Positions 1 through 64,000 of a stretch of 64,000 nucleotides of DNA are shown here, in pieces. Below the pieces are notes generated by a model, which was not told the origin of the DNA, ran no database searches, and saw only the letters and a program-made list of their open reading frames with translations. Position 1 is the stretch's first letter. Each line of letters opens with the position of its first letter. The translations under genes and the position numbers were made by a program. Source of the stretch: Cryptosporangium aurantiacum. Its GTDB lineage: Bacteria > Actinomycetota > Actinomycetes > Mycobacteriales > Cryptosporangiaceae. The stretch spans positions 1 to 64,000 of the forward strand of contig NZ_FRCS01000014.1 in the NCBI RefSeq assembly GCF_900143005.1. Reading direction: 5' to 3'.

Positions 1-333
1 GCCGGCACGATCGGCCCCTGGGTCATCGCCATCGGCGCCTACCGCTACGCGTTCGTCGCCGCCGGCTGGGCCCTCCCCTGGCTCCGCGGCGACCTCCCCC
101 GCCGCCAATCCCGCAGCGCCGTCGCCGCCCTCCAAGGCATCGTGCTCATCGTCGCCGCCACTGGCGTCGTACCGACGCCGGTTCTCGTGCTCTCGCTCGC
201 GTTGCTCACCTGGTCCTTCGCCCGCGACGTGCGCTACCTGCATCAGGCGGACGCCCGGCAGCGCGCCGATGTCGCCGAGGTTCGAACCGCTCGGGCCGCA
301 GAGCCGTTCGTGTCAGTGGGTCACACCTCATGA
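1..333 (+). CDS. CDP-alcohol phosphatidyltransferase-like membrane protein, 3' part
   Basis: The frame is open from base 1 and ends at the TGA at 331-333, so only the last 110 residues are present. They show GPWVIAIGAYRYAF, then WALPWLRG, a second hydrophobic helix (about residues 44-75 of the fragment) and a polar tail. This pattern resembles the C-terminal part of actinobacterial CDP-alcohol phosphatidyltransferases, which join a polar alcohol to a CDP-activated lipid in the membrane. The catalytic CDP-binding motif would lie upstream of the window and cannot be checked. The stop overlaps the start of the methyltransferase (ATGA), so the two are co-translated. Confidence 0.55.
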   Translation, partial: AGTIGPWVIAIGAYRYAFVAAGWALPWLRGDLPRRQSRSAVAALQGIVLIVAATGVVPTPVLVLSLALLTWSFARDVRYLHQADARQRADVAEVRTARAAEPFVSVGHTS

Positions 334-1205
334 GCGGAGATCGGGTGACACTCACGGACGCACCGCGCTACGCGCCGACCTGGCTCGAACTGCGCGAACC
401 CGCTGACGCCGAAGCCCGGGCGACGGACCTGCTCGGCCCGCTGCGTCGCCATCTGGCTTCCCGTCCGTCCGGCGCCACGTACCTGATCCGGGACCTCGGG
501 TGCGGAACAGGCTCGATGCAGCGCTGGCTCGCGCCGCTGCTGCCCGGCCCGCAGCGCTGGATCCTCCAGGACCACGACGCCGACCTGCTCGCGTTCGCGA
601 CGGCGCACGCGGCGACGACCGCCGCCGACGGCTCGCCGGTGACCGTGATGACGCGGCACGCCGACCTCACCGAGCTGACCGCGGGTGACCTGATGTCGAC
701 GTCGCTGGTCACCGCGTCGGCGCTGCTCGACCTGCTCAGCCCGTCCGAGGTCGAGCGACTCGCCGCCGCCTGCGTCGAGGCCGGGTGCCCGGCGCTGTTC
801 ACGCTCTCGGTCACCGGCGGTGTGGACTTCACCCCGGCCGACCCGCTGGACGCCGAGCTGTCCGCCGGCTTCGCCGACCACCTGCGCGACCACGTCGACG
901 GGCGGTACCTGCTGGGTGCGGACGCCGCGAACGCCACCGCGGACGCGTTCACCCGGCGCGGGGCGTCGGTCGAGTCCCGGTCGAGCGTTTGGCGGCTCGG
1001 TTCCGACCGGGCCGCGCTGACCGCCGAGTGGCTGCGCGGCTGGGTTCCGGCGGCTGCGGCCCAGCGTCCGGTGCCCGACGCGGAGGGCTACCTGACCCGG
1101 CGTCTGGACGCGCTGGCCGCGGGTGATCTCCGGGTCACCGTTCACCACAGCGACCTGCTCGCTCTCCCGCCGGGGGCGGCCCGAGCAGACGAGGCAGCGT
1201 CATGA
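330..1205 (+). CDS. class I SAM-dependent methyltransferase
   Basis: This 291-residue protein carries a class I SAM motif I, DLGCGTGS, at about residues 54-61, followed by an acidic post-I segment (LQDHDADLL). The substrate is not evident. The first ATG overlaps the stop of the preceding membrane gene by four bases and its own stop overlaps the next start, so it is the middle gene of a tight operon with a lipid-modifying enzyme and a YbhN-type membrane protein. In actinomycetes such trios often sit in polar-lipid or glycolipid loci, so a lipid or polyketide substrate is plausible but is inference. Confidence 0.75.
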   Translation: MSGDRVTLTDAPRYAPTWLELREPADAEARATDLLGPLRRHLASRPSGATYLIRDLGCGTGSMQRWLAPLLPGPQRWILQDHDADLLAFATAHAATTAADGSPVTVMTRHADLTELTAGDLMSTSLVTASALLDLLSPSEVERLAAACVEAGCPALFTLSVTGGVDFTPADPLDAELSAGFADHLRDHVDGRYLLGADAANATADAFTRRGASVESRSSVWRLGSDRAALTAEWLRGWVPAAAAQRPVPDAEGYLTRRLDALAAGDLRVTVHHSDLLALPPGAARADEAAS

Positions 1206-2374
1206 AGCAGCGAATCTGGGCGTGGGCGCGGACGCTCGGCGGCGCCGCCATCCTCGGCGTGCTGCTCTGGCGGCTGGGCTCCAACGCGTTCCTGGACGGC
1301 CTGCGGGTGATCGACGGGTGGACGCTGCTCGCGGCGTTCGGCATCGGCCTGCTGGCTACGGTGGCGAGCGCCTGGCGGTGGTGCCTGGCCGCGCGAGGGC
1401 TGGGGATCCGGCTGCCGCTGCGGAGCGCGGTCGCGGACTACTACCAGGCGCTGTTCCTCAACGCGACGCTGCCCGGTGGGCTGCTCGGCGACGTCCACCG
1501 CGCGGTGCGCAACGGACGCGAGCACGGCGACGTGGGGCGCGGCGTTCGCGCGGTGGTGCTGGAGCGGTTCGCCGGGCAGGTCGCGCTGTTCGCCGTGGGG
1601 GTCGTGGTGCTGCTCGCCCACCCCGGGTTGCTGCTGTTCGTCTGGGCTCGCGTGCCGTCGGCGGCGCTGGTGGCGACCGGCGGAGCGGTGGTGGTGCTCG
1701 GGGTCCTGATCGGGACACGACCGGGGCTGCGCCGCAAGGCCGCCGCGGTCGGCCGGGACGTGCGGCAGGGGCTGCTGGCCCGGCGGAACTGGGTCGGCGT
1801 CGGGTTCACGTCGGTGATCGTCGTGGCGTCGCACCTGGGGACGTTCCTGCTGGCTGCGCGCGCCGCCGGGTCGACGGCGCCGGTCACGCGGCTGCTGCCG
1901 CTGATGGTGCTGGCGCTGGTCGCGATGGTGTTGCCGCTGAGCGTCGGCGGGTGGGGGCCGCGCGAGGGGTTCTGCGCGTGGGCGTTCGGGGCCGCTGGGC
2001 TCGGGGCGCAAGAGGGGCTGACGGTCGCGGTGGTGTACGGGTTGTTCGCGCTGGTGGCGGCGCTGCCGGGGGTCGTGGTACTAGCCACCCGCCTGCTAGC
2101 CCGCCGCCGAGAGGCCGCGGTCGCGGTCGCGGAGCCGGCGGCGGTCGCGGAGCCGGCTTCGGCGGCTTCGAATGCGGTGCCTGCTGACGCTGCGGGCGGC
2201 TCGGGCGCTGTGGGCGGCTCGGATGTTGTAGCCGGCACGGATCCAGTGGCTGTCGGGGCTGGGCGGCTCGCCATGATCGACGTCACCGAGGTTGCCGAGC
2301 GCGCCCGGAGGGAAGCCGCACGGGACCTCGCCGAGCATCTCGGTCCGCGCGAGCCCGCCCGCGCCGCTGCGTGA
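1202..2374 (+). CDS. YbhN/AglD-family integral membrane protein (lysylphosphatidylglycerol synthase TM region-like)
   Basis: This 390-residue protein has about eight membrane helices spread over residues 10-300. The family-typical segments are present: ADYYQALFLNATLPGGLLGD near residue 80, ERFAGQ near 120, and a Pro/Gly-rich PLSVGGWGPREG near 240. The family (UPF0104) includes the flippase part of MprF and transporters of isoprenoid-linked or polar lipids. The C-terminal 90 residues are hydrophilic and Ala/Gly/Val-rich. The start ATG overlaps the methyltransferase stop (ATGA). It is the last gene of the operon; a large palindrome follows at 2424. A role in flipping a modified lipid is inference. 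Confidence 0.75.
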   Translation: MKQRIWAWARTLGGAAILGVLLWRLGSNAFLDGLRVIDGWTLLAAFGIGLLATVASAWRWCLAARGLGIRLPLRSAVADYYQALFLNATLPGGLLGDVHRAVRNGREHGDVGRGVRAVVLERFAGQVALFAVGVVVLLAHPGLLLFVWARVPSAALVATGGAVVVLGVLIGTRPGLRRKAAAVGRDVRQGLLARRNWVGVGFTSVIVVASHLGTFLLAARAAGSTAPVTRLLPLMVLALVAMVLPLSVGGWGPREGFCAWAFGAAGLGAQEGLTVAVVYGLFALVAALPGVVVLATRLLARRREAAVAVAEPAAVAEPASAASNAVPADAAGGSGAVGGSDVVAGTDPVAVGAGRLAMIDVTEVAERARREAARDLAEHLGPREPARAAA

Positions 2375-2423
2375 CTGCGCGCTCCTCCACGCTGGAGGAG
2401 GCGCTCAAGAGAAGGCGTGAAAC

Positions 2424-2459
2424 GCGGATCGGTCCAGCTATATAGCTGGACCGATCCGC
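2424..2459. terminator. bidirectional terminator, perfect 36-bp palindrome
   Basis: Two 18-base arms (left arm begins GCGGATCGGTCC) form an uninterrupted perfect palindrome centred between 2441 and 2442. It sits between two genes that converge (stops at 2374 and 2466), so it can end transcription from both sides. There is no clear U-tract, as is common in actinomycetes. The AT-rich centre (GCTATATAGC) could also extrude as a cruciform. Confidence 0.8.
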
Positions 2460-2465
2460 TTCTCA

Positions 2466-4007
2466 TCAGTGACTCACGGGCGCTCGGTCGGACGGGATGA
2501 TCCGCCACGCCAGCGCCGCGGCGACCACCAGCAGCACCGCGGCGATCACCGACGTCGCCTGCATCGCGTCGACGAACGCCGCCCGGGTCGCGTCCGACGC
2601 GTCACCGGATGCGGCGGCCGTCGCTAGCGACTCCCGGGCCGCATCGGAAGCGTCGTCCGGCAGCGCCCGCCGATACAGCACCGTCTGAACGCTTCCGAGC
2701 ACCGCGATCCCGAGCGCGACGCCCAGCTCGTACGCGGTCTCCGACACCGCCGACGCCGACCCGGCGCGGTCCGCGGGCACCGACGCCAGCACAGCGTCCG
2801 TCGTCAACGTGAACGCGAGCCCGACGCCGAGCCCGACCAGCACCAGAGCCAGCGCCAGCCATCGGAACTGCGCCGCGTTCTCGGCGAGCGCGAGCCCCGC
2901 GAAGCCGGCACCGGCCAGCAGCAGGCCGCCACCGATCACCCGGCCCCTCCCCCAGCGCGCGACCAGCCACCCGGCGACCGCGACGACCGCGATCGACGCG
3001 ACGGTCGCCGGTAACTCCCGGGCACCCGCCACCGACGGGCTGTCGCCCCGGACGAGCTGCAGGTACTGCGAGAAGAAGAACAGCAGCCCGCTGAACGCGA
3101 AGACGGCCAGCAGGCTCGCCCCGACCGCCCCCGCGAACGCCGGACGGGCGAACAGCCGCACGTCGATCAGCGGGGACTCCGCCCGGTGCTGACGCCGCAC
3201 GAACGCCACGCCGGCCGCCACGCCCACGGCCGCGGTCAGCGCCACGACACCGTCCACGCCCTCGCTCACCGCGTGCTTGACCGCGAACACCAGCGACACG
3301 ATCGCGACCACCGACAACAATGCGCCGAGCAGATCGAACGGCCCCGGACGCGGGTCCTTCGACTCCGGCAGCAGCACCGCGCCGAACCCGATCAGCAGCA
3401 CCATGACCGGCACGTTCAGCAGGAACACCGAGCCCCACCAGAAGTGGTCCAGGAGCACTCCGCCGACCAACGGTCCGAGCGCGGCACCACCGCCCGCCGC
3501 CGCTGACCAGACCGCGATCGCGGTGGTGCGCTGCCGGGCGTCCGCGAAGAGCGTCCGAATGATCGACAGCGTCGAGGGCATCAGCGTCGCCCCGGCGACG
3601 CCGAGCAGCGCCCTGGCCGCGATCAGCCAGGCCGCGCCGGGCGCGAACGCGGCCAGGAGCGACGCGAACGCGAACCCGGTGGCACCGATCAGCAGCAGCC
3701 GCTTGCGGCCGATCCGGTCGGCGAGCGTACCCATCGTGACCAGCAACCCGGCCAGCGCGAACGAGTACGCGTCACCGATCCAGAGCAGCGCGGTCGCCGA
3801 CGGCGCGAGATCGGCGGTGAGCGCCGGGACCGCGAGCGAGAGCACGGTCGCGTCGATCGCGAGCACCACGACGGCGAGCGTCACCACCGCGAGCGCCGCC
3901 CACTCCCGCCGCCCAGCCGGAGCGGCGGGAGCGCTGGGTCCGCCCGGCCCGGGCGGGAGCGTCCGGGCCGACGGGTCCGACGACTGCGATGTCAGCGGCG
4001 TTGTCAT
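2466..4007 (-). CDS. MFS drug-efflux transporter, DHA2-like (14 TM)
   Basis: This 513-residue transporter has the DHA2 layout: a long N-terminal polar lead, DATVLSLAVPAL in helix 1, the motif A-type loop GTLADRIGRKRLL near residue 100, and roughly 14 hydrophobic helices. These proteins use the proton gradient to export drugs or quaternary compounds. The frame stays open well upstream. I chose the ATG at 4005-4007 because the MTTPLT start fits family length and lies just inside the divergent operator at 4012-4039. It is divergent from a TetR gene, the usual repressor/pump arrangement. The substrate is unknown. Confidence 0.85.
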   Translation of the reverse strand: MTTPLTSQSSDPSARTLPPGPGGPSAPAAPAGRREWAALAVVTLAVVVLAIDATVLSLAVPALTADLAPSATALLWIGDAYSFALAGLLVTMGTLADRIGRKRLLLIGATGFAFASLLAAFAPGAAWLIAARALLGVAGATLMPSTLSIIRTLFADARQRTTAIAVWSAAAGGGAALGPLVGGVLLDHFWWGSVFLLNVPVMVLLIGFGAVLLPESKDPRPGPFDLLGALLSVVAIVSLVFAVKHAVSEGVDGVVALTAAVGVAAGVAFVRRQHRAESPLIDVRLFARPAFAGAVGASLLAVFAFSGLLFFFSQYLQLVRGDSPSVAGARELPATVASIAVVAVAGWLVARWGRGRVIGGGLLLAGAGFAGLALAENAAQFRWLALALVLVGLGVGLAFTLTTDAVLASVPADRAGSASAVSETAYELGVALGIAVLGSVQTVLYRRALPDDASDAARESLATAAASGDASDATRAAFVDAMQATSVIAAVLLVVAAALAWRIIPSDRAPVSH

Positions 4008-4011
4008 ACCT

Positions 4012-4039
4012 CTAACGTACCGTCCAGACGGTCGGTTAG
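4012..4039. promoter_or_regulatory. TetR operator in divergent promoter
   Basis: This is a 28-bp two-fold symmetric site. Outer arms CTAAC/GTTAG and inner arms ACCGTC/GACGGT surround a CA centre, with two-base mismatched spacers between inner and outer arms. It lies 5 bp from the exporter start and 46 bp from the tetR start. Binding would block both promoters, so autoregulation is likely. The symmetry is seen; the binding protein is inferred from position. Confidence 0.7.
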
Positions 4040-4085
4040 ACCAGCGGTATTGTCGTGCCTCACACCCCGACTCACTAGGAGCCCG

Positions 4086-4694
4086 ATGGCGGCAGCCGGA
4101 TCGACCCGCGACGCAGCCCGTACCCGGCGGACACTGCTGGACGCCGCCGTCCGCGCCGTCCTGGCGCACGGCGCGACCGTCAGCCTCGAGGCCGTCGCCC
4201 GCGAGGCCGGCGTCTCCAAGGGCGGCCTGCTGCACCACTTCCCGTCGAAGGATGCGCTGTTCACGGGCCTGGTCGACGACCTGCTCGACCAGTTCACCGC
4301 CGCCGTCGAAGCACAGCTCGACCCGCACGACGACCGGCCGGGGCGGCTGGCCCGCGCGTACGTCCGCGCGATCTTCGCCGACCTGGAACCGGCCGACAGC
4401 GCGGAGAACACCCGCGAGCACACCACGCTGATGGCCGCGCTGGGCCACCTCCCACAGGTCCTCGCGCGGGCCCAGGAGGACGGGCGGCGGTGGAAGGCGG
4501 CGTTCGCCGCGGACGGCCTGCACCCGCAGCGCAGCACGCTGGTGATCCGGGCCGCGGACGGCACCGCCACCGCGTCCCTGTACGAGGGCCGGCTGGAGCC
4601 CGGCGAGCTCACCGAGACCCGGGACCTGCTGCTCGCGCTCACCGAGGAAACCGGCCCGCTCTGGGAAGGCCTACCGCGCGCCGAGCCGGGGTAG
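4086..4694 (+). CDS. TetR/AcrR-family transcriptional repressor
   Basis: This 202-residue protein has the TetR helix-turn-helix at residues 15-60: TRRTLLDAAVRAVLAHGA, then VAREAGVSKGGLLHHFPSK, ending in the family LF-x-G turn. The rest is a ligand-binding domain with TetR_C-like features. The frame opens at 4050, but the ATG at 4086 is preceded by AGGAG at 4077-4081 and matches family length. It is divergent from the MFS exporter and separated from it by the palindrome at 4012-4039, so it most likely represses the pump and itself until a toxic ligand binds. Confidence 0.85.
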   Translation: MAAAGSTRDAARTRRTLLDAAVRAVLAHGATVSLEAVAREAGVSKGGLLHHFPSKDALFTGLVDDLLDQFTAAVEAQLDPHDDRPGRLARAYVRAIFADLEPADSAENTREHTTLMAALGHLPQVLARAQEDGRRWKAAFAADGLHPQRSTLVIRAADGTATASLYEGRLEPGELTETRDLLLALTEETGPLWEGLPRAEPG

Positions 4695-4781
4695 GCCTAC
4701 ACGCGCGAGGCGTTCACGATCCGGCCACTCGCGTCCGCTACGTTCGAAACCGCTCGGTACATCCACTGGGAGGACTGGACC

Positions 4782-6419
4782 ATGTCCCCGAAGACGGTCG
4801 AGATCGATGCGACGCCCGAGTGGGCCGCAGCCGGGGAGCACGCCGCCCGGCTCCGCGACACCCACCTGCGCGACCTGTTCGCCGCCGACGCCGACCGCGC
4901 CGACCGGCTGACCGTCGAGGCCGCCGGTCTGATCGCCGACTACTCCAAGCACCGTGTGGACGACGACGCGCTGGCCGCGCTGTTCGCGCTGGCCCGCGCC
5001 GCGGACGTCGAGGGTCACCGGGACGCGATGCTCCGCGGCGAGAAGATCAACACGACCGAGAACCGCGCGGTCCTGCACACCGCACTCCGCGCCCCCCGCG
5101 ACGCGGAGATCATCGTGGACGGCGAGAACGTCGTCCCGCAGGTGCACGAGGTTCTGGACCGGATGGCGTCGTTCTCCGACCGGGTCCGCAGCGGCGAGTG
5201 GGTCGGCTCCACCGGCCAGCGCATCCGCACGGTCGTCAACATCGGCATCGGTGGCTCCGACCTCGGCCCGCGGATGGCGTACGAGGCGCTCAAGCCGTAC
5301 GCCGACCCGGAGATCGCGTGCCGGTTCGTCTCCAACGTCGACGGCGACGACCTGTCCGCCAACCTCACCGGCCTGGACGCCGAGCAGACGCTCTTCATCG
5401 TCGCGTCGAAGACGTTCACGACGCTGGAGACGATGACCAACGCCCGCGCGGCCCGCGACTGGCTGGTCGGGCAGCTCGGCGACAAGGCAGACGTCGCCAA
5501 GCACTTCGTCGCGGTCTCGACGAACCTGAAGGCGGTCGAGGAGTTCGGCATCGACCCGGTCAACACGTTCGGGTTCTGGGACTGGGTCGGCGGGCGCTAC
5601 TCGTTCGACTCCGCGATCGGGCTCTCGCTGATGGTCGCGATCGGCCCGAACGGATTCCGCGAGCTGCTGGCCGGCATGCGCGCGATCGACGAGCACTTCG
5701 CGTCCGCGCCGCTCGAGCAGAACCTGCCGGTGATCCTCGGCGTCCTCGGCGTCTGGTACCGCGAGTTCTTCGACGCCCAGAGCCACGCGGTGCTGCCCTA
5801 CGCGCACTACCTCTCGCGATTCACCGACTACCTGCAGCAGCTGGACATGGAGTCCAACGGCAAGCGGGTCCGCCGCGACGGCACGCCGGTGGCGTACCGG
5901 ACCGGGCCGATCGTCTGGGGCACGCCGGGCACCAACGGGCAGCACGCGTACTACCAGCTGATCCACCAGGGCACGACGTTGATCCCGGTCGACTTCCTCG
6001 CGTTCCTGCACCCGGCGCACGAGGTCGGCAACCAGCACGACCTGCTGACCGCGAACGTGCTCGCGCAGGCCGAGGCGCTGGCGTTCGGCAAGACCGCCGA
6101 GCAGGTGGCGGCCGAGGGTGTCGCGGCCGAGCTGGTGCCCCACCGCACGTTCCCCGGCAACCACCCGTCGACGACGCTCGTCGTCGAGAAGCTCACGCCG
6201 CGAACGCTCGGCGCGCTGGTCGCGCTCTACGAGCACAAGGTCTTCGTCCAGGGCGCGATCTGGCAGATCAACTCGTTCGACCAGTGGGGTGTCGAGCTGG
6301 GCAAGGCGCTCGCGCAGCGGATCGTGCCGGAGCTGGAGGCCGACGCCGAGCCCGAGCTGAACCACGACTCGTCCACCAACGCGCTCATCCGCCGGCACCG
6401 GGCGGCGCGCCGAGGGTAG
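4782..6419 (+). CDS. pgi: glucose-6-phosphate isomerase
   Basis: This 545-residue enzyme interconverts glucose 6-phosphate and fructose 6-phosphate in the cytosol. Seen in the sequence are the phosphate-binding segment [13 protein letters not shown] (about residue 150), the block [15 protein letters not shown] (about residue 380) and the C-terminal signature [13 protein letters not shown] (about residue 500). The length matches the bacterial/eukaryotic long form. The ATG at 4782 has GGGAGG eight bases upstream. It stands as a single gene between tetR and a P450, with a hairpin after it at 6433. Confidence 0.95.
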
Positions 6420-6432
6420 TAGTACGGCTACC

Positions 6433-6467
6433 AGGTTGGCCCATTCCGGGTCTGAGTGGGCCGACCT
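6433..6467 (+). terminator. hairpin after pgi
   Basis: The arms AGGTTGGCCCA (6433-6443) and TGGGCCGACCT (6457-6467) pair with one mismatch across a 13-base loop. The hairpin lies between the pgi stop and the P450 start, so the P450 may have its own promoter in the few bases that remain, or be read through. Confidence 0.5.
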
Positions 6468-6485
6468 TGTGTCCATCATGGAGAT

Positions 6486-7691
6486 ATGTCCCCCGACATA
6501 CTCTCCCCTGAGTTCGCCGCTGATCCCTACGCCGCGTACCGCGTTCTGCTGGAGGACGCTCCGCTGATCTGGCACGACGGGATGCAGAGCTACATCTGTT
6601 CCCGGTACGACGACGTCGCCCGCGCGTTCAAGGACCCCGTTTTCACCACCGACAACTACGGCTGGCAGCTCGAACCGGTCCACGGCCGGACGATCCTGCA
6701 GATGAGCGGCCGCGAACACGCGGTGCGCCGTGCGCTGGTGGCGCCCGCGTTCCGCGGCCGCGACCTGGAGGAGACCTTCCTCCCGGTGATCGAACGCAAT
6801 GCCCACGAACTGGTGGACGCGTTCCGCGGCGCCGGCCGTGCGGACGTCGTCCACGACTTCGCCCGGCAGTTCCCGATCAACGTCATCGTGGACATGCTGG
6901 GCCTGGACCGGGCCGACCAGGCGTTGTTCCAGCGCTGGTACACGTCGATCATCGGGTTCCTCGGCAACCTGAGCCAGGACCCGGACGTCGCGGCGGCGGG
7001 CCTGCGGACGCGGGACGAGCTGGCGGCCTACCTGATCCCGATCATTCAGCACCGCCGCGAGAACCTGGGTGACGACCTGCTCTCGACGCTCTGCGCCGCC
7101 GAGGTCGACGGCACCCGGATGAGCGACGAAGACATCAAGGCGTTCGTCAGCCTGCTGCTGGCCGCCGGCGGCGAGACCACCGACAAGGCGATCGCGAGCG
7201 TCCTCAACAACCTGCTCGACCATCCCGACCAGCTGGCGGCCGTGCAGGCCGACCGGAGCCTGATCCCGCGGGCGTTCGCGGAGACCCTCCGCTACACGCC
7301 GCCGGTACACATGATCATGCGCCAGCCCGGTGAGGACGTGCACCTCTCCGGCGGCGTCGTTCCGGCGGGCAGCACGCTGACCTGCCTGATCGGTGCGGCG
7401 AACCGAGACCCGCGGCGGTTCTCCGACCCCGACACGTTCAACCTGTTCCGGGCTGACCTACCGACCGACACGGCGTTCTCGGCGGCGGCGTCGCACCTCT
7501 CGTTCGCGCTCGGACGGCACTTCTGCGTGGGGGCGCTGCTGGCGAAGTCCGAGGTCGAGGTCGGACTGCACGCGCTGCTCGACGCCGCGCCCGACGTGCG
7601 GCGTGCGCCCGGGACGTCGGTCGTGGAGGAGGGGCTGTTCACCCGCGGTCCGGCGTCGCTGCCGATCGTCTTCACACCGTCCGCAGCCTGA
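6486..7691 (+). CDS. cytochrome P450
   Basis: This 401-residue soluble bacterial class I P450 shows the oxygen-binding I-helix AAGGETTD (about residues 226-233), the K-helix ETLR (266-269) and the haem loop FALGRHFCVG (340-349) with Cys347 as the haem ligand. It needs a ferredoxin and reductase, which are not encoded nearby. The ATG at 6486 (MSPDIL) is used because the protein then begins like its family; the GGAG only three bases upstream is too close to be a good ribosome site, so the start is uncertain. No biosynthetic partner genes flank it, so the substrate cannot be inferred. Confidence 0.9.
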   Translation: MSPDILSPEFAADPYAAYRVLLEDAPLIWHDGMQSYICSRYDDVARAFKDPVFTTDNYGWQLEPVHGRTILQMSGREHAVRRALVAPAFRGRDLEETFLPVIERNAHELVDAFRGAGRADVVHDFARQFPINVIVDMLGLDRADQALFQRWYTSIIGFLGNLSQDPDVAAAGLRTRDELAAYLIPIIQHRRENLGDDLLSTLCAAEVDGTRMSDEDIKAFVSLLLAAGGETTDKAIASVLNNLLDHPDQLAAVQADRSLIPRAFAETLRYTPPVHMIMRQPGEDVHLSGGVVPAGSTLTCLIGAANRDPRRFSDPDTFNLFRADLPTDTAFSAAASHLSFALGRHFCVGALLAKSEVEVGLHALLDAAPDVRRAPGTSVVEEGLFTRGPASLPIVFTPSAA

Positions 7692-7700
7692 CCACCGTCC

Positions 7701-7735
7701 GTGGCACCCCGCCAGAGAACCCGGAGGGGTGCCAC
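7701..7735. terminator. bidirectional hairpin between converging genes
   Basis: The arms GTGGCACCCC (7701-7710) and GGGGTGCCAC (7726-7735) are perfectly complementary around a 15-base loop. The hairpin lies between the P450 stop (7691) and the stop of the minus-strand gene at 7751. Confidence 0.65.
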
Positions 7736-7750
7736 ATCGACGCCGCTGGT

Positions 7751-8884
7751 TCAGAAAGGCCGGACCGCCGCGTCCGGACCGAGCTCGACGCTCGCGGCGA
7801 CCTTGCGCATCTCGGCCACCGGCATGCCGAACGAGTCCTTGACGTCGACGACCACGACGAACTTCGGGTTGGCTGCGAGCGGCGCGGTGAACAGCGTCCG
7901 GCCCTCGCGTCGCACCACCCAGCCCTCCGCGGGGACCGGCGGTGCTTCGCCGCTCCGGCGGAACTTGGCTGCGTCCTCCGCGCTCTCCGGCGGGTAGAGG
8001 AAGTCGATCTCCGGCGCGTTCGCCGCATAGACGGTCACGTTGACCTGGGTGTCGACGTTCTCGTTGTGCCCGTTGGGCTGCTCCTGCTGGCTGACCCGGC
8101 GGGCCGGCGCATCGGCGTCGACAAAACCGGCGGTGACCCCGTGCTCGTCGTTCGCCAGCTGACCCCAGACAACGTTACCGGGCAACAGCCCGAGCCGGAT
8201 CACGTCGCCGACCGGCCGCGACCGGTCGACCAGGGCCGTGGCGATGTCGACCAGGTCCTGCTTGCTGAGCTCCAGATCGATGTCGCCCGCCGAGTTCTGC
8301 ACGATGATGCGGATCCACTGGCCCGGCTTCCGCTCGAAGATCAGCTCGGCGTACGGGCCCTCGGCCTCCGGTGGCGAGCTGCCCCACTTCGGGTCGCCCG
8401 CCCGGTGGGTCGGCACCCAGTACAGGCTTCCGGGCGTGCCGCCCACGTCGACGCGGGACAGCGTGCCTCCGCCTGCGCGCTCCTGCGGGCGCACCGCCAT
8501 GATCTGCACCTGCAGTGCGGCATGGCCCTTCTCGCGCCGGGTGTCCAGCCCCCAGGCCTTCGGGCCCAGCAGCCGGACCGTCGGCTCCGGGAACCCGTCC
8601 GGGAGCCAGCCGACGTCGACCGGGGACGGTGGTGCGGTGGCGCTGCTGCCGGCCGGCGTCGCGACCTGCAGCCGCTGGGGCGCCTCGTCCCGGGTGTTCA
8701 GCGCCAGCACACCGGCGCCGCCGATCAGCGCCAGCACCAGCACGACGGCCGTCCCGGTCAGCAGCCGACGCCGGCGATCCCGGCGCGCGCGCCGGTGGAC
8801 GGCAGGCAGCAACCCGGTGTCGGACGGCGCGTCCTCGGCGCGTTCGGCGTAGAAGCTGCGGAGTGCGGTGTCGAGATCGTTCAC
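7751..8884 (-). CDS. membrane partner of the SigE-family sigma factor (putative anti-sigma)
   Basis: This 377-residue protein has a short cytosolic N-terminus (VNDLDTALRSFYAERAED), a basic stretch RRARRDRRRR, one membrane helix at about residues 39-57 and a long extracytoplasmic domain of unknown fold. The GTG start at 8884 has AGGAGG five bases upstream and overlaps the sigma-factor stop (GTGA). Single-pass genes coupled directly to SigE-family sigma genes are common in actinomycetes and are thought to regulate them, but no zinc-binding anti-sigma motif (HxxxCxxC) is visible. Anti-sigma function is therefore inference from position and topology. Confidence 0.65.
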   Translation of the reverse strand: MNDLDTALRSFYAERAEDAPSDTGLLPAVHRRARRDRRRRLLTGTAVVLVLALIGGAGVLALNTRDEAPQRLQVATPAGSSATAPPSPVDVGWLPDGFPEPTVRLLGPKAWGLDTRREKGHAALQVQIMAVRPQERAGGGTLSRVDVGGTPGSLYWVPTHRAGDPKWGSSPPEAEGPYAELIFERKPGQWIRIIVQNSAGDIDLELSKQDLVDIATALVDRSRPVGDVIRLGLLPGNVVWGQLANDEHGVTAGFVDADAPARRVSQQEQPNGHNENVDTQVNVTVYAANAPEIDFLYPPESAEDAAKFRRSGEAPPVPAEGWVVRREGRTLFTAPLAANPKFVVVVDVKDSFGMPVAEMRKVAASVELGPDAAVRPF

Positions 8885-9402
8885 GATGGCCTCCTGTTTC
8901 CGACGACGCTCGCCTGGGCGGAGACGCGTAATCGCGCCAGCCCCCGGCTCGCGTGACCGCGGACGGTGGCCGGCGAGCAACCGAGCAGTTCGCCGATCGC
9001 CGTGTCGTCCAGGTCCTCGTAGAACCGCAGGAACAGCACCGCGCGCTGCCGCCGGGGCAGCGTCGCCAGCAGCGTGCCGAGCGCGTCCCGGTCGACCAGC
9101 GCGTCGGCGGGGTCGCGGGACACGGGTTCAGGACCGACGGCGTCCATCGCCGGTACTTCGCTGGACGACCGTCTCCGGCGCCAGGACAGGTACTGCCGCA
9201 ACACCGCCTTACGGACGTACGGACCCGGCTGCTCGACCCGCCGGATCCGGTCCCACCGCCGGTGGACCTTGACCAGCGCCTCCTGGACCAGATCCTCGGC
9301 CAGGTGGTGGTCGCCGGTCAGGACGTAGGTGAACCGCAGCAGCGCGGCACCGTCGGCGGCCACGTAGGAGTCGAACGACTCCCCGTCGGGTTTCATCGGC
9401 AC
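8881..9402 (-). CDS. SigE-family (SigE70-type) RNA polymerase sigma factor
   Basis: This 173-residue group 4 sigma factor has region 2 with FTYVLTGDHHLAEDLVQEAL (about residues 24-43) and WDRIRRVEQPGPYVRKAV. Region 4 is LPRRQRAVLFLRFYEDLDD followed by the helix-turn-helix AIGELLGCSPATVRGHASRG. It directs polymerase to a small stress or envelope regulon. The GTG at 9402 is chosen over the ATG at 9396 because GGAGG lies six bases before the GTG. The stop overlaps the next gene. A conserved 12-base element lies 39 bases upstream (9441-9452), suggesting autoregulation. Confidence 0.9.
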   Translation of the reverse strand: MPMKPDGESFDSYVAADGAALLRFTYVLTGDHHLAEDLVQEALVKVHRRWDRIRRVEQPGPYVRKAVLRQYLSWRRRRSSSEVPAMDAVGPEPVSRDPADALVDRDALGTLLATLPRRQRAVLFLRFYEDLDDTAIGELLGCSPATVRGHASRGLARLRVSAQASVVGNRRPS

Positions 9403-9440
9403 CTGTCTCCTCCCCTGTCGTCAGTAAGACGCCGGGACGA

Positions 9441-9452
9441 GACGAATCTGTG
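9441..9452 (-). promoter_or_regulatory. candidate SigE-type promoter element
   Basis: On the minus strand this reads CACAGATTCGTC. The identical 12 bases lie 55 bp before the zinc-peptidase lipoprotein gene (59045-59056, minus). CGTC is a typical -10 core for ECF-like sigma factors. Position before the sigma gene's own start suggests autoregulation; this is inferred from only two copies. Confidence 0.45.
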
Positions 9453-9484
9453 CGGCTCCGATGAAAATGCTTCACGGACAGGGG

Positions 9485-11044
9485 TCAGCGCGCCGCGGCG
9501 AGGCCGGTGAGGAACGCGTCCCGGCACCGGGCGAACGCGCCGTGGCGGTTGACGAGAATGCGCCGCGGTGACGGCGTTCCGGACGCGAACCAGACGACCA
9601 GGAACAGGACGCTGAACCCGGCCCCGGTGCCCGCCGAGATCGCGATCGTCGCGACCAGCCCGACCCGATGATCGCCGTCCAGCACGGAGATACCCGCGGA
9701 CACCAGCGCCATCAGGAACATCCCGGCCGCGACGCTGACGACCGGCGGCACCCACGGTGACAGCAACCGCTGCGCCAGCTGCCACCAGACGAGGTCGCGC
9801 TGCCCGTGCAGGTGGAGATCGACGGCCAGGTAGGTCAGCCACCGGGTCGCCTTCGCGACGTCCGGCGGCCGGTAGAACCGCGGACCGGTCTCGTCCGGTG
9901 CCGGTGCCTCGGCGTAGGCGGCTTCGATCACCTGATCGAGCACGTAGTCCTCGACGTCGTACCGTGACTCGTACACGTGCTGTTTCAGCAGATCGGCCGG
10001 TCGGCCGCCGAGTCGCTGGTAGACGCTCCGCGCCAGCGACACCATCAGCGGCGTCGACATCATCTGGCCGACCGGCGACTGCGGATTCGCGCGGAGCTCG
10101 GCGTAGACGTCGTCCCAGCTCACCTCGGGCGGCCACGGCACGTCCTGCAGGTAGCGAATGACGTCCTCGACCGCGACCGGCTCGACCCGCACCACCGGCG
10201 CCTGGTGCAGGGTCGGCGACCCACCGGCGATCAGGTCCGCGTACTCGGCCGCCCGGCAGGTCAGCACGACGCCCCGGCCCTGCCGGATCGACTCGTTGGT
10301 GCGCTGCACGGCGGTCCGCCGGCCGGATTCCCGCATCTCGTCCAGCCCGTCGATGACCGGGATCACGAGGTTCTCCGCGAGCAGCGCGTCGATCGCCTCG
10401 CGTTTGAAGCCGTAGTAGGTGTCCGCGACCGCCTGCGCGACCCATTCGTCGAGCTTCGGCGTGGCGATCGGATCCCAGGACGAGGCCGAGAGCAGCACCG
10501 GGACCGGGCCGCCCTCGGGCCGGGACTTCACGATGCCGAGCGTCAGCAGGATCGCCAGCACGGTCTTGCCGGATCCCGGCTCCCCCACCAGTACCATCCG
10601 CCGCCCGGCGAGCTGGTCGAAGCTCTCGGCCATCCGCTGGACGGCCGCGTCGAAGTCCCCGTCGAGCCGGCCGCTCAGCCGGAGCGTGACGGCCGCACCT
10701 TCCGGTCCGTCCGCGGTGCGTTCGGTCATCCAGCTCAGCGGGAGCACGCCGTGGTCCCGCAGCCCCCTGGCGCGGGACTCGGAGAGCCACTCCTTCTCCA
10801 CGGTCCGGGCCAGATCGTCCGCGAGCGCGGCGACCGGACGCGACGCTCCGCCGGGTTGCTGGCGGAGGAACGACGCGGTGTCGTACGCGAACGTGACCGA
10901 CGCGAGCAGCAGGCCCACCACACTGGCCGGCTCGACGGTCCCGCGCACGGCGGACACCACGACCCACCCGATGCAGGCCAGAACGGCGGATCCCAGTACG
11001 ACGAACGCAACCCGGCGAACAGCGTCTCGCCACCGCTGCGTCAA
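9485..11044 (-). CDS. membrane-embedded NACHT-domain NTPase (STAND class)
   Basis: This 519-residue protein has two N-terminal membrane helices (about 10-30 and 40-58). A NACHT NTPase domain follows, with Walker A GEPGSGKT at 154-161, Walker B VIDGLDEM at 230-237 and the sensor-like LTCRAAEY at 261-268. Two further membrane helices lie at about 433-455 and 461-487. STAND NTPases are signal-driven switches. No leucine-rich, WD40 or TPR sensor repeats and no obvious effector nuclease are present, so the membrane parts may be the sensor or effector. The start is TTG at 11044; an in-frame TAG two codons upstream excludes anything longer, and AGGGG lies six bases before it. Confidence 0.75.
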   Translation of the reverse strand: MTQRWRDAVRRVAFVVLGSAVLACIGWVVVSAVRGTVEPASVVGLLLASVTFAYDTASFLRQQPGGASRPVAALADDLARTVEKEWLSESRARGLRDHGVLPLSWMTERTADGPEGAAVTLRLSGRLDGDFDAAVQRMAESFDQLAGRRMVLVGEPGSGKTVLAILLTLGIVKSRPEGGPVPVLLSASSWDPIATPKLDEWVAQAVADTYYGFKREAIDALLAENLVIPVIDGLDEMRESGRRTAVQRTNESIRQGRGVVLTCRAAEYADLIAGGSPTLHQAPVVRVEPVAVEDVIRYLQDVPWPPEVSWDDVYAELRANPQSPVGQMMSTPLMVSLARSVYQRLGGRPADLLKQHVYESRYDVEDYVLDQVIEAAYAEAPAPDETGPRFYRPPDVAKATRWLTYLAVDLHLHGQRDLVWWQLAQRLLSPWVPPVVSVAAGMFLMALVSAGISVLDGDHRVGLVATIAISAGTGAGFSVLFLVVWFASGTPSPRRILVNRHGAFARCRDAFLTGLAAAR

Positions 11045-11135
11045 CGGCTACCCCTGATGTGCATGTACCCCCCTGCGGTCGGACGTCGCAACTGTAGAGA
11101 CGCCGACGACCGACCGCGACCGCCATCCGGCGGGG

Positions 11136-11243
11136 TTACTGGAACAGCTTTGCGGCGGTGATCAGGGTCTGGACGACGCCGTAGCCGAGCAGCACCGTGA
11201 CCAGGAGCCAGGAGATCACCAGCCGTACCGTCTGCCCGTTCAT
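11136..11243 (-). CDS. MFS transporter small subunit (35 residues)
   Basis: This tiny gene encodes one membrane helix (VISWLLVTVLLGYGVVQTL) with short polar ends. Its ATG at 11243 overlaps the stop of the OFA-type transporter (ATGA), and an AGGAGG lies inside the end of that gene. Short proteins of this shape, annotated as an MFS transporter small subunit, follow OFA-type carriers in many actinomycetes. The role is probably assembly or stability of the carrier. The residue pattern and coupling are seen; the function is family knowledge and inference. Confidence 0.8.
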   Translation of the reverse strand: MNGQTVRLVISWLLVTVLLGYGVVQTLITAAKLFQ

Positions 11244-12670
11244 GCGGTGGCCTCCTTCGTCTCAGCCGGTTGCGCCTCGGCGTCCGCGGTGGGTTCGGGC
11301 GGTGCGGTTTCCTCGTGGTGGCGCTCCGGGACCGGGCGGATCAGCAGGTTCGCGATGAAGCCGATCGCCAGCACCCCGACCATCGTGAAGAGCGCCGGCC
11401 GGTACGCCGACGAGGTGAGCGAACCCGGCTCACCCTGGGCGTCCAGAAAGCCGTTGACGATCAGCGGACCGGCGACGCCGGCCGCCGACCAGGCAGTGAG
11501 CAACCGACCGTGGATCGCACCGACCTGGAACGTGCCGAACAGGTCGCGCAGGTAGGCGGGGACCGTCGCGAACCCACCGCCGTAGAACGACAGAATGATG
11601 CCCGCGAGCAGCACGAACAGCCAGGTGGCCGTGTCGCCGACCGAGGCCAGCAACGCGTACAGGACCATCCCGACGCCCAGGTACATCATGTAGATCCGCT
11701 TGCGCCCGACGACGTCGGAGGTCGAGGACCAGACGAACCGGCCGGCCATGTTGAACAGCGAGAGGACGCCGACGAACCCGGCAGCGGCCGAGACGCCGAC
11801 CGTGGAGGCGTCGCCCTCCCGGAAGAAGTCCTGGATCATCGGGCTGGCCTGCTCGAGAATGCCGATGCCCGCGGTGACGTTGCAGAACAGCACGATCCAC
11901 AGCAGCCAGAACGAGCGGGTCTTGATCGCGTTCGCCGCCGAGACGCTCGCGGTGGTCACCAGCGGCTTGGCCGCGACCGTCGCCGGGTCGAAGCCCGCAG
12001 GTCGCCAGCCCTCCGGTGGAACCCTCACGTTCACGACGCCGAACATCATGATCGCGAAGTAGCCGATGCCGAGCGTCACGAACAGCAGCACCAGCGCGCG
12101 GCCGTCGGCGATCGAGGACGCGACCGACGGGTCGTACCCGGGGTCGTAGAAGGACATCAGCTGGCGGGAGAGCGGGCTGGCGATCAGCGCGCCGCCGCCG
12201 AAGCCCATGATCGCCAGGCCGGTGGCCAGGCCGGGCCGGTCCGGGAACCACTTGATCAGCGTCGACACCGGCGAGATGTAGCCGATCCCGAGGCCGATGC
12301 CGCCGAGGACGCCGTACCCCAGGTAGAGCAGCCAGAGCTGCTCGGTGGCGATGCCGAGCGCGCCGACCAGGAAGCCGGTGCCCCAGAAGCAGGCCGAGAC
12401 GAACATCGCCTTCCGCGGTCCGTTCGTCTCCACCCAGGTGCCGCCGACGGCGGCGGATAGGCCGAGCATCACGATCGCGATGCTGAAGATGATGCCGATC
12501 GCGGTCTGGCTGACGTCGAAGTGGGCGATCAACGAGTTCTTGTAGACGCTGGTCGCGTAGGCCTGGCCGATGCAGAGGTGGACGGACAGGGCGGCCGGTG
12601 GGATCAGCCAGCGGTTGAACCCCGCGGGCGCCACCGTGTGCCGGCGATCGAGTGCCGATAACAGAGACAA
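11240..12670 (-). CDS. OFA-type MFS transporter (oxalate/formate antiporter family)
   Basis: This 476-residue carrier has 12 predicted helices. Family features are NRWLIPPAALSVHLCIGQAY in helix 1, YISPVSTLIKWFPDRPGLATG near residue 145 and NMAGRFVWSSTSDVVGRK near 300. OFA proteins exchange oxalate, formate or other small carboxylates across the membrane. A TTG start at 12670 is chosen: GAGGAGG lies five bases before it and the family N-terminus begins soon after, although the frame is open further upstream. It is coupled to the 35-residue small subunit downstream. The substrate is not determined. Confidence 0.85.
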   Translation of the reverse strand: MSLLSALDRRHTVAPAGFNRWLIPPAALSVHLCIGQAYATSVYKNSLIAHFDVSQTAIGIIFSIAIVMLGLSAAVGGTWVETNGPRKAMFVSACFWGTGFLVGALGIATEQLWLLYLGYGVLGGIGLGIGYISPVSTLIKWFPDRPGLATGLAIMGFGGGALIASPLSRQLMSFYDPGYDPSVASSIADGRALVLLFVTLGIGYFAIMMFGVVNVRVPPEGWRPAGFDPATVAAKPLVTTASVSAANAIKTRSFWLLWIVLFCNVTAGIGILEQASPMIQDFFREGDASTVGVSAAAGFVGVLSLFNMAGRFVWSSTSDVVGRKRIYMMYLGVGMVLYALLASVGDTATWLFVLLAGIILSFYGGGFATVPAYLRDLFGTFQVGAIHGRLLTAWSAAGVAGPLIVNGFLDAQGEPGSLTSSAYRPALFTMVGVLAIGFIANLLIRPVPERHHEETAPPEPTADAEAQPAETKEATA

Positions 12671-12845
12671 AGCGCCCTCCTCGGCGAGGGGTGAGCGGCG
12701 ACGGACGGCCGATGCTAGGACGAATACGGCGATAGGAGTACCGATTCGTTTCGCTGTGCGACACTGCCCCGGCGCCGCGCTCCTCATCCCGGTTCGGCGC
12801 CGAACGGTGTGCTCCGCGCGCCGAGCGGTTGGTGGGCTGAGCGGG

Positions 12846-14153
12846 CTAGGCGCGCTGGCCGCGCAGGGCCGCGCGCAGATCGTCGGCCAGGCCGGGCGGC
12901 GGGTTCCGGTCGTGGGACACCAGCATCGTGTGGACCGCTTCCCGCAGCACCTCGCTGAACAGCGCGTAGTGCGGTGACCGCGGCCGCAGCCGGGCATGCT
13001 GCACTGCGGCCAGCAGCACCTCCGCGTACGGGACCGCGCTGTCGCGGTAGACGACCTCCCTGGTCGCGGCGAAGCCTCCACGCTCGAACAGCGTCCGCTG
13101 GCTGTTGGTGTCGGTGAGGAAGTCGATCAGCGCGCGAGCCGCCCGGGGGTGTTCACTGCGCTCGGCGATCGCCAGATTCTGCCCGCCCAGGACGCTCGCC
13201 CACGGCAGCCGCGACACCCCGATGCGGAACGGGGCGGGCCGGTCCTCGGCGGACCCGGTGAGAGCCCGGTAGGCCAGCGGCCAGTTCCGGAGAAACATCG
13301 CGTTCCCGTCCCGGAACGCCGCCGTGCTCGCGTCCTCGGTGTAGCTCGGGGACTCCGGGTCGATGTGCCCGTCGACCAGCCCGTCGACCAGGTGTCGCAG
13401 CCCTTGGGTGGCCGCGGGCGAGTCGATGCGGACGTCTCCGTCGTCGTCGACGACCTCACCGCCGGCGGCCCAGACCGCCTCCAGCGTATTCACGGTCAGC
13501 GCCTCGTAGTTGCCGAGTTGCGTCACGAGCCCGACCGTCGGGCCCGCTCGCTGCTCGGGGTTTCCCTTCAGTTGCCCGCTGATCGCGGAATCCATCGCGC
13601 CCCAGTCCGCCGGCACGCCCGGGGCGTAGTCGAGGTGCCGGTAGAGCAGCGCGGCGTCGGTGTTGAACGGCAGCGCCCAGAGCCTGCCGTTGTACTCGCA
13701 GGTCGACAGCGGGCCGGGCAGGAACGCGTCCCGGTCGACGCCGTCCTCGGACAGCGGCCGGAGGAGGTCGGCTTCGGCGAACTCGGGGACGTAGGCCACG
13801 TCGAGGTTGAGGATGTCGACGTCGCCGCCGTCCCCGGCGGCGCGGGCGAGCATCTCGCTGCGTTCGGCGTCCGCGATCGACCGCACCTCCTCGACCCGAG
13901 CCGGATTCCCCCGATGCAGCTCGTTCCACTTCCCGATGAGTTCTTTGCGCTGCGCACCGGCGCTGTCGTCACGTCCGCTGAGGATGACCAGCTCACCGGC
14001 CTCCCACGATCGGTCGGCCCGCTGTACCACCACGACGATGGCGGTGGCGAAGAACAGCACCCCGATCACGGCCGCGGTGACGACGGCCCGCCGGGACGGT
14101 CGTGCGGGCGGCGGGACGGCCTCCTCGGGCGCGTCAGTCTCCATCGGTGCCAC
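12846..14153 (-). CDS. membrane-anchored extracellular solute-binding protein
   Basis: This 435-residue protein has an N-terminal proline-rich cytosolic segment, one membrane helix (about residues 24-44) and an extracellular domain of the family 1 (sugar-type) binding fold. Examples are the segments LVILSGRDDSAGAQRKELIG, NGRLWALPFNTDAALLY and ALIDFLTDTNSQRTLFERGG. There is no lipobox Cys, so it is held by an uncleaved helix rather than lipid, and no ABC permease is nearby. The GTG at 14153 overlaps the end of the VWA gene by 20 bases, so the two are coupled and probably work together. A sensory rather than transport role is inference. Confidence 0.8.
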   Translation of the reverse strand: MAPMETDAPEEAVPPPARPSRRAVVTAAVIGVLFFATAIVVVVQRADRSWEAGELVILSGRDDSAGAQRKELIGKWNELHRGNPARVEEVRSIADAERSEMLARAAGDGGDVDILNLDVAYVPEFAEADLLRPLSEDGVDRDAFLPGPLSTCEYNGRLWALPFNTDAALLYRHLDYAPGVPADWGAMDSAISGQLKGNPEQRAGPTVGLVTQLGNYEALTVNTLEAVWAAGGEVVDDDGDVRIDSPAATQGLRHLVDGLVDGHIDPESPSYTEDASTAAFRDGNAMFLRNWPLAYRALTGSAEDRPAPFRIGVSRLPWASVLGGQNLAIAERSEHPRAARALIDFLTDTNSQRTLFERGGFAATREVVYRDSAVPYAEVLLAAVQHARLRPRSPHYALFSEVLREAVHTMLVSHDRNPPPGLADDLRAALRGQRA

Positions 14154-16200
14154 CCCCCACCGCGGCGAACAAACCGACCAGCGTCGGGGCGAGGGTCTGC
14201 GGCTCGGCGTCCACGCACCGGCCGCCGGTATTGTCCGCCAGCATGTGCAACGCCGGACCCGCGCAGTCCGCCTCGCCCAGCGCGACCACCGAGACGCGAA
14301 TCTTCGACCCGATCGCCTCGGACTTCAGCGCGTCGGGCCTCGGTCCGCGTTCGGTGTTCTCACCGTCGGTGATCACGATGAGCGACGTCACGCGATCCGG
14401 GTCCGGGGCGCCCAGTTCGGTCAGACCGTCGTCGACGGCCCGGTAGAGCGGTGTGCCGTCGCTCGGGCGGATGCGCTTCAGCTCCTTCTCGACGACCGCC
14501 GCGTTGTTTCGTGCGGGCACGGCGATCTTCACGATCAAGTCCGCTGACGCGCCGTCTGAGGAGAACGTCCGGAGACCGACCTCGTCCTGCTGGGCCACCT
14601 GCCCGAACGCGATCCGTAACGCGGCCGACGCCGCGTTGAACCGGGTCGATCGGCCGGTGCTGTCCAGTGTGTTCATCGACCCGGACGCGTCCAGCAGCAC
14701 CAGCGTCCGCGCCGGCCGATTCGCCTGCGCATACTTCTCCCTGGCGTCCTCGACGTGTGCGGTCTGCGGGCTCTTGCGGACGAACACCGCGTCGGGCCTG
14801 GCACCCCACTGCGTGACCAGTGGTTCGACGACCGGGACCGGGCCGTTCGCCTCCGACTCCGGACGTAACCCGAGGTCGGCCAGCGCGTCGAGTCCCTCGG
14901 CCGTACCCAGCCAGTCGCCCCACGCCCGCGCCGCACGGGTCTGCCGGTCGGTGCCGTCCGGCCACCGGAGCGACACGAACGGGTGGTCCAGCCCGGCGGT
15001 GTCGCTCGGGTACACGGCCACCAGCTTCGGGATGTCTGATTCCCTCGCCTGGGTCGGGCAGCGGTCCCCGAGCGGCAGTCCCTGGTTGTATCGGACGAGT
15101 TGCTGCTCGGTGAGGATGACCGCGCTGCGGTCGGTCGACGGCGCGGTGCGGCGCCGGCAGAGCAGCGCCGACGCGTCCCCGATCGGGTAACTGCCGCTGT
15201 CCAGGTCACGGCCGATCCGACGCTCCAGCGCCCGCAGGTCGATCTCGGTCTTCGCCTGCGCTTTCGCCTTCTCCAGGCTGCGATAGATCAACTCGGTGGC
15301 GATCTCGCCGGTCGCGGAACCGGTCGGGTCCGGCCGGACGATCGGGAGCTTCGCCTCGTCGGTCTCCGCCAGCAGCTCGGCCCAGGTGCGCTCGGTCCAC
15401 CGGCCGGCCGGACCCTCGGCGGCCAGCTCGGCCGGTATGCCGAGCACCACCGGTGTGGTGGCGAGCGCCCGCGTGCTGTCGACCGGCGATTTGCTGCCGG
15501 TGCGGTCCGCTTCCGCCCGCACGCGGGCGGGTTCCACCATGGAGTCCGGCAGCCAGACGTCCGGACGCGGGCCGATGTCACCGATGTCGCCGAGGCTCCA
15601 GCCGGACAGGAGCGTCCTGCGGACCTCCGCCGGGTCGGCCGCGTAGACGTACAGATCCGCGGCCCGGCAACCCTTCCGCGCGGCCGCGCTGGCCCGCTCG
15701 TACGCGGTGGCCAGCGCCGAGGTCGCCTCCAGGCTCTCCGGCGTCGTCAGCACGCGCAGCGGCGGTGGCGGACGGCAGCCGTACAGCTGGAAGTCCACGT
15801 AGGCGCGGACTCCCGGGATCGAGGCCGCGACGCTCAACGCGACGACCACGCCGAGCCCGGGGAGTAAGAACCGCCAGACCCACGACGGCTGCGCGCGCGG
15901 CTTCGGGAGTTTCGGGAGCTTCCACCCGGGTTTCAACTGCTTGAAGAGTGGGCGCAGCGCCGCGTACGTCGCCCCGGTCGCGGGGACGCCGCCCAGCATC
16001 GCGGCCAGGATGAGCACCAGCCACGCGACACCCGAGTCCGGCGTGTCGGTCGCCGCGGCCACCCCACCGATCGCACAGCTCGCGAGTACGAACGCCCCCA
16101 GGTACACCGGCCAGGGGATGACCGACTCGCGGTCATCGGTCTGGGGGGGGCGCGGTTCGCCGCCCGACGCAGGCGACGGGTCGGCACCGTTAGCCGTCAC
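14134..16200 (-). CDS. membrane protein with solute-binding-like and von Willebrand factor A domains
   Basis: This 688-residue protein has three helices (about 33-50, 58-80, 108-128). A binding-protein-like domain spans about 147-470 (RVLTTPESLEATSALATAYE at its start). A C-terminal VWA domain begins near 500 and has an intact MIDAS metal site: DASGSM at 504-509, DGT at 581-583 and TDG at 611-613. VWA domains bind protein partners through a metal ion. The GTG at 16200 has GGAGG six bases upstream. It is coupled to the binding protein at 12846-14153. The exact partner and output are unknown. Confidence 0.8.
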   Translation of the reverse strand: MTANGADPSPASGGEPRPPQTDDRESVIPWPVYLGAFVLASCAIGGVAAATDTPDSGVAWLVLILAAMLGGVPATGATYAALRPLFKQLKPGWKLPKLPKPRAQPSWVWRFLLPGLGVVVALSVAASIPGVRAYVDFQLYGCRPPPPLRVLTTPESLEATSALATAYERASAAARKGCRAADLYVYAADPAEVRRTLLSGWSLGDIGDIGPRPDVWLPDSMVEPARVRAEADRTGSKSPVDSTRALATTPVVLGIPAELAAEGPAGRWTERTWAELLAETDEAKLPIVRPDPTGSATGEIATELIYRSLEKAKAQAKTEIDLRALERRIGRDLDSGSYPIGDASALLCRRRTAPSTDRSAVILTEQQLVRYNQGLPLGDRCPTQARESDIPKLVAVYPSDTAGLDHPFVSLRWPDGTDRQTRAARAWGDWLGTAEGLDALADLGLRPESEANGPVPVVEPLVTQWGARPDAVFVRKSPQTAHVEDAREKYAQANRPARTLVLLDASGSMNTLDSTGRSTRFNAASAALRIAFGQVAQQDEVGLRTFSSDGASADLIVKIAVPARNNAAVVEKELKRIRPSDGTPLYRAVDDGLTELGAPDPDRVTSLIVITDGENTERGPRPDALKSEAIGSKIRVSVVALGEADCAGPALHMLADNTGGRCVDAEPQTLAPTLVGLFAAVGGGTDGD

Positions 16201-16396
16201 GGCAGTCCTCCCTGATCACCGTGGGTTGTCAGGATAAGACTGCACGTCAACGGATGTCGGCCCGCCCTCTGTGGAAGGTCGACCGCTGGTGCCCGTTCGG
16301 TCAACTCGATGCGGCTTTGTGTGGGAATCGTCCAACTGCCCCGGACGAGGCGCATGATCGCGAAAGGCAGGACACGAGACGAAGGGAGACAGCAAC

Positions 16397-17614
16397 GTGG
16401 CTGGCAACCAGGCCGTGGCCTATCTCGGACCGGGAAGGGTAACGGTCGAGTCCATCGACTACCCCGGGCTCGTCCTCAAGGACGGCCCGGGCGTCCACCC
16501 CGCCAACGTGGGCCGCAAGTGCGACCACGGCGTGATCCTCAAGGTCGTCTCGACCAACATCTGCGGTTCCGACCAGCACATGGTTCGCGGGCGCACCACC
16601 GCTCCGGCCGGGCTGGTGCTCGGCCACGAGATCACCGGCGAGGTGGTCGAAGCCGGGCGGGACGTCGAGTTCATCAAGGTCGGAGACCTCTGTTCGGTAC
16701 CGTTCAACATCGCTTGTGGCCGGTGCCGGATGTGCAAGGAAGGGCACACCGGGGTGTGCCTCAACGTCAACCCGGAGCGGCCCGGCTCCGCGTACGGCTA
16801 CGTCGACATGGGCGGCTGGGTCGGCGGCCAGGCCGAGTACGTGATGGTCCCGTACGCCGACTGGAACCTGCTGCGGTTCCCCGACAAGGCGCAGGCGATG
16901 GAGAAGATCCTCGACCTGACGATGCTGTCGGACATCTTCCCGACCGGGTACCACGGCGCGGTCACCGCCGGTGTCACCACCGGCTCCACCGTCTACGTCG
17001 CTGGCGCCGGACCGGTGGGGCTGGCGGCGGCCTACTCCGCGCTGCTGCTCGGCGCGGCCGTGGTCGTCGTCGGTGACCTGAACAAGGAGCGGCTGGAACA
17101 GGCCCGCAGCTTCGGCTGCGAGACCGTGGACCTCACCGAGGAGGGCACGCTCCCGGAGCGGCTGGAGCAGCTCCTCGGCGAACCGGAGGTCGACGCCGCG
17201 ATCGACGCGGTCGGGTTCGAGGCCCGCGGGCACGGCGCCGGGGCGGCCGAGGCACCCGCGACCGTGCTGAACTCGGTCATGGAGGTGACCAGGGCCGCCG
17301 GGCGGCTCGGCATCCCCGGCCTGTACGTGACCGGCGACCCGGGCGCGGTGGACGACGCGGCCAAGGAAGGCTCACTGTCGATCAGGATCGGCCTCGGGTG
17401 GGCGAAGTCGCACTCGTTCACCACCGGCCAGTGCCCGGTGATGCGGTACCACCGGCGGCTGATGCAGGCGATCCTGGCCGACCGGGCGCACATCGCCGAC
17501 GCCGTGAACGCGACCGTGATCCCGCTGTCCGAGGCGCCTCGGGGTTACGCCGAGTTCGACAGCGGCGTCGCCCGCAAGTTCGTCCTCGACCCGCACGGCC
17601 TGATCGGCCGCTGA
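16397..17614 (+). CDS. fdhA: glutathione-independent formaldehyde dehydrogenase
   Basis: This 405-residue zinc-dependent medium-chain dehydrogenase oxidises formaldehyde with tightly bound NAD. The catalytic zinc region is NICGSDQH followed by GHEITGEVVE. The structural-zinc lobe is CGRCRMCKEGHTGVC and the Rossmann turn is GAGPVGLAAA. The insert and C-terminal region match the Pseudomonas putida-type enzyme rather than the S-hydroxymethylglutathione enzyme, which fits actinomycetes lacking glutathione. The GTG at 16397 has GGGAG about nine bases upstream. It converges with an MftD-like gene across a strong hairpin. Some homologues act on other aldehydes, so the substrate is probable, not proven. 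Confidence 0.85.
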   Translation: MAGNQAVAYLGPGRVTVESIDYPGLVLKDGPGVHPANVGRKCDHGVILKVVSTNICGSDQHMVRGRTTAPAGLVLGHEITGEVVEAGRDVEFIKVGDLCSVPFNIACGRCRMCKEGHTGVCLNVNPERPGSAYGYVDMGGWVGGQAEYVMVPYADWNLLRFPDKAQAMEKILDLTMLSDIFPTGYHGAVTAGVTTGSTVYVAGAGPVGLAAAYSALLLGAAVVVVGDLNKERLEQARSFGCETVDLTEEGTLPERLEQLLGEPEVDAAIDAVGFEARGHGAGAAEAPATVLNSVMEVTRAAGRLGIPGLYVTGDPGAVDDAAKEGSLSIRIGLGWAKSHSFTTGQCPVMRYHRRLMQAILADRAHIADAVNATVIPLSEAPRGYAEFDSGVARKFVLDPHGLIGR

Positions 17615-17620
17615 CTCAGT

Positions 17621-17662
17621 TGCGAAGACCTGCGTGGGCTACGGCCCGCGCAGGTCTTCGCA
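17621..17662. terminator. strong hairpin with UACG tetraloop
   Basis: 19-base arms (left TGCGAAGACCTGCGTGGGC, 17621-17639; right 17644-17662) pair with a single G-U wobble around the loop TACG at 17640-17643. In RNA this is a C(UACG)G tetraloop, one of the most stable known. It lies between the converging stops at 17614 and 17670. Confidence 0.85.
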
Positions 17663-17669
17663 CAGCGGG

Positions 17670-18845
17670 CTACTTCGCGGAGCGGGTGAAGTCTGCCGGG
17701 ATCAGCAGGTCGTCCGGGGTCAGCTGGTGGATCGACGACTTGCCGAGGCCGTACAGGGTCTCGCTGATGCCGTCGCGCAGGATCACCAGGACGTTGTTCA
17801 CGCCCTTCTCGCCGTTCGCGGCCATCCCCCACAGGTACGCGCGGCCGATCAGCACCGCGCGGGCGCCGAGCGCCAGCGCCTTGACGACGTCGCTGCCCCG
17901 GCGGACGCCGCCGTCGAGCAGCACCTCGATCTGGTCACCGACCGCGTCGACGACGCTCGGCAGCAGCCGGATCGTGGCCGGCGTCGAGTCGAGGTTGTTG
18001 CCGCCGTGGTTGGACACCGAGATCGCGGTGGCGCCGATGTCGACGGCGCGGCGGGCGTCGTCCGGGTGCGTGATGCCCTTGACCATGAACGGGCCGCCCC
18101 ACTGCTCGCGCAGCCAGGCCAGGTCCTCCCAGGTCGGCGACGGGGTCTGGATCCACTGCCCGTACGCGCCGAAGAACGTCGGAACCTCCTCGCCGGGCGC
18201 GACCAGGTTCGGGACCCCGAGGTCGGGCAGATGCCCGCTGCGGGCCCAGCGCAGCAGCCAGCCCGGCTTGAAGATCGCCTGCGGCGCGTACTTGCGGACG
18301 GCCTCGAAGTTGATCCGCTCGGGGATGAACGGGCTGCCCCAGTCACGACGCGAGTCGAAGATCCAGTCCAGCGTGACGATCAGACCCTTGGCACCGGCCG
18401 CGCGGGCACGCTCGGCGCGGGCGAGCATCGTGTCGCGGTCGCCGACCCAGTACGACTGGAAGAAGAGCTTCTCGTTCTCCTTGATCACGGCCTCGATCGG
18501 CTTCGACGCGAACGACGACAGGCCCATCGCGGTGCCGAGCTGGTGGGACGCCTTCGCGACCGCGACCTCGCCGGCCGGGTCGACGGCCTGGACACCGGTC
18601 GGCGAGATCAGCACCGGGAACGCGATCTCCTGGCCCATGACCGTGGTGGAGAGCTCGCGGGCGGCGGGCAGGTCGGCGATGCGCGGCCGGAACCCGAGCT
18701 CGCGGAACGCGGCGATGTTGTCGTCCATCGTCGCGCCGGCCTCGGACCCGGCTAAGAGTGCGAGATAGACGGCCTTCGGGAGCCGCTTCTTCGCCCGCCG
18801 CTGGGCTTCCGCGACGGTCTCAAACCAATCCCTGGTACTCGCCAT
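17670..18845 (-). CDS. MftD-like FMN-dependent alpha-hydroxy-acid oxidase family protein
   Basis: This 391-residue FMN (beta/alpha)8 enzyme closely resembles pre-mycofactocin synthase MftD. It begins WFETVAEAQRRAKKRLPK, then has TTVMGQEIAFPVLISPTGVQ, the catalytic SVSNHGGNNLDSTPA and the FMN-phosphate site VLLDGGVRRGSDVVKALALG. MftD converts the MftC product into redox-active pre-mycofactocin. None of mftA, B, C, E or F is visible here, so this is either a detached mftD or a paralogue acting on a hydroxy acid. The ATG at 18845 gives the family N-terminus; no good ribosome site is visible there. Confidence 0.75.
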   Translation of the reverse strand: MASTRDWFETVAEAQRRAKKRLPKAVYLALLAGSEAGATMDDNIAAFRELGFRPRIADLPAARELSTTVMGQEIAFPVLISPTGVQAVDPAGEVAVAKASHQLGTAMGLSSFASKPIEAVIKENEKLFFQSYWVGDRDTMLARAERARAAGAKGLIVTLDWIFDSRRDWGSPFIPERINFEAVRKYAPQAIFKPGWLLRWARSGHLPDLGVPNLVAPGEEVPTFFGAYGQWIQTPSPTWEDLAWLREQWGGPFMVKGITHPDDARRAVDIGATAISVSNHGGNNLDSTPATIRLLPSVVDAVGDQIEVLLDGGVRRGSDVVKALALGARAVLIGRAYLWGMAANGEKGVNNVLVILRDGISETLYGLGKSSIHQLTPDDLLIPADFTRSAK

Positions 18846-18964
18846 GTCTGTTCGGCTCTCGACTCGGGGACGCGGCATCGATGTCCGCGCCGGGGGTGAT
18901 GCCCTACCGTACGGCCATTACGGCACCCGGTGCCATAAGTTCAGCCGAAAACGTGACGCGCGAG

Positions 18965-19741
18965 TCACACCCCAAAAACCTCCCGGAAGCGGCGGACGGC
19001 CAGGTCGGGGTCGCCGCTCGCCCAGGCCTCCATGCCGACGACGCCGGAGTACCCGGACGCGGCGAGAGCCCGCGCCACCGCCGGGTAGTGGATCTCGCCG
19101 GTGCCCGGTTCGCACCGGCCGGGGACGTCGGCGACCTGGATCTCCCCCACCCACGGCAGGCAGCGCCTGGTCAGCTCGACGAGGTTCCCCTCGCCGATCT
19201 GGGCGTGGTAGAGGTCCAGGTTCAGCCGCAGGTAAGGGCTGTCCACGGCCTGCACCAGCGCCAGCGTGTCCGCCGCACGGGCGAACGGCGTGCCCGGGTG
19301 GTCGACCGCGGTGTTCAGGTTCTCCAGCGTGAAGACGACGTCGTGCTCGGCGCCCAGGTCGGCGATCCGGCGCAGCGTGTCCACCGCCGCAACCCAGTCC
19401 GGCCCGGTCAGATCCTCGGCCGGCCGGACCGGCAGTCCGTTCGGGTCCAGCCCGGTGCCGTGCAGGTTCAGGTTCGGACGACCCAGGCGACGCGAGGCCC
19501 CCACCGATTCGGCGGCGGTACGCAGCAGCTCCTCCGCGCCGTCCCGGTCGACGAGTTCGCCCCGCACGTACCCGGTCATCGACGTGAATCGCGCGCCGGT
19601 CGCGGCCAGCGCGTCCAGGTCCTTCGTCGTCCAGTCCCAGATCTCCACCGCGAAGCCGCGTTCGTGCAGCTCGGTCGCGCGGTCGGCGATCGGGCGGTCG
19701 CGGAAGACCATTTCGGCGCAGACCGCGAGGGTGAACGTCAC
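18965..19741 (-). CDS. hyi: hydroxypyruvate isomerase family TIM-barrel protein
   Basis: This 258-residue xylose-isomerase-like TIM barrel has the Hyi length and the diagnostic segment IQVADVPGRCEPGTGEIHY, with metal-binding Glu in FTLENLNT and His in NLNLHGTG. Hyi interconverts hydroxypyruvate and tartronate semialdehyde; relatives epimerise keto-sugars. The GTG start at 19741 overlaps the stop of the preceding dehydrogenase (GTGA). Membership in a sugar-importer operon with two Gfo/Idh/MocA dehydrogenases suggests it isomerises an oxidised cyclitol or sugar. That specific substrate is inference. Confidence 0.75.
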   Translation of the reverse strand: MTFTLAVCAEMVFRDRPIADRATELHERGFAVEIWDWTTKDLDALAATGARFTSMTGYVRGELVDRDGAEELLRTAAESVGASRRLGRPNLNLHGTGLDPNGLPVRPAEDLTGPDWVAAVDTLRRIADLGAEHDVVFTLENLNTAVDHPGTPFARAADTLALVQAVDSPYLRLNLDLYHAQIGEGNLVELTRRCLPWVGEIQVADVPGRCEPGTGEIHYPAVARALAASGYSGVVGMEAWASGDPDLAVRRFREVFGV

Positions 19742-20790
19742 AGCGTCACCGGCCGGTTCGTCGTCACCGACTCGACGCACGCCAGCGCCACCGCGAGCGC
19801 ACGGCGGGCGTCCCGGCCGGTGACCGCCGGCTCCCGGCCGGCCCGGACGGCGTTCGCGAACTCGGCGAACTCGGCCGTGTACGCGTCGAGGAACAGCTCG
19901 ACGTCGCCCCGGACGGTGTTCACTCGACGCCCGTCCGGTCCGAAGTGGGTCAGGGACGAGGCGGCCTGATCGCCCACGGTGACCATCCCCGCCGACCCGA
20001 ACACCTCGGCCCGGACGTCGTAGCCGTAGGTCGCGGAGAAGCTCGCCTCCGCGACCGCCCTGGCGCCGTTGTCGAACGTCAGCACGGTGACCGCGGTGTC
20101 GAGCAGGCCCGCCGACTTGTACTCCGGCGCCACCAGTGCGTCGGCGGTCGCGTACACCTCGACGACCTCGGCGTCCGGGTTGAACCAGAGCAGCGTGTCG
20201 AAGTCGTGGATCAGCGTCTGGGTGAAGATCGTCCACGGCGGCACCGCGCCGGGGTTCGCGAGCCCGGGGTCGCGGGTCAGCGAACGCAGCAGCTGGGGCG
20301 TGCCCACCCCGCCGGTGGCCACCACGTGGCGGGCGGCCGCGAACCCGGCATCGAACCGCCGGTTGAAGCCGACCTGCAGCGGCACGTCCGCAGCGGCGGC
20401 CAGCGCGCGGTCGGCCTCCTCGAGCGTCATCGACATCGGCTTCTCGCAGAAGATCGCCTTGCCCGCGCCCGCCGCCGCGACGATCAGCTCGCAGTGCGCG
20501 GTGCTGGACGCCGCGATCACCACGGCCTCGACCTCGTCGGAACCGATCAGCTCGGCGGGAGAACCGAACGCCTTGACGCCCAGTTGCGCGGCGAGCCGGG
20601 ACGCAGCGGCCGGCACCGCATCCGCGACCCCGGCCAGCTCCACGGTCGCCACCCGCCGGGCGAGGATCGCGGCGTGCGACGCCCCGATCCGCCCGGCCCC
20701 GATCAACCCGACCCGCACCGGCCTCACCGGCCCGGTCGACTGCCCCGGCCCGGCTGGCTCGGCGGCGAGGCCCGCCGCGCCCGCGGTCAC
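19738..20790 (-). CDS. Gfo/Idh/MocA oxidoreductase, inositol 2-dehydrogenase-like
   Basis: This 350-residue NAD(P)-dependent dehydrogenase has a Rossmann start RVGLIGAGRIGASHA (about residues 26-40), the family EKP motif in AIFCEKPMSM, and the substrate segment QTLIHDFDTLLW with catalytic Asp/His. This combination resembles myo-inositol dehydrogenases (IolG). The GTG start overlaps the previous stop (GTGA) and leaves a 24-residue Ala/Gly/Pro lead before the fold. A start further in is possible, but coupling favours this one. It is one of three such enzymes in the island. Confidence 0.8.
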   Translation of the reverse strand: MTAGAAGLAAEPAGPGQSTGPVRPVRVGLIGAGRIGASHAAILARRVATVELAGVADAVPAAASRLAAQLGVKAFGSPAELIGSDEVEAVVIAASSTAHCELIVAAAGAGKAIFCEKPMSMTLEEADRALAAAADVPLQVGFNRRFDAGFAAARHVVATGGVGTPQLLRSLTRDPGLANPGAVPPWTIFTQTLIHDFDTLLWFNPDAEVVEVYATADALVAPEYKSAGLLDTAVTVLTFDNGARAVAEASFSATYGYDVRAEVFGSAGMVTVGDQAASSLTHFGPDGRRVNTVRGDVELFLDAYTAEFAEFANAVRAGREPAVTGRDARRALAVALACVESVTTNRPVTL

Positions 20791-21932
20791 AGCGTCACCC
20801 AGCGGCGTTCGGCGATCGACGTCGCCATCGCCTCGACCGTGCGCGCCGCCACCAGCGCGTCAGCGATCGTCGCGCCGACCTGCACGCCGCCGACGATCGA
20901 CGTCGCGAGCCGATGCGCCTCGATCACCTTCAGGTCGTCGTACCCCATCGCGTTCCCGGCCGCGGGCTGGAACCGCGCCAGCTCCCCCGCGTCGCGGCCC
21001 ACCAGCACGGTCGACCAGGACGCGTCCTGGTAGTCCTGGTCGAGGCACACCCGCAGCTCCCCCATCCGTCGGAAATCCCAAGCCACCGCGCCGCGATCGC
21101 CGTGCACGACGATCTCGTAGGCGCTCTGCTCGCCCACGGCCACGCGCGACGCCGTCAGCGTCCCCCTGGCCCCGGACGCGAAGCGCAGCAGCGCCCCGAT
21201 GTAGTCCTCGTTCTCCACCGGCCCGTGCGGCCCGGTCCCCCGCGCGAAATGGGACCCGGCCGCGGCGGGCTTCGGCCTCGACGCGATGAACCGCCCCTCG
21301 TCCGCGACCAGCTCGGTGAGCTCTCCGACCACGTACCGGGCCAGGTCCGTCCCGTGGCACACCAGATCGCCGAGGACCCCGCTGCCCGCCGTCTCGGTGA
21401 AGAACCGCCACGACAGCGCGCCCTGCGGGTGGGCGGAGTAGTCGGCGAGGAACCGGACGTCCACCTGCTCCACCCGGCCGAGCCGCCCGTCGGCCACCAG
21501 CGACCGCGCGAGCGACACCGCCGGCGCGTTGCGGTAGTTGAAGCCCGCCGCCGAGCACACCCCGGCCGCCTCCACGGCGGCCGCGATCTCGGCGGTCTCG
21601 GCGGCGTTGCGCCCGGCGGGCTTCTCGATCCAGAGATGCTTGCCGGCCCGGGCGACCGCGACCCCGACGTCCCGATGCACGTGGTTGGGGCCGGTCACCG
21701 AGACGACGTCGAGGTCGTTCCGGGCGACCAGCACGCGCCAGTCGTCCACAAAATCGTCGAAGCCGTAGGACGAGGCCAGCGCCCGCAGCGACGGAACCGG
21801 ATCGGCGGCCGCGACCAACCGAGGCCGCAGGCCGAGGTCGGGGTAGTGCTGCGGTAACCGGGTCCAGGCCCGGGCGTGCACCTGTCCCATCCACCCGAGC
21901 CCGACCACGGCAACCCGGAGTTCGTCAGTCAC
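20787..21932 (-). CDS. Gfo/Idh/MocA family oxidoreductase
   Basis: This 381-residue dehydrogenase has the Rossmann turn [12 protein letters not shown] near residue 10, the EKP motif in [10 protein letters not shown] and the catalytic-region segment [16 protein letters not shown]. It is longer and clearly different from its neighbour at 19738, so they probably act on different epimers or successive steps. The GTG start overlaps the ABC ATPase stop and its stop overlaps the next start. Both dehydrogenase genes of this operon end with the same codons for VTL before TGA, which supplies the GTGA overlaps. The substrate is not proven. Confidence 0.8.
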
Positions 21933-22765
21933 GTACGGAGTTCCTTCACCTCGGACTCCAGCGCCTTCGCGACCTCGGAATCGCGCCCGAGTTCTTCCGC
22001 CAGTTCGTGGCTGAGCGCCTCCAGCTCGGAGCCGCCGGCCATCGCCGCGGTCAGCTCGTGCAGCGACATCTCGGTCTTCGGGTAGTCGCCCATGCTGCGG
22101 CCGCGGCGCAGCAGCATGAACCGGTCGCCGACCGGATACGCGTGATGCGGGTTGTGCGTGATGAAGACGACGCCGAGCCCGCGGTCACGCGCCCGGGCGA
22201 TGTACCGCAGCACGACGCCGGACTGCTTGACGCCGAGCGCGGCGGTCGGCTCGTCCAGGATCAGCACCCGCGCCCCGAAGTACACGGCACGGGCGATCGC
22301 GACGCACTGCCGCTCGCCACCGGAGAGCGTGCCGATCGGCTGGTCGACGTCGCGCAGGTCGATGCCCATCTGCGACAGCTCGGACTTCGTCGTGCGCTTC
22401 ATGAAGTCGACGTCCAGCCGCTTCCACGGCCCCCGGCCCTTGGTGGGCTCGGAGCCGAGGAAGAAGTTGCGCCAGACCGGCATCAGCGGCACCACCGCGA
22501 GGTCCTGGTAGACCGTGGCGATGCCGAGCGCCAGCGCCTCGCGCGGGCTGGAGAAGTGGCGCTCTTCGCCGTCGACGGCCAGCCGGCCGTCGGTGTGCTC
22601 GTGGGCTCCGGCGAGGATCTTGATGAACGTCGACTTGCCCGCGCCGTTGTCGCCGAGGACGCAGGTGACCTCGCCGGGGTGCACGGCGGTGGTGACGTCG
22701 GCCAACGCGATGATGTTGCCGTACCGCTTGCCGATGTCGGTGACTTCGATGATGGGCGTGGTCAT
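21929..22765 (-). CDS. sugar ABC transporter ATP-binding protein
   Basis: This 278-residue ATPase has Walker [10 protein letters not shown] (38-46), Q-loop VYQDLAV, signature LSGGERQ, Walker [11 protein letters not shown] and H-loop THNPHHA. A single nucleotide-binding domain of this FrcA type powers ribose/inositol-class importers as a homodimer. The C-terminal 40 residues are charged and helical. The ATG overlaps the permease stop (ATGA). It works with the permease and binding protein encoded just upstream. Confidence 0.9.
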
Positions 22766-23811
22766 CGGGATCGCTCCGCTCGCCTGCGTACCGCTTCGTT
22801 GAGGAGCACCGCGCCCAGCAGCATCACGCCGAGGAACGCCTTGAGCCAGTTGTTGTCCCAGCCCGCGTAGACGATGCCCTGGTTGGCCATGCCGTAGATC
22901 AGCGCGCCGAGCGCCGCCCCGACCGCCGACCCGTAACCGCCGGTGAGCAGGCACCCGCCGACGACCGCGCAGATGATGTAGATGAACTCCTGGCCGACGC
23001 CGGTGTTGCTCTGCACGGTGGACGTGGTGAACAGCAGCAGCATGCCCACCAGCCAGCCGGCGCCCGCGCTGGTCATGAACAGCCCGACCTTGGTGCGGGC
23101 GACCGGCACCCCGACCTGGCGGGCGGAGGTCTGGGCGCCGCCGACCGCGAAGATCCAGTTGCCGACCCGGGTCTTGAGCAGCACCCAGGTCGCGAGCGCG
23201 GTGACCAGGATCCACCAGAACACCGACGCGTAGACCCGGCCGCCCGCGATCTCGATGTTCGAGCCGAACACCGCGTGCGGCTGGTCGTAGAACGGCACGT
23301 CGGTCATGCCCTGGATCGCGACCTGGCCGATGATCACCTTGACCAGCGCCAGGTCGATGCCCTGCAGGACGAAGAACGTCCCGAGCGTGACGATGAAGCT
23401 CGGCAGGCCGGTCCGCATCACGAGCACGCCGTTGACGAACCCGACCGACAGCGCCAGTACCAGCGCGACCAGCATCGCGGCCCAGATGTTCAGGCCCCAC
23501 TGGGTGGTCATGACGCCGACCGCGAGCCCGGTGAACCCGGTCATCGCCCCGGCGGAGAGGTCGAACTCCCCGCCGATCATCAGGAGTGCGACCGCCACCG
23601 CCATGATGCCGATCGTCGATGCCGACCGTAACCAGGTGCTCGCGCCGCTCGCGGTCGCGAACGTGTCGGTGATGACCGCGAAGAACACGAACACCGCGAC
23701 GGCAGCGATCAGCGCGCCGACTTCCGGCCGCTTGAGCACCTTGCCGAGGGCCGAATTACCGGCGACCCGCTCGTCCCGCTGTTCGGGTTTGCCGACGGTG
23801 GCGGTCGCCAT
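22762..23811 (-). CDS. sugar ABC transporter permease (RbsC/FrcC type)
   Basis: This 349-residue membrane protein has about ten helices and the family segments [16 protein letters not shown] (near residue 80) and [19 protein letters not shown] (near residue 280). These are characteristic of carbohydrate uptake transporter 2 permeases, which take up ribose, xylose, inositol and related compounds. The ATG at 23811 starts [11 protein letters not shown], one base after the binding-protein stop. The frame is open further upstream, but that would overlap the neighbour heavily. Confidence 0.9.
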
Positions 23812-23812
23812 G

Positions 23813-24775
23813 TCAGCGGGTTCCCTTGGCCGCGAACTCGCCCACCGCGTCGGCGTTCTCCTTGGTGATGAACGCCGGGCCGGAGTAGACCGGCTGGCCG
23901 CCACCGAAGTCGTTGCCGTTGATGCTCTTCAGGTACAGCGCGGTGACCGCCGCGTAGCCCTGCACGAACGGCTGCTGGTCGACCGCGAACTCGATCTTGC
24001 CGGACTTGATGTTCGTGATGACGTCCTGCGAGAGGTCGAACGTGGCGACCTTGGCCGAGCTACCCGACTGCTCCACCGCGGCGACCGCGTCGATCGCGTA
24101 CTGGCCGCCGAGCGTGAGGACGCCGTCGATGGTCTTGTCGGCCTGCAGCTTGGACGTGATCGTCGCCTGGACCGCGTTGTCGTCGGTGCCGTCGACCTGC
24201 AGGTTCGTCACCTTGCCGCCCATCGTGGAGGTGACCGCCTTGCAGCGCTCCTCCAGACCGACGTTGCCCGCCTCCTGGATCACGCACAGCGCGTTCTTCC
24301 AGCCGGCGGCCTTGAGCCGGGTGCCGACCGCGGCGCCCGCGATCTGCTCGCTCTGTCCGATGTGGGTCAGCGCGCCGAACTCCTGCCACTTCTCGATGCC
24401 AGAGTTGATCGTGATCACCGGGACGCCCGCGGCGACCGCGTTCTTCACGGACTGCTCGAGGCCGTCGGGGTTGGCCATCGAGACGATGACGCCGTCGACC
24501 TTGTCGGCGACCGCACCGTCGATGAGCTGGGACTGCTTGGCCGGGTCGGGGTCGGAGGAGTACTCGACCTTCACCCCGTAGTCCTTTCCGGCACGTTCGG
24601 CACCGGACTTCACCCGGTCCCAGAACGCGTCACCGGGGGCGCCGTGCGTGACGACCGCATACGTCAGGTCTAAGTCGCTCGCTTCGTCAGGGCCTTCCTC
24701 CTGGCCGGTGCCACTGCACCCGGCGACGGCGAGGAACAGGCCGACGATCACTCCGGCGACGGCGAACTTCTTCAT
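23813..24775 (-). CDS. sugar-binding lipoprotein of CUT2 ABC importer
   Basis: This 320-residue lipoprotein has a signal peptide ending in the lipobox LAVAGC (Cys20). A periplasmic-binding-protein type 1 fold follows: YAVVTHGAPGDAFWDRVKSG, VDGVIVSMANPDGLEQ and IDGVLTLGGQYAIDAVAA. It captures a monosaccharide or cyclitol outside the cell and delivers it to the permease encoded next. The ATG at 24775 has AGGAGA eight bases before it. It is the first gene of the operon and lies behind the promoter and operator at 24866-24908. Confidence 0.9.
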   Translation of the reverse strand: MKKFAVAGVIVGLFLAVAGCSGTGQEEGPDEASDLDLTYAVVTHGAPGDAFWDRVKSGAERAGKDYGVKVEYSSDPDPAKQSQLIDGAVADKVDGVIVSMANPDGLEQSVKNAVAAGVPVITINSGIEKWQEFGALTHIGQSEQIAGAAVGTRLKAAGWKNALCVIQEAGNVGLEERCKAVTSTMGGKVTNLQVDGTDDNAVQATITSKLQADKTIDGVLTLGGQYAIDAVAAVEQSGSSAKVATFDLSQDVITNIKSGKIEFAVDQQPFVQGYAAVTALYLKSINGNDFGGGQPVYSGPAFITKENADAVGEFAAKGTR

Positions 24776-24865
24776 TGAGTTCTCCTGGGGCGCGTTGTTC
24801 GCGTGTTCGCGATACTCCGGGGCTCCGATGCGGGCTTCGGGGCCGATCGTTGGCTGAGTGTGGTA

Positions 24866-24908
24866 GACACCACAGACGGTGTCAAGAGTTTGTCCGGACA
24901 TATTGACA
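24866..24908. promoter_or_regulatory. divergent promoter/operator of the cyclitol transport operon and gntR
   Basis: The minus-strand operon has a consensus -35 TTGACA (24880-24885 on plus). The plus strand has TTGACA at 24903-24908. Between them lies the perfect palindrome TGTCCGGACA (24891-24900), which recurs in variant form at 25700-25709 before the catabolic operon. A second symmetric pair, GACACC (24866-24871) and GGTGTC (24878-24883), overlaps the minus -35. The likely binder is the GntR protein encoded at 24954; that is inferred. Confidence 0.65.
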
Positions 24909-24953
24909 ACCCGTTACGCTCGATCTGTGACCGGTGATCACGGGAGAGGCGCA

Positions 24954-25694
24954 ATGCACCCGCACACCCACATCACGCTCGACCGGAGCAGCCCGGTCCC
25001 GCTCTACTTCCAGGTCGCCGAGCAGCTCGAAGAGGCGATCCTCACCGGCACGCTGGGGGCCGGTGAGCGGATCGGCAACGAAGTGGCGCTCGCCGCCGAC
25101 CTCGGACTGTCCCGTCCTACCATGCGCCAGGCCATCCAGGTGCTGGTCGACAAGGGACTGCTGGTGCGCAAGCGCGGTGTCGGCACCCAGGTCGTGGCCG
25201 GCCGGGTGCATCGCCCGCTGGGGCTGACCAGCCTCTACGACGACCTGATGAAGGCCGGCCAGCGGCCGCGGACGGTCGTGCTGAAGATGGACGTCGTCTA
25301 CCCGGACGACCAGGTGCGGGCGGAGCTGCGCCTGGCCGACGACGCCCAGGTCTGGTACTTGGAACGGCTGCGCTCGGTCGGCTCCGACCCGCTCGCGCAC
25401 ATGACGAACTACCTGCCGACCGACGTCGTCGACCTGGCGGCGGTCGACCTCGGCGAGACCGGGCTGTACGAGGCGATGCGCCGGGCCGGCGTGGTGATGC
25501 GGGTGGGCAGGCAGCGGATCAGCGCCCGCCGCGCCGAGGCCGCCGAGGCGCGGATGCTCGGCGAGTCCGAGGGTGCGCCGCTACTCACGATGGAGCGCAC
25601 GACCTACGACGACGCCGGCCGCGCGGTCGAGTACGGCACCCATGCGTACCGCCCCGATCGTTACTCATTCGAGTCCACGCTGGTGGACCGTTGA
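24954..25694 (+). CDS. GntR-family regulator with UTRA domain (HutC type)
   Basis: This 246-residue repressor has a winged helix at residues 10-80 (VPLYFQVAEQLEEAILTG, ALAADLGLSRPTMRQAIQVL, GVGTQVVAGRV). A UTRA ligand-binding domain follows (VWYLERLRSVGSDPLAHM to YRPDRYSFE). It most likely senses a phosphorylated or free cyclitol intermediate and controls both flanking operons. The ATG at 24954 has GGGAGAGG just upstream. A GTG at 24927, six bases after a possible -10 TACGCT (24915-24920), would give nine extra residues on a leaderless message. Confidence 0.85.
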   Translation: MHPHTHITLDRSSPVPLYFQVAEQLEEAILTGTLGAGERIGNEVALAADLGLSRPTMRQAIQVLVDKGLLVRKRGVGTQVVAGRVHRPLGLTSLYDDLMKAGQRPRTVVLKMDVVYPDDQVRAELRLADDAQVWYLERLRSVGSDPLAHMTNYLPTDVVDLAAVDLGETGLYEAMRRAGVVMRVGRQRISARRAEAAEARMLGESEGAPLLTMERTTYDDAGRAVEYGTHAYRPDRYSFESTLVDR

Positions 25695-25699
25695 CTTAA

Positions 25700-25744
25700 T
25701 GTCCTGACAAAGTCTTGACGCGATTCAGGGCTCCGTCCTAGCGT
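25700..25744 (+). promoter_or_regulatory. operator and promoter of the cyclitol catabolic operon
   Basis: TGTCCTGACA (25700-25709) differs by one base from the palindrome at 24891-24900. It is followed by -35 TTGACG (25715-25720), an 18-base spacer and -10 TAGCGT (25739-25744), about 50 bases before the first start codon. The arrangement suggests control by the GntR protein encoded immediately upstream. Confidence 0.6.
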
Positions 25745-25794
25745 TCTCAGCGGCACCGACGCCCCGCGGTGCCGTCGACCGCGACGGAGGCAGC

Positions 25795-26691
25795 ATGGCC
25801 CGAAGCGCTTTCGCTGACAGCCTGGCCGAGGTGACCGAGATCCGCGCCCGCGAGCCGGGCCGGGTCGCTGCTCTGCTGGCCGCCCGCCGCAAGCGCGCGA
25901 CGCTGCCCGCCGACGGCCGCCTGATGCTGGTCGCCTGCGACCACCCGGCGCGGGGTGCGCTGGCGGTGCGTGGGCGGGCGGACGCGATGGCCGACCGCGC
26001 CGACATGCTGGCGCGATTACGCACCGCGATCGACCGGCCCGGCGTCGACGGGCTGCTCGCCACCGCGGACGTGCTCGAGGACCTGCTGCTGCTCGGCGCG
26101 CTCGAGGACAAGGTCGTCGTCGCGTCGATGAACCGCGGCGGGCTGGCCGGAAGCGCGTTCGAGCTCGACGACCGGATGACCGCCTACGACGTCCAGGGCA
26201 CGATCGACGCCGGGTTCAACGGCGCGAAGATGCTGCTGCGCGTCGACCTGGACGACGCAGCCTCGGTCACCACGCTGGAGTCCTGCGCCCGGGCGATCAC
26301 CGACCTGAGCCGCGCCGGGCTGCTCGCGATGGTCGAGCCGTTCCTGTCCCGGCGGGTCGACGGCAAGGTCGTCAACGACCTCTCCCCCGACGCGGTGATC
26401 CGGGCCGTGCACATCGCCCAGGGGCTCGGCGCGTCCAGCGCCTACACCTGGATGAAGCTGCCGGTGGTCAAGGACATGGCCCGGGTGATGACCGCGACCA
26501 CGCTGCCGACGCTGCTGCTCGGCGGCGACCCGACCGGGCACCCCGACGAGACGTACGCGGAGTGGGCGAAGGCGCTCGCACTGCCGTCGGTACGCGGTCT
26601 GGTCGTGGGGCGGGCGCTGCTGTACCCGCCCGACGACGACGTGGTCGCCGCGGTCGACACCGCGGTCTCGCTGGTGCGGGCGGCGGCATGA
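25795..26691 (+). CDS. Cgl0159-family (beta/alpha)8 aldolase-like protein
   Basis: This 298-residue protein resembles the Cgl0159 family found in actinobacterial inositol clusters. Features are LMLVACDHPARGA near residue 45, the Asp-rich VDGLLATADVLEDLL, MNRGGLAGSAFELDDRM, a Lys in GFNGAKMLLRVD and the C-terminal phosphate-site-like LGGDP. It probably replaces IolJ, cleaving the 6-phospho-5-dehydro-2-deoxygluconate to dihydroxyacetone phosphate and malonate semialdehyde. That step is inference from family context. It is the first gene of the operon, and its stop overlaps iolB (ATGA). Confidence 0.75.
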   Translation: MARSAFADSLAEVTEIRAREPGRVAALLAARRKRATLPADGRLMLVACDHPARGALAVRGRADAMADRADMLARLRTAIDRPGVDGLLATADVLEDLLLLGALEDKVVVASMNRGGLAGSAFELDDRMTAYDVQGTIDAGFNGAKMLLRVDLDDAASVTTLESCARAITDLSRAGLLAMVEPFLSRRVDGKVVNDLSPDAVIRAVHIAQGLGASSAYTWMKLPVVKDMARVMTATTLPTLLLGGDPTGHPDETYAEWAKALALPSVRGLVVGRALLYPPDDDVVAAVDTAVSLVRAAA

Positions 26692-27545
26692 ACGACTGGT
26701 TCCGTCCGGCGGGGTCGGCCGCGGCCGACGGGTTCGACGTGGTCGTCACACCGCAGAACGCGGGGTGGGGGTACTCGTCGCTGCGGGTGCTCACGCTCGA
26801 CTCGTCCCGGGAGATCACGACCGGGCCGGAAGAGATGCTGGTGGTTCCGCTCGCGGGCGGTCTGACCGTCACGGTCGGCGACGAGTCGTTCCGACTCGAG
26901 GGGCGCTCGGACGTGTTCGCGGGCCCGAGCGACTTCGCCTACCTGCCGATCAACACGTCTGCGCACCTGCATGCGGACGCCACGGCGCGGGTCGCGCTGT
27001 GTGGGGCGCGCACCGAGCGGGTGCTGCCGTTCCGGTACGGGCCCGCGGACGCTGTTCCCGTCGAGTTGCGCGGTGCGGGCAACGCGAGCCGCCTGGTACG
27101 CAACTTCGGCACGGTCGGCGCGTTCGAGACCGGGGCCCTGATCGCCTGCGAGGTGCTCACCCCGGCCGGCAACTGGTCCAGCTACCCCGCGCACAAGCAC
27201 GACGAGGCGACCGACACCGAGTCCGAACTCGAGGAGATCTACTACTTCGAGATCGGGTCGGGGCCGGCCGGCGAACCCGGCTTCGGTTACCACCGCACGA
27301 GCACCTCGGCGCGCGGCGAGATCGACGTCCTGGCCGAGGTCCGCGACCGCGACGTCGCGCTGGTGCCGTACGGCTGGCACGGCCCGTGCATCGCGGCGCC
27401 CGGATTCGACATGTACTACCTCAACGTCATGGCCGGTCCCGGCGCCGAGCGCGCCTGGCTGATCTCCGACCACCCGGACCACGCCTGGGTTCGCGGAACC
27501 TGGACCGACCAACCCATCGACCCCCGGCTGGAGGGCAGGCGATGA
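26688..27545 (+). CDS. iolB: 5-deoxy-glucuronate isomerase
   Basis: This 285-residue bicupin enzyme converts 5-deoxy-glucuronate to 5-dehydro-2-deoxy-gluconate in inositol breakdown. The metal-site region SSYPAHKHDE with LEEIYYFEI and the second motif VALVPYGWHGPCIAAPG are present, as is the C-terminal MYYLNVMAGPG. The ATG at 26688 overlaps the aldolase stop and the gene's own stop overlaps iolD, so the three are translated together. Confidence 0.95.
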   Translation: MNDWFRPAGSAAADGFDVVVTPQNAGWGYSSLRVLTLDSSREITTGPEEMLVVPLAGGLTVTVGDESFRLEGRSDVFAGPSDFAYLPINTSAHLHADATARVALCGARTERVLPFRYGPADAVPVELRGAGNASRLVRNFGTVGAFETGALIACEVLTPAGNWSSYPAHKHDEATDTESELEEIYYFEIGSGPAGEPGFGYHRTSTSARGEIDVLAEVRDRDVALVPYGWHGPCIAAPGFDMYYLNVMAGPGAERAWLISDHPDHAWVRGTWTDQPIDPRLEGRR

Positions 27546-29443
27546 GCGAGACGAGCGGGACGATTCGGCTAACGGTCGCCCAGGCGACCGTGCGGTTCCT
27601 CAGCGTCCAGTACTCCGAACGCGACGGCGTGCAGCAGCGGCTGATCGCCGGGTGCTTCGGCATCTTCGGCCACGGCAACGTGGCCGGGCTCGGCCAGGCG
27701 CTGCTCCAAGCCGAACTCGACGATCCGGAGCAGCTCCCGTACATCCTCGGGCGCAACGAACAGGCGATGGTGCACACCGCGGTCGCGTATGCCCGGATGA
27801 AGGACCGGCTGCAGACCTACGCGGTCAGCACGAGCATCGGCCCCGGCGCGACGAACATGGTCACCGGCGCCGCGCTGGCGACCGTCAACCGGCTGCCGGT
27901 GCTGCTGCTGCCCGCCGACACGTTCGCCGACCGCTCCGCCGCCCCGCTGCTGCAGGAGCTCGAGGTTCCCTGGTCCGGCGACGTCACGGTCAACGACGCG
28001 TTCCGGCCGGTCTCGAAGTACTTCGACCGGGTGCACCGCCCGGAGCAGCTCCCGAGCGCGCTGCTGTCCGCGATGCGCGTGCTCACCGACCCGGCCGAGA
28101 CCGGCGCGGTCACGGTCTGCTTCCCGCAGGACGTCCAGGCGCAGGCCTACGACTGGCCGGTCGAGTTCTTCGCCCGCCGCGTGTGGCGGGTGGCTCGCCC
28201 ACTACCCGAACAAGCCGATTTGGACGACGTGGCGACGCTGATCCGCGGCGCACGCCGCCCGCTGATCGTGGCCGGCGGCGGGGTCGGGTACTCCGGTGCC
28301 TCCGACGCGCTCGCCCGGTTCTGCGCGGCCACCGGGGTCCCGGTCGGGCTCACCCAGGCCGGCAAGGGCGCACTGCCGTTCGACCACGAGCAGTGCCTCG
28401 GCGCGATCGGCTCGACCGGCACGACCGCCGCCAACGCCATCGCCCGCGACGCCGACCTGGTGATCGGTATCGGAACGCGGTACTCCGACTTCACGACGGC
28501 CAGCCGCACCGCGTTCGCCGCGGACGGCGTCCGGTTCGTGAACGTGAACGTCGCGCCGATCGACGCGGTGAAACACGCGGGTGTCGCGGTCCGCGCGGAC
28601 GCGCGGGAGACGCTCGACGCGCTGTTGCCGCTGGTCGTGGGGTACGCGGTCGACCCGGAGTACCGGGAGCAGTACACCCGGCTGGACGCTGACTGGAACG
28701 CGCGCGTGCGCCAGGCCTACGACGCCGACGAGCTGACGCAGAGTGCGGTCATCGGCGCTGTGAACGACCTGTCCGACCCGCGTGACGTCGTCGTGTGCGC
28801 CGCCGGATCGATGCCCGGTGACCTGCACAAACTGTGGCAGGTGCGGGACCCGAAGGGCTACCACGTCGAGTACGGCTACTCGTGCATGGGCTACGAGATC
28901 GCCGGTGGCCTGGGGGTGGCGCTGGCCTGCCCGGACCGGGACGTGTTCGTGCTCGTCGGGGACGGGTCCTACTTGATGATGGCGACCGAACTGGTCACCG
29001 CACTCCAAGAAGGCCTCAAGGTCATCGTCGTTCTGGTCCAGAACTACGGCTTCGCGTCGATCGGGGCGCTGTCGGAGTCGCTCGGCTCGCAGCGCTTCGG
29101 CACCCGCTACCGCTACCGCACGAAGACCGGCCGGCTCGACGGTGACCTGCTCGCGATCGACCTCGCCGCGAACGCCGCCAGCCTCGGCGTCGACGTCGTC
29201 CGGGTCACCGATCGCGCCGGGCTGGCCGACGCGATCGCCGCCGCGAAGGCGTCCCCGGCCAGCACGGTCATCCACGTGGAGACCGACCCGTTGGCGGGCG
29301 GCGCCCCGGACTCCGAGTCCTGGTGGGACGTCCCGGTCAGCGAGGTCTCGTCACTGGAGTCGACCCGCACCGCTTATCAGACCTACACCGAGCACAAGGC
29401 CACTCAGCGCCCGTACCTGCGGCCCTCGAAGGACCTCTCATGA
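27542..29443 (+). CDS. iolD: 3D-(3,5/4)-trihydroxycyclohexane-1,2-dione acylhydrolase (ThDP-dependent)
   Basis: This 633-residue ThDP enzyme opens the inositol ring after dehydration. The catalytic Glu lies in ILGRNEQAMVH (about residue 68). The ThDP/Mg motif runs from VGDGSYLMMATEL to VQNYGFASIG (about residues 475-505). The central FAD-like domain includes VAGGGVGYSGA. The length matches IolD (about 630-640). ATGA overlaps join it to iolB. Its own stop overlaps a 29-codon frame that leads into the next gene. Confidence 0.95.
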   Translation: MSETSGTIRLTVAQATVRFLSVQYSERDGVQQRLIAGCFGIFGHGNVAGLGQALLQAELDDPEQLPYILGRNEQAMVHTAVAYARMKDRLQTYAVSTSIGPGATNMVTGAALATVNRLPVLLLPADTFADRSAAPLLQELEVPWSGDVTVNDAFRPVSKYFDRVHRPEQLPSALLSAMRVLTDPAETGAVTVCFPQDVQAQAYDWPVEFFARRVWRVARPLPEQADLDDVATLIRGARRPLIVAGGGVGYSGASDALARFCAATGVPVGLTQAGKGALPFDHEQCLGAIGSTGTTAANAIARDADLVIGIGTRYSDFTTASRTAFAADGVRFVNVNVAPIDAVKHAGVAVRADARETLDALLPLVVGYAVDPEYREQYTRLDADWNARVRQAYDADELTQSAVIGAVNDLSDPRDVVVCAAGSMPGDLHKLWQVRDPKGYHVEYGYSCMGYEIAGGLGVALACPDRDVFVLVGDGSYLMMATELVTALQEGLKVIVVLVQNYGFASIGALSESLGSQRFGTRYRYRTKTGRLDGDLLAIDLAANAASLGVDVVRVTDRAGLADAIAAAKASPASTVIHVETDPLAGGAPDSESWWDVPVSEVSSLESTRTAYQTYTEHKATQRPYLRPSKDLS

Positions 29444-29529
29444 TCGCTCTACCTCCCGGCAGCCCCCTGCGCTCCGCTCCTCGGTCGCTAGACCTCCCTA
29501 CGATGCTCACTCCGGAGGCCGCCTCATGA
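29440..29529 (+). CDS. possible 29-residue linking ORF between iolD and iolE-like gene
   Basis: The frame starts ATG at 29440 inside the iolD stop (ATGA) and ends with a TGA at 29527-29529 that overlaps the next ATG (ATGA). It would encode MIALPPGSPLRSAPRSLDLP plus nine residues, with no recognisable domain. It could exist only to keep ribosomes moving from iolD to the next gene. The next gene has its own GGAGG, so the peptide may not be made. Low confidence as a real gene. Confidence 0.25.
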   Translation: MIALPPGSPLRSAPRSLDLPTMLTPEAAS

Positions 29530-30434
29530 TCACGATAGGTTCTGCTCCTGACTCCTGGGGCGTCTGGTTCGCCGACGACCCGGCACAGACCCCGGCCGAT
29601 CGCTTCTTCACCGAGGTGAAAGCCGCCGGCTACGACTGGATCGAATTAGGACCGTACGGCTACCTGCCGAAGGACCCGGTCGCGCTGCAGGAGGCTCTGG
29701 AGGCCCACGGGCTGCGGGTCTCGGCGGGCACGGTGTTCTCCGCGCTGCACCGCCCGGACTCCTGGGACGCGGTGTGGCAGCAGGTCACCGACGTCGCGTC
29801 GCTCACCAGGGCGGTCGGCGGGCAGCACATCGTCGTCATCCCGGACCTCTACCGGCACCACAAGACCGGCGAGAACCTGGAGAGTCCGACGCTCACCGCC
29901 GAGCAGTGGCGGAAGCTCACGACCGACACCGACGAACTCGGCCGCCGGATCCTGGAGGAGTACGGGCTGCACGTCCAGTTCCACTCGCACGCCGACAGCC
30001 ACGTCGGCTACCAGCGGGACATCGAGCGGTTCCTCGCCGACACCGACCCGCGGTACGTGAACCTCTGCCTGGACACCGGGCACGTGGCCTACTACGGCGG
30101 CGACAGCCTGGAGCTGATCCGGCGCTATCCGGAGCGCATCGGGTACCTGCACCTCAAGCAGGTCGACCCGGAGATCGCGAAGCAGGTGGAGGCCGAGGAT
30201 CTGGTGTTCCCGGAGGCCGTGCGGCGGGGCGTGATGTGTGAGCCGCCGAACGGCGTCCCCGATCTGGGCGCGGTGCTCGACGCGGTCGGGACGCTCGACC
30301 GCGACCTGTACGCGATCGTCGAGCAGGACATGTACCCCTGCGAGCCGGAGCGACCGCTGCCGATCGCGCGCCGCACCCACACCTACCTGGCCGGTTGCAG
30401 CGGAGCGCCGATCTCGCTCGGGAGCCCGTCGTGA
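29526..30434 (+). CDS. IolE-like inosose dehydratase / sugar phosphate isomerase family
   Basis: This 302-residue TIM barrel begins [17 protein letters not shown], typical of inosose dehydratases. Metal ligands can be read in [28 protein letters not shown] and the late Glu in [10 protein letters not shown]. IolE removes water from scyllo-inosose to feed IolD, so the location right after iolD fits. The ATG at 29526 has GGAGG eight bases upstream. Because hydroxypyruvate-isomerase-like relatives are close, I give the specific reaction moderate confidence. Confidence 0.8.
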
Positions 30435-31444
30435 GCGCCCTGCGGGTCGCCGTGCTCGGCGTCGGGGTGATGGGCAGCTACCACGCCGAGGCGCTGGCCG
30501 GGCGGATCTCGCACGCCCGCGTCACCGTGGTCAGCGACGCCGACACCGCGCGCGCCGAGCGCGTCGCCAAGTCCGTGGACGCCCGGGTGGAGGCCGATCC
30601 GTTCGCCGCGATCGCCGCCGACGACGTGGACGCGGTCGTGATCGCGTCGCCGGGGCCCGCGCACGAGGCGCAGGTGCTGGCCTGCCTGGACCGGCGCATC
30701 CCGGTGCTCTGCGAGAAGCCGCTGACCACCGACATCGCGACCGCGTACCGGATCGTCCAACGCGAGGCCGAGCTGGACGCGCCCCTGGTGCAGCTCGGTT
30801 TCATGCGGCGGTTCGACGCCGAGTACGCCGGGCTGCGCGCGCTCGTGGCCTCGGGTGAGCTCGGGGCGCCGCTGCTGCTGCACTGCGTCCACCGCAATCC
30901 CGCGCAGACCGACACGTTCGACTCCGAGATGATGATGCGGGACTCGGTCGTGCATGAGGCCGACGTCGCCCGCTTCCTCCTCGGTGAGGAGATCGTCGCG
31001 GTGTCGGTGAAGCGCCCGCAGGCCACGTCGCTGGCGCCGACGGGCGTGAGTGACCCGATGCTCGTGCTGATGGAGACCGCGTCCGGCCGGCTGGTCGATG
31101 TCGAGATCTTCGTCCGTACCGGGGTGGCCTACGAGGTCCGGACCGAGCTGGTCGCCGAGCACGGCAGCGCGATGATCGGGCTCGACCAGGGTCTGCTGGT
31201 CCGGCGTGCGGGTGGCGCCTGGGGCGGGCAGCTGGCCGGTGGTTTCGTGGAGCGGTTCGCCGCCGCGTACGACACCGAGTTGCACCGCTGGGTGCAGGCC
31301 GCGCGGCACGGCACGATCGACGGGCCGGGGACCTGGGACGGGTATGCCGCGGTCGCGGTGTGCGAGGCCGGGGTCGAGGCGGTGCGCAGCGGTGAGCGGG
31401 TTCCGGTGCGTCTCGGTACCCGTCCGGTGCGCGTAGCGGCGTAA
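30431..31444 (+). CDS. iolG: inositol 2-dehydrogenase-like Gfo/Idh/MocA oxidoreductase
   Basis: This 337-residue enzyme has IolG length and motifs: Rossmann turn [18 protein letters not shown] in [24 protein letters not shown] and the catalytic [16 protein letters not shown]. It oxidises myo-inositol (or a stereoisomer) with NAD to scyllo-inosose. The GTG at 30431 overlaps the preceding stop (GTGA). It is the third Gfo/Idh/MocA enzyme of the island. Which isomer each enzyme uses cannot be told from sequence. Confidence 0.8.
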
Positions 31445-31495
31445 GGAGCCGCGTAAAGACCGGCGCGGGGAGCGCGCCCCGATAGGTTGGGGCGC

Positions 31496-32437
31496 GTGCC
31501 GACCGTCTACTCGCTGGAGAGCATCCTCGTCGACGTCGCGATCGAGGTGCCGAGCTTGCCCGAACGCGGTGGCGACGTCCTCGCCACCGCGTCGCGCACC
31601 CACGCGGGTGGCGGATTCAACCTGGTCGCGGCGGTTGCTCGGCAGGGCGTCCGCAGCGTCTACGCGGCACCGTACGGCGGCGGTCGCTACGGCGACGTGA
31701 TCCGGGCCGCGCTGGCCACGGAGGGCGTCGCGTGGACCGCCGCGCCACGAACCGGCGACTCCGGCTTCACGGTGGCGCTGGTCGAACCGGACGGCGAGCG
31801 GACGTTCGTCACGATGGCGGGCGTCGAGGCCGCGGTCACCGACGACGACCTGGCCGCGATCACACCGCTCCCCGGCGACGCCGTCGTCGTGTCCGGATAC
31901 GACCTGGCCTACCCCGGGAGCGGGCCGGTGCTCGCCGGCTGGCTCACCGGCCTGCCGGACGGCGTCCTGGTGACGCTGGACCCGGGGCCGCTGGTCGCCG
32001 AGATCCCGCCGGAGCGCCTGCGCCGCGTGCTGCCCCGGCTCGACATCCTGACGCTCAACCAGCGGGAGGCGCGGCTGCTCAGCGGTGCCGCGTCGGCGGG
32101 TGCGGACCTGCTCGCGGCCGTCCGCCCGCTCGTGCCCGCCGCGCTGACGATCGTCCGTGAGGGTGCGGACGGCTGCGTGGCGTCCGGTGGGCCGCTCGGC
32201 GACCGCGTGGTCGCGGTTCCTGCCCCGGTGGTCCCGGCCGTCGACACGACCGGCGCCGGTGACGCCCATACCGGGGTGCTGCTCGCCGGCCTGGTGACCG
32301 GTCACCCGGTGGACGACGTACTCGTGGACGCCGTCCACGCGGCCGCGGTGTCGGTGCGGCACGTCGGCTCGGCGACGTGCCCGACCCGCGCCGAACTCGA
32401 CGCGGCCTACCCCGAACGCCACCGAGTCCGCACCTAA
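31496..32437 (+). CDS. PfkB-family carbohydrate kinase, YegV-like
   Basis: This 313-residue ribokinase-fold kinase has the first signature-like AGGGFNLVAAVARQG, ALVEPDGERTFVTM and the ATP/anion-hole signature VDTTGAGDAHTGVLLAG, with the catalytic Asp in GAGD. It resembles E. coli YegV more than canonical IolC. Its place at the end of the cyclitol operon suggests it may phosphorylate 5-dehydro-2-deoxygluconate in place of IolC. GTG at 31496 is taken as the start; TTG at 31487 is possible. A 51-base GC-rich gap separates it from iolG. Confidence 0.75.
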   Translation: MPTVYSLESILVDVAIEVPSLPERGGDVLATASRTHAGGGFNLVAAVARQGVRSVYAAPYGGGRYGDVIRAALATEGVAWTAAPRTGDSGFTVALVEPDGERTFVTMAGVEAAVTDDDLAAITPLPGDAVVVSGYDLAYPGSGPVLAGWLTGLPDGVLVTLDPGPLVAEIPPERLRRVLPRLDILTLNQREARLLSGAASAGADLLAAVRPLVPAALTIVREGADGCVASGGPLGDRVVAVPAPVVPAVDTTGAGDAHTGVLLAGLVTGHPVDDVLVDAVHAAAVSVRHVGSATCPTRAELDAAYPERHRVRT

Positions 32438-32708
32438 CGGCCGTCTCGCGCTCCGGCGAGGACTTGAGGGTTACCGCCGGTGATTCAGTACACACCGCAC
32501 AGATTTGACTGCTGGTGGTTACCGCCGCAGTCTTGATCGTGTCAGAAGCGATCTCGACACCTGCCAGAGCTCGGACGCAGACGTCCGGCTGACCGCCCCG
32601 CCGAGCCAGGAGCCGCGCCGCCGAGCGCCGCCCTGACGCCGTGGCCACCGCGCCCGGGGCCCGCGCCGCCGCACACTCGCGCGGCGCAGTCCGAAGGGAA
32701 TTCCGACC

Positions 32709-34352
32709 GTGACCGCTGCCGTGCCGGCAGTGCGGTTCCGCGTGCCCGTACCGCGTGTCCGTACGCCTTCGCCACGTCGGCAGTTCGCCGCCGTCGCCAC
32801 GATCTTCGCCCTGGACGGTGCCGTGTTCGGCACCTGGGCAGCCCGCATCCCGGACGTCAGCGACCGGGTCGGCACGACGCACGCCGCGTTGGGCTCCGCG
32901 CTGTTCTGCCTCTCGCTCGGAGCGCTGGTCAGCATGCGTCTCACCGGACGCTGGTGCGCCCGATACGGGGCCGGACGGGTGAGCGCGGTCGCTGCCGCGC
33001 TGACCGCCGTCTCCCTGGTGCTTCCGGGGCTCTGCACCGGACTGGCGCCGCTGGGCGTCGCCCTGGGCGTGTTCGGCGCCGGCACCGGCGCCGCGAACGT
33101 CGCCGCGAACAGCCTCGGCGTCCACCTCGGACAAACCCAGCGTCGCCCGGTGATGTCCGCGCTGCATGCCGGGTTCAGCTTCGGCGGCCTCGCCGGGGCG
33201 TTGCTCGGCGGGCTGGCGTCCGCGGTGTTGTCGGTGCCGGTCCACTTCGTCCTGGTCGCGGCGGTGGGCGTCACGCTCGCCGCCGGGCTAGCGCCGGTGC
33301 TGGCCGGCATGGACTCGGCCGGGACGTCGAGCGGCTCCGAGCCGCCCGCAGAGCGCGAACCGTCCTCCCGCGGGCCGATCGTCCTGCTCGTGTTGCTCGG
33401 GACCATCGCGGGCAGCACCGCGTTCGCCGAGGGCGCGCTGTCGGACTGGGGAGCGCTGCACCTCCGCGAGACCCTGCACGCCGGCCCGGCGCTGGCCGCC
33501 GGTGGGTACGCCGCGTTCTGCCTCGCGATGGGGTGCGGGCGGCTCGCCGGGGCACGCTGGGTGGTGCGGTACGGCGACACCCGGGTCCTCGTGGTCGGGT
33601 CGGTGGTGGCCGGGATCGGCGCCACCGCAGCCGCGCACTCGCCCGATCCGGCGCTCGCGATCGGCGGCTTCGTCCTCGTCGGGCTCGGCCTCGCGAACGT
33701 GTTCCCGCTCGTCATCGGACGCGCGGGGCTCGTCGCCGGGCCCCGTGGCGTCGCGCTCGCCTCGACGGTCGGGTACAGCGGGCTGCTCGGCGGTCCGCCC
33801 GTCGTGGGATTCCTCGCCGCGCATGCCGGGCTCCCGGCCGCGCTCTCGGCGATCACCGCGCTGGCGCTGGTCGCCGCGGCGCTGTGCGTCGTCGTGGCGG
33901 TCGAGCTGCCGGACGCGACGACGGTCGCGGCCGCGCTGCGGTCGCGTGCCCGCGCGGGGGTGGCGGTGACCGCCGACCGCCTGGGCGCGGCGGTCGGCGA
34001 CCTCGCGCTCCTGCTCGATCACACCGACCATGCGGTCCTCACCGACCAGGCCAAGCCCCTACGCGGCGCGGCACCAGCGCAGGCCCCGGCCCCGGCCCCG
34101 GCCAAGGCCCCGGACCCGGCGCAGGCCCCGGCCCCGGCCCCGGCCCCGGCCAAGGCCCCGGACCCGGCGCAGGCCCCGGCCCCGGCCCCGGCCCCGGCCA
34201 AGGCCCCGGACCCGGCGCAGGCTCCGGCGCAGGCCCCGGCGCAGGCCTTGGCCCCAGCCCCGGCCAAGGCCCCGGCCCTGGCCAAGGCCCCGGCTCCGGC
34301 TCCGGCTCCGGCCGTGCGGCCGTATCCGGGGCTGGAAGCCCTCGTCCCGTGA
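32709..34352 (+). CDS. YbjJ-like MFS transporter with Pro/Ala repeat tail
   Basis: Residues 1-400 form a 12-helix MFS protein of the YbjJ type (DGAVFGTWAARIPDVSDRVG, GALVSMRLTGRW, SALHAGFSFGGLAGALLGG). The 547-residue length is unusual: after about residue 455 there is a tail of repeated PAQAPAPAPAPAKAPD units made by 48-bp DNA repeats (34069-34314). Such tails are usually extended and rigid; here it would lie at one membrane face. The GTG at 32709 has AAGGGA about nine bases upstream. The next gene (EIIC) starts 27 bases later. The substrate is unknown. Confidence 0.8.
   Translation: MTAAVPAVRFRVPVPRVRTPSPRRQFAAVATIFALDGAVFGTWAARIPDVSDRVGTTHAALGSALFCLSLGALVSMRLTGRWCARYGAGRVSAVAAALTAVSLVLPGLCTGLAPLGVALGVFGAGTGAANVAANSLGVHLGQTQRRPVMSALHAGFSFGGLAGALLGGLASAVLSVPVHFVLVAAVGVTLAAGLAPVLAGMDSAGTSSGSEPPAEREPSSRGPIVLLVLLGTIAGSTAFAEGALSDWGALHLRETLHAGPALAAGGYAAFCLAMGCGRLAGARWVVRYGDTRVLVVGSVVAGIGATAAAHSPDPALAIGGFVLVGLGLANVFPLVIGRAGLVAGPRGVALASTVGYSGLLGGPPVVGFLAAHAGLPAALSAITALALVAAALCVVVAVELPDATTVAAALRSRARAGVAVTADRLGAAVGDLALLLDHTDHAVLTDQAKPLRGAAPAQAPAPAPAKAPDPAQAPAPAPAPAKAPDPAQAPAPAPAPAKAPDPAQAPAQAPAQALAPAPAKAPALAKAPAPAPAPAVRPYPGLEALVP
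34069..34314 (+). repeat. in-frame 48-bp tandem repeats coding Pro/Ala/Lys tail
   Basis: The unit begins GCGCAGGCCCCGGCCCCGG and is 48 bp long (AQAPAPAPAPAKAPDP). Two complete near-identical copies are preceded by a 42-bp version missing one AP step, and followed by degenerating CCGGCC-rich hexamer repeats. All stay in frame with the MFS gene. It is a coding low-complexity repeat, not a CRISPR array: there are no spacers. Confidence 0.85.
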
Positions 34353-34378
34353 CCTCGGCATTCCTTGGAAGAGGCCCC

Positions 34379-35515
34379 ATGATCAGTCTCCCGATCCGGC
34401 GAGCGCTGCTCGTCGGAGTCAGCTACACGATCCCGTTCGTCGCGGCCGGAGGGCTGCTCCAGGCCCTCGGCCTGCTGCTAGCCGGTGACGCCGGCGCACT
34501 CGCCTTCTCCGTCGGGGCGTTCGCGTTCGGCCTGCTCACCCCGGTACTGGCCGCCGCAGTGGCGTACGCGCTCGCCGGACGTCCCGGCCTCGTCCCCGGG
34601 CTCACGACCGGCGTCGCGGCCGCGGCGATCGGCGCCGGCTACCTCGGCGGACTGCTCGGCGGTCTCGTCGCCGGGCTGGCGGCATACCTTCTCGGCCGGA
34701 TCCGCTGCCCGGACGTCGTGCACGGCCCGTGGACGATCATCGGTCTGCCGGTCGTCGCGACGCTGCTCGCGGCCGGCTTGATGCTCGGTCTCCTCGGGCC
34801 ACCGCTCGCGCGAGTCACCACGATCCTCACCGGATGGCTCGGCGGCCTGGACGGCTCGTCCGCGATCCTGCTCGGGGCGATCCTCGGCGCGATGATCGCG
34901 ATCGACCTCGGCGGCCCGGTCAACAAGGTCGCGTACACGTTCGCCGCCGCCGGTCTCGTACACGACCCAGTCGCCGCCGGGTCGCTCCCCGCGACCCTGA
35001 CGACCCTGACGCCCCTGACCGGCGACCGGCTGGCCGATTCCGCACCGGCCGCTGCGGCGGCGCACCCGGGGGCCGCGATGGCGGCGGTGATGGCGGCCGG
35101 GATGAGCGCGCCGCTCGCGATGGCGCTCGCCACCCACCTCCGCCCCCGCCTGTTCACCGACGCCGAGCGCGCTCACGCCCCGACCGCGTCCACACTCGGC
35201 GCCCTGTTCGTCACCGAGGGCGCCATTCCGTACGCCGTCACCGACCCGGCCCGCGTCGTCCCCGCCGCGATGCTCGGCTCCGCGACGGCCGGCGCTCTGG
35301 CGATGGGCACCCAGACGACGCTCGACGCACCGCACGGCGGGGTCCTCGCGCTGTTCACCGCCGGTCACGTCGTCGCGTTCGTCGCGGCGGTCGCGCTCGG
35401 CACGCTGTTGTCGGCCGCGGCGGTGATCGCCGCGAAAAGTGTGACGCGCGACAAACAGGCCACCCGAATGGTTGGGGGGCGCACCCGGGCGACCGATCCG
35501 GAAGGCGCAGTGTGA
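34379..35515 (+). CDS. orphan PTS fructose-type EIIC membrane component
   Basis: This 378-residue membrane protein has about nine helices and the fructose-family EIIC segments SYTIPFVAAGGLLQALG, a substrate-loop IDLGGPVNKVAYTFA, LFVTEGAIPYAVTDPARVVP and the late LDAPHGG. In a normal phosphotransferase, EIIC carries the sugar while EIIB and EIIA pass the phosphate. Neither EIIA, EIIB, HPr nor EI is encoded nearby, and no kinase adjoins. It may borrow partners from elsewhere or act as a facilitator. ATG at 34379 has GGAAGAGG just upstream. Confidence 0.85.
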   Translation: MISLPIRRALLVGVSYTIPFVAAGGLLQALGLLLAGDAGALAFSVGAFAFGLLTPVLAAAVAYALAGRPGLVPGLTTGVAAAAIGAGYLGGLLGGLVAGLAAYLLGRIRCPDVVHGPWTIIGLPVVATLLAAGLMLGLLGPPLARVTTILTGWLGGLDGSSAILLGAILGAMIAIDLGGPVNKVAYTFAAAGLVHDPVAAGSLPATLTTLTPLTGDRLADSAPAAAAAHPGAAMAAVMAAGMSAPLAMALATHLRPRLFTDAERAHAPTASTLGALFVTEGAIPYAVTDPARVVPAAMLGSATAGALAMGTQTTLDAPHGGVLALFTAGHVVAFVAAVALGTLLSAAAVIAAKSVTRDKQATRMVGGRTRATDPEGAV

Positions 35516-35552
35516 GAAGCACCCACCCTCTGCGAACAGGAAAGGACGCTCT

Positions 35553-36848
35553 GTGTCACATCCGGCGCGAGGTGCCTGGATCGTTTGGTTCGTCGGCCTC
35601 GCCACGTACTTTGTCGCCGTCTTCCACCGCTCCTCCCTCGCCGTAGCCGGGCTCGTCGCCGCCGACCGGTTCGACATCTCCGCCGCACAGCTCGCGACGT
35701 TCACGATGCTGCAGTTGCTGGTCTACGCCGCGATGCAGATTCCGGTGGGGCTGCTCGTCGACCGGTTCGGGTCGCGCGCGGTGCTGCTCACCGGCACGGT
35801 CGTCCTGACGCTGGCCCAGGCCGGCTTCGCGTTCGCCGACTCGTACAGCACCGCGCTGCTCGCCCGCGTGTTCGTCGGCATCGGTGACGCGATGACGTTC
35901 ATCTGCGTCCTGCGCCTGGTCAACGCCTGGTTCGCTCCCGGGCGGGTGCCGGTGGTGACCCAGCTGACCGGCGTCATCGGGCAACTGGGCGCGATCGCGG
36001 CCGCGGTCCCGATGACCTGGGCACTGAGCACGCTCGGGTGGACCTGGGCGTACGGGGTCGCGGCATCGCTGGGGGTGGTGGCCGCGATCACCGGGCTGGT
36101 GCTCCTGCACGACGAGCCGGGCACCCGGACGCTGCGCGGCCCCGCGCTCTCACTCGGTGCCGTGCGCGCCAGCCTGGCCAGCTCCTGGCAGCACCCCGGC
36201 ACCCGCCTCGGGTTCTGGGTGCACTTCACGACCCAGTTCGCGCAGACCGCGTTCGCGCTGCTGTGGGGCTACCCGTTCCTGGTGAAGGGTGAAGGGCTCT
36301 CGCCGAACGTCGCGTCGGCGCTGCTCACGATCATGGTGGTGTCGCTGATCGCGGCCGGTCCGGTGATGGGATGGTTCACCGCGCGGCACCCGTGGCAACG
36401 ATCGACGCTCGCGCTGGCGATCGTCGGGGCGATCGCGACGGCGTGGACCGTGGTCCTGGCGTGGCCGGGCCAGGCGCCGCTACCGGTGCTGGTTCTGCTC
36501 GTGATGGTGGTCGGGCTCGGTGGGCCCGGTTCGGTGATCGGCTTCGACCTGGGCCGGACGTCAAATCCGGTCGAGCGGCTGGCCAGCGCGACCGGGATCA
36601 TCAACCAGGCCGGGTTCGTGGCGAGCCTCACCGTGGTCGTGGCGATCGGCGCGATCCTCGACTGGCGCAGCGGCGGCGGGGCCGGCGCGGACTACACGCC
36701 GGACGCGTTCCGCTGGGCGATGTCGTTCCAGTACGTGCTCTGGACGCTCGGCGTCGTGCAGATCCTGCGCTACCGCGCTCGCGGCCGCGCCCACGCCCTC
36801 CGCCTCGACCCCCTCGCGAGGACCCGCACCGCGTTCCAACCGAGCTAG
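35553..36848 (+). CDS. MFS transporter
   Basis: This 431-residue, 12-helix protein has the motif A-type loop QIPVGLLVDRFGSRAVLL near residue 70 and the second-half segment GWFTARHPWQRSTLALA. It resembles the nitrate/sugar-type MFS carriers with a short cytosolic start (AWIVWFVGLATYFVAVFHRS). GTG at 35553 is chosen because AGGA lies seven bases before it and the family N-terminus begins there. It stands alone, 37 bases after the EIIC gene, and ends at the hairpin 36859-36907. The substrate is unknown. Confidence 0.8.
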   Translation: MSHPARGAWIVWFVGLATYFVAVFHRSSLAVAGLVAADRFDISAAQLATFTMLQLLVYAAMQIPVGLLVDRFGSRAVLLTGTVVLTLAQAGFAFADSYSTALLARVFVGIGDAMTFICVLRLVNAWFAPGRVPVVTQLTGVIGQLGAIAAAVPMTWALSTLGWTWAYGVAASLGVVAAITGLVLLHDEPGTRTLRGPALSLGAVRASLASSWQHPGTRLGFWVHFTTQFAQTAFALLWGYPFLVKGEGLSPNVASALLTIMVVSLIAAGPVMGWFTARHPWQRSTLALAIVGAIATAWTVVLAWPGQAPLPVLVLLVMVVGLGGPGSVIGFDLGRTSNPVERLASATGIINQAGFVASLTVVVAIGAILDWRSGGGAGADYTPDAFRWAMSFQYVLWTLGVVQILRYRARGRAHALRLDPLARTRTAFQPS

Positions 36849-36858
36849 ACCCTCACGT

Positions 36859-36907
36859 TGACGCGAAACCGGCCTCTAAGCCGCGCTGAGAGGCCGGTTT
36901 CGCGTCA
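36859..36907. terminator. perfect 19-bp stem hairpin between converging genes
   Basis: The arms TGACGCGAAACCGGCCTCT (36859-36877) and its exact complement (36889-36907) enclose an 11-base loop. It lies between the MFS stop at 36848 and the ABC exporter stop at 36938 and should serve both. Confidence 0.85.
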
Positions 36908-36937
36908 GCACGCGCATAGCGGCGCCGCACAGCGGCG

Positions 36938-38740
36938 TCACGCCGCGAGGGCCAGGGTGGCGTAGCGGCCTTCGCGGGCGAGCAACTCGGCGTGCGAGCC
37001 GACCTCGACGATGCGGCCGTGGTCCACCACCGCGATCTGGTCGGCATTGCGCACGGTGGAGAGCCGGTGCGCGATCGTCACCGTGGTCCGCCCCACCGCG
37101 AGCGCGTCGAACGCCTTCTGCACGGCCCGCTCGGTGGTGTTGTCCAGCGCGCTCGTCGCCTCGTCCAGAACGAGGATCCGCGGGTCTCGCAGCAGCGTCC
37201 GCGCGATCGCGATCCGCTGTTTCTCACCACCGGAGAACCGGTATCCGCGGGAGCCGACCATCGTGTCGTACCCGTCGGGCAGCGCGCTGATCAGGTCGTG
37301 GATCTGTGCCGCGCGCGCCGCGTCCTCGATCTCGGCGTCGGTCGCGTCGGGCTTCGCGTACCGCAGGTTCTCCCGCACGGTCGTGTGCAGCAGGTAGGTC
37401 TCCTGCGACACCACGCCCACCACGCGAGAGAGGTCCGCCAGCCGCAGATCACGCAGGTCGACGCCGTCCAGCGTCACGCGTCCGCCGGTGGGATCGTAGA
37501 GCCGGGCGATCAGCGCGGCGATCGTGCTCTTGCCGGAACCGGTCGCACCGACCAGCGCCAGCGTCGATCCGGCGGGAACCTCCAGCGACACCCCGGCCAC
37601 GGCGGCCACGTCGTTGCCCGGGTACGTGAACGTCACGTTCTCGAACCGCAGGTCACCGCGCACCTGCCCCAGCGGCACCGGGGAGGCCGGGTCGTCGACC
37701 TCGACCGGCAGGTCCAGGTACTCGAAGATCCGGGCGAACAGCGCGAGCGACGCCGCGACCGAGACGCCGGTGTTCAGCAGCGAGGTCAGCGGACGGAACA
37801 GCGTCGACTGCAGGGTGGTGAACGCGACGAGCGTTCCGATGCTCAGCGTCCCGGTGGTGCCGGGCAGACCGGCGCTCAGGTAGATGACCGCGGGGATCGC
37901 GGCGAAGATGATGCTCATCGTCGCCATCCGCCAGCGTCCGGCGAGCTCAGACCGCAGCTCCAGATCGATCAGCCGGGACGACGACGCGGTGAAGCGGTCG
38001 ACCAGCACGGGGCCGGTCCCCATCGTCTTCGCCAGCTGCGCGCCGCTGACCGAGAGGCCCTCCTCGATCGTCACGTTCAGGTCGGCGAGCTCGCGCTGAC
38101 GCTGGGCGGTGATCACCCGGCGCATCCGCGCCACCCGCCGGGTCAGGTAGATCGCCGGCGGCAGCACGACCAGCGAGACCAACGACAGCCGCCAGGACAG
38201 CGCGGCCATCGCGACCGCGGTGGCCACCACCGTGGTCAGGTTCGAGGCGATCGAGGTCGCGGTCGACGTGACGACGGTCTGCATGCCGCCGATGTCGTTG
38301 GTGATCCGGGACTGCACCTCGCCGGTCCGCGTCCGGGTGAAGAACCCGATCGACTGGCGCTGCAGGTGGGTGAAGACGTCGGTACGCAGCCGGTGCATGA
38401 CCTGCTGGCCGACGGTGGTCGAGATCCAGGTCTGGACGACGCCGAACGCGGACGTCACGGCGGCCACGGCGACCATGCCGATCACCAGCCAGACCAGGAG
38501 CGTCAGGTTCTGGGAGGGCAGCGCGACGTCGATGACCTCGCGGAGCAGGAACGGGGAGGCCAGCGACACCACCGACGACGCGACGATGATCGCGGTGACG
38601 ACGGCGAGTTGCCAGCGGTGTGCGGTGAAGAGCCGGGCGATCCGGCGCAGTGAGACCGAGCGGGCCTGGGCCTTCTCGGCCGCGGACAGTTTCTGGGGGC
38701 CGCCACGGCGGCCAGGGTTCTGGGGGGTCTCCAAGAGCAT
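36938..38740 (-). CDS. ABC-type multidrug/lipid exporter, fused membrane and ATPase domains
   Basis: This 600-residue half-transporter has six helices (about residues 40-320). Its nucleotide-binding domain shows Walker A GATGSGKST, Q-loop VVSQETYLLH, signature RFSGGEKQR, Walker B ILVLDEATSALD and H-loop IAHRLST. Homodimers export drugs, lipids or peptides. The ATG at 38740 directly abuts GAGGAG, so the TTG two codons on (38734), six bases from that site, may be the true start. It is divergent from a MarR gene across two overlapping palindromes, implying repression by that protein. Confidence 0.85.
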   Translation of the reverse strand: MLLETPQNPGRRGGPQKLSAAEKAQARSVSLRRIARLFTAHRWQLAVVTAIIVASSVVSLASPFLLREVIDVALPSQNLTLLVWLVIGMVAVAAVTSAFGVVQTWISTTVGQQVMHRLRTDVFTHLQRQSIGFFTRTRTGEVQSRITNDIGGMQTVVTSTATSIASNLTTVVATAVAMAALSWRLSLVSLVVLPPAIYLTRRVARMRRVITAQRQRELADLNVTIEEGLSVSGAQLAKTMGTGPVLVDRFTASSSRLIDLELRSELAGRWRMATMSIIFAAIPAVIYLSAGLPGTTGTLSIGTLVAFTTLQSTLFRPLTSLLNTGVSVAASLALFARIFEYLDLPVEVDDPASPVPLGQVRGDLRFENVTFTYPGNDVAAVAGVSLEVPAGSTLALVGATGSGKSTIAALIARLYDPTGGRVTLDGVDLRDLRLADLSRVVGVVSQETYLLHTTVRENLRYAKPDATDAEIEDAARAAQIHDLISALPDGYDTMVGSRGYRFSGGEKQRIAIARTLLRDPRILVLDEATSALDNTTERAVQKAFDALAVGRTTVTIAHRLSTVRNADQIAVVDHGRIVEVGSHAELLAREGRYATLALAA

Positions 38741-38763
38741 CTCCTCGAGTAGTTGACCAATGC

Positions 38764-38784
38764 TGAGGTTACCTCATCATGAGG
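38764..38784. promoter_or_regulatory. overlapping palindromes, probable MarR operator
   Basis: TGAGGT-T-ACCTCA (38764-38776) and CCTCAT-C-ATGAGG (38772-38784) are two perfect 13-base palindromes that share one arm. They lie in the 76-bp gap between the ABC exporter and marR starts, so one or two MarR dimers could block both promoters. A TTGACC (38753-38758) adjoins on the plus strand. Confidence 0.65.
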
Positions 38785-38816
38785 GAACAACAGAACCTCC
38801 TGGTACGGTATTCCGC

Positions 38817-39233
38817 GTGATCGAGGATGCGACCGAGAGCCTGTCCGAGGCGTTCTGGGCGGTCGCCCGCCAGCTCCGGCACGCCACCCGGGAGTCGCTC
38901 GAACCCTGGGACATCACCCCTGGTCAGGGCCGTGCGCTGAGCGTGCTGATGCGGCACGGCCAGATGCGGCTGTCCGAGCTCTCCGAACACCTGCGGATCG
39001 CCCCCCGGTCGACCACCGAGGTCGTCGACGCGCTCGAGGAACGCGGTCTCGCCGAACGTGGCCGCGACCCGCACGACCGGCGCGCGACGCTGGTCGCGCT
39101 CACCGAACGCGGCCTGGAGACCGGCGGGGCCATCAAGCGCGCCCGCCGCGCCGAGAGCGACAAGCTGTTCGGCGCGCTCTCCGCCGACGACCGCGCGGAA
39201 CTGGCCCGCATCCTGGGCCTGCTCCGCCGATGA
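38817..39233 (+). CDS. MarR-family transcriptional regulator
   Basis: This 138-residue winged-helix protein has LSELSEHLRIAPRSTTEVVDALEERGLAERG as recognition helix region (residues 54-84) and the wing DPHDRRATLVALTERG. MarR proteins repress efflux genes until a phenolic or other ligand binds. GTG at 38817 is chosen by homology. No ribosome site is visible, but TACGGT (38803-38808) could be a -10, giving a leaderless message. The gene's TGA overlaps the amidohydrolase ATG, so regulator and enzyme are co-translated. Confidence 0.85.
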   Translation: MIEDATESLSEAFWAVARQLRHATRESLEPWDITPGQGRALSVLMRHGQMRLSELSEHLRIAPRSTTEVVDALEERGLAERGRDPHDRRATLVALTERGLETGGAIKRARRAESDKLFGALSADDRAELARILGLLRR

Positions 39234-40696
39234 AAGTACTGCTGCGTGGCGTCCGAATAGTGACGGTGACGCACCCGGCGTCGTCCGCCGAGCCGGTCGA
39301 CGTCCGGATGGAGAACGGAGAGGTGACCGCGGTCGGGCACCTCACGCCGGAGCCCGCGGAGCGGGTGATCGCGGCCGACGGCCGCTGGCTGATCCCGGGG
39401 CTCTGGGATCAGCACGTGCACCTCCGGCAGTGGGCGCAGGCGCGGCTGCGCCTGGATTTGAGCGGCACCACCGGTCCGGGCGAGGTCATCGCCCGGGTGC
39501 GGGCGCATCTCGCCGGCCGACCCACCGTCGTGGTCGGCGCCGGGTTCCGGTCCGCGACCTGGTCGGTCCAACCCACAACGGCAGCTCTGGACGCTGTGAG
39601 CGGCGACGTTCCCACGGTGCTGATCAGCGGAGACGTGCACGCCGGCTGGCTCAACTCGGCCGCACAGCGGTGGCTCGGAGTCACCGCGCGACCCGGGGTG
39701 CTCGACGAGTCCGAGTGGTTCGCGCTGGTGCCGCGCCTGGAAGAGCTGCTCGCCACCGACCTGGACCAGGCGTACCGGCTCGCGGTGGACGACGCCGCCG
39801 CCCGCGGGGTCGTCGGGCTGGTGGACATGGAGTTCGAGGCGGGGTTCCGTGCCTGGCCGGGGCGGTTCGCGGCGGGGATCGACGCGGTGCGCGTCCGGAC
39901 CGCGACCTACGCCGACGGGCTGGAGGACGTGATCGCGGCCGGGCTACGAACCGGGTCGGTCCTCGAGCCGCGCGGCCTGTTGACGATGGGGCCGCTGAAG
40001 ATCATCTCGGACGGATCGCTCAACTCGCGGACCGCGCGGTGCTGCGAACCGTACGCCGACGGGCGGTACGGCACGCAGAACTATCCGCTGGAGGAGCTGG
40101 TCCGGCTGTTGGGGCGGGCGGCTTCGCGGTTGGACGTGGCGCTGCACGCGATCGGCGACGCCGCGCTCACCACCGCCCTGGACGCGTTCGAGGCCACCGG
40201 TGCACGCGGCGGCGTCGAGCACGTGCAACTGGCGCACTTCGAGGAGTTCGCGCGGATGGCGCGGCTCGGATTGCGCGCCAGCGTGCAGCCCGCGCACCTG
40301 CTCGACGACCGGGCGGTGACCGCCCAGGTCTGGCCGGACCGCGCCGACCGCTGCTTCGCGTTCCGGTCCATGCTGGACGCGGGGGTCCCGCTGGCGCTCG
40401 GCTCGGACGCGCCGGTCTCGCCGCTGGACCCGTGGCTGGCGATGGCCGCCGCCGTGCACCGCTCGGCCGACGCGGCGCCGCCGTGGAATCCGGGCGAGGC
40501 GATCACGGTGGCCGAGACGCTGGCGGCGAGCGTCGACGGGCAGCCGACGGTCGGCGTCGGGTCGCGTGCGGATCTGGCGCTGCTGGACGCCGATCCGTTG
40601 CCGCGCGGGGATTCCGCGGCGGTCGCCGCCTCGTTGCGCGCGATGCGGGTGGCGGCGACGTTCGTCGGCGGGCGCCCGACGCATCTCGCCGTCTGA
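39230..40696 (+). CDS. YtcJ-like amidohydrolase (amidohydrolase 3 family)
   Basis: This 488-residue metal hydrolase has the N-terminal metal motif GLWDQHVHL, a middle His in DVALHAIGDAAL and EHVQLAHFEEFA, and the late catalytic Asp in LALGSDAPVSPLDPW. Members of this family hydrolyse amide bonds or act on aryl and other substrates; most are uncharacterised. The start overlaps the MarR stop (ATGA). Coupling with a MarR repressor and a divergent exporter suggests a detoxification unit that sees a compound, hydrolyses it and exports the product; that is inference. Confidence 0.8.
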   Translation: MKVLLRGVRIVTVTHPASSAEPVDVRMENGEVTAVGHLTPEPAERVIAADGRWLIPGLWDQHVHLRQWAQARLRLDLSGTTGPGEVIARVRAHLAGRPTVVVGAGFRSATWSVQPTTAALDAVSGDVPTVLISGDVHAGWLNSAAQRWLGVTARPGVLDESEWFALVPRLEELLATDLDQAYRLAVDDAAARGVVGLVDMEFEAGFRAWPGRFAAGIDAVRVRTATYADGLEDVIAAGLRTGSVLEPRGLLTMGPLKIISDGSLNSRTARCCEPYADGRYGTQNYPLEELVRLLGRAASRLDVALHAIGDAALTTALDAFEATGARGGVEHVQLAHFEEFARMARLGLRASVQPAHLLDDRAVTAQVWPDRADRCFAFRSMLDAGVPLALGSDAPVSPLDPWLAMAAAVHRSADAAPPWNPGEAITVAETLAASVDGQPTVGVGSRADLALLDADPLPRGDSAAVAASLRAMRVAATFVGGRPTHLAV

Positions 40697-40777
40697 CGAA
40701 TCCGCCGATTGTTCCCCGACGCCGGGCGCGATCTGCTGAGCTGTGGGGTGACGAGCCGATCCCCAGGAGTGTCGACG

Positions 40778-42499
40778 ATGACCACCGAGGCGGAGCGCAC
40801 CACAGAACAGCAGCCGGTGCCGGAACCGATCGTGGTCCGGCCGTGGCCGGTGCGGGAAGTGGTCAGGGGCAATGCGCTGGGCCGGATCATCCGGACCACG
40901 GACGCCAAGTCGATCGGCATCATGTATCTGATCGCCTCGTTCTTCTATTTCGCGGCGGCCGGGATCATGGCGCTGCTGATGCGTGCCGAGCTGGCGCGTC
41001 CGGGGCTGCAGTTCCTCTCGAACGAGCAGTACAACCAGCTTTTCACGATGCACGGCTCGATCATGCTGCTGCTGTTCGGGACGCCCCTCGGGTTCGCGTT
41101 CGCCAATTTCCTGGTACCGCTGCAGATCGGCGCCCCGGACGTCTCATTCCCCCGGCTCAACGCGTTCGCGTTCTGGGCATTCGCGTTCGGTGGCCTGCTC
41201 GTGCTGTCCGGGTTCATCGTCCCGGGCGGTGCCGCGGACTTCGGCTGGTTCGCCTACGCGCCGCTGAACTCGCAGATCAACTCGCCGGGTGCGGGAACCG
41301 ACCTGTGGATCGCCGGATTCATCCTCTCCGGTCTCGGCACGATCCTCGGCGCGGTGAACATCGTGACGACGATCCTGACCATGCGAGCGCCCGGCATGAC
41401 GATGTACCGGATGCCGATCTTCACCTGGAACATGCTGATCACGAGCCTGCTCGTGCTGATGGTCTTCCCGATCCTGGCCGCGGCGTTCTTCGCGTTGCTC
41501 GCCGACCGGCACCTCGGCGCGCACGTCTACGACTCGGCGACCGGCGGCCCGATCCTCTGGCAGCACCTGTTCTGGTTCTTCGGCCATCCAGAGGTCTACA
41601 TCCTCGCTTTACCATTCTTCGGCATCATCACCGAGATCATCCCGGTGTTCAGCCGGAAACCGATCTTCGGCTACAAGGGACTCGTCGCCGCCACGCTGAT
41701 GATCGCGGCGCTGTCGATGACCGTGTGGGCGCACCACATGTTCGTGACCGGCGCGGTGCTGCTGCCGTTCTTCAGCTTCCTGTCGTACTTGATCGCGGTG
41801 CCGACCGGCATGAAGTTCTTCAACTGGATCGGCACGATGTGGCGCGGCCAGTTGACGTTCGAAACGCCGATGCTGTTCGCGGTCGGCTTCCTCGTGACGT
41901 TCCTCTTCGGTGGCCTGACCGGTGTTCTGCTCGCGTCGCCGCCGGTCGACTTCCATGTCTCCGACACGTACTTCGTCGTCGCGCACTTCCACTACGTGTT
42001 GTTCGGGACGATCGTGTTCGCCGCGTTCGGCGGCATCTACTTCTGGTTCCCGAAGATGACCGGGCGAATGCTCGACGAGCGCCTCGGGAAACTGCACTTC
42101 TGGCTGACGTTCATCGGCTTCCACACCACGTTCCTGGTGCAGCACTGGCTGGGCAACGAAGGCATGCCCCGCCGCTACGCCGACTACCTGCCGATGGACG
42201 GCTGGACGACGCTGAACACGATCTCCACGATCGGCGCGTTCATCCTCGGTATCTCGTCGCTGCCGATCCTGTGGAACCTCTGGAAGTCCTACAAGCTGGG
42301 CCGGGTCGTGAACGTCGACGACCCGTGGGGCTACGGCAACTCGCTGGAGTGGGCCACGTCCTGCCCGCCGCCGCGGCACAACTTCGTCAAGCTACCCCGG
42401 ATCCGGTCGGAGCGCCCGGCGTTCGACGCCGCGTATCCGCACTTGGCCGCGTGGGCCCAGGACGTGGAGGCGCCGGACAAGAAGCCGGTGGAGGCCTAG
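40778..42499 (+). CDS. ctaD: cytochrome c oxidase subunit I (aa3 type)
   Basis: This 573-residue, 12-helix catalytic subunit of the terminal oxidase has haem and CuB ligands in [34 protein letters not shown] and [13 protein letters not shown]. It reduces oxygen to water and pumps protons. The ATG at 40778 has AGGAG eight bases upstream. The other subunits (ctaC, ctaE) and the bc1 genes are not nearby, as is usual in actinomycetes where ctaD is separate. Its last four bases overlap the end of the converging acyl-CoA synthetase gene. Confidence 0.95.
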
Positions 42500-44136
42500 G
42501 CGTTGCGGGCGGCGGCCTCCGCCTCGAGGCCCAGCTCGGAGACGGCGGTCTCGCGCATCTCGACCTTGCGGATCTTGCCGGTCACGGTCATCGGGAAGCT
42601 GTCCACCAGCTTCACGTAGCGCGGGATCTTGAAGTGCGCGAGCTTCCCGGTGCAGAACGCGCGCAGCGATTCGGCCGTCAGCGGCTCCGCGCCGGGGCGC
42701 AGCCGGACCCACGCCATCAGCTCCTCGCCGTACTTGGCGTCCGGTACCCCGATCACCTGCGCGTCGACGACGTCCGGGTGGGTGTAGAGAAACTCCTCGA
42801 CCTCGCGCGGGTAGATGTTCTCCCCGCCCCGGATCACCATGTCCTTGATCCGCCCGACGATGTTCACGTACCCGTCGGCGTCCATCGTCGCGAGGTCGCC
42901 GGTGTGCATCCAGCGGGCGGCGTCCAGCACCTCGGCGGTCTTCTCCGGTTCGTTCCAGTAGCCGCGCATCACCGAGTAGCCCCGGGTGCAGAACTCGCCG
43001 GTCTCGCCGCACGGCACGATCTGCCCGGTCGCCGGGTCGACGATCTTGATCTCCAGGTGCGGGTGGACCCGGCCGACCGTCGACGTCCGGTGATCGAGGC
43101 TGTCGTCCGCGCCGGTCTGGGTGGACACCGGCGACGTCTCGGTCATGCCGTAACAGATCGTCACCTCGGTCATCCCCATCTCGGCGACGACCCGCTTCAT
43201 CACCTCGACCGGGCACGGCGAGCCGGCCATGATGCCGGTGTGCAGGCTGGAGAGGTCGTACTCGGCGAAGTTCGGCAGGCCCAGCTCAGCGATGAACATC
43301 GTCGGCACGCCGTAGAGCGACGTGCACCGCTCGTCCTGCACGGCCCGCAGGGTCGCGGCGGGGTCGAACGCCGGTGCCGGGATCACCATCGTCGCGCCGT
43401 GTGACGTCGCACCGAGGTTGCCCATGCCCATGCCGAAGCAGTGGTAGTACGGCACCGGGATGCAGACCCGGTCGGCCTCGGTGTAGCCGCAGCCCTCACC
43501 GACGAAGAACCCGTTGTTCAGCAGGTTGTGGTGGGTGAGCGTCGCGCCCTTCGGAAAGCCGGTGGTGCCGGACGTGTACTGGATGTTGATCGGATCGTCC
43601 GGGTCGAGATCGGTCGGTAGCGCGCTCCGGTCGGCCGCGCGTCCGGTGGCCAGCAGGGCGTCCCACTCGAGGTCGCCGAGGAACAGCGCGGTGGTCAGGT
43701 CGGGGCACTCGTCGCGGACCTCGGCGACCATCGCCCGGTAGTCGCTGGTCTTGAACTCGGGCGCCGCGATCAGCACCGAGATCCCGGCCTGCTTCAGGAC
43801 GTACGCCAGCTCGTGGGCGCGGTAGGCCGGGTTGATGTTGACCAGGATCGCGCCGAGCTTGGCGGTGCCGTACTGGACGAACACCCACTCGGCGCAGTTC
43901 GGCGCCCAGATGCCGACCCGGTCGCCCCTCCGGACCCCGAGGTCGTGCAGGCCCAGCGCGCACGCGTCGACCTCGGCGACCAGTTCCCGGTAGGTGAAGC
44001 GACGGCCGGTCGCGCACTCGACCAGCGCCTCGTGGTCACCCCGGCCGGCAGCTACCCGGTCGAGGTTGGCGCCGATCGTGTCGCCGAGCAGCGGAACGGT
44101 CGCGGTGCCGCTGCGGTAGGACCGTAAGCCTGGCAT
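42496..44136 (-). CDS. fatty-acyl-CoA synthetase (AMP-binding family)
   Basis: This 546-residue ANL enzyme has the P-loop-like [11 protein letters not shown], the A5 motif YGMTETSP, A7 [13 protein letters not shown]8 [16 protein letters not shown] and the C-terminal catalytic Lys in [10 protein letters not shown]. It activates a carboxylic acid, probably a medium or long fatty acid, as the AMP ester and then the CoA thioester. The ATG at 44136 is preferred because GGAGG lies five bases before it. A GTG at 44178 would add 14 residues but has no ribosome site. No other lipid genes adjoin. Confidence 0.9.
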
Positions 44137-44285
44137 CGATGCCTCCCCGGTGACCGGCGTCACAGTCGACTCTGTCACCGCGCGGAGAGGGGCGCCACCG
44201 GGAACCGGACGTACGACACGCCCGGGACACCAGTGACGCCCATCCGACAGTTAATTGTCGTCGGCCGAATTCGACGACAAATGAT

Positions 44286-45539
44286 TCACCGACCGAAACA
44301 CACCGTGCGACCCGGACGGACTTCGTCCGCTTTATAGGTGACCTGGTCGATCGTCATTCCTTTGGACGCGACGAGCGTGATCGTGTCGCCATTGTTGCCG
44401 AGTGCGAGTGCGCCATCGAGCGTCGCCTGCAGCGTTCCGCCGGCGTCGAGCGAGCCGCTCAGCTCGTACCGCCCCCCTGCGGTGTCCACTAATGCCCATC
44501 CGTCCAGCTCGACGGCCGCGGACGAGATGTTCAGCAGCGTCACCGACTCGTGGCCGCGGTCGGTGCCGAGCGGATCCGGCAGGGCCGCGACGATCAGCAC
44601 GTCGCCGGGCACGCCCGGCTGCGGTCCGGTCGGCACGCCGGGTCGCGCGGGGTCCGGGCTGATCACGAAGTCGTCCGGCCACACGGTCAGCTGCACCCGA
44701 GAGCCGGACGCGGTGACGACGTCGTGCAGGTTGCTGCGCTCGGCGGTGGAGAGCAGCAGCACCTCGTCGTCCCGGTTGACCGGATCGGCACGCAGCCAGG
44801 CGTCGAACCCGTCGAAGTCCGGGAAGCCGGCCGCCAGGTACGGGACCAGGCGGCGGAACAGCTTCGGCCAGATGGCCAGCGTCTCCAACGAAGCCAGGTC
44901 GGTGACGGTCGCTGCTCCGTTCGGGTCCGCGGTCGACGTCGCCCAGATGCCTCTCGACGCGGTCCGCGCCTCGCGGGAGGTCACCGCGAGGTGGGCGCGT
45001 AACTCGGCCGGGAGCGTCGCGTAGAACGCCGGGTAGGCGTGACCGTCGGCGAGCAGGCGAGCGTTCACCGACTGATCGAGCTGCGGCGTCTCGAGGAACA
45101 ACACCGAGCCGTCCACCGGGTCGGCGTCCCCGGCGTAGACGAACCCGATCAGCCGGCCGTTGGCGTCGATGCCGTTGGAGAGGACGTGCCCGCGCACGCT
45201 GTCCTGGTCGGCCGAGCGCACCTTGTTCGGCTGGTCGGGGAAGTACTCGACGTTCGTGAAGCCCAGCGCGGCCAGCAGCGCGTCCCTCGCGGCGTTGGCG
45301 CCGCCGAGCTCCTGGTGGGTCTCGCCGAAGTGCGTCTCCAGCGCGTCGAGCGCCTCCAACCGGACCGAGATTCCCCTGGCGTTCAGGTCGGGCGCGCGCC
45401 CGGAGACGCGCGCCAGTGTCTCGACGAGCGCGGGCGTGTCCGGCCGGAACTTCACGGTGTCGCCGTCCGGCTCGGGGCCCTGGCGCGGGAGGTCCGGATA
45501 GCGAATGACAAATGAACCCTTGAGCAACGTGTAGCTCAC
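44286..45539 (-). CDS. staphylococcal-nuclease-like domain plus lamin-tail domain protein
   Basis: This 417-residue protein starts with a thermonuclease-like region: DGDTVKFRPDT, VRLEALDALETHF, RLIGFVYAGD and LLADGHAYPAFY. It ends with a lamin-tail-like beta domain (about 315-415): ESVTLLNISSAAVELDGWAL, GGTLQATLDGALALGNNGDT. Lamin-tail domains often bring bacterial nucleases to DNA or surfaces. No signal peptide or lipobox is seen, so it may be cytosolic or leave by a non-classical route. The nuclease Arg/Glu set is only partly recognisable, so activity is uncertain. It is a single gene with no clear partner. Confidence 0.65.
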   Translation of the reverse strand: MSYTLLKGSFVIRYPDLPRQGPEPDGDTVKFRPDTPALVETLARVSGRAPDLNARGISVRLEALDALETHFGETHQELGGANAARDALLAALGFTNVEYFPDQPNKVRSADQDSVRGHVLSNGIDANGRLIGFVYAGDADPVDGSVLFLETPQLDQSVNARLLADGHAYPAFYATLPAELRAHLAVTSREARTASRGIWATSTADPNGAATVTDLASLETLAIWPKLFRRLVPYLAAGFPDFDGFDAWLRADPVNRDDEVLLLSTAERSNLHDVVTASGSRVQLTVWPDDFVISPDPARPGVPTGPQPGVPGDVLIVAALPDPLGTDRGHESVTLLNISSAAVELDGWALVDTAGGRYELSGSLDAGGTLQATLDGALALGNNGDTITLVASKGMTIDQVTYKADEVRPGRTVCFGR

Positions 45540-45850
45540 GAACGACTCCGTTCACGTCGTGATTCCGTCACATCCGCGCTTTCTCGAATTAGCCGGAATC
45601 CGGTAGGGTCTTCGTCGGTCGTACCGCGGCCGACGCTCCTAATGCTGCGCCAAGGCGATGAATTCTAGAAAGCGAATCGACCAATTCCGTGCCGACGCCG
45701 AACCGAGGCCTGCCCGCCTGCCGGTCGCTCACGGACGTACCACGCAAATCAGTGGTCAGCAGGGGGCACTCCGCCCTACCGTCAGCCGTTGTCCCAGGTA
45801 ACGGCGGTCATCACGTGGCCGCCCCGACGAATTGAAGGTAGTATCTCCAC
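45540..45850. other. intergenic region, AT-richer than surroundings
   Basis: This 311-bp gap lies between the nuclease-like gene (minus) and a tetR gene (plus), so it should hold both promoters. I see no coding frame that resembles a gene, no RNA and no convincing -35/-10 pair. It is noticeably less GC-rich around 45640-45690 (GAATTCTAGAAAGCG). Confidence 0.5.
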
Positions 45851-45857
45851 ATGGAGA
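45844..45857. promoter_or_regulatory. palindrome across the tetR start codon
   Basis: TCTCC-ACAT-GGAGA spans the first ATG (45851-45853) of the TetR gene. It may be the autoregulatory operator, or a hairpin that masks the start. No separate ribosome site is visible at proper distance. Confidence 0.4.
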
Positions 45858-46567
45858 CAATGCCTCCGGTTATCGCCCACCCCCCACTGCCCGCAGTGGC
45901 CGACCTTTCCCCGTACGAGCTCGACCTCGCGCCGGCCGCCGGCGCGCTCTCCCGCCGCTCCCGGCGCGACGCCGACCGTGACCGCGCCCGCATCCTGGAG
46001 ACGGCCCGCGAGGTGTTCGCGGTCTACGGGCTCGACGTCACGCTGGAAGACATCGCGCGCTTCGGCGGGCTGAGCGTCCGCACCGTCCGGCGCGCGTTTC
46101 CCAGCCGCGAGCTGCTGGTCGAGACGCTCTTCGACCAGGCGTTGACCGAGCTGGCCGTGGCCGCCGAAGAGGCCGCCGAGCACGCCGACCCGCTGCTGGG
46201 CTTCCTCGGTTTTCTCAGCGAGTCCGCGCAGGTGCAGGCCCGCAACTCCGGCCTGCGCATGCTGCTGCAAGGCGAGACGACCGGCCCGCAGGCCGCCGAG
46301 ACCGCACGCACGCGACTGCTTCCCGGGCTGACCCGGCTGGTCGAACGCGCCCGCGAGTCCGGTGTGGTCCCGAACGAGATGCGCCCGACCGACCTACCGG
46401 CGCTGCAGTTCGTGCTGGGCAACATGACCGAGTACGCGGAGAACGTCGAACCCGAGCTCTGGCAGCGCTACCTGGCGATACTGCTCGACGGGCTGCAGAT
46501 GACGGCTGCCGATTGCGGCCCCGACGCACTGTTGCCACCCGGGCGGCCGGCGCTACCGCCTTCGTAG
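45851..46567 (+). CDS. TetR/AcrR-family regulator
   Basis: This 238-residue protein has a 40-residue lead and then a TetR DNA-binding domain: RARILETAREVFAVYGLDVT, LEDIARFGGLSVRTVRRAFP, SRELLVETLF. The ligand domain resembles regulators with a TetR_C-type helix bundle. ATG at 45851 or 45860 may be the start; neither has a well-placed ribosome site, and a palindrome covers the first. The target may be itself or the DMT-type exporter gene 115 bases downstream; this is a guess from position. Confidence 0.8.
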   Translation: METMPPVIAHPPLPAVADLSPYELDLAPAAGALSRRSRRDADRDRARILETAREVFAVYGLDVTLEDIARFGGLSVRTVRRAFPSRELLVETLFDQALTELAVAAEEAAEHADPLLGFLGFLSESAQVQARNSGLRMLLQGETTGPQAAETARTRLLPGLTRLVERARESGVVPNEMRPTDLPALQFVLGNMTEYAENVEPELWQRYLAILLDGLQMTAADCGPDALLPPGRPALPPS

Positions 46568-46682
46568 TACGGCGAGATACCACTCACGGACCACGCCGAT
46601 GCGTGCATCGCCCCCGTAACGTCTGCTCTGTCAACAGTTTGATCTGTGAGCCGGGGATCGACCACGGACGACGGGGAGCACG

Positions 46683-47855
46683 GTGGGGACCGTACTGATC
46701 GGCATCGCACTCGCGCTGCTGTCCTCCGTCGCCTACGCCGCGGCAGCAGTCGTGCAGGAGCGGCTGGCCGAGCTTCCGGTGCGGCGGCTGGCGATGCACC
46801 CCCGGTGGTGGACCGCGACCGCGCTCAACGGCGTCGCGGCGCTGCTGCACTTGGCGGCGCTCCGGGCGGGGCCGCTCTCGCTGATCCAGGCGCTGGGTGT
46901 TCTGACGCTTCCGATGGCGGTGCCGCTGGCGGCCATGACGTGGCGTCGCCGGGTGTCGGCCACCGAGTGGAACGGGATCGCGTTCACGCTAGCCGGGCTG
47001 GTCGGTCTGGTGCTCCTGATCGGCTCGGCGGGCACCGGGGTCGCGCTGACGATGCCGCAGCTCGTGGTGCTGCTGATCGTGATCGCCGCAGTGCTGGTCG
47101 CGCTGGAGGGCGTGAGCCGAATGCCGCGAGCCTCGGTGCTCTGGACGGCTGCGGCAGCCGGGGTCGCGTTCGGCATCTCGTCGGCGCTCAGCCAGACGAT
47201 CACCGTACGGATCACCGACGACGGTCTGTCCGCTGTGGGCACTCCGCTGGTGGTGACCGCTGGGCTGGCCGTGGCGGTGCTGACCGTGGCCGGGCTGCTG
47301 CTCACCCAGCGGTCCTACCGGGACGGACTCGGTGCGCCGCTGGCCGTGAGCACGATCGCGAACCCGGTCGCGGCCGCGGTGGTCGGTATCGTGCTGCTCG
47401 GCGACCGGGTCACCGGCGGATACCCGGGGGCGGCGCTCGCGGTGGCGTGCGCGGCCGGAGCGGCGATCGGCGTGACGCTGCTCGCCGGCGCGGCCCAGGA
47501 CGGCCGCGCCCACCCGCGCACCTCCGTGGCCGCCACCGTCAACGGCCGGCCACCCGGCACGGTCGGCGCACAACCGCCCGGCGCCGTCGGCGCCCAGCCG
47601 ACGGCCGCCGACCGGCGCCCGCCAGGCGCAACGGACGGCCGACCGTCGGGCGCCGCGGACGGGCGGACGTCCGGTGGCGCGGACGGGCGGACGTCGGGCG
47701 CTGCGGACGGAGGGCCGCCGCGCGCCACGGACCGACGGACGTCCGGTGGCGCGGACGGGGGGCCGCCGCGCGGGCGGCCGGCCGAGTCGCCGGGGCAGCC
47801 GTCAGTGCAGGATGTGCCGGAGGTCCCGAGCTGCTCCAGCGGCGCGCCTGGCTGA
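46683..47855 (+). CDS. DMT-superfamily (EamA-like) membrane transporter with repetitive tail
   Basis: Residues 1-265 make about nine or ten helices with two related halves (AAAAVVQERLAELPVRR near the start; PLSLIQALGVLTLPMAVPLA; STIANPVAAAVVGIVLLGDR in the second half), typical of EamA/DMT carriers. From about residue 275 the protein becomes a hydrophilic Gly/Ala/Arg/Asp tail with eight-residue repeats (ADGRTSGG). The GTG at 46683 has GGGGAG five bases before it. The tail is long for the family and could interact with nucleic acid or membranes; no function is known. Confidence 0.75.
   Translation: MGTVLIGIALALLSSVAYAAAAVVQERLAELPVRRLAMHPRWWTATALNGVAALLHLAALRAGPLSLIQALGVLTLPMAVPLAAMTWRRRVSATEWNGIAFTLAGLVGLVLLIGSAGTGVALTMPQLVVLLIVIAAVLVALEGVSRMPRASVLWTAAAAGVAFGISSALSQTITVRITDDGLSAVGTPLVVTAGLAVAVLTVAGLLLTQRSYRDGLGAPLAVSTIANPVAAAVVGIVLLGDRVTGGYPGAALAVACAAGAAIGVTLLAGAAQDGRAHPRTSVAATVNGRPPGTVGAQPPGAVGAQPTAADRRPPGATDGRPSGAADGRTSGGADGRTSGAADGGPPRATDRRTSGGADGGPPRGRPAESPGQPSVQDVPEVPSCSSGAPG
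47650..47772 (+). repeat. in-frame 24-bp repeats in the DMT transporter tail
   Basis: About five imperfect 24-bp units (core GCGGACGGGCGGACGTC) encode ADGRTSGG, ADGRTSGA, ADGGPPRA, TDRRTSGG and ADGGPPRG. All remain in frame with the transporter gene. Confidence 0.6.
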
Positions 47856-47888
47856 CCGCGCCTGAGTGCGCCGCCCCACGGCGGAGCC

Positions 47889-48353
47889 TCAGACCGGATC
47901 GACGGTGCGGGCGGCGGCGATCACTCGGGTCAGGGACGCGTGGAGCTGCTCGAGCTCGGAGATCTCCATGCCGAGCCGCGCCACCACGGCCGGCGGAATG
48001 CGCTCGGCCTGCGTCCGGAGCGCGACGCCCGCCTCGGTCAGCGTGACCGCGAGCATCCGTTCGTCCCGGTGGTCGCGCTCGCGGCGGACGAGACCCGCCG
48101 CCTCCAACCTTTTGAGCAGCGGCGACAGCGTCCCGGGGTCGAGCTGCAGCACCTCGCTCAGCTCCCGGCCGGAGCGTGGCGCGCGCTCCCAGAGCGCGAG
48201 CAGGACCAGGTACTGGGGGTGGGTCAGGCCCAGCGGGTCGAGCAGCGGCCGGTAGATCGCGTTGACGCTCCGCGAGGCGACCGCCAGCGCGAAACACACC
48301 TGGCGATCGAGCGCGAGCGGATCCTCCGCAGGGACGACGTCGGGGGCAGCCAT
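47889..48353 (-). CDS. MarR-family regulator, OhrR-like
   Basis: This 154-residue winged-helix protein has the OhrR-type start LDRQVCFALAVASRSVNAIY with the conserved reactive Cys at residue 20. LLDPLGLTHPQYLVLLALWE and the wing DHRDERMLAVTLTEAG follow. OhrR proteins lose DNA binding when organic peroxides oxidise this Cys. Start ATG at 48353 is set by homology. No ohr peroxidase gene is adjacent. The divergent neighbour is a 62-residue basic protein. Repeats and palindromes lie between them. Confidence 0.8.
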   Translation of the reverse strand: MAAPDVVPAEDPLALDRQVCFALAVASRSVNAIYRPLLDPLGLTHPQYLVLLALWERAPRSGRELSEVLQLDPGTLSPLLKRLEAAGLVRRERDHRDERMLAVTLTEAGVALRTQAERIPPAVVARLGMEISELEQLHASLTRVIAAARTVDPV

Positions 48354-48391
48354 GCAACCATCCTGCCACGAAATAGTTGCCGCACCAATCC

Positions 48392-48415
48392 TTGGCGTAC
48401 CAATAATTGGCGTAC
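48392..48415. promoter_or_regulatory. direct repeats and palindromes, probable OhrR-type operator
   Basis: TTGGCGTAC occurs twice (48392-48400 and 48407-48415). The perfect palindrome CCAATAATTGG (48400-48410) and a looser CCAA-TCC-TTGG (48385-48395) overlap them. The block lies between the regulator and the small basic gene. Confidence 0.55.
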
Positions 48416-48445
48416 ACTCGGAGCGTGGAGCCGGAGGAGGTACCC

Positions 48446-48634
48446 GTGAACAGGCAGCACGACGCAGCCCGTGACGTCGAGCCGAAGCGCAAGCGGCGGC
48501 GCGGCGAGTGGTGGTTCCAGATCTTCGGTCCCCCGACGGTCTCCAACGCGATCCAGGGCCACAGCGCGGAGGCGCGTGCCGCCTGGAAGCGCCGCGTCGC
48601 CGAAGAGCGCGCCGCCCGCCGCCGCAAGCCCTGA
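48446..48634 (+). CDS. small basic protein of unknown function (62 residues)
   Basis: The GTG at 48446 has a strong GGAGGAGG five bases upstream, so it is probably translated. The peptide is rich in Arg/Lys (KRKRRRGEWW near residue 16; WKRRVAEERAARRRKP at the end) with a hydrophobic centre WWFQIFGPPTVSNAIQG. No domain is recognised. It is divergent from an OhrR-like regulator with a shared operator-like region, so it may be peroxide-induced. RNA or DNA binding is possible from charge alone; that is a guess. Confidence 0.6.
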   Translation: MNRQHDAARDVEPKRKRRRGEWWFQIFGPPTVSNAIQGHSAEARAAWKRRVAEERAARRRKP

Positions 48635-48693
48635 CGCGCCGGATTCGAGCCCGAACCCGGCGCGGCCACGCCGCGTCAGACCGCCCGGGAGCG

Positions 48694-50085
48694 TCAGGCC
48701 GCGTCGGGCACCGGGATACGAGCCCGGGCGGCCAGCGGCGCGAGCGCCACGGCGGCGACCAGGCACAGCAGCGCTCCGACCGCGAGCGCCTCACCGGCGT
48801 CCGCCGGCGCGAGTGACGCGGTCACCGCGACGCCGAGCGCGGACCCCACGTACCGGGCGGTGTTGTTGGCGCCCGACCCCATCGCGACGCGATCCGGCGG
48901 CACGGTGCCGACCGCGAGCCGCGGCAGCGTCGCGTTGATCAGCCCGCTGCCGAGGCCGGCGACGATCATGCCGGGGAACAGCCACCCCCACGCGTCGCCG
49001 ACCGCCAACAGCGACACCCCGCACCCGACCGCCGAGAGCACGAACCCCAGGCCCAGTTCCACGCCGCCGTGGGCGCTCGACCGCATCCGCCGCGCGGCGA
49101 GCCCCACCAGGAACATCGTGAACGCCCAGGCGAACGCGAGTACTGCGGTCTGCGTCGGGGTCCACCCGCTCCCCCGCTGTAGCGCGGTCGGCAGGAACGT
49201 CATCGGGCCGATCACCGCGATGCCGGTGCTGGCGGCGCCGAGCGTCGCCAGGAGGAACGGCGTCCGCCGGAACAGTCCCAGGTCGATCATCGGCTCCGCG
49301 GCCCGTGCCTCCCGCAATGCGAACAGCCCGAACAACACCAGCGCCAGCACCAACGGCAGCACGGTCGGCGTCCGTAGCCAGCCGGTGCGACCGTTGGTCG
49401 CGCCGACCAGCACCGCGACCAGCCCGGCGGCGAGCAGCACGACCCCGGGAAGGTCCAGCCTGCGGGCCTGCGCCGCCCGGGACTCCCGCAGTATCGGCAG
49501 GGCCACGACCGCCAGCCCCAGGGCGAGCAGGCTCGCGACCCAGTAGAACGTCCGCCAGCTGCCGACGTGACCACCCGCGATGGCCAGCAACGGGCCGATC
49601 GAGATCCCCAGACCGATCATCGATCCCCAGGTCGCGGCCGCCCGGATCCGGTGTGGCCCGGCCGGGAACGCGGCGGCGACCAACCCGAGCCCGGCTGCGA
49701 GGATCGCCGCACCGGCGATGCCCTGCACGACCCGTGCCCCGACGAACACCCAGGCCGACGTCGAGACCGCGCTCGCCGCCATGCTCAGCGCGAGGCCGAC
49801 CACCCCGCCGAGAAACACCCGGCGCCGCCCGTAGTCGTCGGCGACGCTTCCCGCGCTCAACAGCAGCACGGCGAGCCCGAACGTGATGCCGTTGAGCACC
49901 CAGACCTGCGCGGTCGCCGACGCGTGCAGGTCGGAGGCGAGCACCGTGAGGACGGCGACCGGCGCGGTGTAGTCCGCGAGCGTGACCAGCGTCGCCGCGC
50001 ACACCACCGCGAGGATCAACTGTTCACGCCTGCCCGGCGGTGCCTCCGTGTCTTTTGTTACGGCTGATCCCACGGTGCTGGCCAC
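48694..50085 (-). CDS. MFS efflux transporter, DHA2-like
   Basis: This 463-residue transporter has the DHA2-type segments TLADYTAPVAVLTVLASDL in helix 1, GSVADDYGRRRVFLGG for motif A near residue 85 and GARVVQGIAGAAIL for motif C region. About 14 helices fit. The GTG at 50085 has GAGGGAG five bases upstream. It is divergent from an HxlR regulator, with three palindromes between, so it is likely its target. It probably exports a toxic compound that the regulator senses. Confidence 0.85.
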   Translation of the reverse strand: MASTVGSAVTKDTEAPPGRREQLILAVVCAATLVTLADYTAPVAVLTVLASDLHASATAQVWVLNGITFGLAVLLLSAGSVADDYGRRRVFLGGVVGLALSMAASAVSTSAWVFVGARVVQGIAGAAILAAGLGLVAAAFPAGPHRIRAAATWGSMIGLGISIGPLLAIAGGHVGSWRTFYWVASLLALGLAVVALPILRESRAAQARRLDLPGVVLLAAGLVAVLVGATNGRTGWLRTPTVLPLVLALVLFGLFALREARAAEPMIDLGLFRRTPFLLATLGAASTGIAVIGPMTFLPTALQRGSGWTPTQTAVLAFAWAFTMFLVGLAARRMRSSAHGGVELGLGFVLSAVGCGVSLLAVGDAWGWLFPGMIVAGLGSGLINATLPRLAVGTVPPDRVAMGSGANNTARYVGSALGVAVTASLAPADAGEALAVGALLCLVAAVALAPLAARARIPVPDAA

Positions 50086-50106
50086 GGCGACTCCCTCTCG
50101 AATCGG

Positions 50107-50193
50107 GGTTCGGCGCGAACCGTACCGCACTCGGTTCAATGAATGAACTGATTTGAGCAGCACGGTTCGGTGGCTGAACCATCCCGCTAGGAT
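50107..50193. promoter_or_regulatory. three GGTTC/GAACC palindromes and -10, HxlR operator region
   Basis: GGTTC-GGCGC-GAACC (50107-50121), GTTCA-ATGAA-TGAAC (50134-50148) and GGTTC-GGTGGCT-GAACC (50164-50180) are three similar inverted repeats about 27-32 bp apart. They fill the gap between the divergent MFS and HxlR genes. TAGGAT (50188-50193) could be the -10 of the HxlR gene. Binding by the HxlR protein is inferred. Confidence 0.65.
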
Positions 50194-50199
50194 GTGGGA

Positions 50200-50724
50200 G
50201 TGGGACTCGGTAAGGACTACGCGGGCCAGAACTGCGCGTTCGCGCGGGCGCTGGAGATACTCGGCGAACGCTGGACGCTCCTCGTCATCCGCGACGCGTT
50301 CTTCGGTGTCCGCCGGTTCGGCGATTTCCTCGTCCACCTCGACGTCCCCCGGGCGGTGCTGTCCGACCGGCTGGAGACGCTGGTCCGCACCGGCGTCCTG
50401 CGCCGACAGCGCTATCAGGACTCCCCGCCGCGCGACGAATACCTGCTCACCGAGGCCGGTATCGAGCTCTGGCCGCCGCTGTTCCAGCTGACCGCCTGGG
50501 GAACGCGGCACCTCGCGACCGGCCCGTCGATGCGGATCTTCCTGCATGCGGGCTGCGGCGGCACGCTCGCCGGGCCCGCCGTGTGCACTGCATGCAACAC
50601 GCTCGTCGCCGCCGAAGACACCGAGTTCGAACCCGGCCCCGGCTCCGAGTTCCTCCGCAGCGACCGGGTGAGCGTCGCGCTCCGCCAACGGCATCGCCTG
50701 TTGCAGCCCCTGGAACTCGGATAG
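50200..50724 (+). CDS. HxlR-family regulator with C-terminal Cys cluster
   Basis: This 174-residue winged-helix protein begins with the HxlR hallmark QNCAFARALEILGERWTLLVIRD and FGVRRFGDFLVHLDVPRAVLSDRL. The C-terminal part has HAGCGG and VCTACN, a possible zinc-ribbon seen in longer HxlR proteins. GTG at 50200 lies six bases after TAGGAT, suggesting a leaderless message; GTG at 50194 is in the same frame. HxlR proteins respond to aldehydes, quinones or redox signals. The divergent MFS gene is the likely target. Confidence 0.85.
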   Translation: MGLGKDYAGQNCAFARALEILGERWTLLVIRDAFFGVRRFGDFLVHLDVPRAVLSDRLETLVRTGVLRRQRYQDSPPRDEYLLTEAGIELWPPLFQLTAWGTRHLATGPSMRIFLHAGCGGTLAGPAVCTACNTLVAAEDTEFEPGPGSEFLRSDRVSVALRQRHRLLQPLELG

Positions 50725-50760
50725 CGCCGCGCACTGGGCTAGCCGGACGTACAGTGCGGC

Positions 50761-51507
50761 ATGGCTTCAGAGCGCGGCGGGGTACACCTGGACTTCACCG
50801 GCCGGACCGTGCTGGTCACCGGTGGCACCAAGGGCATCGGACGGGTCATCGCCGAGACGTTCGGCCGGGCGGGCGCCGACGTGGTGGTCTGTGCGCGGAG
50901 CGAACCGGAGCAACCACCCCCGGGGCTGTTCGTCCAGACCGACGTCCGCGACCCGGCGGCCTGCCGGGCGCTGGTCGACGCCGCGGTCGAGCGGTTCGGG
51001 CGGCTCGACGTCCTGGTCAACAACGCCGGCGGCTCCCCCGACGCGGACGCGGCAACGGTGTCGCCGCGGTTCGTCGAGAAGATCGTCGCGCTCAACCTGC
51101 TCGCGCCGTTCTACGTCGCGCAGGCCGCCAACGACGTGATGCGGACCCAGGACGGCGGCGGGTCGATCGTCAACATCGGCAGTGTTTCGGCAATCGACCC
51201 GCAGCCCGGCACCGCGGCGTACTCGGCCGCGAAGGCCGGGTTACGGACGCTCACCCGCGCGCTGGCGCTGGAATGGGGCCCGACCGTCCGGGTCAACCAC
51301 ATCACGGCCGGGCTGATCCGCACCGAGACGACCGACTACACCGAGCAGACCGCCGGCCTGATCCCGCTCGGCCGGCTCGCGACGCCGGAGGACGTGGCCA
51401 ACGCGTGTGCCTATCTGGCCAGCGATCTGGCCGGCTACGTCACCGGGGCCGACCTGGCCGTGCACGGCGGGGGCGAGGTCCCCGCGCGGTACGTCGTGAA
51501 CCCCTGA
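50761..51507 (+). CDS. short-chain dehydrogenase/reductase (SDR)
   Basis: This 248-residue classical SDR has the cofactor motif TGGTKGIG (about 20-27), NNAGG (about 88), catalytic Ser in NIGSVSAIDP, and YSAAK with Tyr and Lys. It binds NAD(P) and oxidises or reduces an unknown alcohol/carbonyl. The ATG at 50761 is 36 bases after the HxlR gene, and the two may be co-transcribed, linking the enzyme to the same inducer. A perfect hairpin follows. Confidence 0.85.
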   Translation: MASERGGVHLDFTGRTVLVTGGTKGIGRVIAETFGRAGADVVVCARSEPEQPPPGLFVQTDVRDPAACRALVDAAVERFGRLDVLVNNAGGSPDADAATVSPRFVEKIVALNLLAPFYVAQAANDVMRTQDGGGSIVNIGSVSAIDPQPGTAAYSAAKAGLRTLTRALALEWGPTVRVNHITAGLIRTETTDYTEQTAGLIPLGRLATPEDVANACAYLASDLAGYVTGADLAVHGGGEVPARYVVNP

Positions 51508-51508
51508 C

Positions 51509-51538
51509 GGCTCGCCGCCCCTCGAGGGGCGGCGAGCC
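51509..51538. terminator. perfect 30-bp palindromic terminator
   Basis: 15-base arms (GGCTCGCCGCCCCTC and its complement) meet at 51523/51524 with no loop. The palindrome lies between the SDR stop (51507) and the converging lipoprotein gene stop (51545). Confidence 0.8.
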
Positions 51539-51544
51539 GGGGTG

Positions 51545-53290
51545 TCACTTCACGTACAGGTTGTTCAGGCCCGAGTTGCCGTACGGCGCGCTCAGATAGA
51601 TGCCGCCGATCCGCGAGCCGTACATCGTCGTCTGTTTGTCGTAGAGCGCCGGGGCGATCGGGACGACCCTGGTCATGATGTCCTTGTCCAGCGCCGCCCA
51701 CCGCTTGTCGGCCTCGGTGAGGTCGGACAGCGCCAGGATGTCGTCCATCTCCTTGTTGGCCTTGGCGTCGTCCATGTAGCTGAGGTTCTGGTTGCCGGTC
51801 GGCGTGATCTGGTCACCGTCGAACTGCGGCGGAATCGTCGTGCCGCCACCCGGCCAGTCCGCGCCCCAACCCCGCAGGTAGACGTCGAACGCGTTGTCCT
51901 TACGTCCGAGCACCGTGTAGTACTGGTCCTCGTCGACCGGCTGAATGTTCAGGTCGAACCCGGCTTCCTTCATGCTGCTGCGCAGGAACGCCGCGACGGC
52001 CTGATTCCGCTCGGTGTTCCGGTAGGCGTAGACCAGCGGCACCCGCTTGCCGCCGAGCAGCTCCTTGGCCTTCTCCGGGTCGCCGTTCTTGCCGCCGTCG
52101 TAGAGGTTGTAGTCCTGATACCCGGACGTCGTCGGCGACAGGATCGTCGTCGCCGGGATACCGGAGTACGAACCCCAGACCTTGAGCAGGCCCTCGCGGT
52201 CGAGCGCGTAGTTGAACGCCTTCCGGACGTTGATGTCCTTCACCCGGTGCAGGTTGAAGTTGAACGCCCAGACGAACTGCGTCGGACCGGTGAGGATGCG
52301 CTTCTTCGCGTCGGGGTTCGCGATCACCTTCGGGTAGACGCTGGCCGGGATCTGGAGGTCCTGGAACGTCAGCGCGGTCTGCGCGGCGCCCTGGTCGGCC
52401 AGCAGCAGCTCGCTGGCCTGCGCATCGGTGCGGGTGAATTCGATGACGTACTTGTCCGGGTAGTCGTGCCGGACGGGGTCGGTGTTCGGATCCCAGTGCT
52501 CGTTCCGGACCAGCGTCATCTGCTGGGTGCGCCGGTACGTCTCGATCTTGTACGGCCCGGACGAGAACGGCCGGTTGTCGTACTGCGTCTTGGTGTCCCG
52601 CTTCTCCGGAACCGGAGAGGTCGTCACCATCGCCGCGGCGAACGGAACGTCCGCGTGCGGTGAGGGGAAGTTGAAGATGATCGTCTTGTCGTCCGGCACC
52701 GAGACGTTCGGCGGGATCTTCGCGCCACCGTCGTACGGGCCCTTGTACTTCGCGTTGTAGTCCGAGCTGCCCGCCAGCCAGCTCTGGAAGTACTTCGGCC
52801 CCTCGGTGAGGTCGGGGCTGAACGACCGGGCGATGCCGTACGCGACGTCCTGGGCCGTGATCGGCGAGCCGTCCTCGTACTTCAGGCCGTCCTTCAGCGT
52901 GTACTTCCAGGTCTTACCGCCGTTGGACTCCTCGCCGGTGTTCGTGGCGAGGTCACCGACGACCTCCAGCTTGCCGTCACCGTTCTCCCGGAACGTCGTC
53001 AGCGTCCGGTAGATCAGGTTCGTACCGGTGGTCGTCGAGGGGATCACGTAGTTCTGCTGCGGATCGAGGTGCTCGAAGTCGGCGCTGGTGTAGATCGTGA
53101 CGGTGCCGCCCTTCTGGGCGCCCTTCACCTCGGGAGCAGGGCCGTCGGAATTCTCCGCGAGCACCGCGGTCTGGGTCGAGGCTTCCTGCTGGTCGCCCTC
53201 GTCGTTCTGGCCGGTGTTCTCGGTGCAGCCGGCGGCTACGAGAGCTAACGCCACCACACCGACGGAGAAAAGCCTCATCGGTCGTCGCAT
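51545..53290 (-). CDS. peptide-type ABC substrate-binding lipoprotein (family 5)
   Basis: This 581-residue lipoprotein has the lipobox LVAAGC (Cys22), an acidic Gln/Thr-rich linker, and the family 5 binding fold. Seen are GGTVTIYTSADFEHLDPQ, LKDGLKYEDGSPITAQDVAYG and NVRKAFNYALDREGLLKVWG. It probably captures oligopeptides or nickel/opine-type ligands for a dipeptide-type permease. No permease or ATPase is adjacent, so it may serve a distant transporter or act as a sensor. The ATG at 53290 has AAGGAG about ten bases upstream. Confidence 0.9.
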   Translation of the reverse strand: MRRPMRLFSVGVVALALVAAGCTENTGQNDEGDQQEASTQTAVLAENSDGPAPEVKGAQKGGTVTIYTSADFEHLDPQQNYVIPSTTTGTNLIYRTLTTFRENGDGKLEVVGDLATNTGEESNGGKTWKYTLKDGLKYEDGSPITAQDVAYGIARSFSPDLTEGPKYFQSWLAGSSDYNAKYKGPYDGGAKIPPNVSVPDDKTIIFNFPSPHADVPFAAAMVTTSPVPEKRDTKTQYDNRPFSSGPYKIETYRRTQQMTLVRNEHWDPNTDPVRHDYPDKYVIEFTRTDAQASELLLADQGAAQTALTFQDLQIPASVYPKVIANPDAKKRILTGPTQFVWAFNFNLHRVKDINVRKAFNYALDREGLLKVWGSYSGIPATTILSPTTSGYQDYNLYDGGKNGDPEKAKELLGGKRVPLVYAYRNTERNQAVAAFLRSSMKEAGFDLNIQPVDEDQYYTVLGRKDNAFDVYLRGWGADWPGGGTTIPPQFDGDQITPTGNQNLSYMDDAKANKEMDDILALSDLTEADKRWAALDKDIMTRVVPIAPALYDKQTTMYGSRIGGIYLSAPYGNSGLNNLYVK

Positions 53291-53420
53291 ACCTGCGCGT
53301 CTCCTTCCCCGTTAGGCACGACGTCGGACGCGTCGGGGGTTACGGAAGACGATCAGTTGAACACAAGGCGCAACGGCGAATCGGGCGAATAGATATCGAT
53401 CAGGTAACCTCAGCCGCGGC

Positions 53421-53741
53421 CTAAGTCGAGGCGGACGCGGCCGCCCGGTGCGGCATCGCCGCGCAGGCGCACTCCGGCACGGTGTACCGGATCCGGACGA
53501 GCTCGACGCCGCCGAGCGTCACCGCGGCCTCGTAGACGTGGAATCCGCAGAACTCGTCGGTGGTCAGGTAGTGCGTCACGAGGTCGGCGTGTGCGGGGGG
53601 CCTGCCGTCGGCGGTGCGCACTTCCAGTTCCCGCAGCCCACACTGGTGAACGGCGGCGAGGGCGGCGGGGAGCTGGTCCGCCGCAACGACCCAGCGGGGT
53701 TGCTGATCGGCCCGGTAGAGCAGGTACAAAACGTCAGGCAT
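53421..53741 (-). CDS. hypothetical protein (106 residues)
   Basis: This small soluble protein begins MPDVLYLLYRADQQPRWVVA after AAGAAGG. It has an even alpha/beta pattern and ends with a Cys-containing VPECACAAMPH and an Ala/Ser tail. No domain is recognised and no signal peptide is seen. It is divergent from the mini chemotaxis-domain gene at 53996, with a 254-bp gap in which I find no clear promoter elements. Being a real gene is supported by the ribosome site and codon pattern. Confidence 0.5.
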   Translation of the reverse strand: MPDVLYLLYRADQQPRWVVAADQLPAALAAVHQCGLRELEVRTADGRPPAHADLVTHYLTTDEFCGFHVYEAAVTLGGVELVRIRYTVPECACAAMPHRAAASAST

Positions 53742-53995
53742 GGTGACCTTCTTCGGTTCGTGCGGCGCGGCTCCCGGTGCCTCTCTGCCGTACACGCAGC
53801 GCGACGGTCCCCTGTTCAGCCGGATGCGAACTCTTTCACCCCGTGCGCCCCATCGTCCCCACAAATCCCAGCGGTTCATCCCTGCCGCCGCCGACGGCCG
53901 CGACGGCGTGTGATCGGGGCAACAACCGCTCAGGGCGGCCGTCTCCCGGCCGACAGGGTCCGACGGTGAGGGGTTCGAGCGAAGGAGTGGGGCCG

Positions 53996-54331
53996 GTGCA
54001 CGCGAACGACACGGCGAGCGACGCGGTGCGCGAGTCCGCAGCGGCGATGCGCGCGCTGGTGGAAGCGAGCGCCGACATCGAGGCGTTCGTGACGCTGCTG
54101 GCGTCGGTCGCCGAACAGACCAAGCTGCTCGCGCTGAATGCCTCGGTCGAGGCCGCTCGCGCCGGGGCCGCCGGACGGGGGTTCGCGGTCGTCGCGACCG
54201 AGGTGAAAGAGCTGGCGAACCGGACGGCGGACGGCAGCGCGTCGATCCGGCGCTGCGTCGACACGCTCCGCGACCGCGGCCGCGAGGCGGAGGCCGCGCT
54301 GAACCGACTGGCCGGTGGTCCTCTCCCCTAG
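53996..54331 (+). CDS. minimal methyl-accepting chemotaxis signalling domain protein (111 residues)
   Basis: The sequence is the hairpin tip of a chemoreceptor signalling domain: [20 protein letters not shown] then [24 protein letters not shown]. There is no membrane helix, HAMP or sensor domain, and only short coiled-coil arms. The GTG at 53996 has AAGGAG eight bases upstream. Full receptors are 400-600 residues, so this is either a decayed receptor or a free coupling domain. No cheA/cheW genes are nearby. Confidence 0.7.
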
Positions 54332-54355
54332 CGGCGCGCCGACCTGTTTCCCGAG

Positions 54356-54375
54356 CGTTTCCGAAAAGGGAAACG
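54356..54375 (+). terminator. short hairpin after the mini chemotaxis gene
   Basis: CGTTTCC (54356-54362) and GGAAACG (54369-54375) pair around GAAAAG. An overlapping alternative pairs GTTTCCC just upstream with GGGAAAC. It could end the preceding gene or act in the leader of the secreted protein gene. Confidence 0.45.
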
Positions 54376-54444
54376 GGGGCGAAAGGGCTCGAAGTCTTTC
54401 CTCAGTGTGTCGGCCGAACGGATCGGCCAGTGAGGAGAGACATC

Positions 54445-54945
54445 ATGCGTATTCGAAGGGGGCTCGCAGTGACCGCACTGACCCTGGGACTGGTGGGCTT
54501 CGGCAGCGCCGCCTCCGCGACCGAGCCGCCCACGTCGGACGAGCGCCGCGCCGCGGTCTCGTCGGGCGACGGTGAACGGGGCCAGCAGGGTGCGCGGCAG
54601 GTGACCTCGCAGCGCGGCACACCGCCCGAGCTGATCCGCTGTCTCCGGTCGCACGGCGTCCGGGTCGTGCAGTCGAGCGGTCCGGGCCAGTCGGCGATCG
54701 TGTTCCAGCCGGAGAGCGCCGAGAAGCGCCGGAAGGTGACCCGGGCCTGCGGGCCGGCCGCCAAGCCGGACGTGAAGCGCGCCGCCAAGGCCCGGAAGTT
54801 CGTGAAGTGCGTCCGCCAGAACGGCGTGCCGGAGCTGCCCTCGCCGGGACCGGACGGCCTCATCCGGGTGTCCGCGCAGTCCGACGTCGACGCCGGTGAC
54901 CGTTCGCTCGTCGTCGCTCAGGAGCGCTGCGCCCGGGTGGCCTGA
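54445..54945 (+). CDS. secreted protein with two Cys-x-R-x-x-GV motifs
   Basis: This 166-residue protein has a signal peptide (residues 1-28, cleavage after ASA). The mature part has two related segments, ELIRCLRSHGVRVV and KFVKCVRQNGVPELPSPGPD, and two further Cys (RACGP, QERCAR), enough for two disulfides. The second segment matches a widespread actinobacterial motif like FxxCMRxNGVPxFPDP found in small exported proteins of unknown role. The ATG at 54445 has GGAGAG upstream. It is a single gene between hairpins. Confidence 0.65.
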   Translation: MRIRRGLAVTALTLGLVGFGSAASATEPPTSDERRAAVSSGDGERGQQGARQVTSQRGTPPELIRCLRSHGVRVVQSSGPGQSAIVFQPESAEKRRKVTRACGPAAKPDVKRAAKARKFVKCVRQNGVPELPSPGPDGLIRVSAQSDVDAGDRSLVVAQERCARVA

Positions 54946-54959
54946 TCCCCGAACGTCGC

Positions 54960-54998
54960 CCCGCCGGTCGTCGGTGGAACTCAGCGACGGCCGGCGGG
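54960..54998. terminator. hairpin between converging genes
   Basis: The arms CCCGCCGGTCGTCG (54960-54973) and CGACGGCCGGCGGG (54985-54998) pair with one mismatch across an 11-base loop. The right arm covers the stop region of the minus-strand gene at 54981. Confidence 0.55.
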
Positions 54999-55538
54999 CT
55001 CATCGGGAGCCGCGGCGATCTCGTCGGCATCGGTTTGTTCGACGATCAGCGTCCGTCCGATGCCGACGATCCAGAGCACCGTGAACGCGATCACGGTCGG
55101 GTTCTTCACTGCGACCATCGTCGCGGTGACGACGTCCCGCGCGCCGTCCGGCACCCAGGCGGCAACGGCCGCGTTCGGCAGGACGTCGCAGACCACGAAC
55201 GCGGCGCCGAGGACGATCCACTGGAACCAGAAGGCCCCGCGCCGGGCGTCGATAGCCGTCGACAACCGTCGCAGGGCCGCCCGCCCGCCGAGGCCGTGCT
55301 CGCCGGTGAGTTCGCGGGCCAGCAGCCGCACGACGAGCACCACCAGCAGCACCCGAACGCCGGCGACCAGGATCTCGCTGCCGACCGCGACCGCGGCCGG
55401 CACGTCGTAGTGCACGACCAGGAACCGCTGCACGGTCGGGACCAGCGACAACCCGAGGACGAGCGGCACGTGCCGACCGTAGAACCGCGCCGCCCACCTC
55501 GCGGCACGTGTGCTGAGCGACCACCCTGCTGCGACCAT
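54981..55538 (-). CDS. integral membrane protein of unknown function (185 residues)
   Basis: The protein has four likely helices (RHVPLVLGLSLVPTVQRF, GSEILVAGVRVLLVVLVV, WIVLGAAFVVCDVLPNAAVA, NPTVIAFTVLWIVGIG) and short loops. No family is recognised. The ATG at 55538 has GAGGAG six bases upstream. It is divergent from a MarR gene and shares its palindromic control region, so it is the likely target. It may be a permease or a membrane-stress protein; there is no direct evidence. Confidence 0.65.
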   Translation of the reverse strand: MVAAGWSLSTRAARWAARFYGRHVPLVLGLSLVPTVQRFLVVHYDVPAAVAVGSEILVAGVRVLLVVLVVRLLARELTGEHGLGGRAALRRLSTAIDARRGAFWFQWIVLGAAFVVCDVLPNAAVAAWVPDGARDVVTATMVAVKNPTVIAFTVLWIVGIGRTLIVEQTDADEIAAAPDEPAGRR

Positions 55539-55547
55539 TGTTCGCTC

Positions 55548-55580
55548 CTCTCATATACTTCATGAGAGTGAACCATTCAC
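55548..55580. promoter_or_regulatory. two palindromes, probable MarR operator
   Basis: CTCTCAT-(7)-ATGAGAG (55548-55568) and GTGAA-CCA-TTCAC (55568-55580) are perfect inverted repeats lying end to end. They fill the 67-bp gap between the membrane-protein gene and marR, and would let one regulator control both. Confidence 0.6.
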
Positions 55581-55605
55581 GAGTGTGAAGCAAGGGCGGA
55601 TCCTC

Positions 55606-56037
55606 ATGCGCGACTACGGCTGGGAGTTGAGCACCGCGGTGGTCCTGTTCCACGAGGCGGTGGCGCGCCGGCTGGGGCTGTCCGCGGCGGAGCACAAGGC
55701 GCTCGGCGTCATCGTCCGATCCGGACCCTTGCCCACCGGCGCGCTCGCCCCCGAGTTGGGCGTGGGCATCACGGCGGTGACCGGCATCGTCGACCGGCTG
55801 GTACGCGCCGGGTACGTCCGGCGCGAGCCCGATCCGGCCGATCGCCGGCGGGTCCTGCTGATCGCCGAGGCCGGGAAGGTTCCCGACCTCGGCGCGATCT
55901 TCGCCGACCTGGGCCGCGCGATGGCGGCGTTCACCTCGAAGTACGACGAGCGGGAGGCGGCGGTCGTCGTCGACTACCTGGACAACACGATCCGCGTCCT
56001 CCGCGAACAGACCGCCGCGCTCGAGAACCGCCCCTAG
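55606..56037 (+). CDS. MarR-family regulator
   Basis: This 143-residue winged-helix protein shows LPTGALAPELGVGITAVTGIVDRLVRAGYVRRE as its DNA-binding helices and a wing DPADRRRVLLIAEAG. The ATG at 55606 follows AAGGGCGGA. It converges on the XRE gene with a four-base overlap of the two stops (56034-56037). Its own promoter region contains two palindromes shared with the divergent membrane gene. Confidence 0.8.
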   Translation: MRDYGWELSTAVVLFHEAVARRLGLSAAEHKALGVIVRSGPLPTGALAPELGVGITAVTGIVDRLVRAGYVRREPDPADRRRVLLIAEAGKVPDLGAIFADLGRAMAAFTSKYDEREAAVVVDYLDNTIRVLREQTAALENRP

Positions 56038-56303
56038 GCCGACCGGCGGGAACTGCCGAGGCGCGGGAACGGGGAGGTGGAGAACACCACCTCGACGGCT
56101 ACCTCGAAATACTCCGCGATCCGTAGCGCGAGGTGCAGCGACGGGCTGTACTCGCCGCGCTCCAGGTAGCCGACCGTCTGGTAGTGGACGCCGAGCGCCT
56201 CGGCGAGCTCCCGACGGGAGATCCCGCGCTCGGCCCGCAGCATCGCGATCCGGTTGTAGATCGTCTCGTTGGTGGCCTTCTTGTCCATGTCCCCCTCGCT
56301 CAT
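56034..56303 (-). CDS. XRE-family small helix-turn-helix regulator
   Basis: This 89-residue protein is essentially one Cro/C1-type HTH: YNRIAMLRAERGISRRELAE, ALGVHYQTVGYLERGEYSPS, LHLALRIAEYFEVAVEVVFS. It resembles small regulators found with ABC exporters. The ATG at 56303 overlaps the permease stop (ATGA), which couples it to the operon. An ATG at 56288 with AGGGGG close by is a possible shorter start. Co-translation suggests that it controls this same transporter operon. Confidence 0.8.
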   Translation of the reverse strand: MSEGDMDKKATNETIYNRIAMLRAERGISRRELAEALGVHYQTVGYLERGEYSPSLHLALRIAEYFEVAVEVVFSTSPFPRLGSSRRSA

Positions 56304-57154
56304 ATGGCCCGCTGGAGCACTCGCTCCCGCCGGGCCGCCACCGAGGAACCCGACTCCCGGCGCGCCATCCTCCGCAGCACGATAGGCGCCACGATCAGGC
56401 CGGCCACCGCCCAGGCCCCCAGGACGCCGAACGTCTCCAGGTGCTGCCAGGAACCCGCGCTCTCCGCGGCGGCCATGCTGTCCGGCAGCATCGCCGAGCG
56501 CATCCCGAGCCCGAGCCAGTACACCGGGAAGACGTGCGCGAGGGTCTGCAGCCACTCCGGGTAGCCGGTGATCGGATAGAAGATGCCGGAGATCGCGACC
56601 AGGCCGATCAGCGGAAGCATCAGCGCGCCGCTCGCGGTCCGCGGGTTCGTCATCATCGCGCCGAGGATCGCGCCGAGCGGCAGGATCGCGACCATCCCGA
56701 GCACCAGCACCCAGGACAGCGTCAGCCAGCCCGAGACGCTGCCGATCACGAGGCCGTCGAGCACGAACACGCTCGGCACCAGGAAGATCAGGATGTTGAC
56801 CAGCGTCATCGCGGCGACGAGCACGATCTTGCCGACGAGGTAACCGACCATGCCGCTGGGCACGGCCTTCGCCCGCAGCAGCGTCCCGTCCTCGCGCTCG
56901 ATCGTGAGGCTCATCGCCATCGTCATCACGCCGGTGGAGACCACGGTCATCCCGACGAGGCTGGGCAGCGTGCGGGACCCGAGCGCGATGTCCGCGCCCG
57001 GCAGTGCCGAGCCGCGGGTGAAGAACAGGACGACCACGAAGATCAGGCTCGGGAGCACGGTGTTCCAGAGGTCCTGCGGCGTCGTCAGCATCTGCCGGAG
57101 CTCGATCCGGCCGCGGATCAGCCCGGCCCGGAGCGCGGGCAACGAGGGACTCAT
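56300..57154 (-). CDS. ABC-2 type transporter permease
   Basis: This 284-residue membrane protein has six helices in the ABC-2 pattern, for example LWNTVLPSLIFVVVLFFTRG, VGYLVGKIVLVAAMTL and the late ISGIFYPITGYPEWLQTLAHVFP, the family signature region. With the ATPase encoded just upstream it would export a drug, lipid or peptide. The ATG at 57154 overlaps the ATPase stop. Its stop overlaps the XRE gene, so three genes are translated as a chain. Confidence 0.85.
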   Translation of the reverse strand: MSPSLPALRAGLIRGRIELRQMLTTPQDLWNTVLPSLIFVVVLFFTRGSALPGADIALGSRTLPSLVGMTVVSTGVMTMAMSLTIEREDGTLLRAKAVPSGMVGYLVGKIVLVAAMTLVNILIFLVPSVFVLDGLVIGSVSGWLTLSWVLVLGMVAILPLGAILGAMMTNPRTASGALMLPLIGLVAISGIFYPITGYPEWLQTLAHVFPVYWLGLGMRSAMLPDSMAAAESAGSWQHLETFGVLGAWAVAGLIVAPIVLRRMARRESGSSVAARRERVLQRAI

Positions 57155-58119
57155 CGGGAGGTCACCACCTCGAACTCGCGGACCGCTGCGCTTCGGCGCC
57201 CGGCCTCGAACTGCTGGACCATCGTCATGTACGTGTCCTCGAGGCTGGCCCGGCGTACCTCGAGGTCGCTGATCCCGTCGTCGTGCTGGCGGAACAGGTC
57301 GCGCACGAACGCGGTCGCGTCGCCGGTGGAGTGCACGTAGCGCGTGCCGTCGAGGCACCAGCGCACCTCCGCCTGACCCGAGACGCGCCGCGACAGTTCG
57401 TCCGGCGAGCCGTCGGCGATGATCGTGCCGCCGGCCAGGATCAGGATCCGGTCCGCCAGCTTCTCGGCCTCGTCGAGGTCGTGGGTCGTCATCAGGATCG
57501 TGGTCTCGTCGTCGGCGATCTCGTGCACGAGGTCGTGGAACTCGCGGCGGGCCTCGGGGTCGAAACCCGCGGTCGGCTCGTCGAGGAACAGCAGTTCCGG
57601 GTGGCCGACGATGCCGATCGCCACGTCGAACCGGCGGCGCTGGCCGCCCGACAGGCTGCTGATCTTCGCGTTCGCCTGGCCGGTCAGCCCGACGGCGGCG
57701 AGCAGGTCGTCGACGTCCCACGGCTGCCTGCCGGGATCGGTGGCGAACGCCCGGTAGTACAGGCCGAGGTGCTCGAGTAACTCGCGCACCCTCCATTTGC
57801 TGTGGTCGCGCCACGACTGGAGAACGATGCCGACCCGCGCGCGCCAGCGTTCGCCACCACGCGCGGGATCGGCACCGAGGACGGTCACCTCACCGGCGGA
57901 CCGCATCCGGAATCCTTCGAGGATCTCGATCGTGGTCGTCTTACCGGCGCCGTTCGGGCCGAGCAGCACGATCACCTCGCCCGGCCGGCCGTCGAACGTG
58001 ACGCCGGCCAGGACGTCTGTGGTGCCGTAGCGCATCCGGAGATCCCGGACGTCGATCGTGCGGTCGTCGTCATCGCCCGGGATTCCGGCCGATGGTTCCG
58101 CCTCTCCGACTAGGAACAT
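57151..58119 (-). CDS. ABC-2 type transporter ATP-binding protein
   Basis: This 322-residue ATPase has Walker A LLGPNGAGKTTT, Q-loop VLQSWRDHSKW, signature LSGGQRRR, Walker B LLFLDEPTAGFDPEA and H-loop MTTHDLDEAE. These are of the DrrA/multidrug type. The last 80 residues are a C-terminal extension typical of the family. The ATG at 58119 is chosen; TTG at 58125 in frame is possible. It is the first gene of a three-gene chain with the permease and XRE regulator. Confidence 0.9.
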   Translation of the reverse strand: MFLVGEAEPSAGIPGDDDDRTIDVRDLRMRYGTTDVLAGVTFDGRPGEVIVLLGPNGAGKTTTIEILEGFRMRSAGEVTVLGADPARGGERWRARVGIVLQSWRDHSKWRVRELLEHLGLYYRAFATDPGRQPWDVDDLLAAVGLTGQANAKISSLSGGQRRRFDVAIGIVGHPELLFLDEPTAGFDPEARREFHDLVHEIADDETTILMTTHDLDEAEKLADRILILAGGTIIADGSPDELSRRVSGQAEVRWCLDGTRYVHSTGDATAFVRDLFRQHDDGISDLEVRRASLEDTYMTMVQQFEAGRRSAAVREFEVVTSR

Positions 58120-58154
58120 GACCAACCCCCGATGTCAGGCGTGTACCTCCATCG

Positions 58155-58169
58155 ATAGTAGGTCTACTA
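58155..58169 (-). promoter_or_regulatory. palindrome over the -10 of the ABC/XRE operon
   Basis: TAGTAG-GT-CTACTA (58156-58169) is a perfect inverted repeat. On the minus strand TACTAT (58155-58160 on plus) resembles a -10 box, 36 bases before the ATPase start. A repressor here, perhaps the XRE protein, would block transcription. Confidence 0.5.
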
Positions 58170-58212
58170 CATTTCCTCGTATGGAGACAATAGGTTCGGG
58201 GGTGGATCTTCG

Positions 58213-58989
58213 TCAGAGCTGGGTGCCGTTCGCGCTGTCCAGGTGGCACTGGTCCAGCGAGCCGCGGTAGCCGCGCGCGAACGCGTCGAGGCGCTGGTCC
58301 ATCGTGCCGTGGGTGCCCGGCGCGAACCAGGTGGCGAACTTGTCCCCGCCCTGCGCCGGGTCGCCGAGCGCACGAACGCCGCGCGTCAGCTCCTCGATGT
58401 CACCGTCTTCGAGCTCGAGCGTGCCGGACCGCACCGAGTCACCGATGAACGCACCGGACAGGCAGTCGGCCTGTAACTCGATAGTGATGCTGACCAGCTG
58501 GTTGGCCTTCACCCGCTCCTGGATCGCGTGTGCGTACTCGTGCGCGAAGAGGAAGTAGACGAACGTGTCGCCGAGCTGCTGGTAACTCTGCCGCACCCAG
58601 TTCACGTCGTAGGAGATGCTGTCGTCCGGCGGGCAGTAGAACGCGTTCATCGCGGGCTGGGGCTGACCGGCGCAGCTCAGCTCGCCGTCCTTCGTGTACG
58701 GCCGGATGGTCCCGACCGGCTTGAAGTCGTGCCCGGCGGCCGTGAACTTCTCGTCCCAGTAGGCGGCGACCAGCCGGAAGGCGGCCTCGACCTCGGCGTC
58801 GAACTCCGTACTGGGCGACGCCGTGCCGACGGCGTTCGCGGGCGCCGCGCCGGAGGTGGACCGAGTGGCGGTCGGAGCACCGGGGGCGGCCGAGCCACCA
58901 CCGGATCCGGTACACCCGGCAACTGCCAGGAGCGCTACCGCGCCCAACAGGGCCGCGATGCGGCGACCGGTTCCGACTATGCCACTCAT
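58213..58989 (-). CDS. neutral zinc metallopeptidase lipoprotein (YpfJ family)
   Basis: This 258-residue lipoprotein has a lipobox LAVAGC (Cys26) and a Ser/Thr/Ala linker. The peptidase domain has HEYAH (150-154) as zinc ligands and catalytic Glu, with ELQADC (171-176) giving the third ligand region, and FYCPPDDSISYD before it. It is anchored outside the membrane. Its physiological target is unknown. The promoter contains the same 12-base element as the sigma-factor gene at 8881, suggesting SigE-type control. ATG at 58989 has GAGGAC upstream. Confidence 0.85.
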   Translation of the reverse strand: MSGIVGTGRRIAALLGAVALLAVAGCTGSGGGSAAPGAPTATRSTSGAAPANAVGTASPSTEFDAEVEAAFRLVAAYWDEKFTAAGHDFKPVGTIRPYTKDGELSCAGQPQPAMNAFYCPPDDSISYDVNWVRQSYQQLGDTFVYFLFAHEYAHAIQERVKANQLVSITIELQADCLSGAFIGDSVRSGTLELEDGDIEELTRGVRALGDPAQGGDKFATWFAPGTHGTMDQRLDAFARGYRGSLDQCHLDSANGTQL

Positions 58990-59044
58990 GCTCGTGTCCT
59001 CACTGTCGTGTCCGTTGTGGTGGCCCGACTGAACCACGGGGCGT

Positions 59045-59056
59045 GACGAATCTGTG
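59045..59056 (-). promoter_or_regulatory. candidate SigE-type promoter element
   Basis: On the minus strand this reads CACAGATTCGTC, identical to 9441-9452 upstream of the sigma gene, and lies 55 bp before the zinc-peptidase start. GTAACC occurs 15 bases further upstream and could be a -35. A regulon link is inferred. Confidence 0.45.
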
Positions 59057-59206
59057 TCGCACCGGTTACAGAGCAAAAGTCCTGCGATGCGCGTCACACC
59101 GGCTCGAACGGTCACGGGAGAACTCGCATAGAGTACGTACGTTCGTTCGCAGAGTTAGCTACGGTTGTGCCTTCGTGCGCGGCGGACGCAAGGGGAGGCC
59201 GAAGCA

Positions 59207-60781
59207 ATGTGGGGTGTCGTCCTCACGGTTGTCTTCTCCACCGCCGCAGCCGTCGCGCTCCTCACCGCCGTGGTCGCCTATCGCGCACGCACGGTGGTCC
59301 CCGCCGGTACGCCGCTGTTCCTCGCCGCGATCGGGATCACGTGCTGGTCGGTGACCGCTGCGGTGACCGCGGACCGCACCGATCCGGACCTCATCACGAC
59401 CCTCGCGTCGATCGGCGTGTTCGGACAGTGCCTGATCGTGCTGGGCTACCTCGGGCTCGCCGAGGTCGTCAGCGGGCGTCCGTGGCGCCCCGGCCGGCGC
59501 GCGCTGGTGCTGCTCGGCATCGAACCGGCGCTAGTGGTGACCGCGCTGATCACCGAGCCGTGGCACCACCTGTTCTTCGACGGCATCACCCGGACGCCGG
59601 TCGGCACCTGGCAGGCCGGGATCGGCGTCGGGTACACGCTGCACATCGTCTACAGCTACGCGATCGTGCTGTTCGGCGCCTATCGCGGGCTGCGGTTGGC
59701 GCGGCGCCGCTCGACGTTCAGCCGCCGGGCCGGGCGGTGGCTGATCGCGATCGTCGCGCCGCCGGTCGTCGCGAACGTCGTCGCGATGACGATGCTGGAC
59801 AACATCGACGTCACGCTGATCGGCACCACGATCAGCACGGTGCTCGCGTACGGCGCGCTGACCTGGCGATCGCTCGAACTGCTTCCGGTGGCCAGGGCGC
59901 AGCTCGTCGACACGCTCGCGGACGGCGTCGTCGTGGTCGACCGGAACGGCAACGTCGCCGACCTGAACGCGGTCGGCAGGCAGATGGTCCTGGAGACGGC
60001 TCCCTGGATCACCGACCCGATCGGCGTCGAACTGGACTCGATCGACCCGACGTTCCCGGCGCTGGCCGAGAGCGACGCGGACTTCATCTTCGTCTCCGCC
60101 CGGCTCGGCCTCGACCTGGAGATCCGTACCCGGGTCATCCGCGACCGGCACGGAGCGCTGGCCGGCTGGGTGCTGATCGCCCGGGACGTCACCGAGTTCC
60201 GCGAGCAGCGGCGGGCGCTGGAGGCTGCGAACCAGCAGCTGCGGGAACAGATCACGACGATCGACCGGCTCCGCGCCGACCTCGCCGAGCAGGCCATCCG
60301 GGACGCGCTGACCGGGCTGCACAACCGTAGGCACCTGATGAACGTCCTCGCCGCGGCGGAGCGCGACCACACCGGGCCGATCAGCGTCGCGCTCATCGAC
60401 GTCGACCATTTCAAGCAGGTCAACGACCGGTACGGGCACGCGGCAGGCGACCGGGTCCTGGTCGCGGTCGCGCGGTTGCTGGCCGCCGGGGTCAGGCCGA
60501 CCGACGTGCTGGCCCGCTACGGTGGTGAGGAATTTGTCCTGTTGATGCCCGGCTGCACGGTGGACGACGCGGCGGACCGGCTCGAACAACTCCGCAAACA
60601 GGTGGCCGCGACCCCGATCGAGCTGGCCGGCCGGACGGTGACGGTCAGCTTCAGCGCGGGCGTCGCGTCCGGCTGGGGCCGATTGAATACGGACGCCATG
60701 CTCGAGGCGGCCGATCACGCGCTGTACGCCGCGAAGCGCAACGGTCGCGACCGGGTGGAGCTGGCAACCCCCGTCCGGTGA
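59207..60781 (+). CDS. membrane diguanylate cyclase (7TM + PAS-like + GGDEF)
   Basis: This 524-residue protein has seven N-terminal helices (about 1-220, histidine-kinase 7TM type). A PAS-like region (about 240-340; DTLADGVVVVDRNGNVADLN) and a short coiled coil follow. The GGDEF domain is last, with the active-site RYGGEEF and the inhibitory I-site RPTD five residues before GG. It should make cyclic di-GMP from two GTP and be product-inhibited. ATG at 59207 with GGGGAGG upstream is preferred over a longer frame. A weak hairpin overlaps the end (60767-60795). Confidence 0.85.
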   Translation: MWGVVLTVVFSTAAAVALLTAVVAYRARTVVPAGTPLFLAAIGITCWSVTAAVTADRTDPDLITTLASIGVFGQCLIVLGYLGLAEVVSGRPWRPGRRALVLLGIEPALVVTALITEPWHHLFFDGITRTPVGTWQAGIGVGYTLHIVYSYAIVLFGAYRGLRLARRRSTFSRRAGRWLIAIVAPPVVANVVAMTMLDNIDVTLIGTTISTVLAYGALTWRSLELLPVARAQLVDTLADGVVVVDRNGNVADLNAVGRQMVLETAPWITDPIGVELDSIDPTFPALAESDADFIFVSARLGLDLEIRTRVIRDRHGALAGWVLIARDVTEFREQRRALEAANQQLREQITTIDRLRADLAEQAIRDALTGLHNRRHLMNVLAAAERDHTGPISVALIDVDHFKQVNDRYGHAAGDRVLVAVARLLAAGVRPTDVLARYGGEEFVLLMPGCTVDDAADRLEQLRKQVAATPIELAGRTVTVSFSAGVASGWGRLNTDAMLEAADHALYAAKRNGRDRVELATPVR

Positions 60782-60893
60782 AACCCGTCGGGGGTCACCC
60801 AACGTGATCCCAGCGGAACCGGCTCAGGTGCGCCTTAGCGTTTCCGGTGCATCATCGTAGGAGCCACCGCGGTAGAAGGAGCAGAACGGCCAG

Positions 60894-61268
60894 TTGGACG
60901 AGAACAGAGCACGGCGAGTCGTCGATGCCCTCCGGGATCGGGGCGTCGACGCGTTCCCCGCGAAGGTCGGGGTGTACCAGTTCGGGGTCGGAGTGACGCT
61001 GTCCCAGGGGCGCCAGGCGATCTGGGACTCCGACGGCACGGCCGGCATCGAGGCGCAGGTCATGCGCAACGGCGTCCTGGTCGGGTTCGTGCCGGTGATC
61101 GAGGGCTCCGAGAACTTCGACGAGGAACAGATCATCGACGCGATCGTGCGAACCGACTACGACCAGCCGATCGCGCGCCGGATGGCCACCGCGCCACCGC
61201 AGGCTGCGCCGCTCCCCCGGCCCGGTGGTGTGTTCCGCCGGTTCTTCGACGGTTTCCGCTACCGCTGA
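60894..61268 (+). CDS. hypothetical protein (124 residues)
   Basis: This small alpha/beta protein (ARRVVDALRDRGVDAFPAKV, YQFGVGVTLSQGRQAIWDSD, EEQIIDAIVRTDYDQP) has a Pro-rich segment and an aromatic/basic end FRRFFDGFRYR. It is not clearly assigned to a known family. The start is TTG at 60894; an AAGGAG lies 12 bases upstream, a little far, so the start is uncertain. Its stop lies five bases from the converging large regulator gene. Confidence 0.5.
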   Translation: MDENRARRVVDALRDRGVDAFPAKVGVYQFGVGVTLSQGRQAIWDSDGTAGIEAQVMRNGVLVGFVPVIEGSENFDEEQIIDAIVRTDYDQPIARRMATAPPQAAPLPRPGGVFRRFFDGFRYR

Positions 61269-61273
61269 GTAGT

Positions 61274-64000
61274 TCAGGCGCCTGCGTCGCGTTGGCGGCC
61301 CAGTTTTGGGTGGCCCAGTTTTGGGTGGCCCAGTGCGGTGGCGAGGTCGTCCAGGTATCGAGCCACCGGCCCGAGCGTGAGTAGCCCACTGCCCGCCCCG
61401 GCGAGTTCCCCCGCCGCGGGCAGCAGCGCCGCGTACAGGCGTTCCATCGCCGGGCGGTCGCCGTCCGCGATCGCGACCCGCGCGTGCAGGCAGGTGCGGG
61501 CCTCGTACAGCAGGTCCCTCGGCGAATCGGGGATCGCGGCGGCACCGCCGCCGGACAGCACCGGGCGGGCCCACGGAGCGTAGGCGCCGAAGTCGGTGTC
61601 CGGCGGCAGCGCGGGCGGTTCGCCGCGCTGGAGACGATGGCAGAGCAGCGCGAACGGCAGGATGCCGCGCTCCAGGCCGGACATGCCGGTCCCGGCCAGG
61701 CGCGCGGCCGCGGCCCGGTAGCGGGCTTCGGCGTCGGCACCCGACCCGGACGCCGACGCGCGCAGCGCCCGGTACCAGTCGGTGAACACGGCTACCAGCG
61801 GGGATTGGTACCGCTCGCCGAGCGCGTCCGCCACCCGCGCGTGCTCGTCGGCTGCCACGAACTCCGCGAGCGCCGACCGCGCCTGGAGCAGGATCAAATG
61901 GCCGAGGATCTCGAACGTCGGCAGCTCGTGGCGGTGCGATAGTTCGACCAGCTCGGTCCCGAGACGGGCCCGCTCGGGCGCACGGCCCGCGCGTCCGAAC
62001 GACTGCATGAACGACGCGTTGAGCGCGAACGCCAGCACGGCCGGGTCGCCGAGGTCCCTGGCGAGGCGTTCCGCGTCTCGGGCGGCCGCGGCGGCGCGTT
62101 CTCCGCCCTCGCCGCGGAGCTCCAGCGCCAGCGTGGCGAGCAACCGGCTCCGGTCGGCGACGTGGTCGGCGGGGAGCGCGGACAGGGTCCGCGCGGCGAC
62201 CTCGGCGATGTGCCTGCCGAGCGCCGGATCGTCGTGCTCGGTCCAGATCGCCGGTACGTCGAACGCGCCGATCACCCGCGCGGTCAACACCGGGTCGCCG
62301 ATCTCCTCGGCCAGCGCGATCGCCTCCGCCCTGCGGTGGCGCGCGGTGGCGAGCGCCCCGGTCACCGCGAACGCCCGAACGCCGCCCATGATCAGGTCGA
62401 GCCGGGCGCGGATGTCGTTCTCGCCGGCTCGGTCGAACGCTTCGAGTGCGGCGTCCCAGAGGCGGGCCGCTTCCGAGGGGGCGTGACGCCGCTCGGCGCG
62501 TTCGGCGGCGGCGCGCGCGTACCGGGCGGCGCGGGCCGCGGCGTCCGGGCCGTCGGCGTGCAGGTAGTGGTGGGCCAGCGCCTCGACGTCGTCCGGGCGC
62601 AGCCGTTCGACGGCGTCGGCGGCGGCCGCGTGCCAGGCCGCCCGCCGCGAACGGGAGACGTCGGAGGAGAGCGCGTCGCGGACCAGCGCGTGGGCGAACG
62701 CGAACCGGCCGGTGCCCTGCTCGACAAGCAGACCGGCCGCAACAGCAACCTCCACGGCCCCCAACAGGGCGTCCCCGACGCCCCCAGCGCCCGCCACGCC
62801 CGCCACGCCCGCCACGCCGCCAGCGTTCGCGACGCCGGCCACGTCGGCCACGTCGGCAGCGGGTGGAGCGCCGTGCTTCGCGCCGGGGTCGAGGGCGGTG
62901 GGATTCCGAGTGGCGCGGTCCGCGCCGGGTTGCGCGGCCGCGGGGCGGAGCGATGGGGCCTCGTTCAGCGCGGTCAGGATCGGGAGGTCGAGGCCGAGTA
63001 CGGCGGCGCGGTGCAGGACGGCCGGCACCGGCTCTGGCAGCGCGGCCACCCGGTACCGGACGACGTCCCGGACGCCGGGCGGCACCGCGGCGAGCCCGTC
63101 CGCGCCCTCGGCGTCGTAGAGGCGGGCCAGCTCCCGGACGAAGAACGGGTTGCCGCCGGTGCGGCGGTGGATCGTGGCCGCGGTCGGTGTGTCGACGTCG
63201 CGGTCGATCGTCGCGCGGACCAGGTCGGGAATCGCCGCGAGCGGGAGGCCGCCGAGGTACACCCGGGTGGGCTCGGCGCGGGCGACCCGGCCGAGGACCT
63301 CGGCGAGCGGCGCGGGGAGGTCGGTGCTGCGGTAGGTCGCCACCAGCAGCACCGGTGCCGCGACCGGCTCGGTGACGAGCGCCGCGAGCAACCCCAGCGT
63401 CTCCGCGCCCGCCCAGTGCAGGTCGTCGACGACCAGCAGCAGCGGGGCGTGGCGGGCGACCGCGGTCAGGTACTCGCCGACCGCGCGGTGCCACCGGAAC
63501 CGCGCGGCCGCCGGGTCGCCGCCCGGGGAGGGTGCGTACGGCGGGTCGGGAACGACCGCGCTGAGCGTGTCGAGGATCCGGTGCCACGGCCAGCCCGCCG
63601 GAAGGCCCCGATCGTCGGGGTTGGTGCCACTCGCCGTGGCCCAGCCGTCCGCGCCGAGCCGGGCGACGAGCGCATCGGCCAGCGCGGTCTTGCCCGCGCC
63701 GGCCTCGCCCGAGATCAGCGCCGGCCGCAGCGCTCCCCGTGCCAGAACCCCGTCCGCCGCCGCCCGCAGCTGCGCATACTCCACCTGCCTCCCAACAAGC
63801 TCCCCACCGCCGCCGGCCACAGCCGCGCCGCCAACGGCCCCACCACCCGCCGCGGCCGGCCCGACCACAGCCGCCCCCGCGGCGGCCGGCCCGAACGCCG
63901 CCCCCGCGGCGGCCGGCCCGAACGCCGCCCTCACGGCGGCCGGCCCGAATGCCGCCCTCGCGGCGGCCGAACCCACGGCGCCCGAACCCACGGCGCCCGA
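61274..64000 (-). CDS. large AAA/STAND-type transcriptional regulator (LuxR/SARP-like), 5' end beyond window
   Basis: This gene is read leftward and its frame is still open at base 64000, so the N-terminus is missing. The visible 908 residues show a Gly/Ala/Pro-rich linker, then Walker A SGEAGAGKTAL, Walker B LLVVDDLHWAG, RTGGNPFFVREL and a long helical-repeat region (TPR-like) to the C-terminus. No C-terminal LuxR HTH is present. The missing N-terminal part may be a SARP-type DNA-binding domain. The last residues contain a repeated LGHPK. Such proteins often control secondary metabolism. Confidence 0.75.
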   Translation of the reverse strand, partial: SGAVGSGAVGSAAARAAFGPAAVRAAFGPAAAGAAFGPAAAGAAVVGPAAAGGGAVGGAAVAGGGGELVGRQVEYAQLRAAADGVLARGALRPALISGEAGAGKTALADALVARLGADGWATASGTNPDDRGLPAGWPWHRILDTLSAVVPDPPYAPSPGGDPAAARFRWHRAVGEYLTAVARHAPLLLVVDDLHWAGAETLGLLAALVTEPVAAPVLLVATYRSTDLPAPLAEVLGRVARAEPTRVYLGGLPLAAIPDLVRATIDRDVDTPTAATIHRRTGGNPFFVRELARLYDAEGADGLAAVPPGVRDVVRYRVAALPEPVPAVLHRAAVLGLDLPILTALNEAPSLRPAAAQPGADRATRNPTALDPGAKHGAPPAADVADVAGVANAGGVAGVAGVAGAGGVGDALLGAVEVAVAAGLLVEQGTGRFAFAHALVRDALSSDVSRSRRAAWHAAAADAVERLRPDDVEALAHHYLHADGPDAAARAARYARAAAERAERRHAPSEAARLWDAALEAFDRAGENDIRARLDLIMGGVRAFAVTGALATARHRRAEAIALAEEIGDPVLTARVIGAFDVPAIWTEHDDPALGRHIAEVAARTLSALPADHVADRSRLLATLALELRGEGGERAAAAARDAERLARDLGDPAVLAFALNASFMQSFGRAGRAPERARLGTELVELSHRHELPTFEILGHLILLQARSALAEFVAADEHARVADALGERYQSPLVAVFTDWYRALRASASGSGADAEARYRAAAARLAGTGMSGLERGILPFALLCHRLQRGEPPALPPDTDFGAYAPWARPVLSGGGAAAIPDSPRDLLYEARTCLHARVAIADGDRPAMERLYAALLPAAGELAGAGSGLLTLGPVARYLDDLATALGHPKLGHPKLGRQRDAGA
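61297..61333 (-). repeat. 2.5 copies of a 15-bp in-frame repeat
   Basis: GGCCCAGTTTTGGGT occurs at 61297-61311 and 61312-61326, with a partial copy to 61333. It codes repeated LGHPK at the end of the regulator. Copy number may vary by slippage. Confidence 0.8.
63866..64000 (-). repeat. 27-bp and 15-bp in-frame repeats in regulator linker
   Basis: About three imperfect 27-bp units (core GCGGCGGCCGGCCCGAA) encode AAFGPAAAG. They are followed by two exact copies of ACCCACGGCGCCCGA (63971-63985, 63986-64000) encoding SGAVG. The array runs to the window edge and may continue. Confidence 0.75.

Follow-up and report, generated by a model that had tools for sequence, protein, structure and literature searches.

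A 12-base word upstream of a SigE-family sigma-factor gene is probably the -35 side of an ECF autopromoter, and its copy upstream of a zinc-peptidase gene is most likely a coincidence

Introduction

ECF sigma factors are commonly autoregulated, and the promoters that they serve typically have an AAC in the -35 region and a CGT in the -10 region (PMC8103513). The sigma-E promoters of Streptomyces coelicolor are two-part elements of this type, with an AAC core and a -10 of CGTCTT or CGTCTA (PMC6767563). For the SigE family defined by TIGR02983, we found no promoter motif in the literature.

Here we analyze a stretch of 64,000 nucleotides (the window) from an actinobacterial-type genome of 9.58 Mb and 71% GC, using three more genomes of the same genus (G001, G002, and G003) for comparison. 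A preliminary description of the window had noted that one 12-base word stands upstream of both a sigma-factor gene and a distant zinc-peptidase gene. It read the word as a promoter element with CGTC as the -10, through which the sigma factor would control both itself and the peptidase.

Results

The genes downstream of the two copies of the word are as follows, together with the neighbor of the sigma gene.

8881-9396, minus strand: SigE-family ECF sigma-factor gene, 171 aa (TIGR02983; Pfam sigma regions 2 and 4)
7751-8884, minus strand: putative membrane anti-sigma-like gene (read from sequence, with the role suggested by position)
58213-58989, minus strand: putative lipoprotein neutral zinc metallopeptidase gene, 258 aa (PF04228; lipobox VAGC)

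The gene identities originally proposed were borne out. The sigma protein scored 158.9 bits against TIGR02983 (curated cut-off, 141.55) and has sigma regions 2 and 4 as its only sigma regions (Pfam Sigma70_r2 and Sigma70_r4_2), and the peptidase scored 67.4 bits against PF04228 (gathering score, 23.2). The GTG start codon of the anti-sigma-like gene overlaps the sigma stop codon (GTGA); its product has one hydrophobic segment and returned no Pfam or NCBIfam match, and its position next to the sigma gene suggests an anti-sigma role. Directly upstream of the sigma gene, the gene at 9485-10960 (minus strand) has a weak NACHT-domain match, under the Pfam gathering score, and its product shows weak similarity to anti-phage NACHT proteins. 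We also noted that a relative (G002:C1:3064800-3069200) carries this sigma gene three times in tandem over less than 4 kb, and that a similar promoter-like element stands upstream of each copy.

The word, CACAGATTCGTC, occurs exactly and on the minus strand at 9441-9452 and 59045-59056, as first described, and nowhere else in the window. It ends 55 nt before the peptidase ATG (58989). For the sigma gene, the gap is 44 nt if translation starts at the likely ATG (9396) and 38 nt if it starts at an alternative GTG (9402). Besides these two, the whole genome has one further exact copy, making three in all, and G001, G002, and G003 have none. In a genome-wide search, 19 sites with at most one mismatch were found, versus 7 for the reversed control, and the majority of the one-mismatch sites lay inside predicted genes. 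The A/T content of the word is higher than that of most repeated 12-mers of the window. For the 58 window genes predicted by a rough codon-usage gene caller, exact 12-mers were common to the 100-nt upstream regions of three gene pairs, compared with 2.27 expected, and 92% of upstream sets simulated under a first-order Markov null contained at least one shared 12-mer. Sharing is thus at chance level, so that finding the same 12 bases in two promoters of a GC-rich, 58-gene window is not, taken alone, evidence of shared control.

An operator for a separate transcription factor acting on both genes would agree with the exact identity over 12 bases and with the similar upstream distances. However, the word contains no dyad or direct repeat, it is not conserved as a unit in the orthologs of either gene, and its third genomic copy is intergenic and 168 nt from a predicted start, all of which make an operator hardly credible.

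The upstream region of the sigma gene was compared with those of 19 SigE-family relatives, the set covering four species of the genus. An unsupervised two-block search of these 20 upstream regions returned [CA]AC[AG][GA]A[TA]C, a spacer of 12-13 nt, and CGTCTWA. The motif scored 313, versus 239 (sd, 7) in shuffled sequences, a control that overstates the significance because the upstream regions are also similar through kinship. In the window, the motif falls on the following features.

9445-9452, minus strand: predicted -35 element CACAGATT, with the core [CA]AC, forming the first 8 bases of the word (motif discovery; leave-one-out scoring; CACAGA in the ortholog)
9441-9444, minus strand: CGTC ending the word, read as spacer and not as the -10 (CGGT in the closest ortholog)
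9423-9431, minus strand: CGTCTTACT, the predicted -10 element for the sigma gene (unchanged in the G003 and G002a orthologs)

The window site, consisting of CACAGATT (9452-9445), 13 nt, and CGTCTTACT (9431-9423), had a leave-one-out score of 23.1. Under the full motif model, it ranked first among 2.5 million strand positions in a genome sample of about 1.26 Mb. From the [CA]AC core to CGTC there are 17-18 nt, as is usual for ECF promoters (PMC6767563; PMC8103513), and the CGT core of the -10 is near-invariant across the 18 sigma promoters compared (17, 16, and 17 sequences). Poor fits within the family were seen for G002c (6.0), C27 (3.8), and C23 (5.4). Outside the genus, most homologs lack the same -35 and only some single members fit the genus model; a de novo search of their upstream regions revealed no clear ECF motif.

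The closest sigma ortholog (G003; protein, 82% identical) reads CACAGAAT-CGGTCTCCTCCCG-CGTCTTACT, in which CACAGA and the -10 are kept and CGTC is replaced by CGGT. Since both the -35 and the -10 below it are conserved and the CGTC between them is not, the word belongs to the -35 side. The CGTC inside it is thus not the -10, contrary to what had been proposed; the conserved -10 lies 9 nt further down. The original reading, in which CGTC would serve as the -10 of an element controlling both genes, drew on the exact identity of the two copies and their similar distances to both start codons. It also gains from a TGTAAC 16 nt above CGTC before the window peptidase, in ECF-like geometry. Nevertheless, in the closest orthologs CGTC has become CGGT before the sigma gene and CTCC before the peptidase, where the upstream AAC also is lost. 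Moreover, the sigma copy has no suitably spaced AAC ahead of it, and the word is absent from the sister species, with sharing of such words expected by chance. We consider the original reading very improbable.

The strict bipartite pattern CACRGA-N15-CGTCTWA has one site in this genome (9425-9452) and one in G003, each before this sigma gene, and its reversed control has no match in either genome. This makes autoregulation of the sigma gene the best reading, and a plausible one, judged from the sequence: the gene probably controls itself. The site has the form of an autoregulated ECF promoter, namely an AAC-like -35, a CGT -10, and ECF spacing, placed before a sigma gene and conserved in relatives. 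The claim of a promoter element at 9441 is therefore retained, as a conserved ECF-type promoter, and the proposed self-control of the sigma factor is consistent with it.

The upstream region of the peptidase gene presents a different picture, and two features in it are relevant.

59045-59056, minus strand: second copy of the word, upstream of the peptidase gene (9 of 12 bases in the ortholog; motif score, 12.0)
59028-59039, minus strand: CCGTGGTTCAGT, a conserved block upstream of peptidase orthologs (TTCAGT in 4 of 4 species)

In the nearest peptidase ortholog (G003; protein, 74% identical), the word reads CACCGATTCTCC, while the 17 bases CCCCGTGGTTCAGTCGG (window 59025-59042, minus strand) are identical upstream of both genes. 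TTCAGT is kept in four species, mostly as GTGGTTCAGT. The peptidase has GGTTCAGT at the place of the -10, so that GGTTCAG stands where the sigma promoter has CGTCTTA. In a search for the conserved block, the only exact copy was the one in the window, and no regulon was found for it. The CCGTGGTTCAGT block is probably part of a promoter of another specificity that serves the peptidase. The two-part sigma promoter does not recur here as a conserved element, given the missing CGT -10, the common score, and the unconserved word. Hence neither the notion of a promoter element common to both genes nor that of peptidase control by the sigma factor could be upheld.

The sigma factor might still recognize both promoters if they had the -35, CACAGATT, in common and the -10 were tolerant (CGTCTTA and GGTTCAG), the peptidase being a weak member of its regulon. 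CAC does lie 21 nt above CGTCTTA in the one promoter and above GGTTCAG in the other, and the sigma motif gives the peptidase site a score of 12.0 and its G003 ortholog 8.1 in the same register. However, the near-invariant CGT core is absent at the peptidase, scores of at least 12.0 occur at about 108 sites per Mb-strand, and the orthologs score lower at that place, those in G001 and G002 being without a CAC(A/G)GA element. Dual recognition of this kind is unlikely, although the sigma and peptidase promoters may have a weak -35 in common, the G003 peptidase ortholog having a partly similar CACCGATT at the same spacing. A small species-specific regulon is likewise improbable; in it, the sigma factor would drive its own gene and, to a weak degree, that of a surface zinc peptidase, by way of a common -35 and a degenerate -10. 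Most likely, the match upstream of the peptidase arose by chance, because a different block is conserved in the peptidase promoter.

Two further observations concern the DNA beyond the peptidase gene. Between it and a divergent GGDEF gene, at about 59119-59160, lies a block, GCTAACTCTGCGAACGAACGTACGTACTCTATGCGAGTTCT, that is near-identical in the nearest relative and may act as promoter or operator for the diguanylate cyclase gene (59207-60781). At 61300-61328, near the end of a long gene, there is a direct repeat of CCAGTTTTGGGTGG, 15 nt apart.

Discussion

A bipartite element stands directly before the sigma gene, is conserved upstream of its relatives in the genus, and is unique in the genome. 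Most likely, as judged by comparison of sequences, the word at 9441-9452 represents the -35 element and first spacer bases of an ordinary ECF autopromoter, and the peptidase copy is a coincidence. We infer that the sigma factor itself recognizes CACAGATT-N13-CGTCTTACT. Once released, it most likely would guide RNA polymerase to this site, which would raise transcription of the presumed sigma operon, comprising the sigma gene and the putative membrane anti-sigma gene. The peptidase gene probably would be transcribed from a promoter of other specificity that includes the GGTTCAGT block. The analysis provides a usable promoter model for the paralog-rich SigE-family group of this genus and otherwise adds little beyond annotation.

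The predicted window promoter resembles the autoregulated ECF promoters (PMC8103513) in its [CA]AC core, the 17-18 nt to CGTC, its position directly upstream of the sigma gene, and a gene order in which a putative membrane anti-sigma gene follows; it differs in its -35, which is CACRGAWC rather than of the GGAAC type. The S. coelicolor sigma-E promoters (PMC6767563) share with it the two-part form, the AAC core, and the CGTCTT or CGTCTA -10, the two parts being separated by about 16-17 nt, yet they have a GGAAC-like -35 and sigma-E has no anti-sigma factor. Unlike the autoregulation that we favor for the window gene, the gene for sigma-E is not itself a sigma-E target and is controlled by CseBC (PMC6767563). 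In its geometry, the window sigma promoter is usual for ECF sigma factors and represents ordinary biology.

Follow-up and report, generated by a model that had tools for sequence, protein, structure and literature searches.

IolR of Bacillus is a DeoR-type regulator and is not of the GntR type. The operator consensus of SCO6974 from Streptomyces coelicolor is reportedly (A/T)TGT(A/C)N(G/T)(G/T)ACA(A/T), and the motif of IolR from C. glutamicum is said to be KGWCHTRACA; the letters of these operators were not found in the literature passages that name the two regulators. By its title, the report on SCO6974 describes a GntR-type repressor of myo-inositol catabolism genes (Yu 2015). The IolR passages of PMC9603128 describe a GntR-type repressor of the inositol uptake and breakdown genes of C. 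glutamicum and name IolT1 and IolT2 as the inositol transporters of that organism. Release of the repressor by an intermediate of inositol breakdown is the feature in which the IolR systems of Bacillus subtilis and Sinorhizobium, in the passages that deal with them, resemble the scheme proposed here; the Sinorhizobium regulator is RpiR-like by title and not GntR-type. For the HutC subfamily of GntR proteins, the relevant passages of Suvorova 2015 give the operator consensus NyGTMTAKACNy, with GT and AC four bases apart, and report weaker extra boxes 7-12 nt from the centres of GntR sites, which are a precedent for the accessory box described below.

Judged from its sequence, the present locus looks like an ordinary actinobacterial inositol control system, found in one more species. 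It resembles that of SCO6974 in having a GntR-type inositol regulator and two sites that fit the reported 12-bp core consensus, a likeness judged by operator. With C. glutamicum it shares a predicted GntR-type repressor of inositol genes, but an ABC transporter stands in the place of IolT1 and IolT2. Less expected in comparison with the known operators would be a fixed phase to the -35 box and, at a distance of 8 bp, a GT(C) box in the role of accessory half-site: the consensus reported for SCO6974 spans only the 12-bp core, whereas here the fixed -35 gap, the GT(C) box and an unlinked iolC target are added to it.

Gene content of the locus

The window, that is, the whole 64-kb stretch of Cryptosporangium aurantiacum DNA that was analysed, carries a GntR/UTRA gene at 24954-25694 (+). 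By sequence and profile matches, its neighbours are an inositol-type transport operon, encoded by the minus strand, on one side and an iol catabolic operon, encoded by the plus strand, on the other. The GntR/UTRA gene product of 246 aa, an IolR-type regulator for which orthologues were found, has the domain make-up of the HutC subfamily, with an N-terminal GntR helix-turn-helix domain (PF00392, 54 bits) and a C-terminal UTRA domain (PF07702, 126 bits). None of the 23 named NCBIfam GntR equivalog models (HutC, PhnF, LSA1692 and others) scored above its cut-off (best 116.9 bits versus 275), and the only inositol-breakdown model among these 23, rhizopine MocR, reached 38.9 bits versus 650.

The catabolic operon begins with a Cgl0159-like gene (25795-26691, +; PF22649, 414 bits), which is followed on the same strand by iolB for 5-deoxy-glucuronate isomerase (26688-27545; TIGR04378, above cut-off), a gene for a TPP enzyme (27548-29443; TPP_enzyme N, M and C) called iolD-like from its context, an iolE-like gene for an inosose dehydratase/isomerase (29532-30434; TIGR04379 at 151 bits, below its cut-off, and PF01261) and a Gfo/Idh/MocA dehydrogenase gene (30437-31444; profile match); a PfkB kinase was also matched by profile among the plus-strand genes to the right of the regulator. 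On the minus strand, the transport operon comprises genes for a rhizopine-type substrate-binding protein of a sugar/cyclitol ABC transporter (23813-24775; PF13407; NF052284 at 211 bits, below cut-off), an ABC permease (22762-23811; PF02653), an ABC ATPase (21929-22771; PF00005), a second Gfo/Idh/MocA dehydrogenase (20787-21932; profile match) and an iolG-like inositol 2-dehydrogenase (19738-20790; TIGR04380 at 306 bits, below its cut-off of 355). The gene content of both operons is that of myo-inositol type catabolism, and genes for Cgl0159, IolB, IolD-like and IolE-like proteins, dehydrogenases and the substrate-binding protein adjoin the regulator, as is characteristic of an IolR of the SCO6974 type.

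The two putative operators and their promoters

Putative operator 1 has the perfectly palindromic core TGTCCGGACA at 24891-24900 (extended form TTGTCCGGACAT, 24890-24901), and putative operator 2 has the core TGTCCTGACA at 25700-25709 (extended form ATGTCCTGACAA, 25699-25710), five bases past the iolR stop codon. They are the sole places of the pattern TGTCNNGACA within the window. The preliminary description had located both 10-mers at these positions with the GntR/UTRA gene between them, and the sequence bears this out, together with both domains of the encoded protein. It had also set operator 2 upstream of the -35 box of the catabolic operon; the position holds, and the distance is five bases and not six. 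This box, TTGACG (25715-25720, +), is followed after an 18-bp spacer by the -10 box TAGCGT (25739-25744, +), and operator and box together form an exact match to the composite TGTCNNGACAAANNNTTGAC, described below (25700-25719). On the other side of the regulator gene, the -35 box TTGACA of the transport operon (24880-24885, minus strand) likewise lies 5 bp from operator 1 and completes an exact composite (24881-24900, minus); the GAC of this box and that of the operator core are 11 bp apart, and a candidate -10 box, CACACT (24862-24857), was read from the sequence at a spacer of 17. A sigma-70 scan of 23500-27000 returned no promoter; its rules may be too strict for promoters of this kind. 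The -35 box of the catabolic operon is overlapped by a GT-CTTG-AC look-alike, AGTCTTGACG (25711-25720, +), which is centred 11 bp from operator 2 and is a possible weak second dimer site.

Operator 1 had been described as lying between two divergent TTGACA boxes. Both boxes are present and the minus-strand one fits as the transport -35; the one on the iolR side (24903-24908, +) is probably not the -35 of iolR, because no TANNNT is found 16-18 bp behind it in the window sequence, and the picture of two divergent TTGACA promoters around operator 1 was therefore dropped. The nearest TANNNT, TACGCT (24915-24920, +), lies 6 bp behind the box and 14 bp past the core of operator 1. If TACGCT, a candidate for the iolR -10 box, has this role, the corresponding -35 region would coincide in part with the operator core. 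The iolR-side box, taken in minus-strand orientation, would instead be an accessory half-site, its GTC being 8 bp from the core GTC. For a comparison with other loci, near-duplicates were collapsed from 110 to 64, and 11 Streptomyces-like loci were counted apart and not scored for GAC or TANNNT, which left 53 non-redundant loci (window included). TANNNT occurs 11-14 bp past the core in 23 of these 53. GAC is kept at the offset of the iolR-side box in 32, although TTGAC is found there in only 10, as would be expected of an accessory half-site; we read the window's box in this way, and not as the iolR -35, with modest confidence. A TANNNT lies 24-26 bp past the core in 12 of these loci, which with TTGAC at +2 amounts to a spacer of 16-18 bp, so that in relatives of the Aeromicrobium kind the iolR-side box may be a real -35 box.

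Both window sites fit the consensus reported for SCO6974 exactly; operator 2 (TGTCCTGACA) is also an exact fit to KGWCHTRACA, and operator 1 has one mismatch. The HutC layout, GT-N4-AC in which the base next to GT is M and the one next to AC is K, is found in GTCCGGAC and GTCCTGAC alike. Its central TA is not present at the two window sites, which have CG and CT. The 97 sites of the second set of loci described below differ from the general HutC operator in the same way and share with it GT and AC four apart, with C and G inside: their central two bases are CG in 48, AG/CT in 34, CA/TG in five, AT in three, AA/TT in three, AC/GT in two and TA in two. The earlier suggestion that GTCCGGAC stands for a variant class of operator is thus not supported; only the central TA is free, and sites that fit both the reported SCO6974 and IolR operators and the HutC layout do not make up a new motif class.

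Conservation and the composite element

That the palindromes are chance matches in a promoter stretch richer in AT might be argued from counts of the bare motif. The two places of TGTCNNGACA in the window compare with a mean of 0.94 in shuffled sequences, 26 of 100 shuffles having two or more, and in the genome of 9.58 Mb the bare 10-mer occurs at 35 places versus 24 for the reversed control. As it was not above chance in either count, the bare 10-mer was dropped as evidence, which is carried instead by position, conservation and the extended element. The strict sites of orthologous loci other than the window, 57 of them distinct, were made into a position weight matrix (maximum possible score 26.3 bits, with eight core letters fixed by the way the sites were chosen). 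Operators 2 and 1 scored 24.9 and 24.5 bits; the third-best place in the window scored 11.2, and the best score over 20 Markov copies of the window was 15.5 bits. The 12-bp consensus WTGTMNKKACAW, the operator reported for SCO6974, is found at eight places of the genome (11 strand matches versus 2 in the control). They include both window sites and two places on contig C2, one before iolC and one before a sugar ABC transporter, which are described below. The other four, on contigs C4, C6, C9 and C30, have no adjoining inositol gene in the ORF lists; those on C4 and C6 overlap the first ~30 bases of ORFs with predicted starts and are taken as probable chance matches, and that on C30 (L061) lies between predicted ORFs.

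Conservation was followed in two sets of loci. The first comprised 49 orthologous loci besides the window's own, a part of the matches (the best 30 per search), and the second the best 80 of 585 confirmed loci, mostly from Aeromicrobium, Streptomyces, Nonomuraea and other actinobacteria. In the first set, 39/49 loci had the strict TGTCNNGACA no more than 250 bp from the regulator gene (53 sites in 24.5 kb), versus 0 in 35 kb of gene and 0 in 120 kb of other flank; a Markov control gave a mean of 0.37 and a maximum of 3 over 300 runs. These near-gene counts are independent of locus orientation except for three bases. In the second set, 72 of the best 80 loci had the strict core within 300 bp of the gene (97 sites in 47.8 kb), versus 0 in 58 kb of genes and 3 in 569 kb elsewhere. 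Two loci are common to both sets, which together comprise 127 distinct loci; in 109 of these TGTCNNGACA adjoins the regulator gene, and in none is it located within the gene. The motif is conserved in related islands, and the claim that one operator, used by the GntR/UTRA protein, is common to both cyclitol operons gains support from these loci. Such conservation, with none in gene bodies, and the restriction of the composite to genomes with the regulator leave a chance origin of the sites with next to no probability.

The strict site was absent from ten of the 49 loci and from eight of the best 80. Eight of the first ten have a looser TGT-N4-ACA, for example TGTCATAACA or TGTTAAGACA, within 300 bp either side, and L024 and L047 have none there; among the second eight, four have the looser form and L088, L099, L123 and L140 do not. 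L024 belongs to the window's own genus, and its homologue, 52% identical and without TGT-N4-ACA in its 300-bp flanks, is perhaps a paralogue with another operator. The Streptomyces loci of the second set encode homologues 56-61% identical to the window regulator and have the same operator in nearly all cases (L124 lacks it). In 27 of the best 80 loci, no iol gene other than SBP/IDH1 was matched in the flanks (up to 4 kb a side), so the regulon appears to be scattered there. Regulator and operator without a matched flanking iol gene are seen, for example, in Nonomuraea (L103, L105, L107, L108 and L120).

Wider consensuses were derived from oriented loci; L026 was left out of this, of the looser-site check and of the iolR-side counts, since its motif gave no orientation. 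Upstream of iolR (40 sites, 19 genera) the consensus is tGTCAA.AgTT-TGTCa.GACA-TA.TGAC.TC, and downstream (12 sites, 6 genera) it is TcGTCC.AA-TGTCCTGACA-AA.T.TTGACgc. By their letters, the two are one element seen from its two ends, with a GT(C) box 8 bp to one side of the core and TTGAC at a gap of 5 on the other; the element points away from iolR, or toward the downstream operon. The composite TGTCNNGACAAANNNTTGAC occurs at 61 places in 49/296 genomes of the class, versus 0 for the reversed control, and in the genome under study the window's two sites are its only occurrences. All 49 genomes with the composite carry an orthologue of the regulator (E up to 1e-45; 92 genomes do), and it was found in 0/204 of the others (Fisher p 1e-30, a nominal value because the genomes are related).

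This distribution also bears on the possibility that one or more other GntR/UTRA paralogues of the cell use these sites. At least one further gene of the genome, GntR-like as read by eye, has its own TTGTATTGACAA upstream (L060:2807-2818; C9:104306), perhaps as the operator of that regulator. Use of the sites by a paralogue is nevertheless very improbable, given that the composite is absent from 204/204 genomes without an orthologue of the present regulator and that the sites adjoin this regulator gene in most loci.

Genes behind the composites were examined in the best 30 loci, which cover 32 of the 61 places. A script picked one ORF per composite by codon bias and a start no more than 400 bp away; it returned none for L178, and the 31 ORFs scanned include two from the window. 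Fourteen matched iolC, 12 iolG, three the rhizopine-type substrate-binding protein (one being the window's) and one iolE (E up to 1e-20; not all above the curated cut-offs, e.g. one iolG at 291 bits versus 355), and the remaining one is the window's own Cgl0159 gene. Across the same 32 places (window included twice), the base 8 bp ahead of the core G is itself a G in 94%, and the full GTC is present in 14. The hexamer [TC]ANNNT, which lies outside the searched pattern, follows the composite TTGACA in 20/32 places, at a spacer of 17 (8) or 18 (12) and at none of the neighbouring spacers from 13 to 20; TTGAC is therefore most likely a true -35 box. In iolG loci such as L172, L175 and L179, no more than ~6 bp separate the likely -10 box from the start codon of iolG, which may thus be transcribed without a leader.

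When the gap between core and TTGAC was left free (1 to 12), 83 matches were obtained in 57 genomes (reversed control about 16), with a gap of 5 in 53, a gap of 6 in 14 and the rest scattered. The 53 matches with a gap of 5 all come from genomes that have the regulator; nine matches fell in nine genomes without the regulator, none of them at gap 5, and were scattered. A distance fixed in this way would also suit a protein that binds the same sites and activates, or both activates and represses, by contact with sigma region 4 or the alpha subunit from a position directly upstream of the -35 box; if transcription starts 7 bp behind the -10 box, the centre of the operator 2 core would be ~46 bp upstream of the start. 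Activation by IolR is kept at low weight for this reason and is improbable: the GntR-type IolR of C. glutamicum is described as a repressor in the IolR passages of PMC9603128, promoters with [TC]ANNNT 17-18 bp behind TTGAC in 20 of 32 cases hardly need an activator, and a -35 box that also serves as a half-site would explain the fixed gap equally well. In 19/61 composites, operator 2 of the window among them, a GT is placed such that the -35 box is at the centre of a second GT-N4-AC, a count inflated by related genomes; this suggests two dimers side by side at part of the sites. More tentatively, and with somewhat better odds against than for, the functional unit may be a directional composite of ~30 bp, GT(C)-(8)-TGTCNNGACA-(5)-TTGAC, in which a dimer site, an accessory half-site and a -35 half-site 11 bp away are combined and which would mark inositol operons throughout the class.

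Proposed control and the unlinked iolC gene

The preferred reading, to which we assign a probability of about 0.9, is that the palindromes are operators of the intervening IolR-type GntR/UTRA repressor of inositol use, which would act on the two structural promoters and on the promoter of its own gene. This reading is based on sequence and gene content, on conservation, on the geometry of the promoters and on the co-occurrence of element and regulator; the role as a repressor is proposed because IolR is reported as a repressor generally and in C. glutamicum (IolR passages of PMC9603128) and SCO6974 by title (Yu 2015). A regulator dimer on each core would cover the -35 region 5 bp away and so keep RNA polymerase off both structural promoters, and operator 1, which overlaps the likely iolR promoter, would provide autorepression. 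Binding of an inositol-breakdown intermediate to the UTRA domain would then release the repressor.

The same reading would extend the control of this regulator to iolC, which is not linked to the two operons, and perhaps to another ABC transporter. iolC is found on another contig (C2:67104-68027; TIGR04382 at 377 bits, above the cut-off of 300), with an operator core ~48 bp upstream of its longest-ORF start (C2:68096-68107; L057:4097-4108). GTC precedes this core by 8 bp, as in the composite; TTGAC is absent at gap 5, and the core TGTCTTGACA itself contains TTGACA. Another consensus site, 4 kb from iolC (C2:72105-72116; L057:8106-8117), lies before a sugar ABC transporter operon with a binding protein of PF13407, perhaps the second inositol transporter of the regulon; its other neighbour is a gene read by eye as acireductone-dioxygenase-like.

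The composite, carried in 49 of 49 cases by genomes that have the regulator, is a signature by which inositol promoters may be picked from sequence alone in many actinobacteria, and it would make iolC, although unlinked, a member of the regulon. Should the composite act as one unit, IolR would read the promoter itself, the core and the -35 box being separated by one turn of the helix (11 bp); and if the -35 box is itself a half-site, these promoters would be a clean case of a GntR dimer set against RNA polymerase on one helical face.
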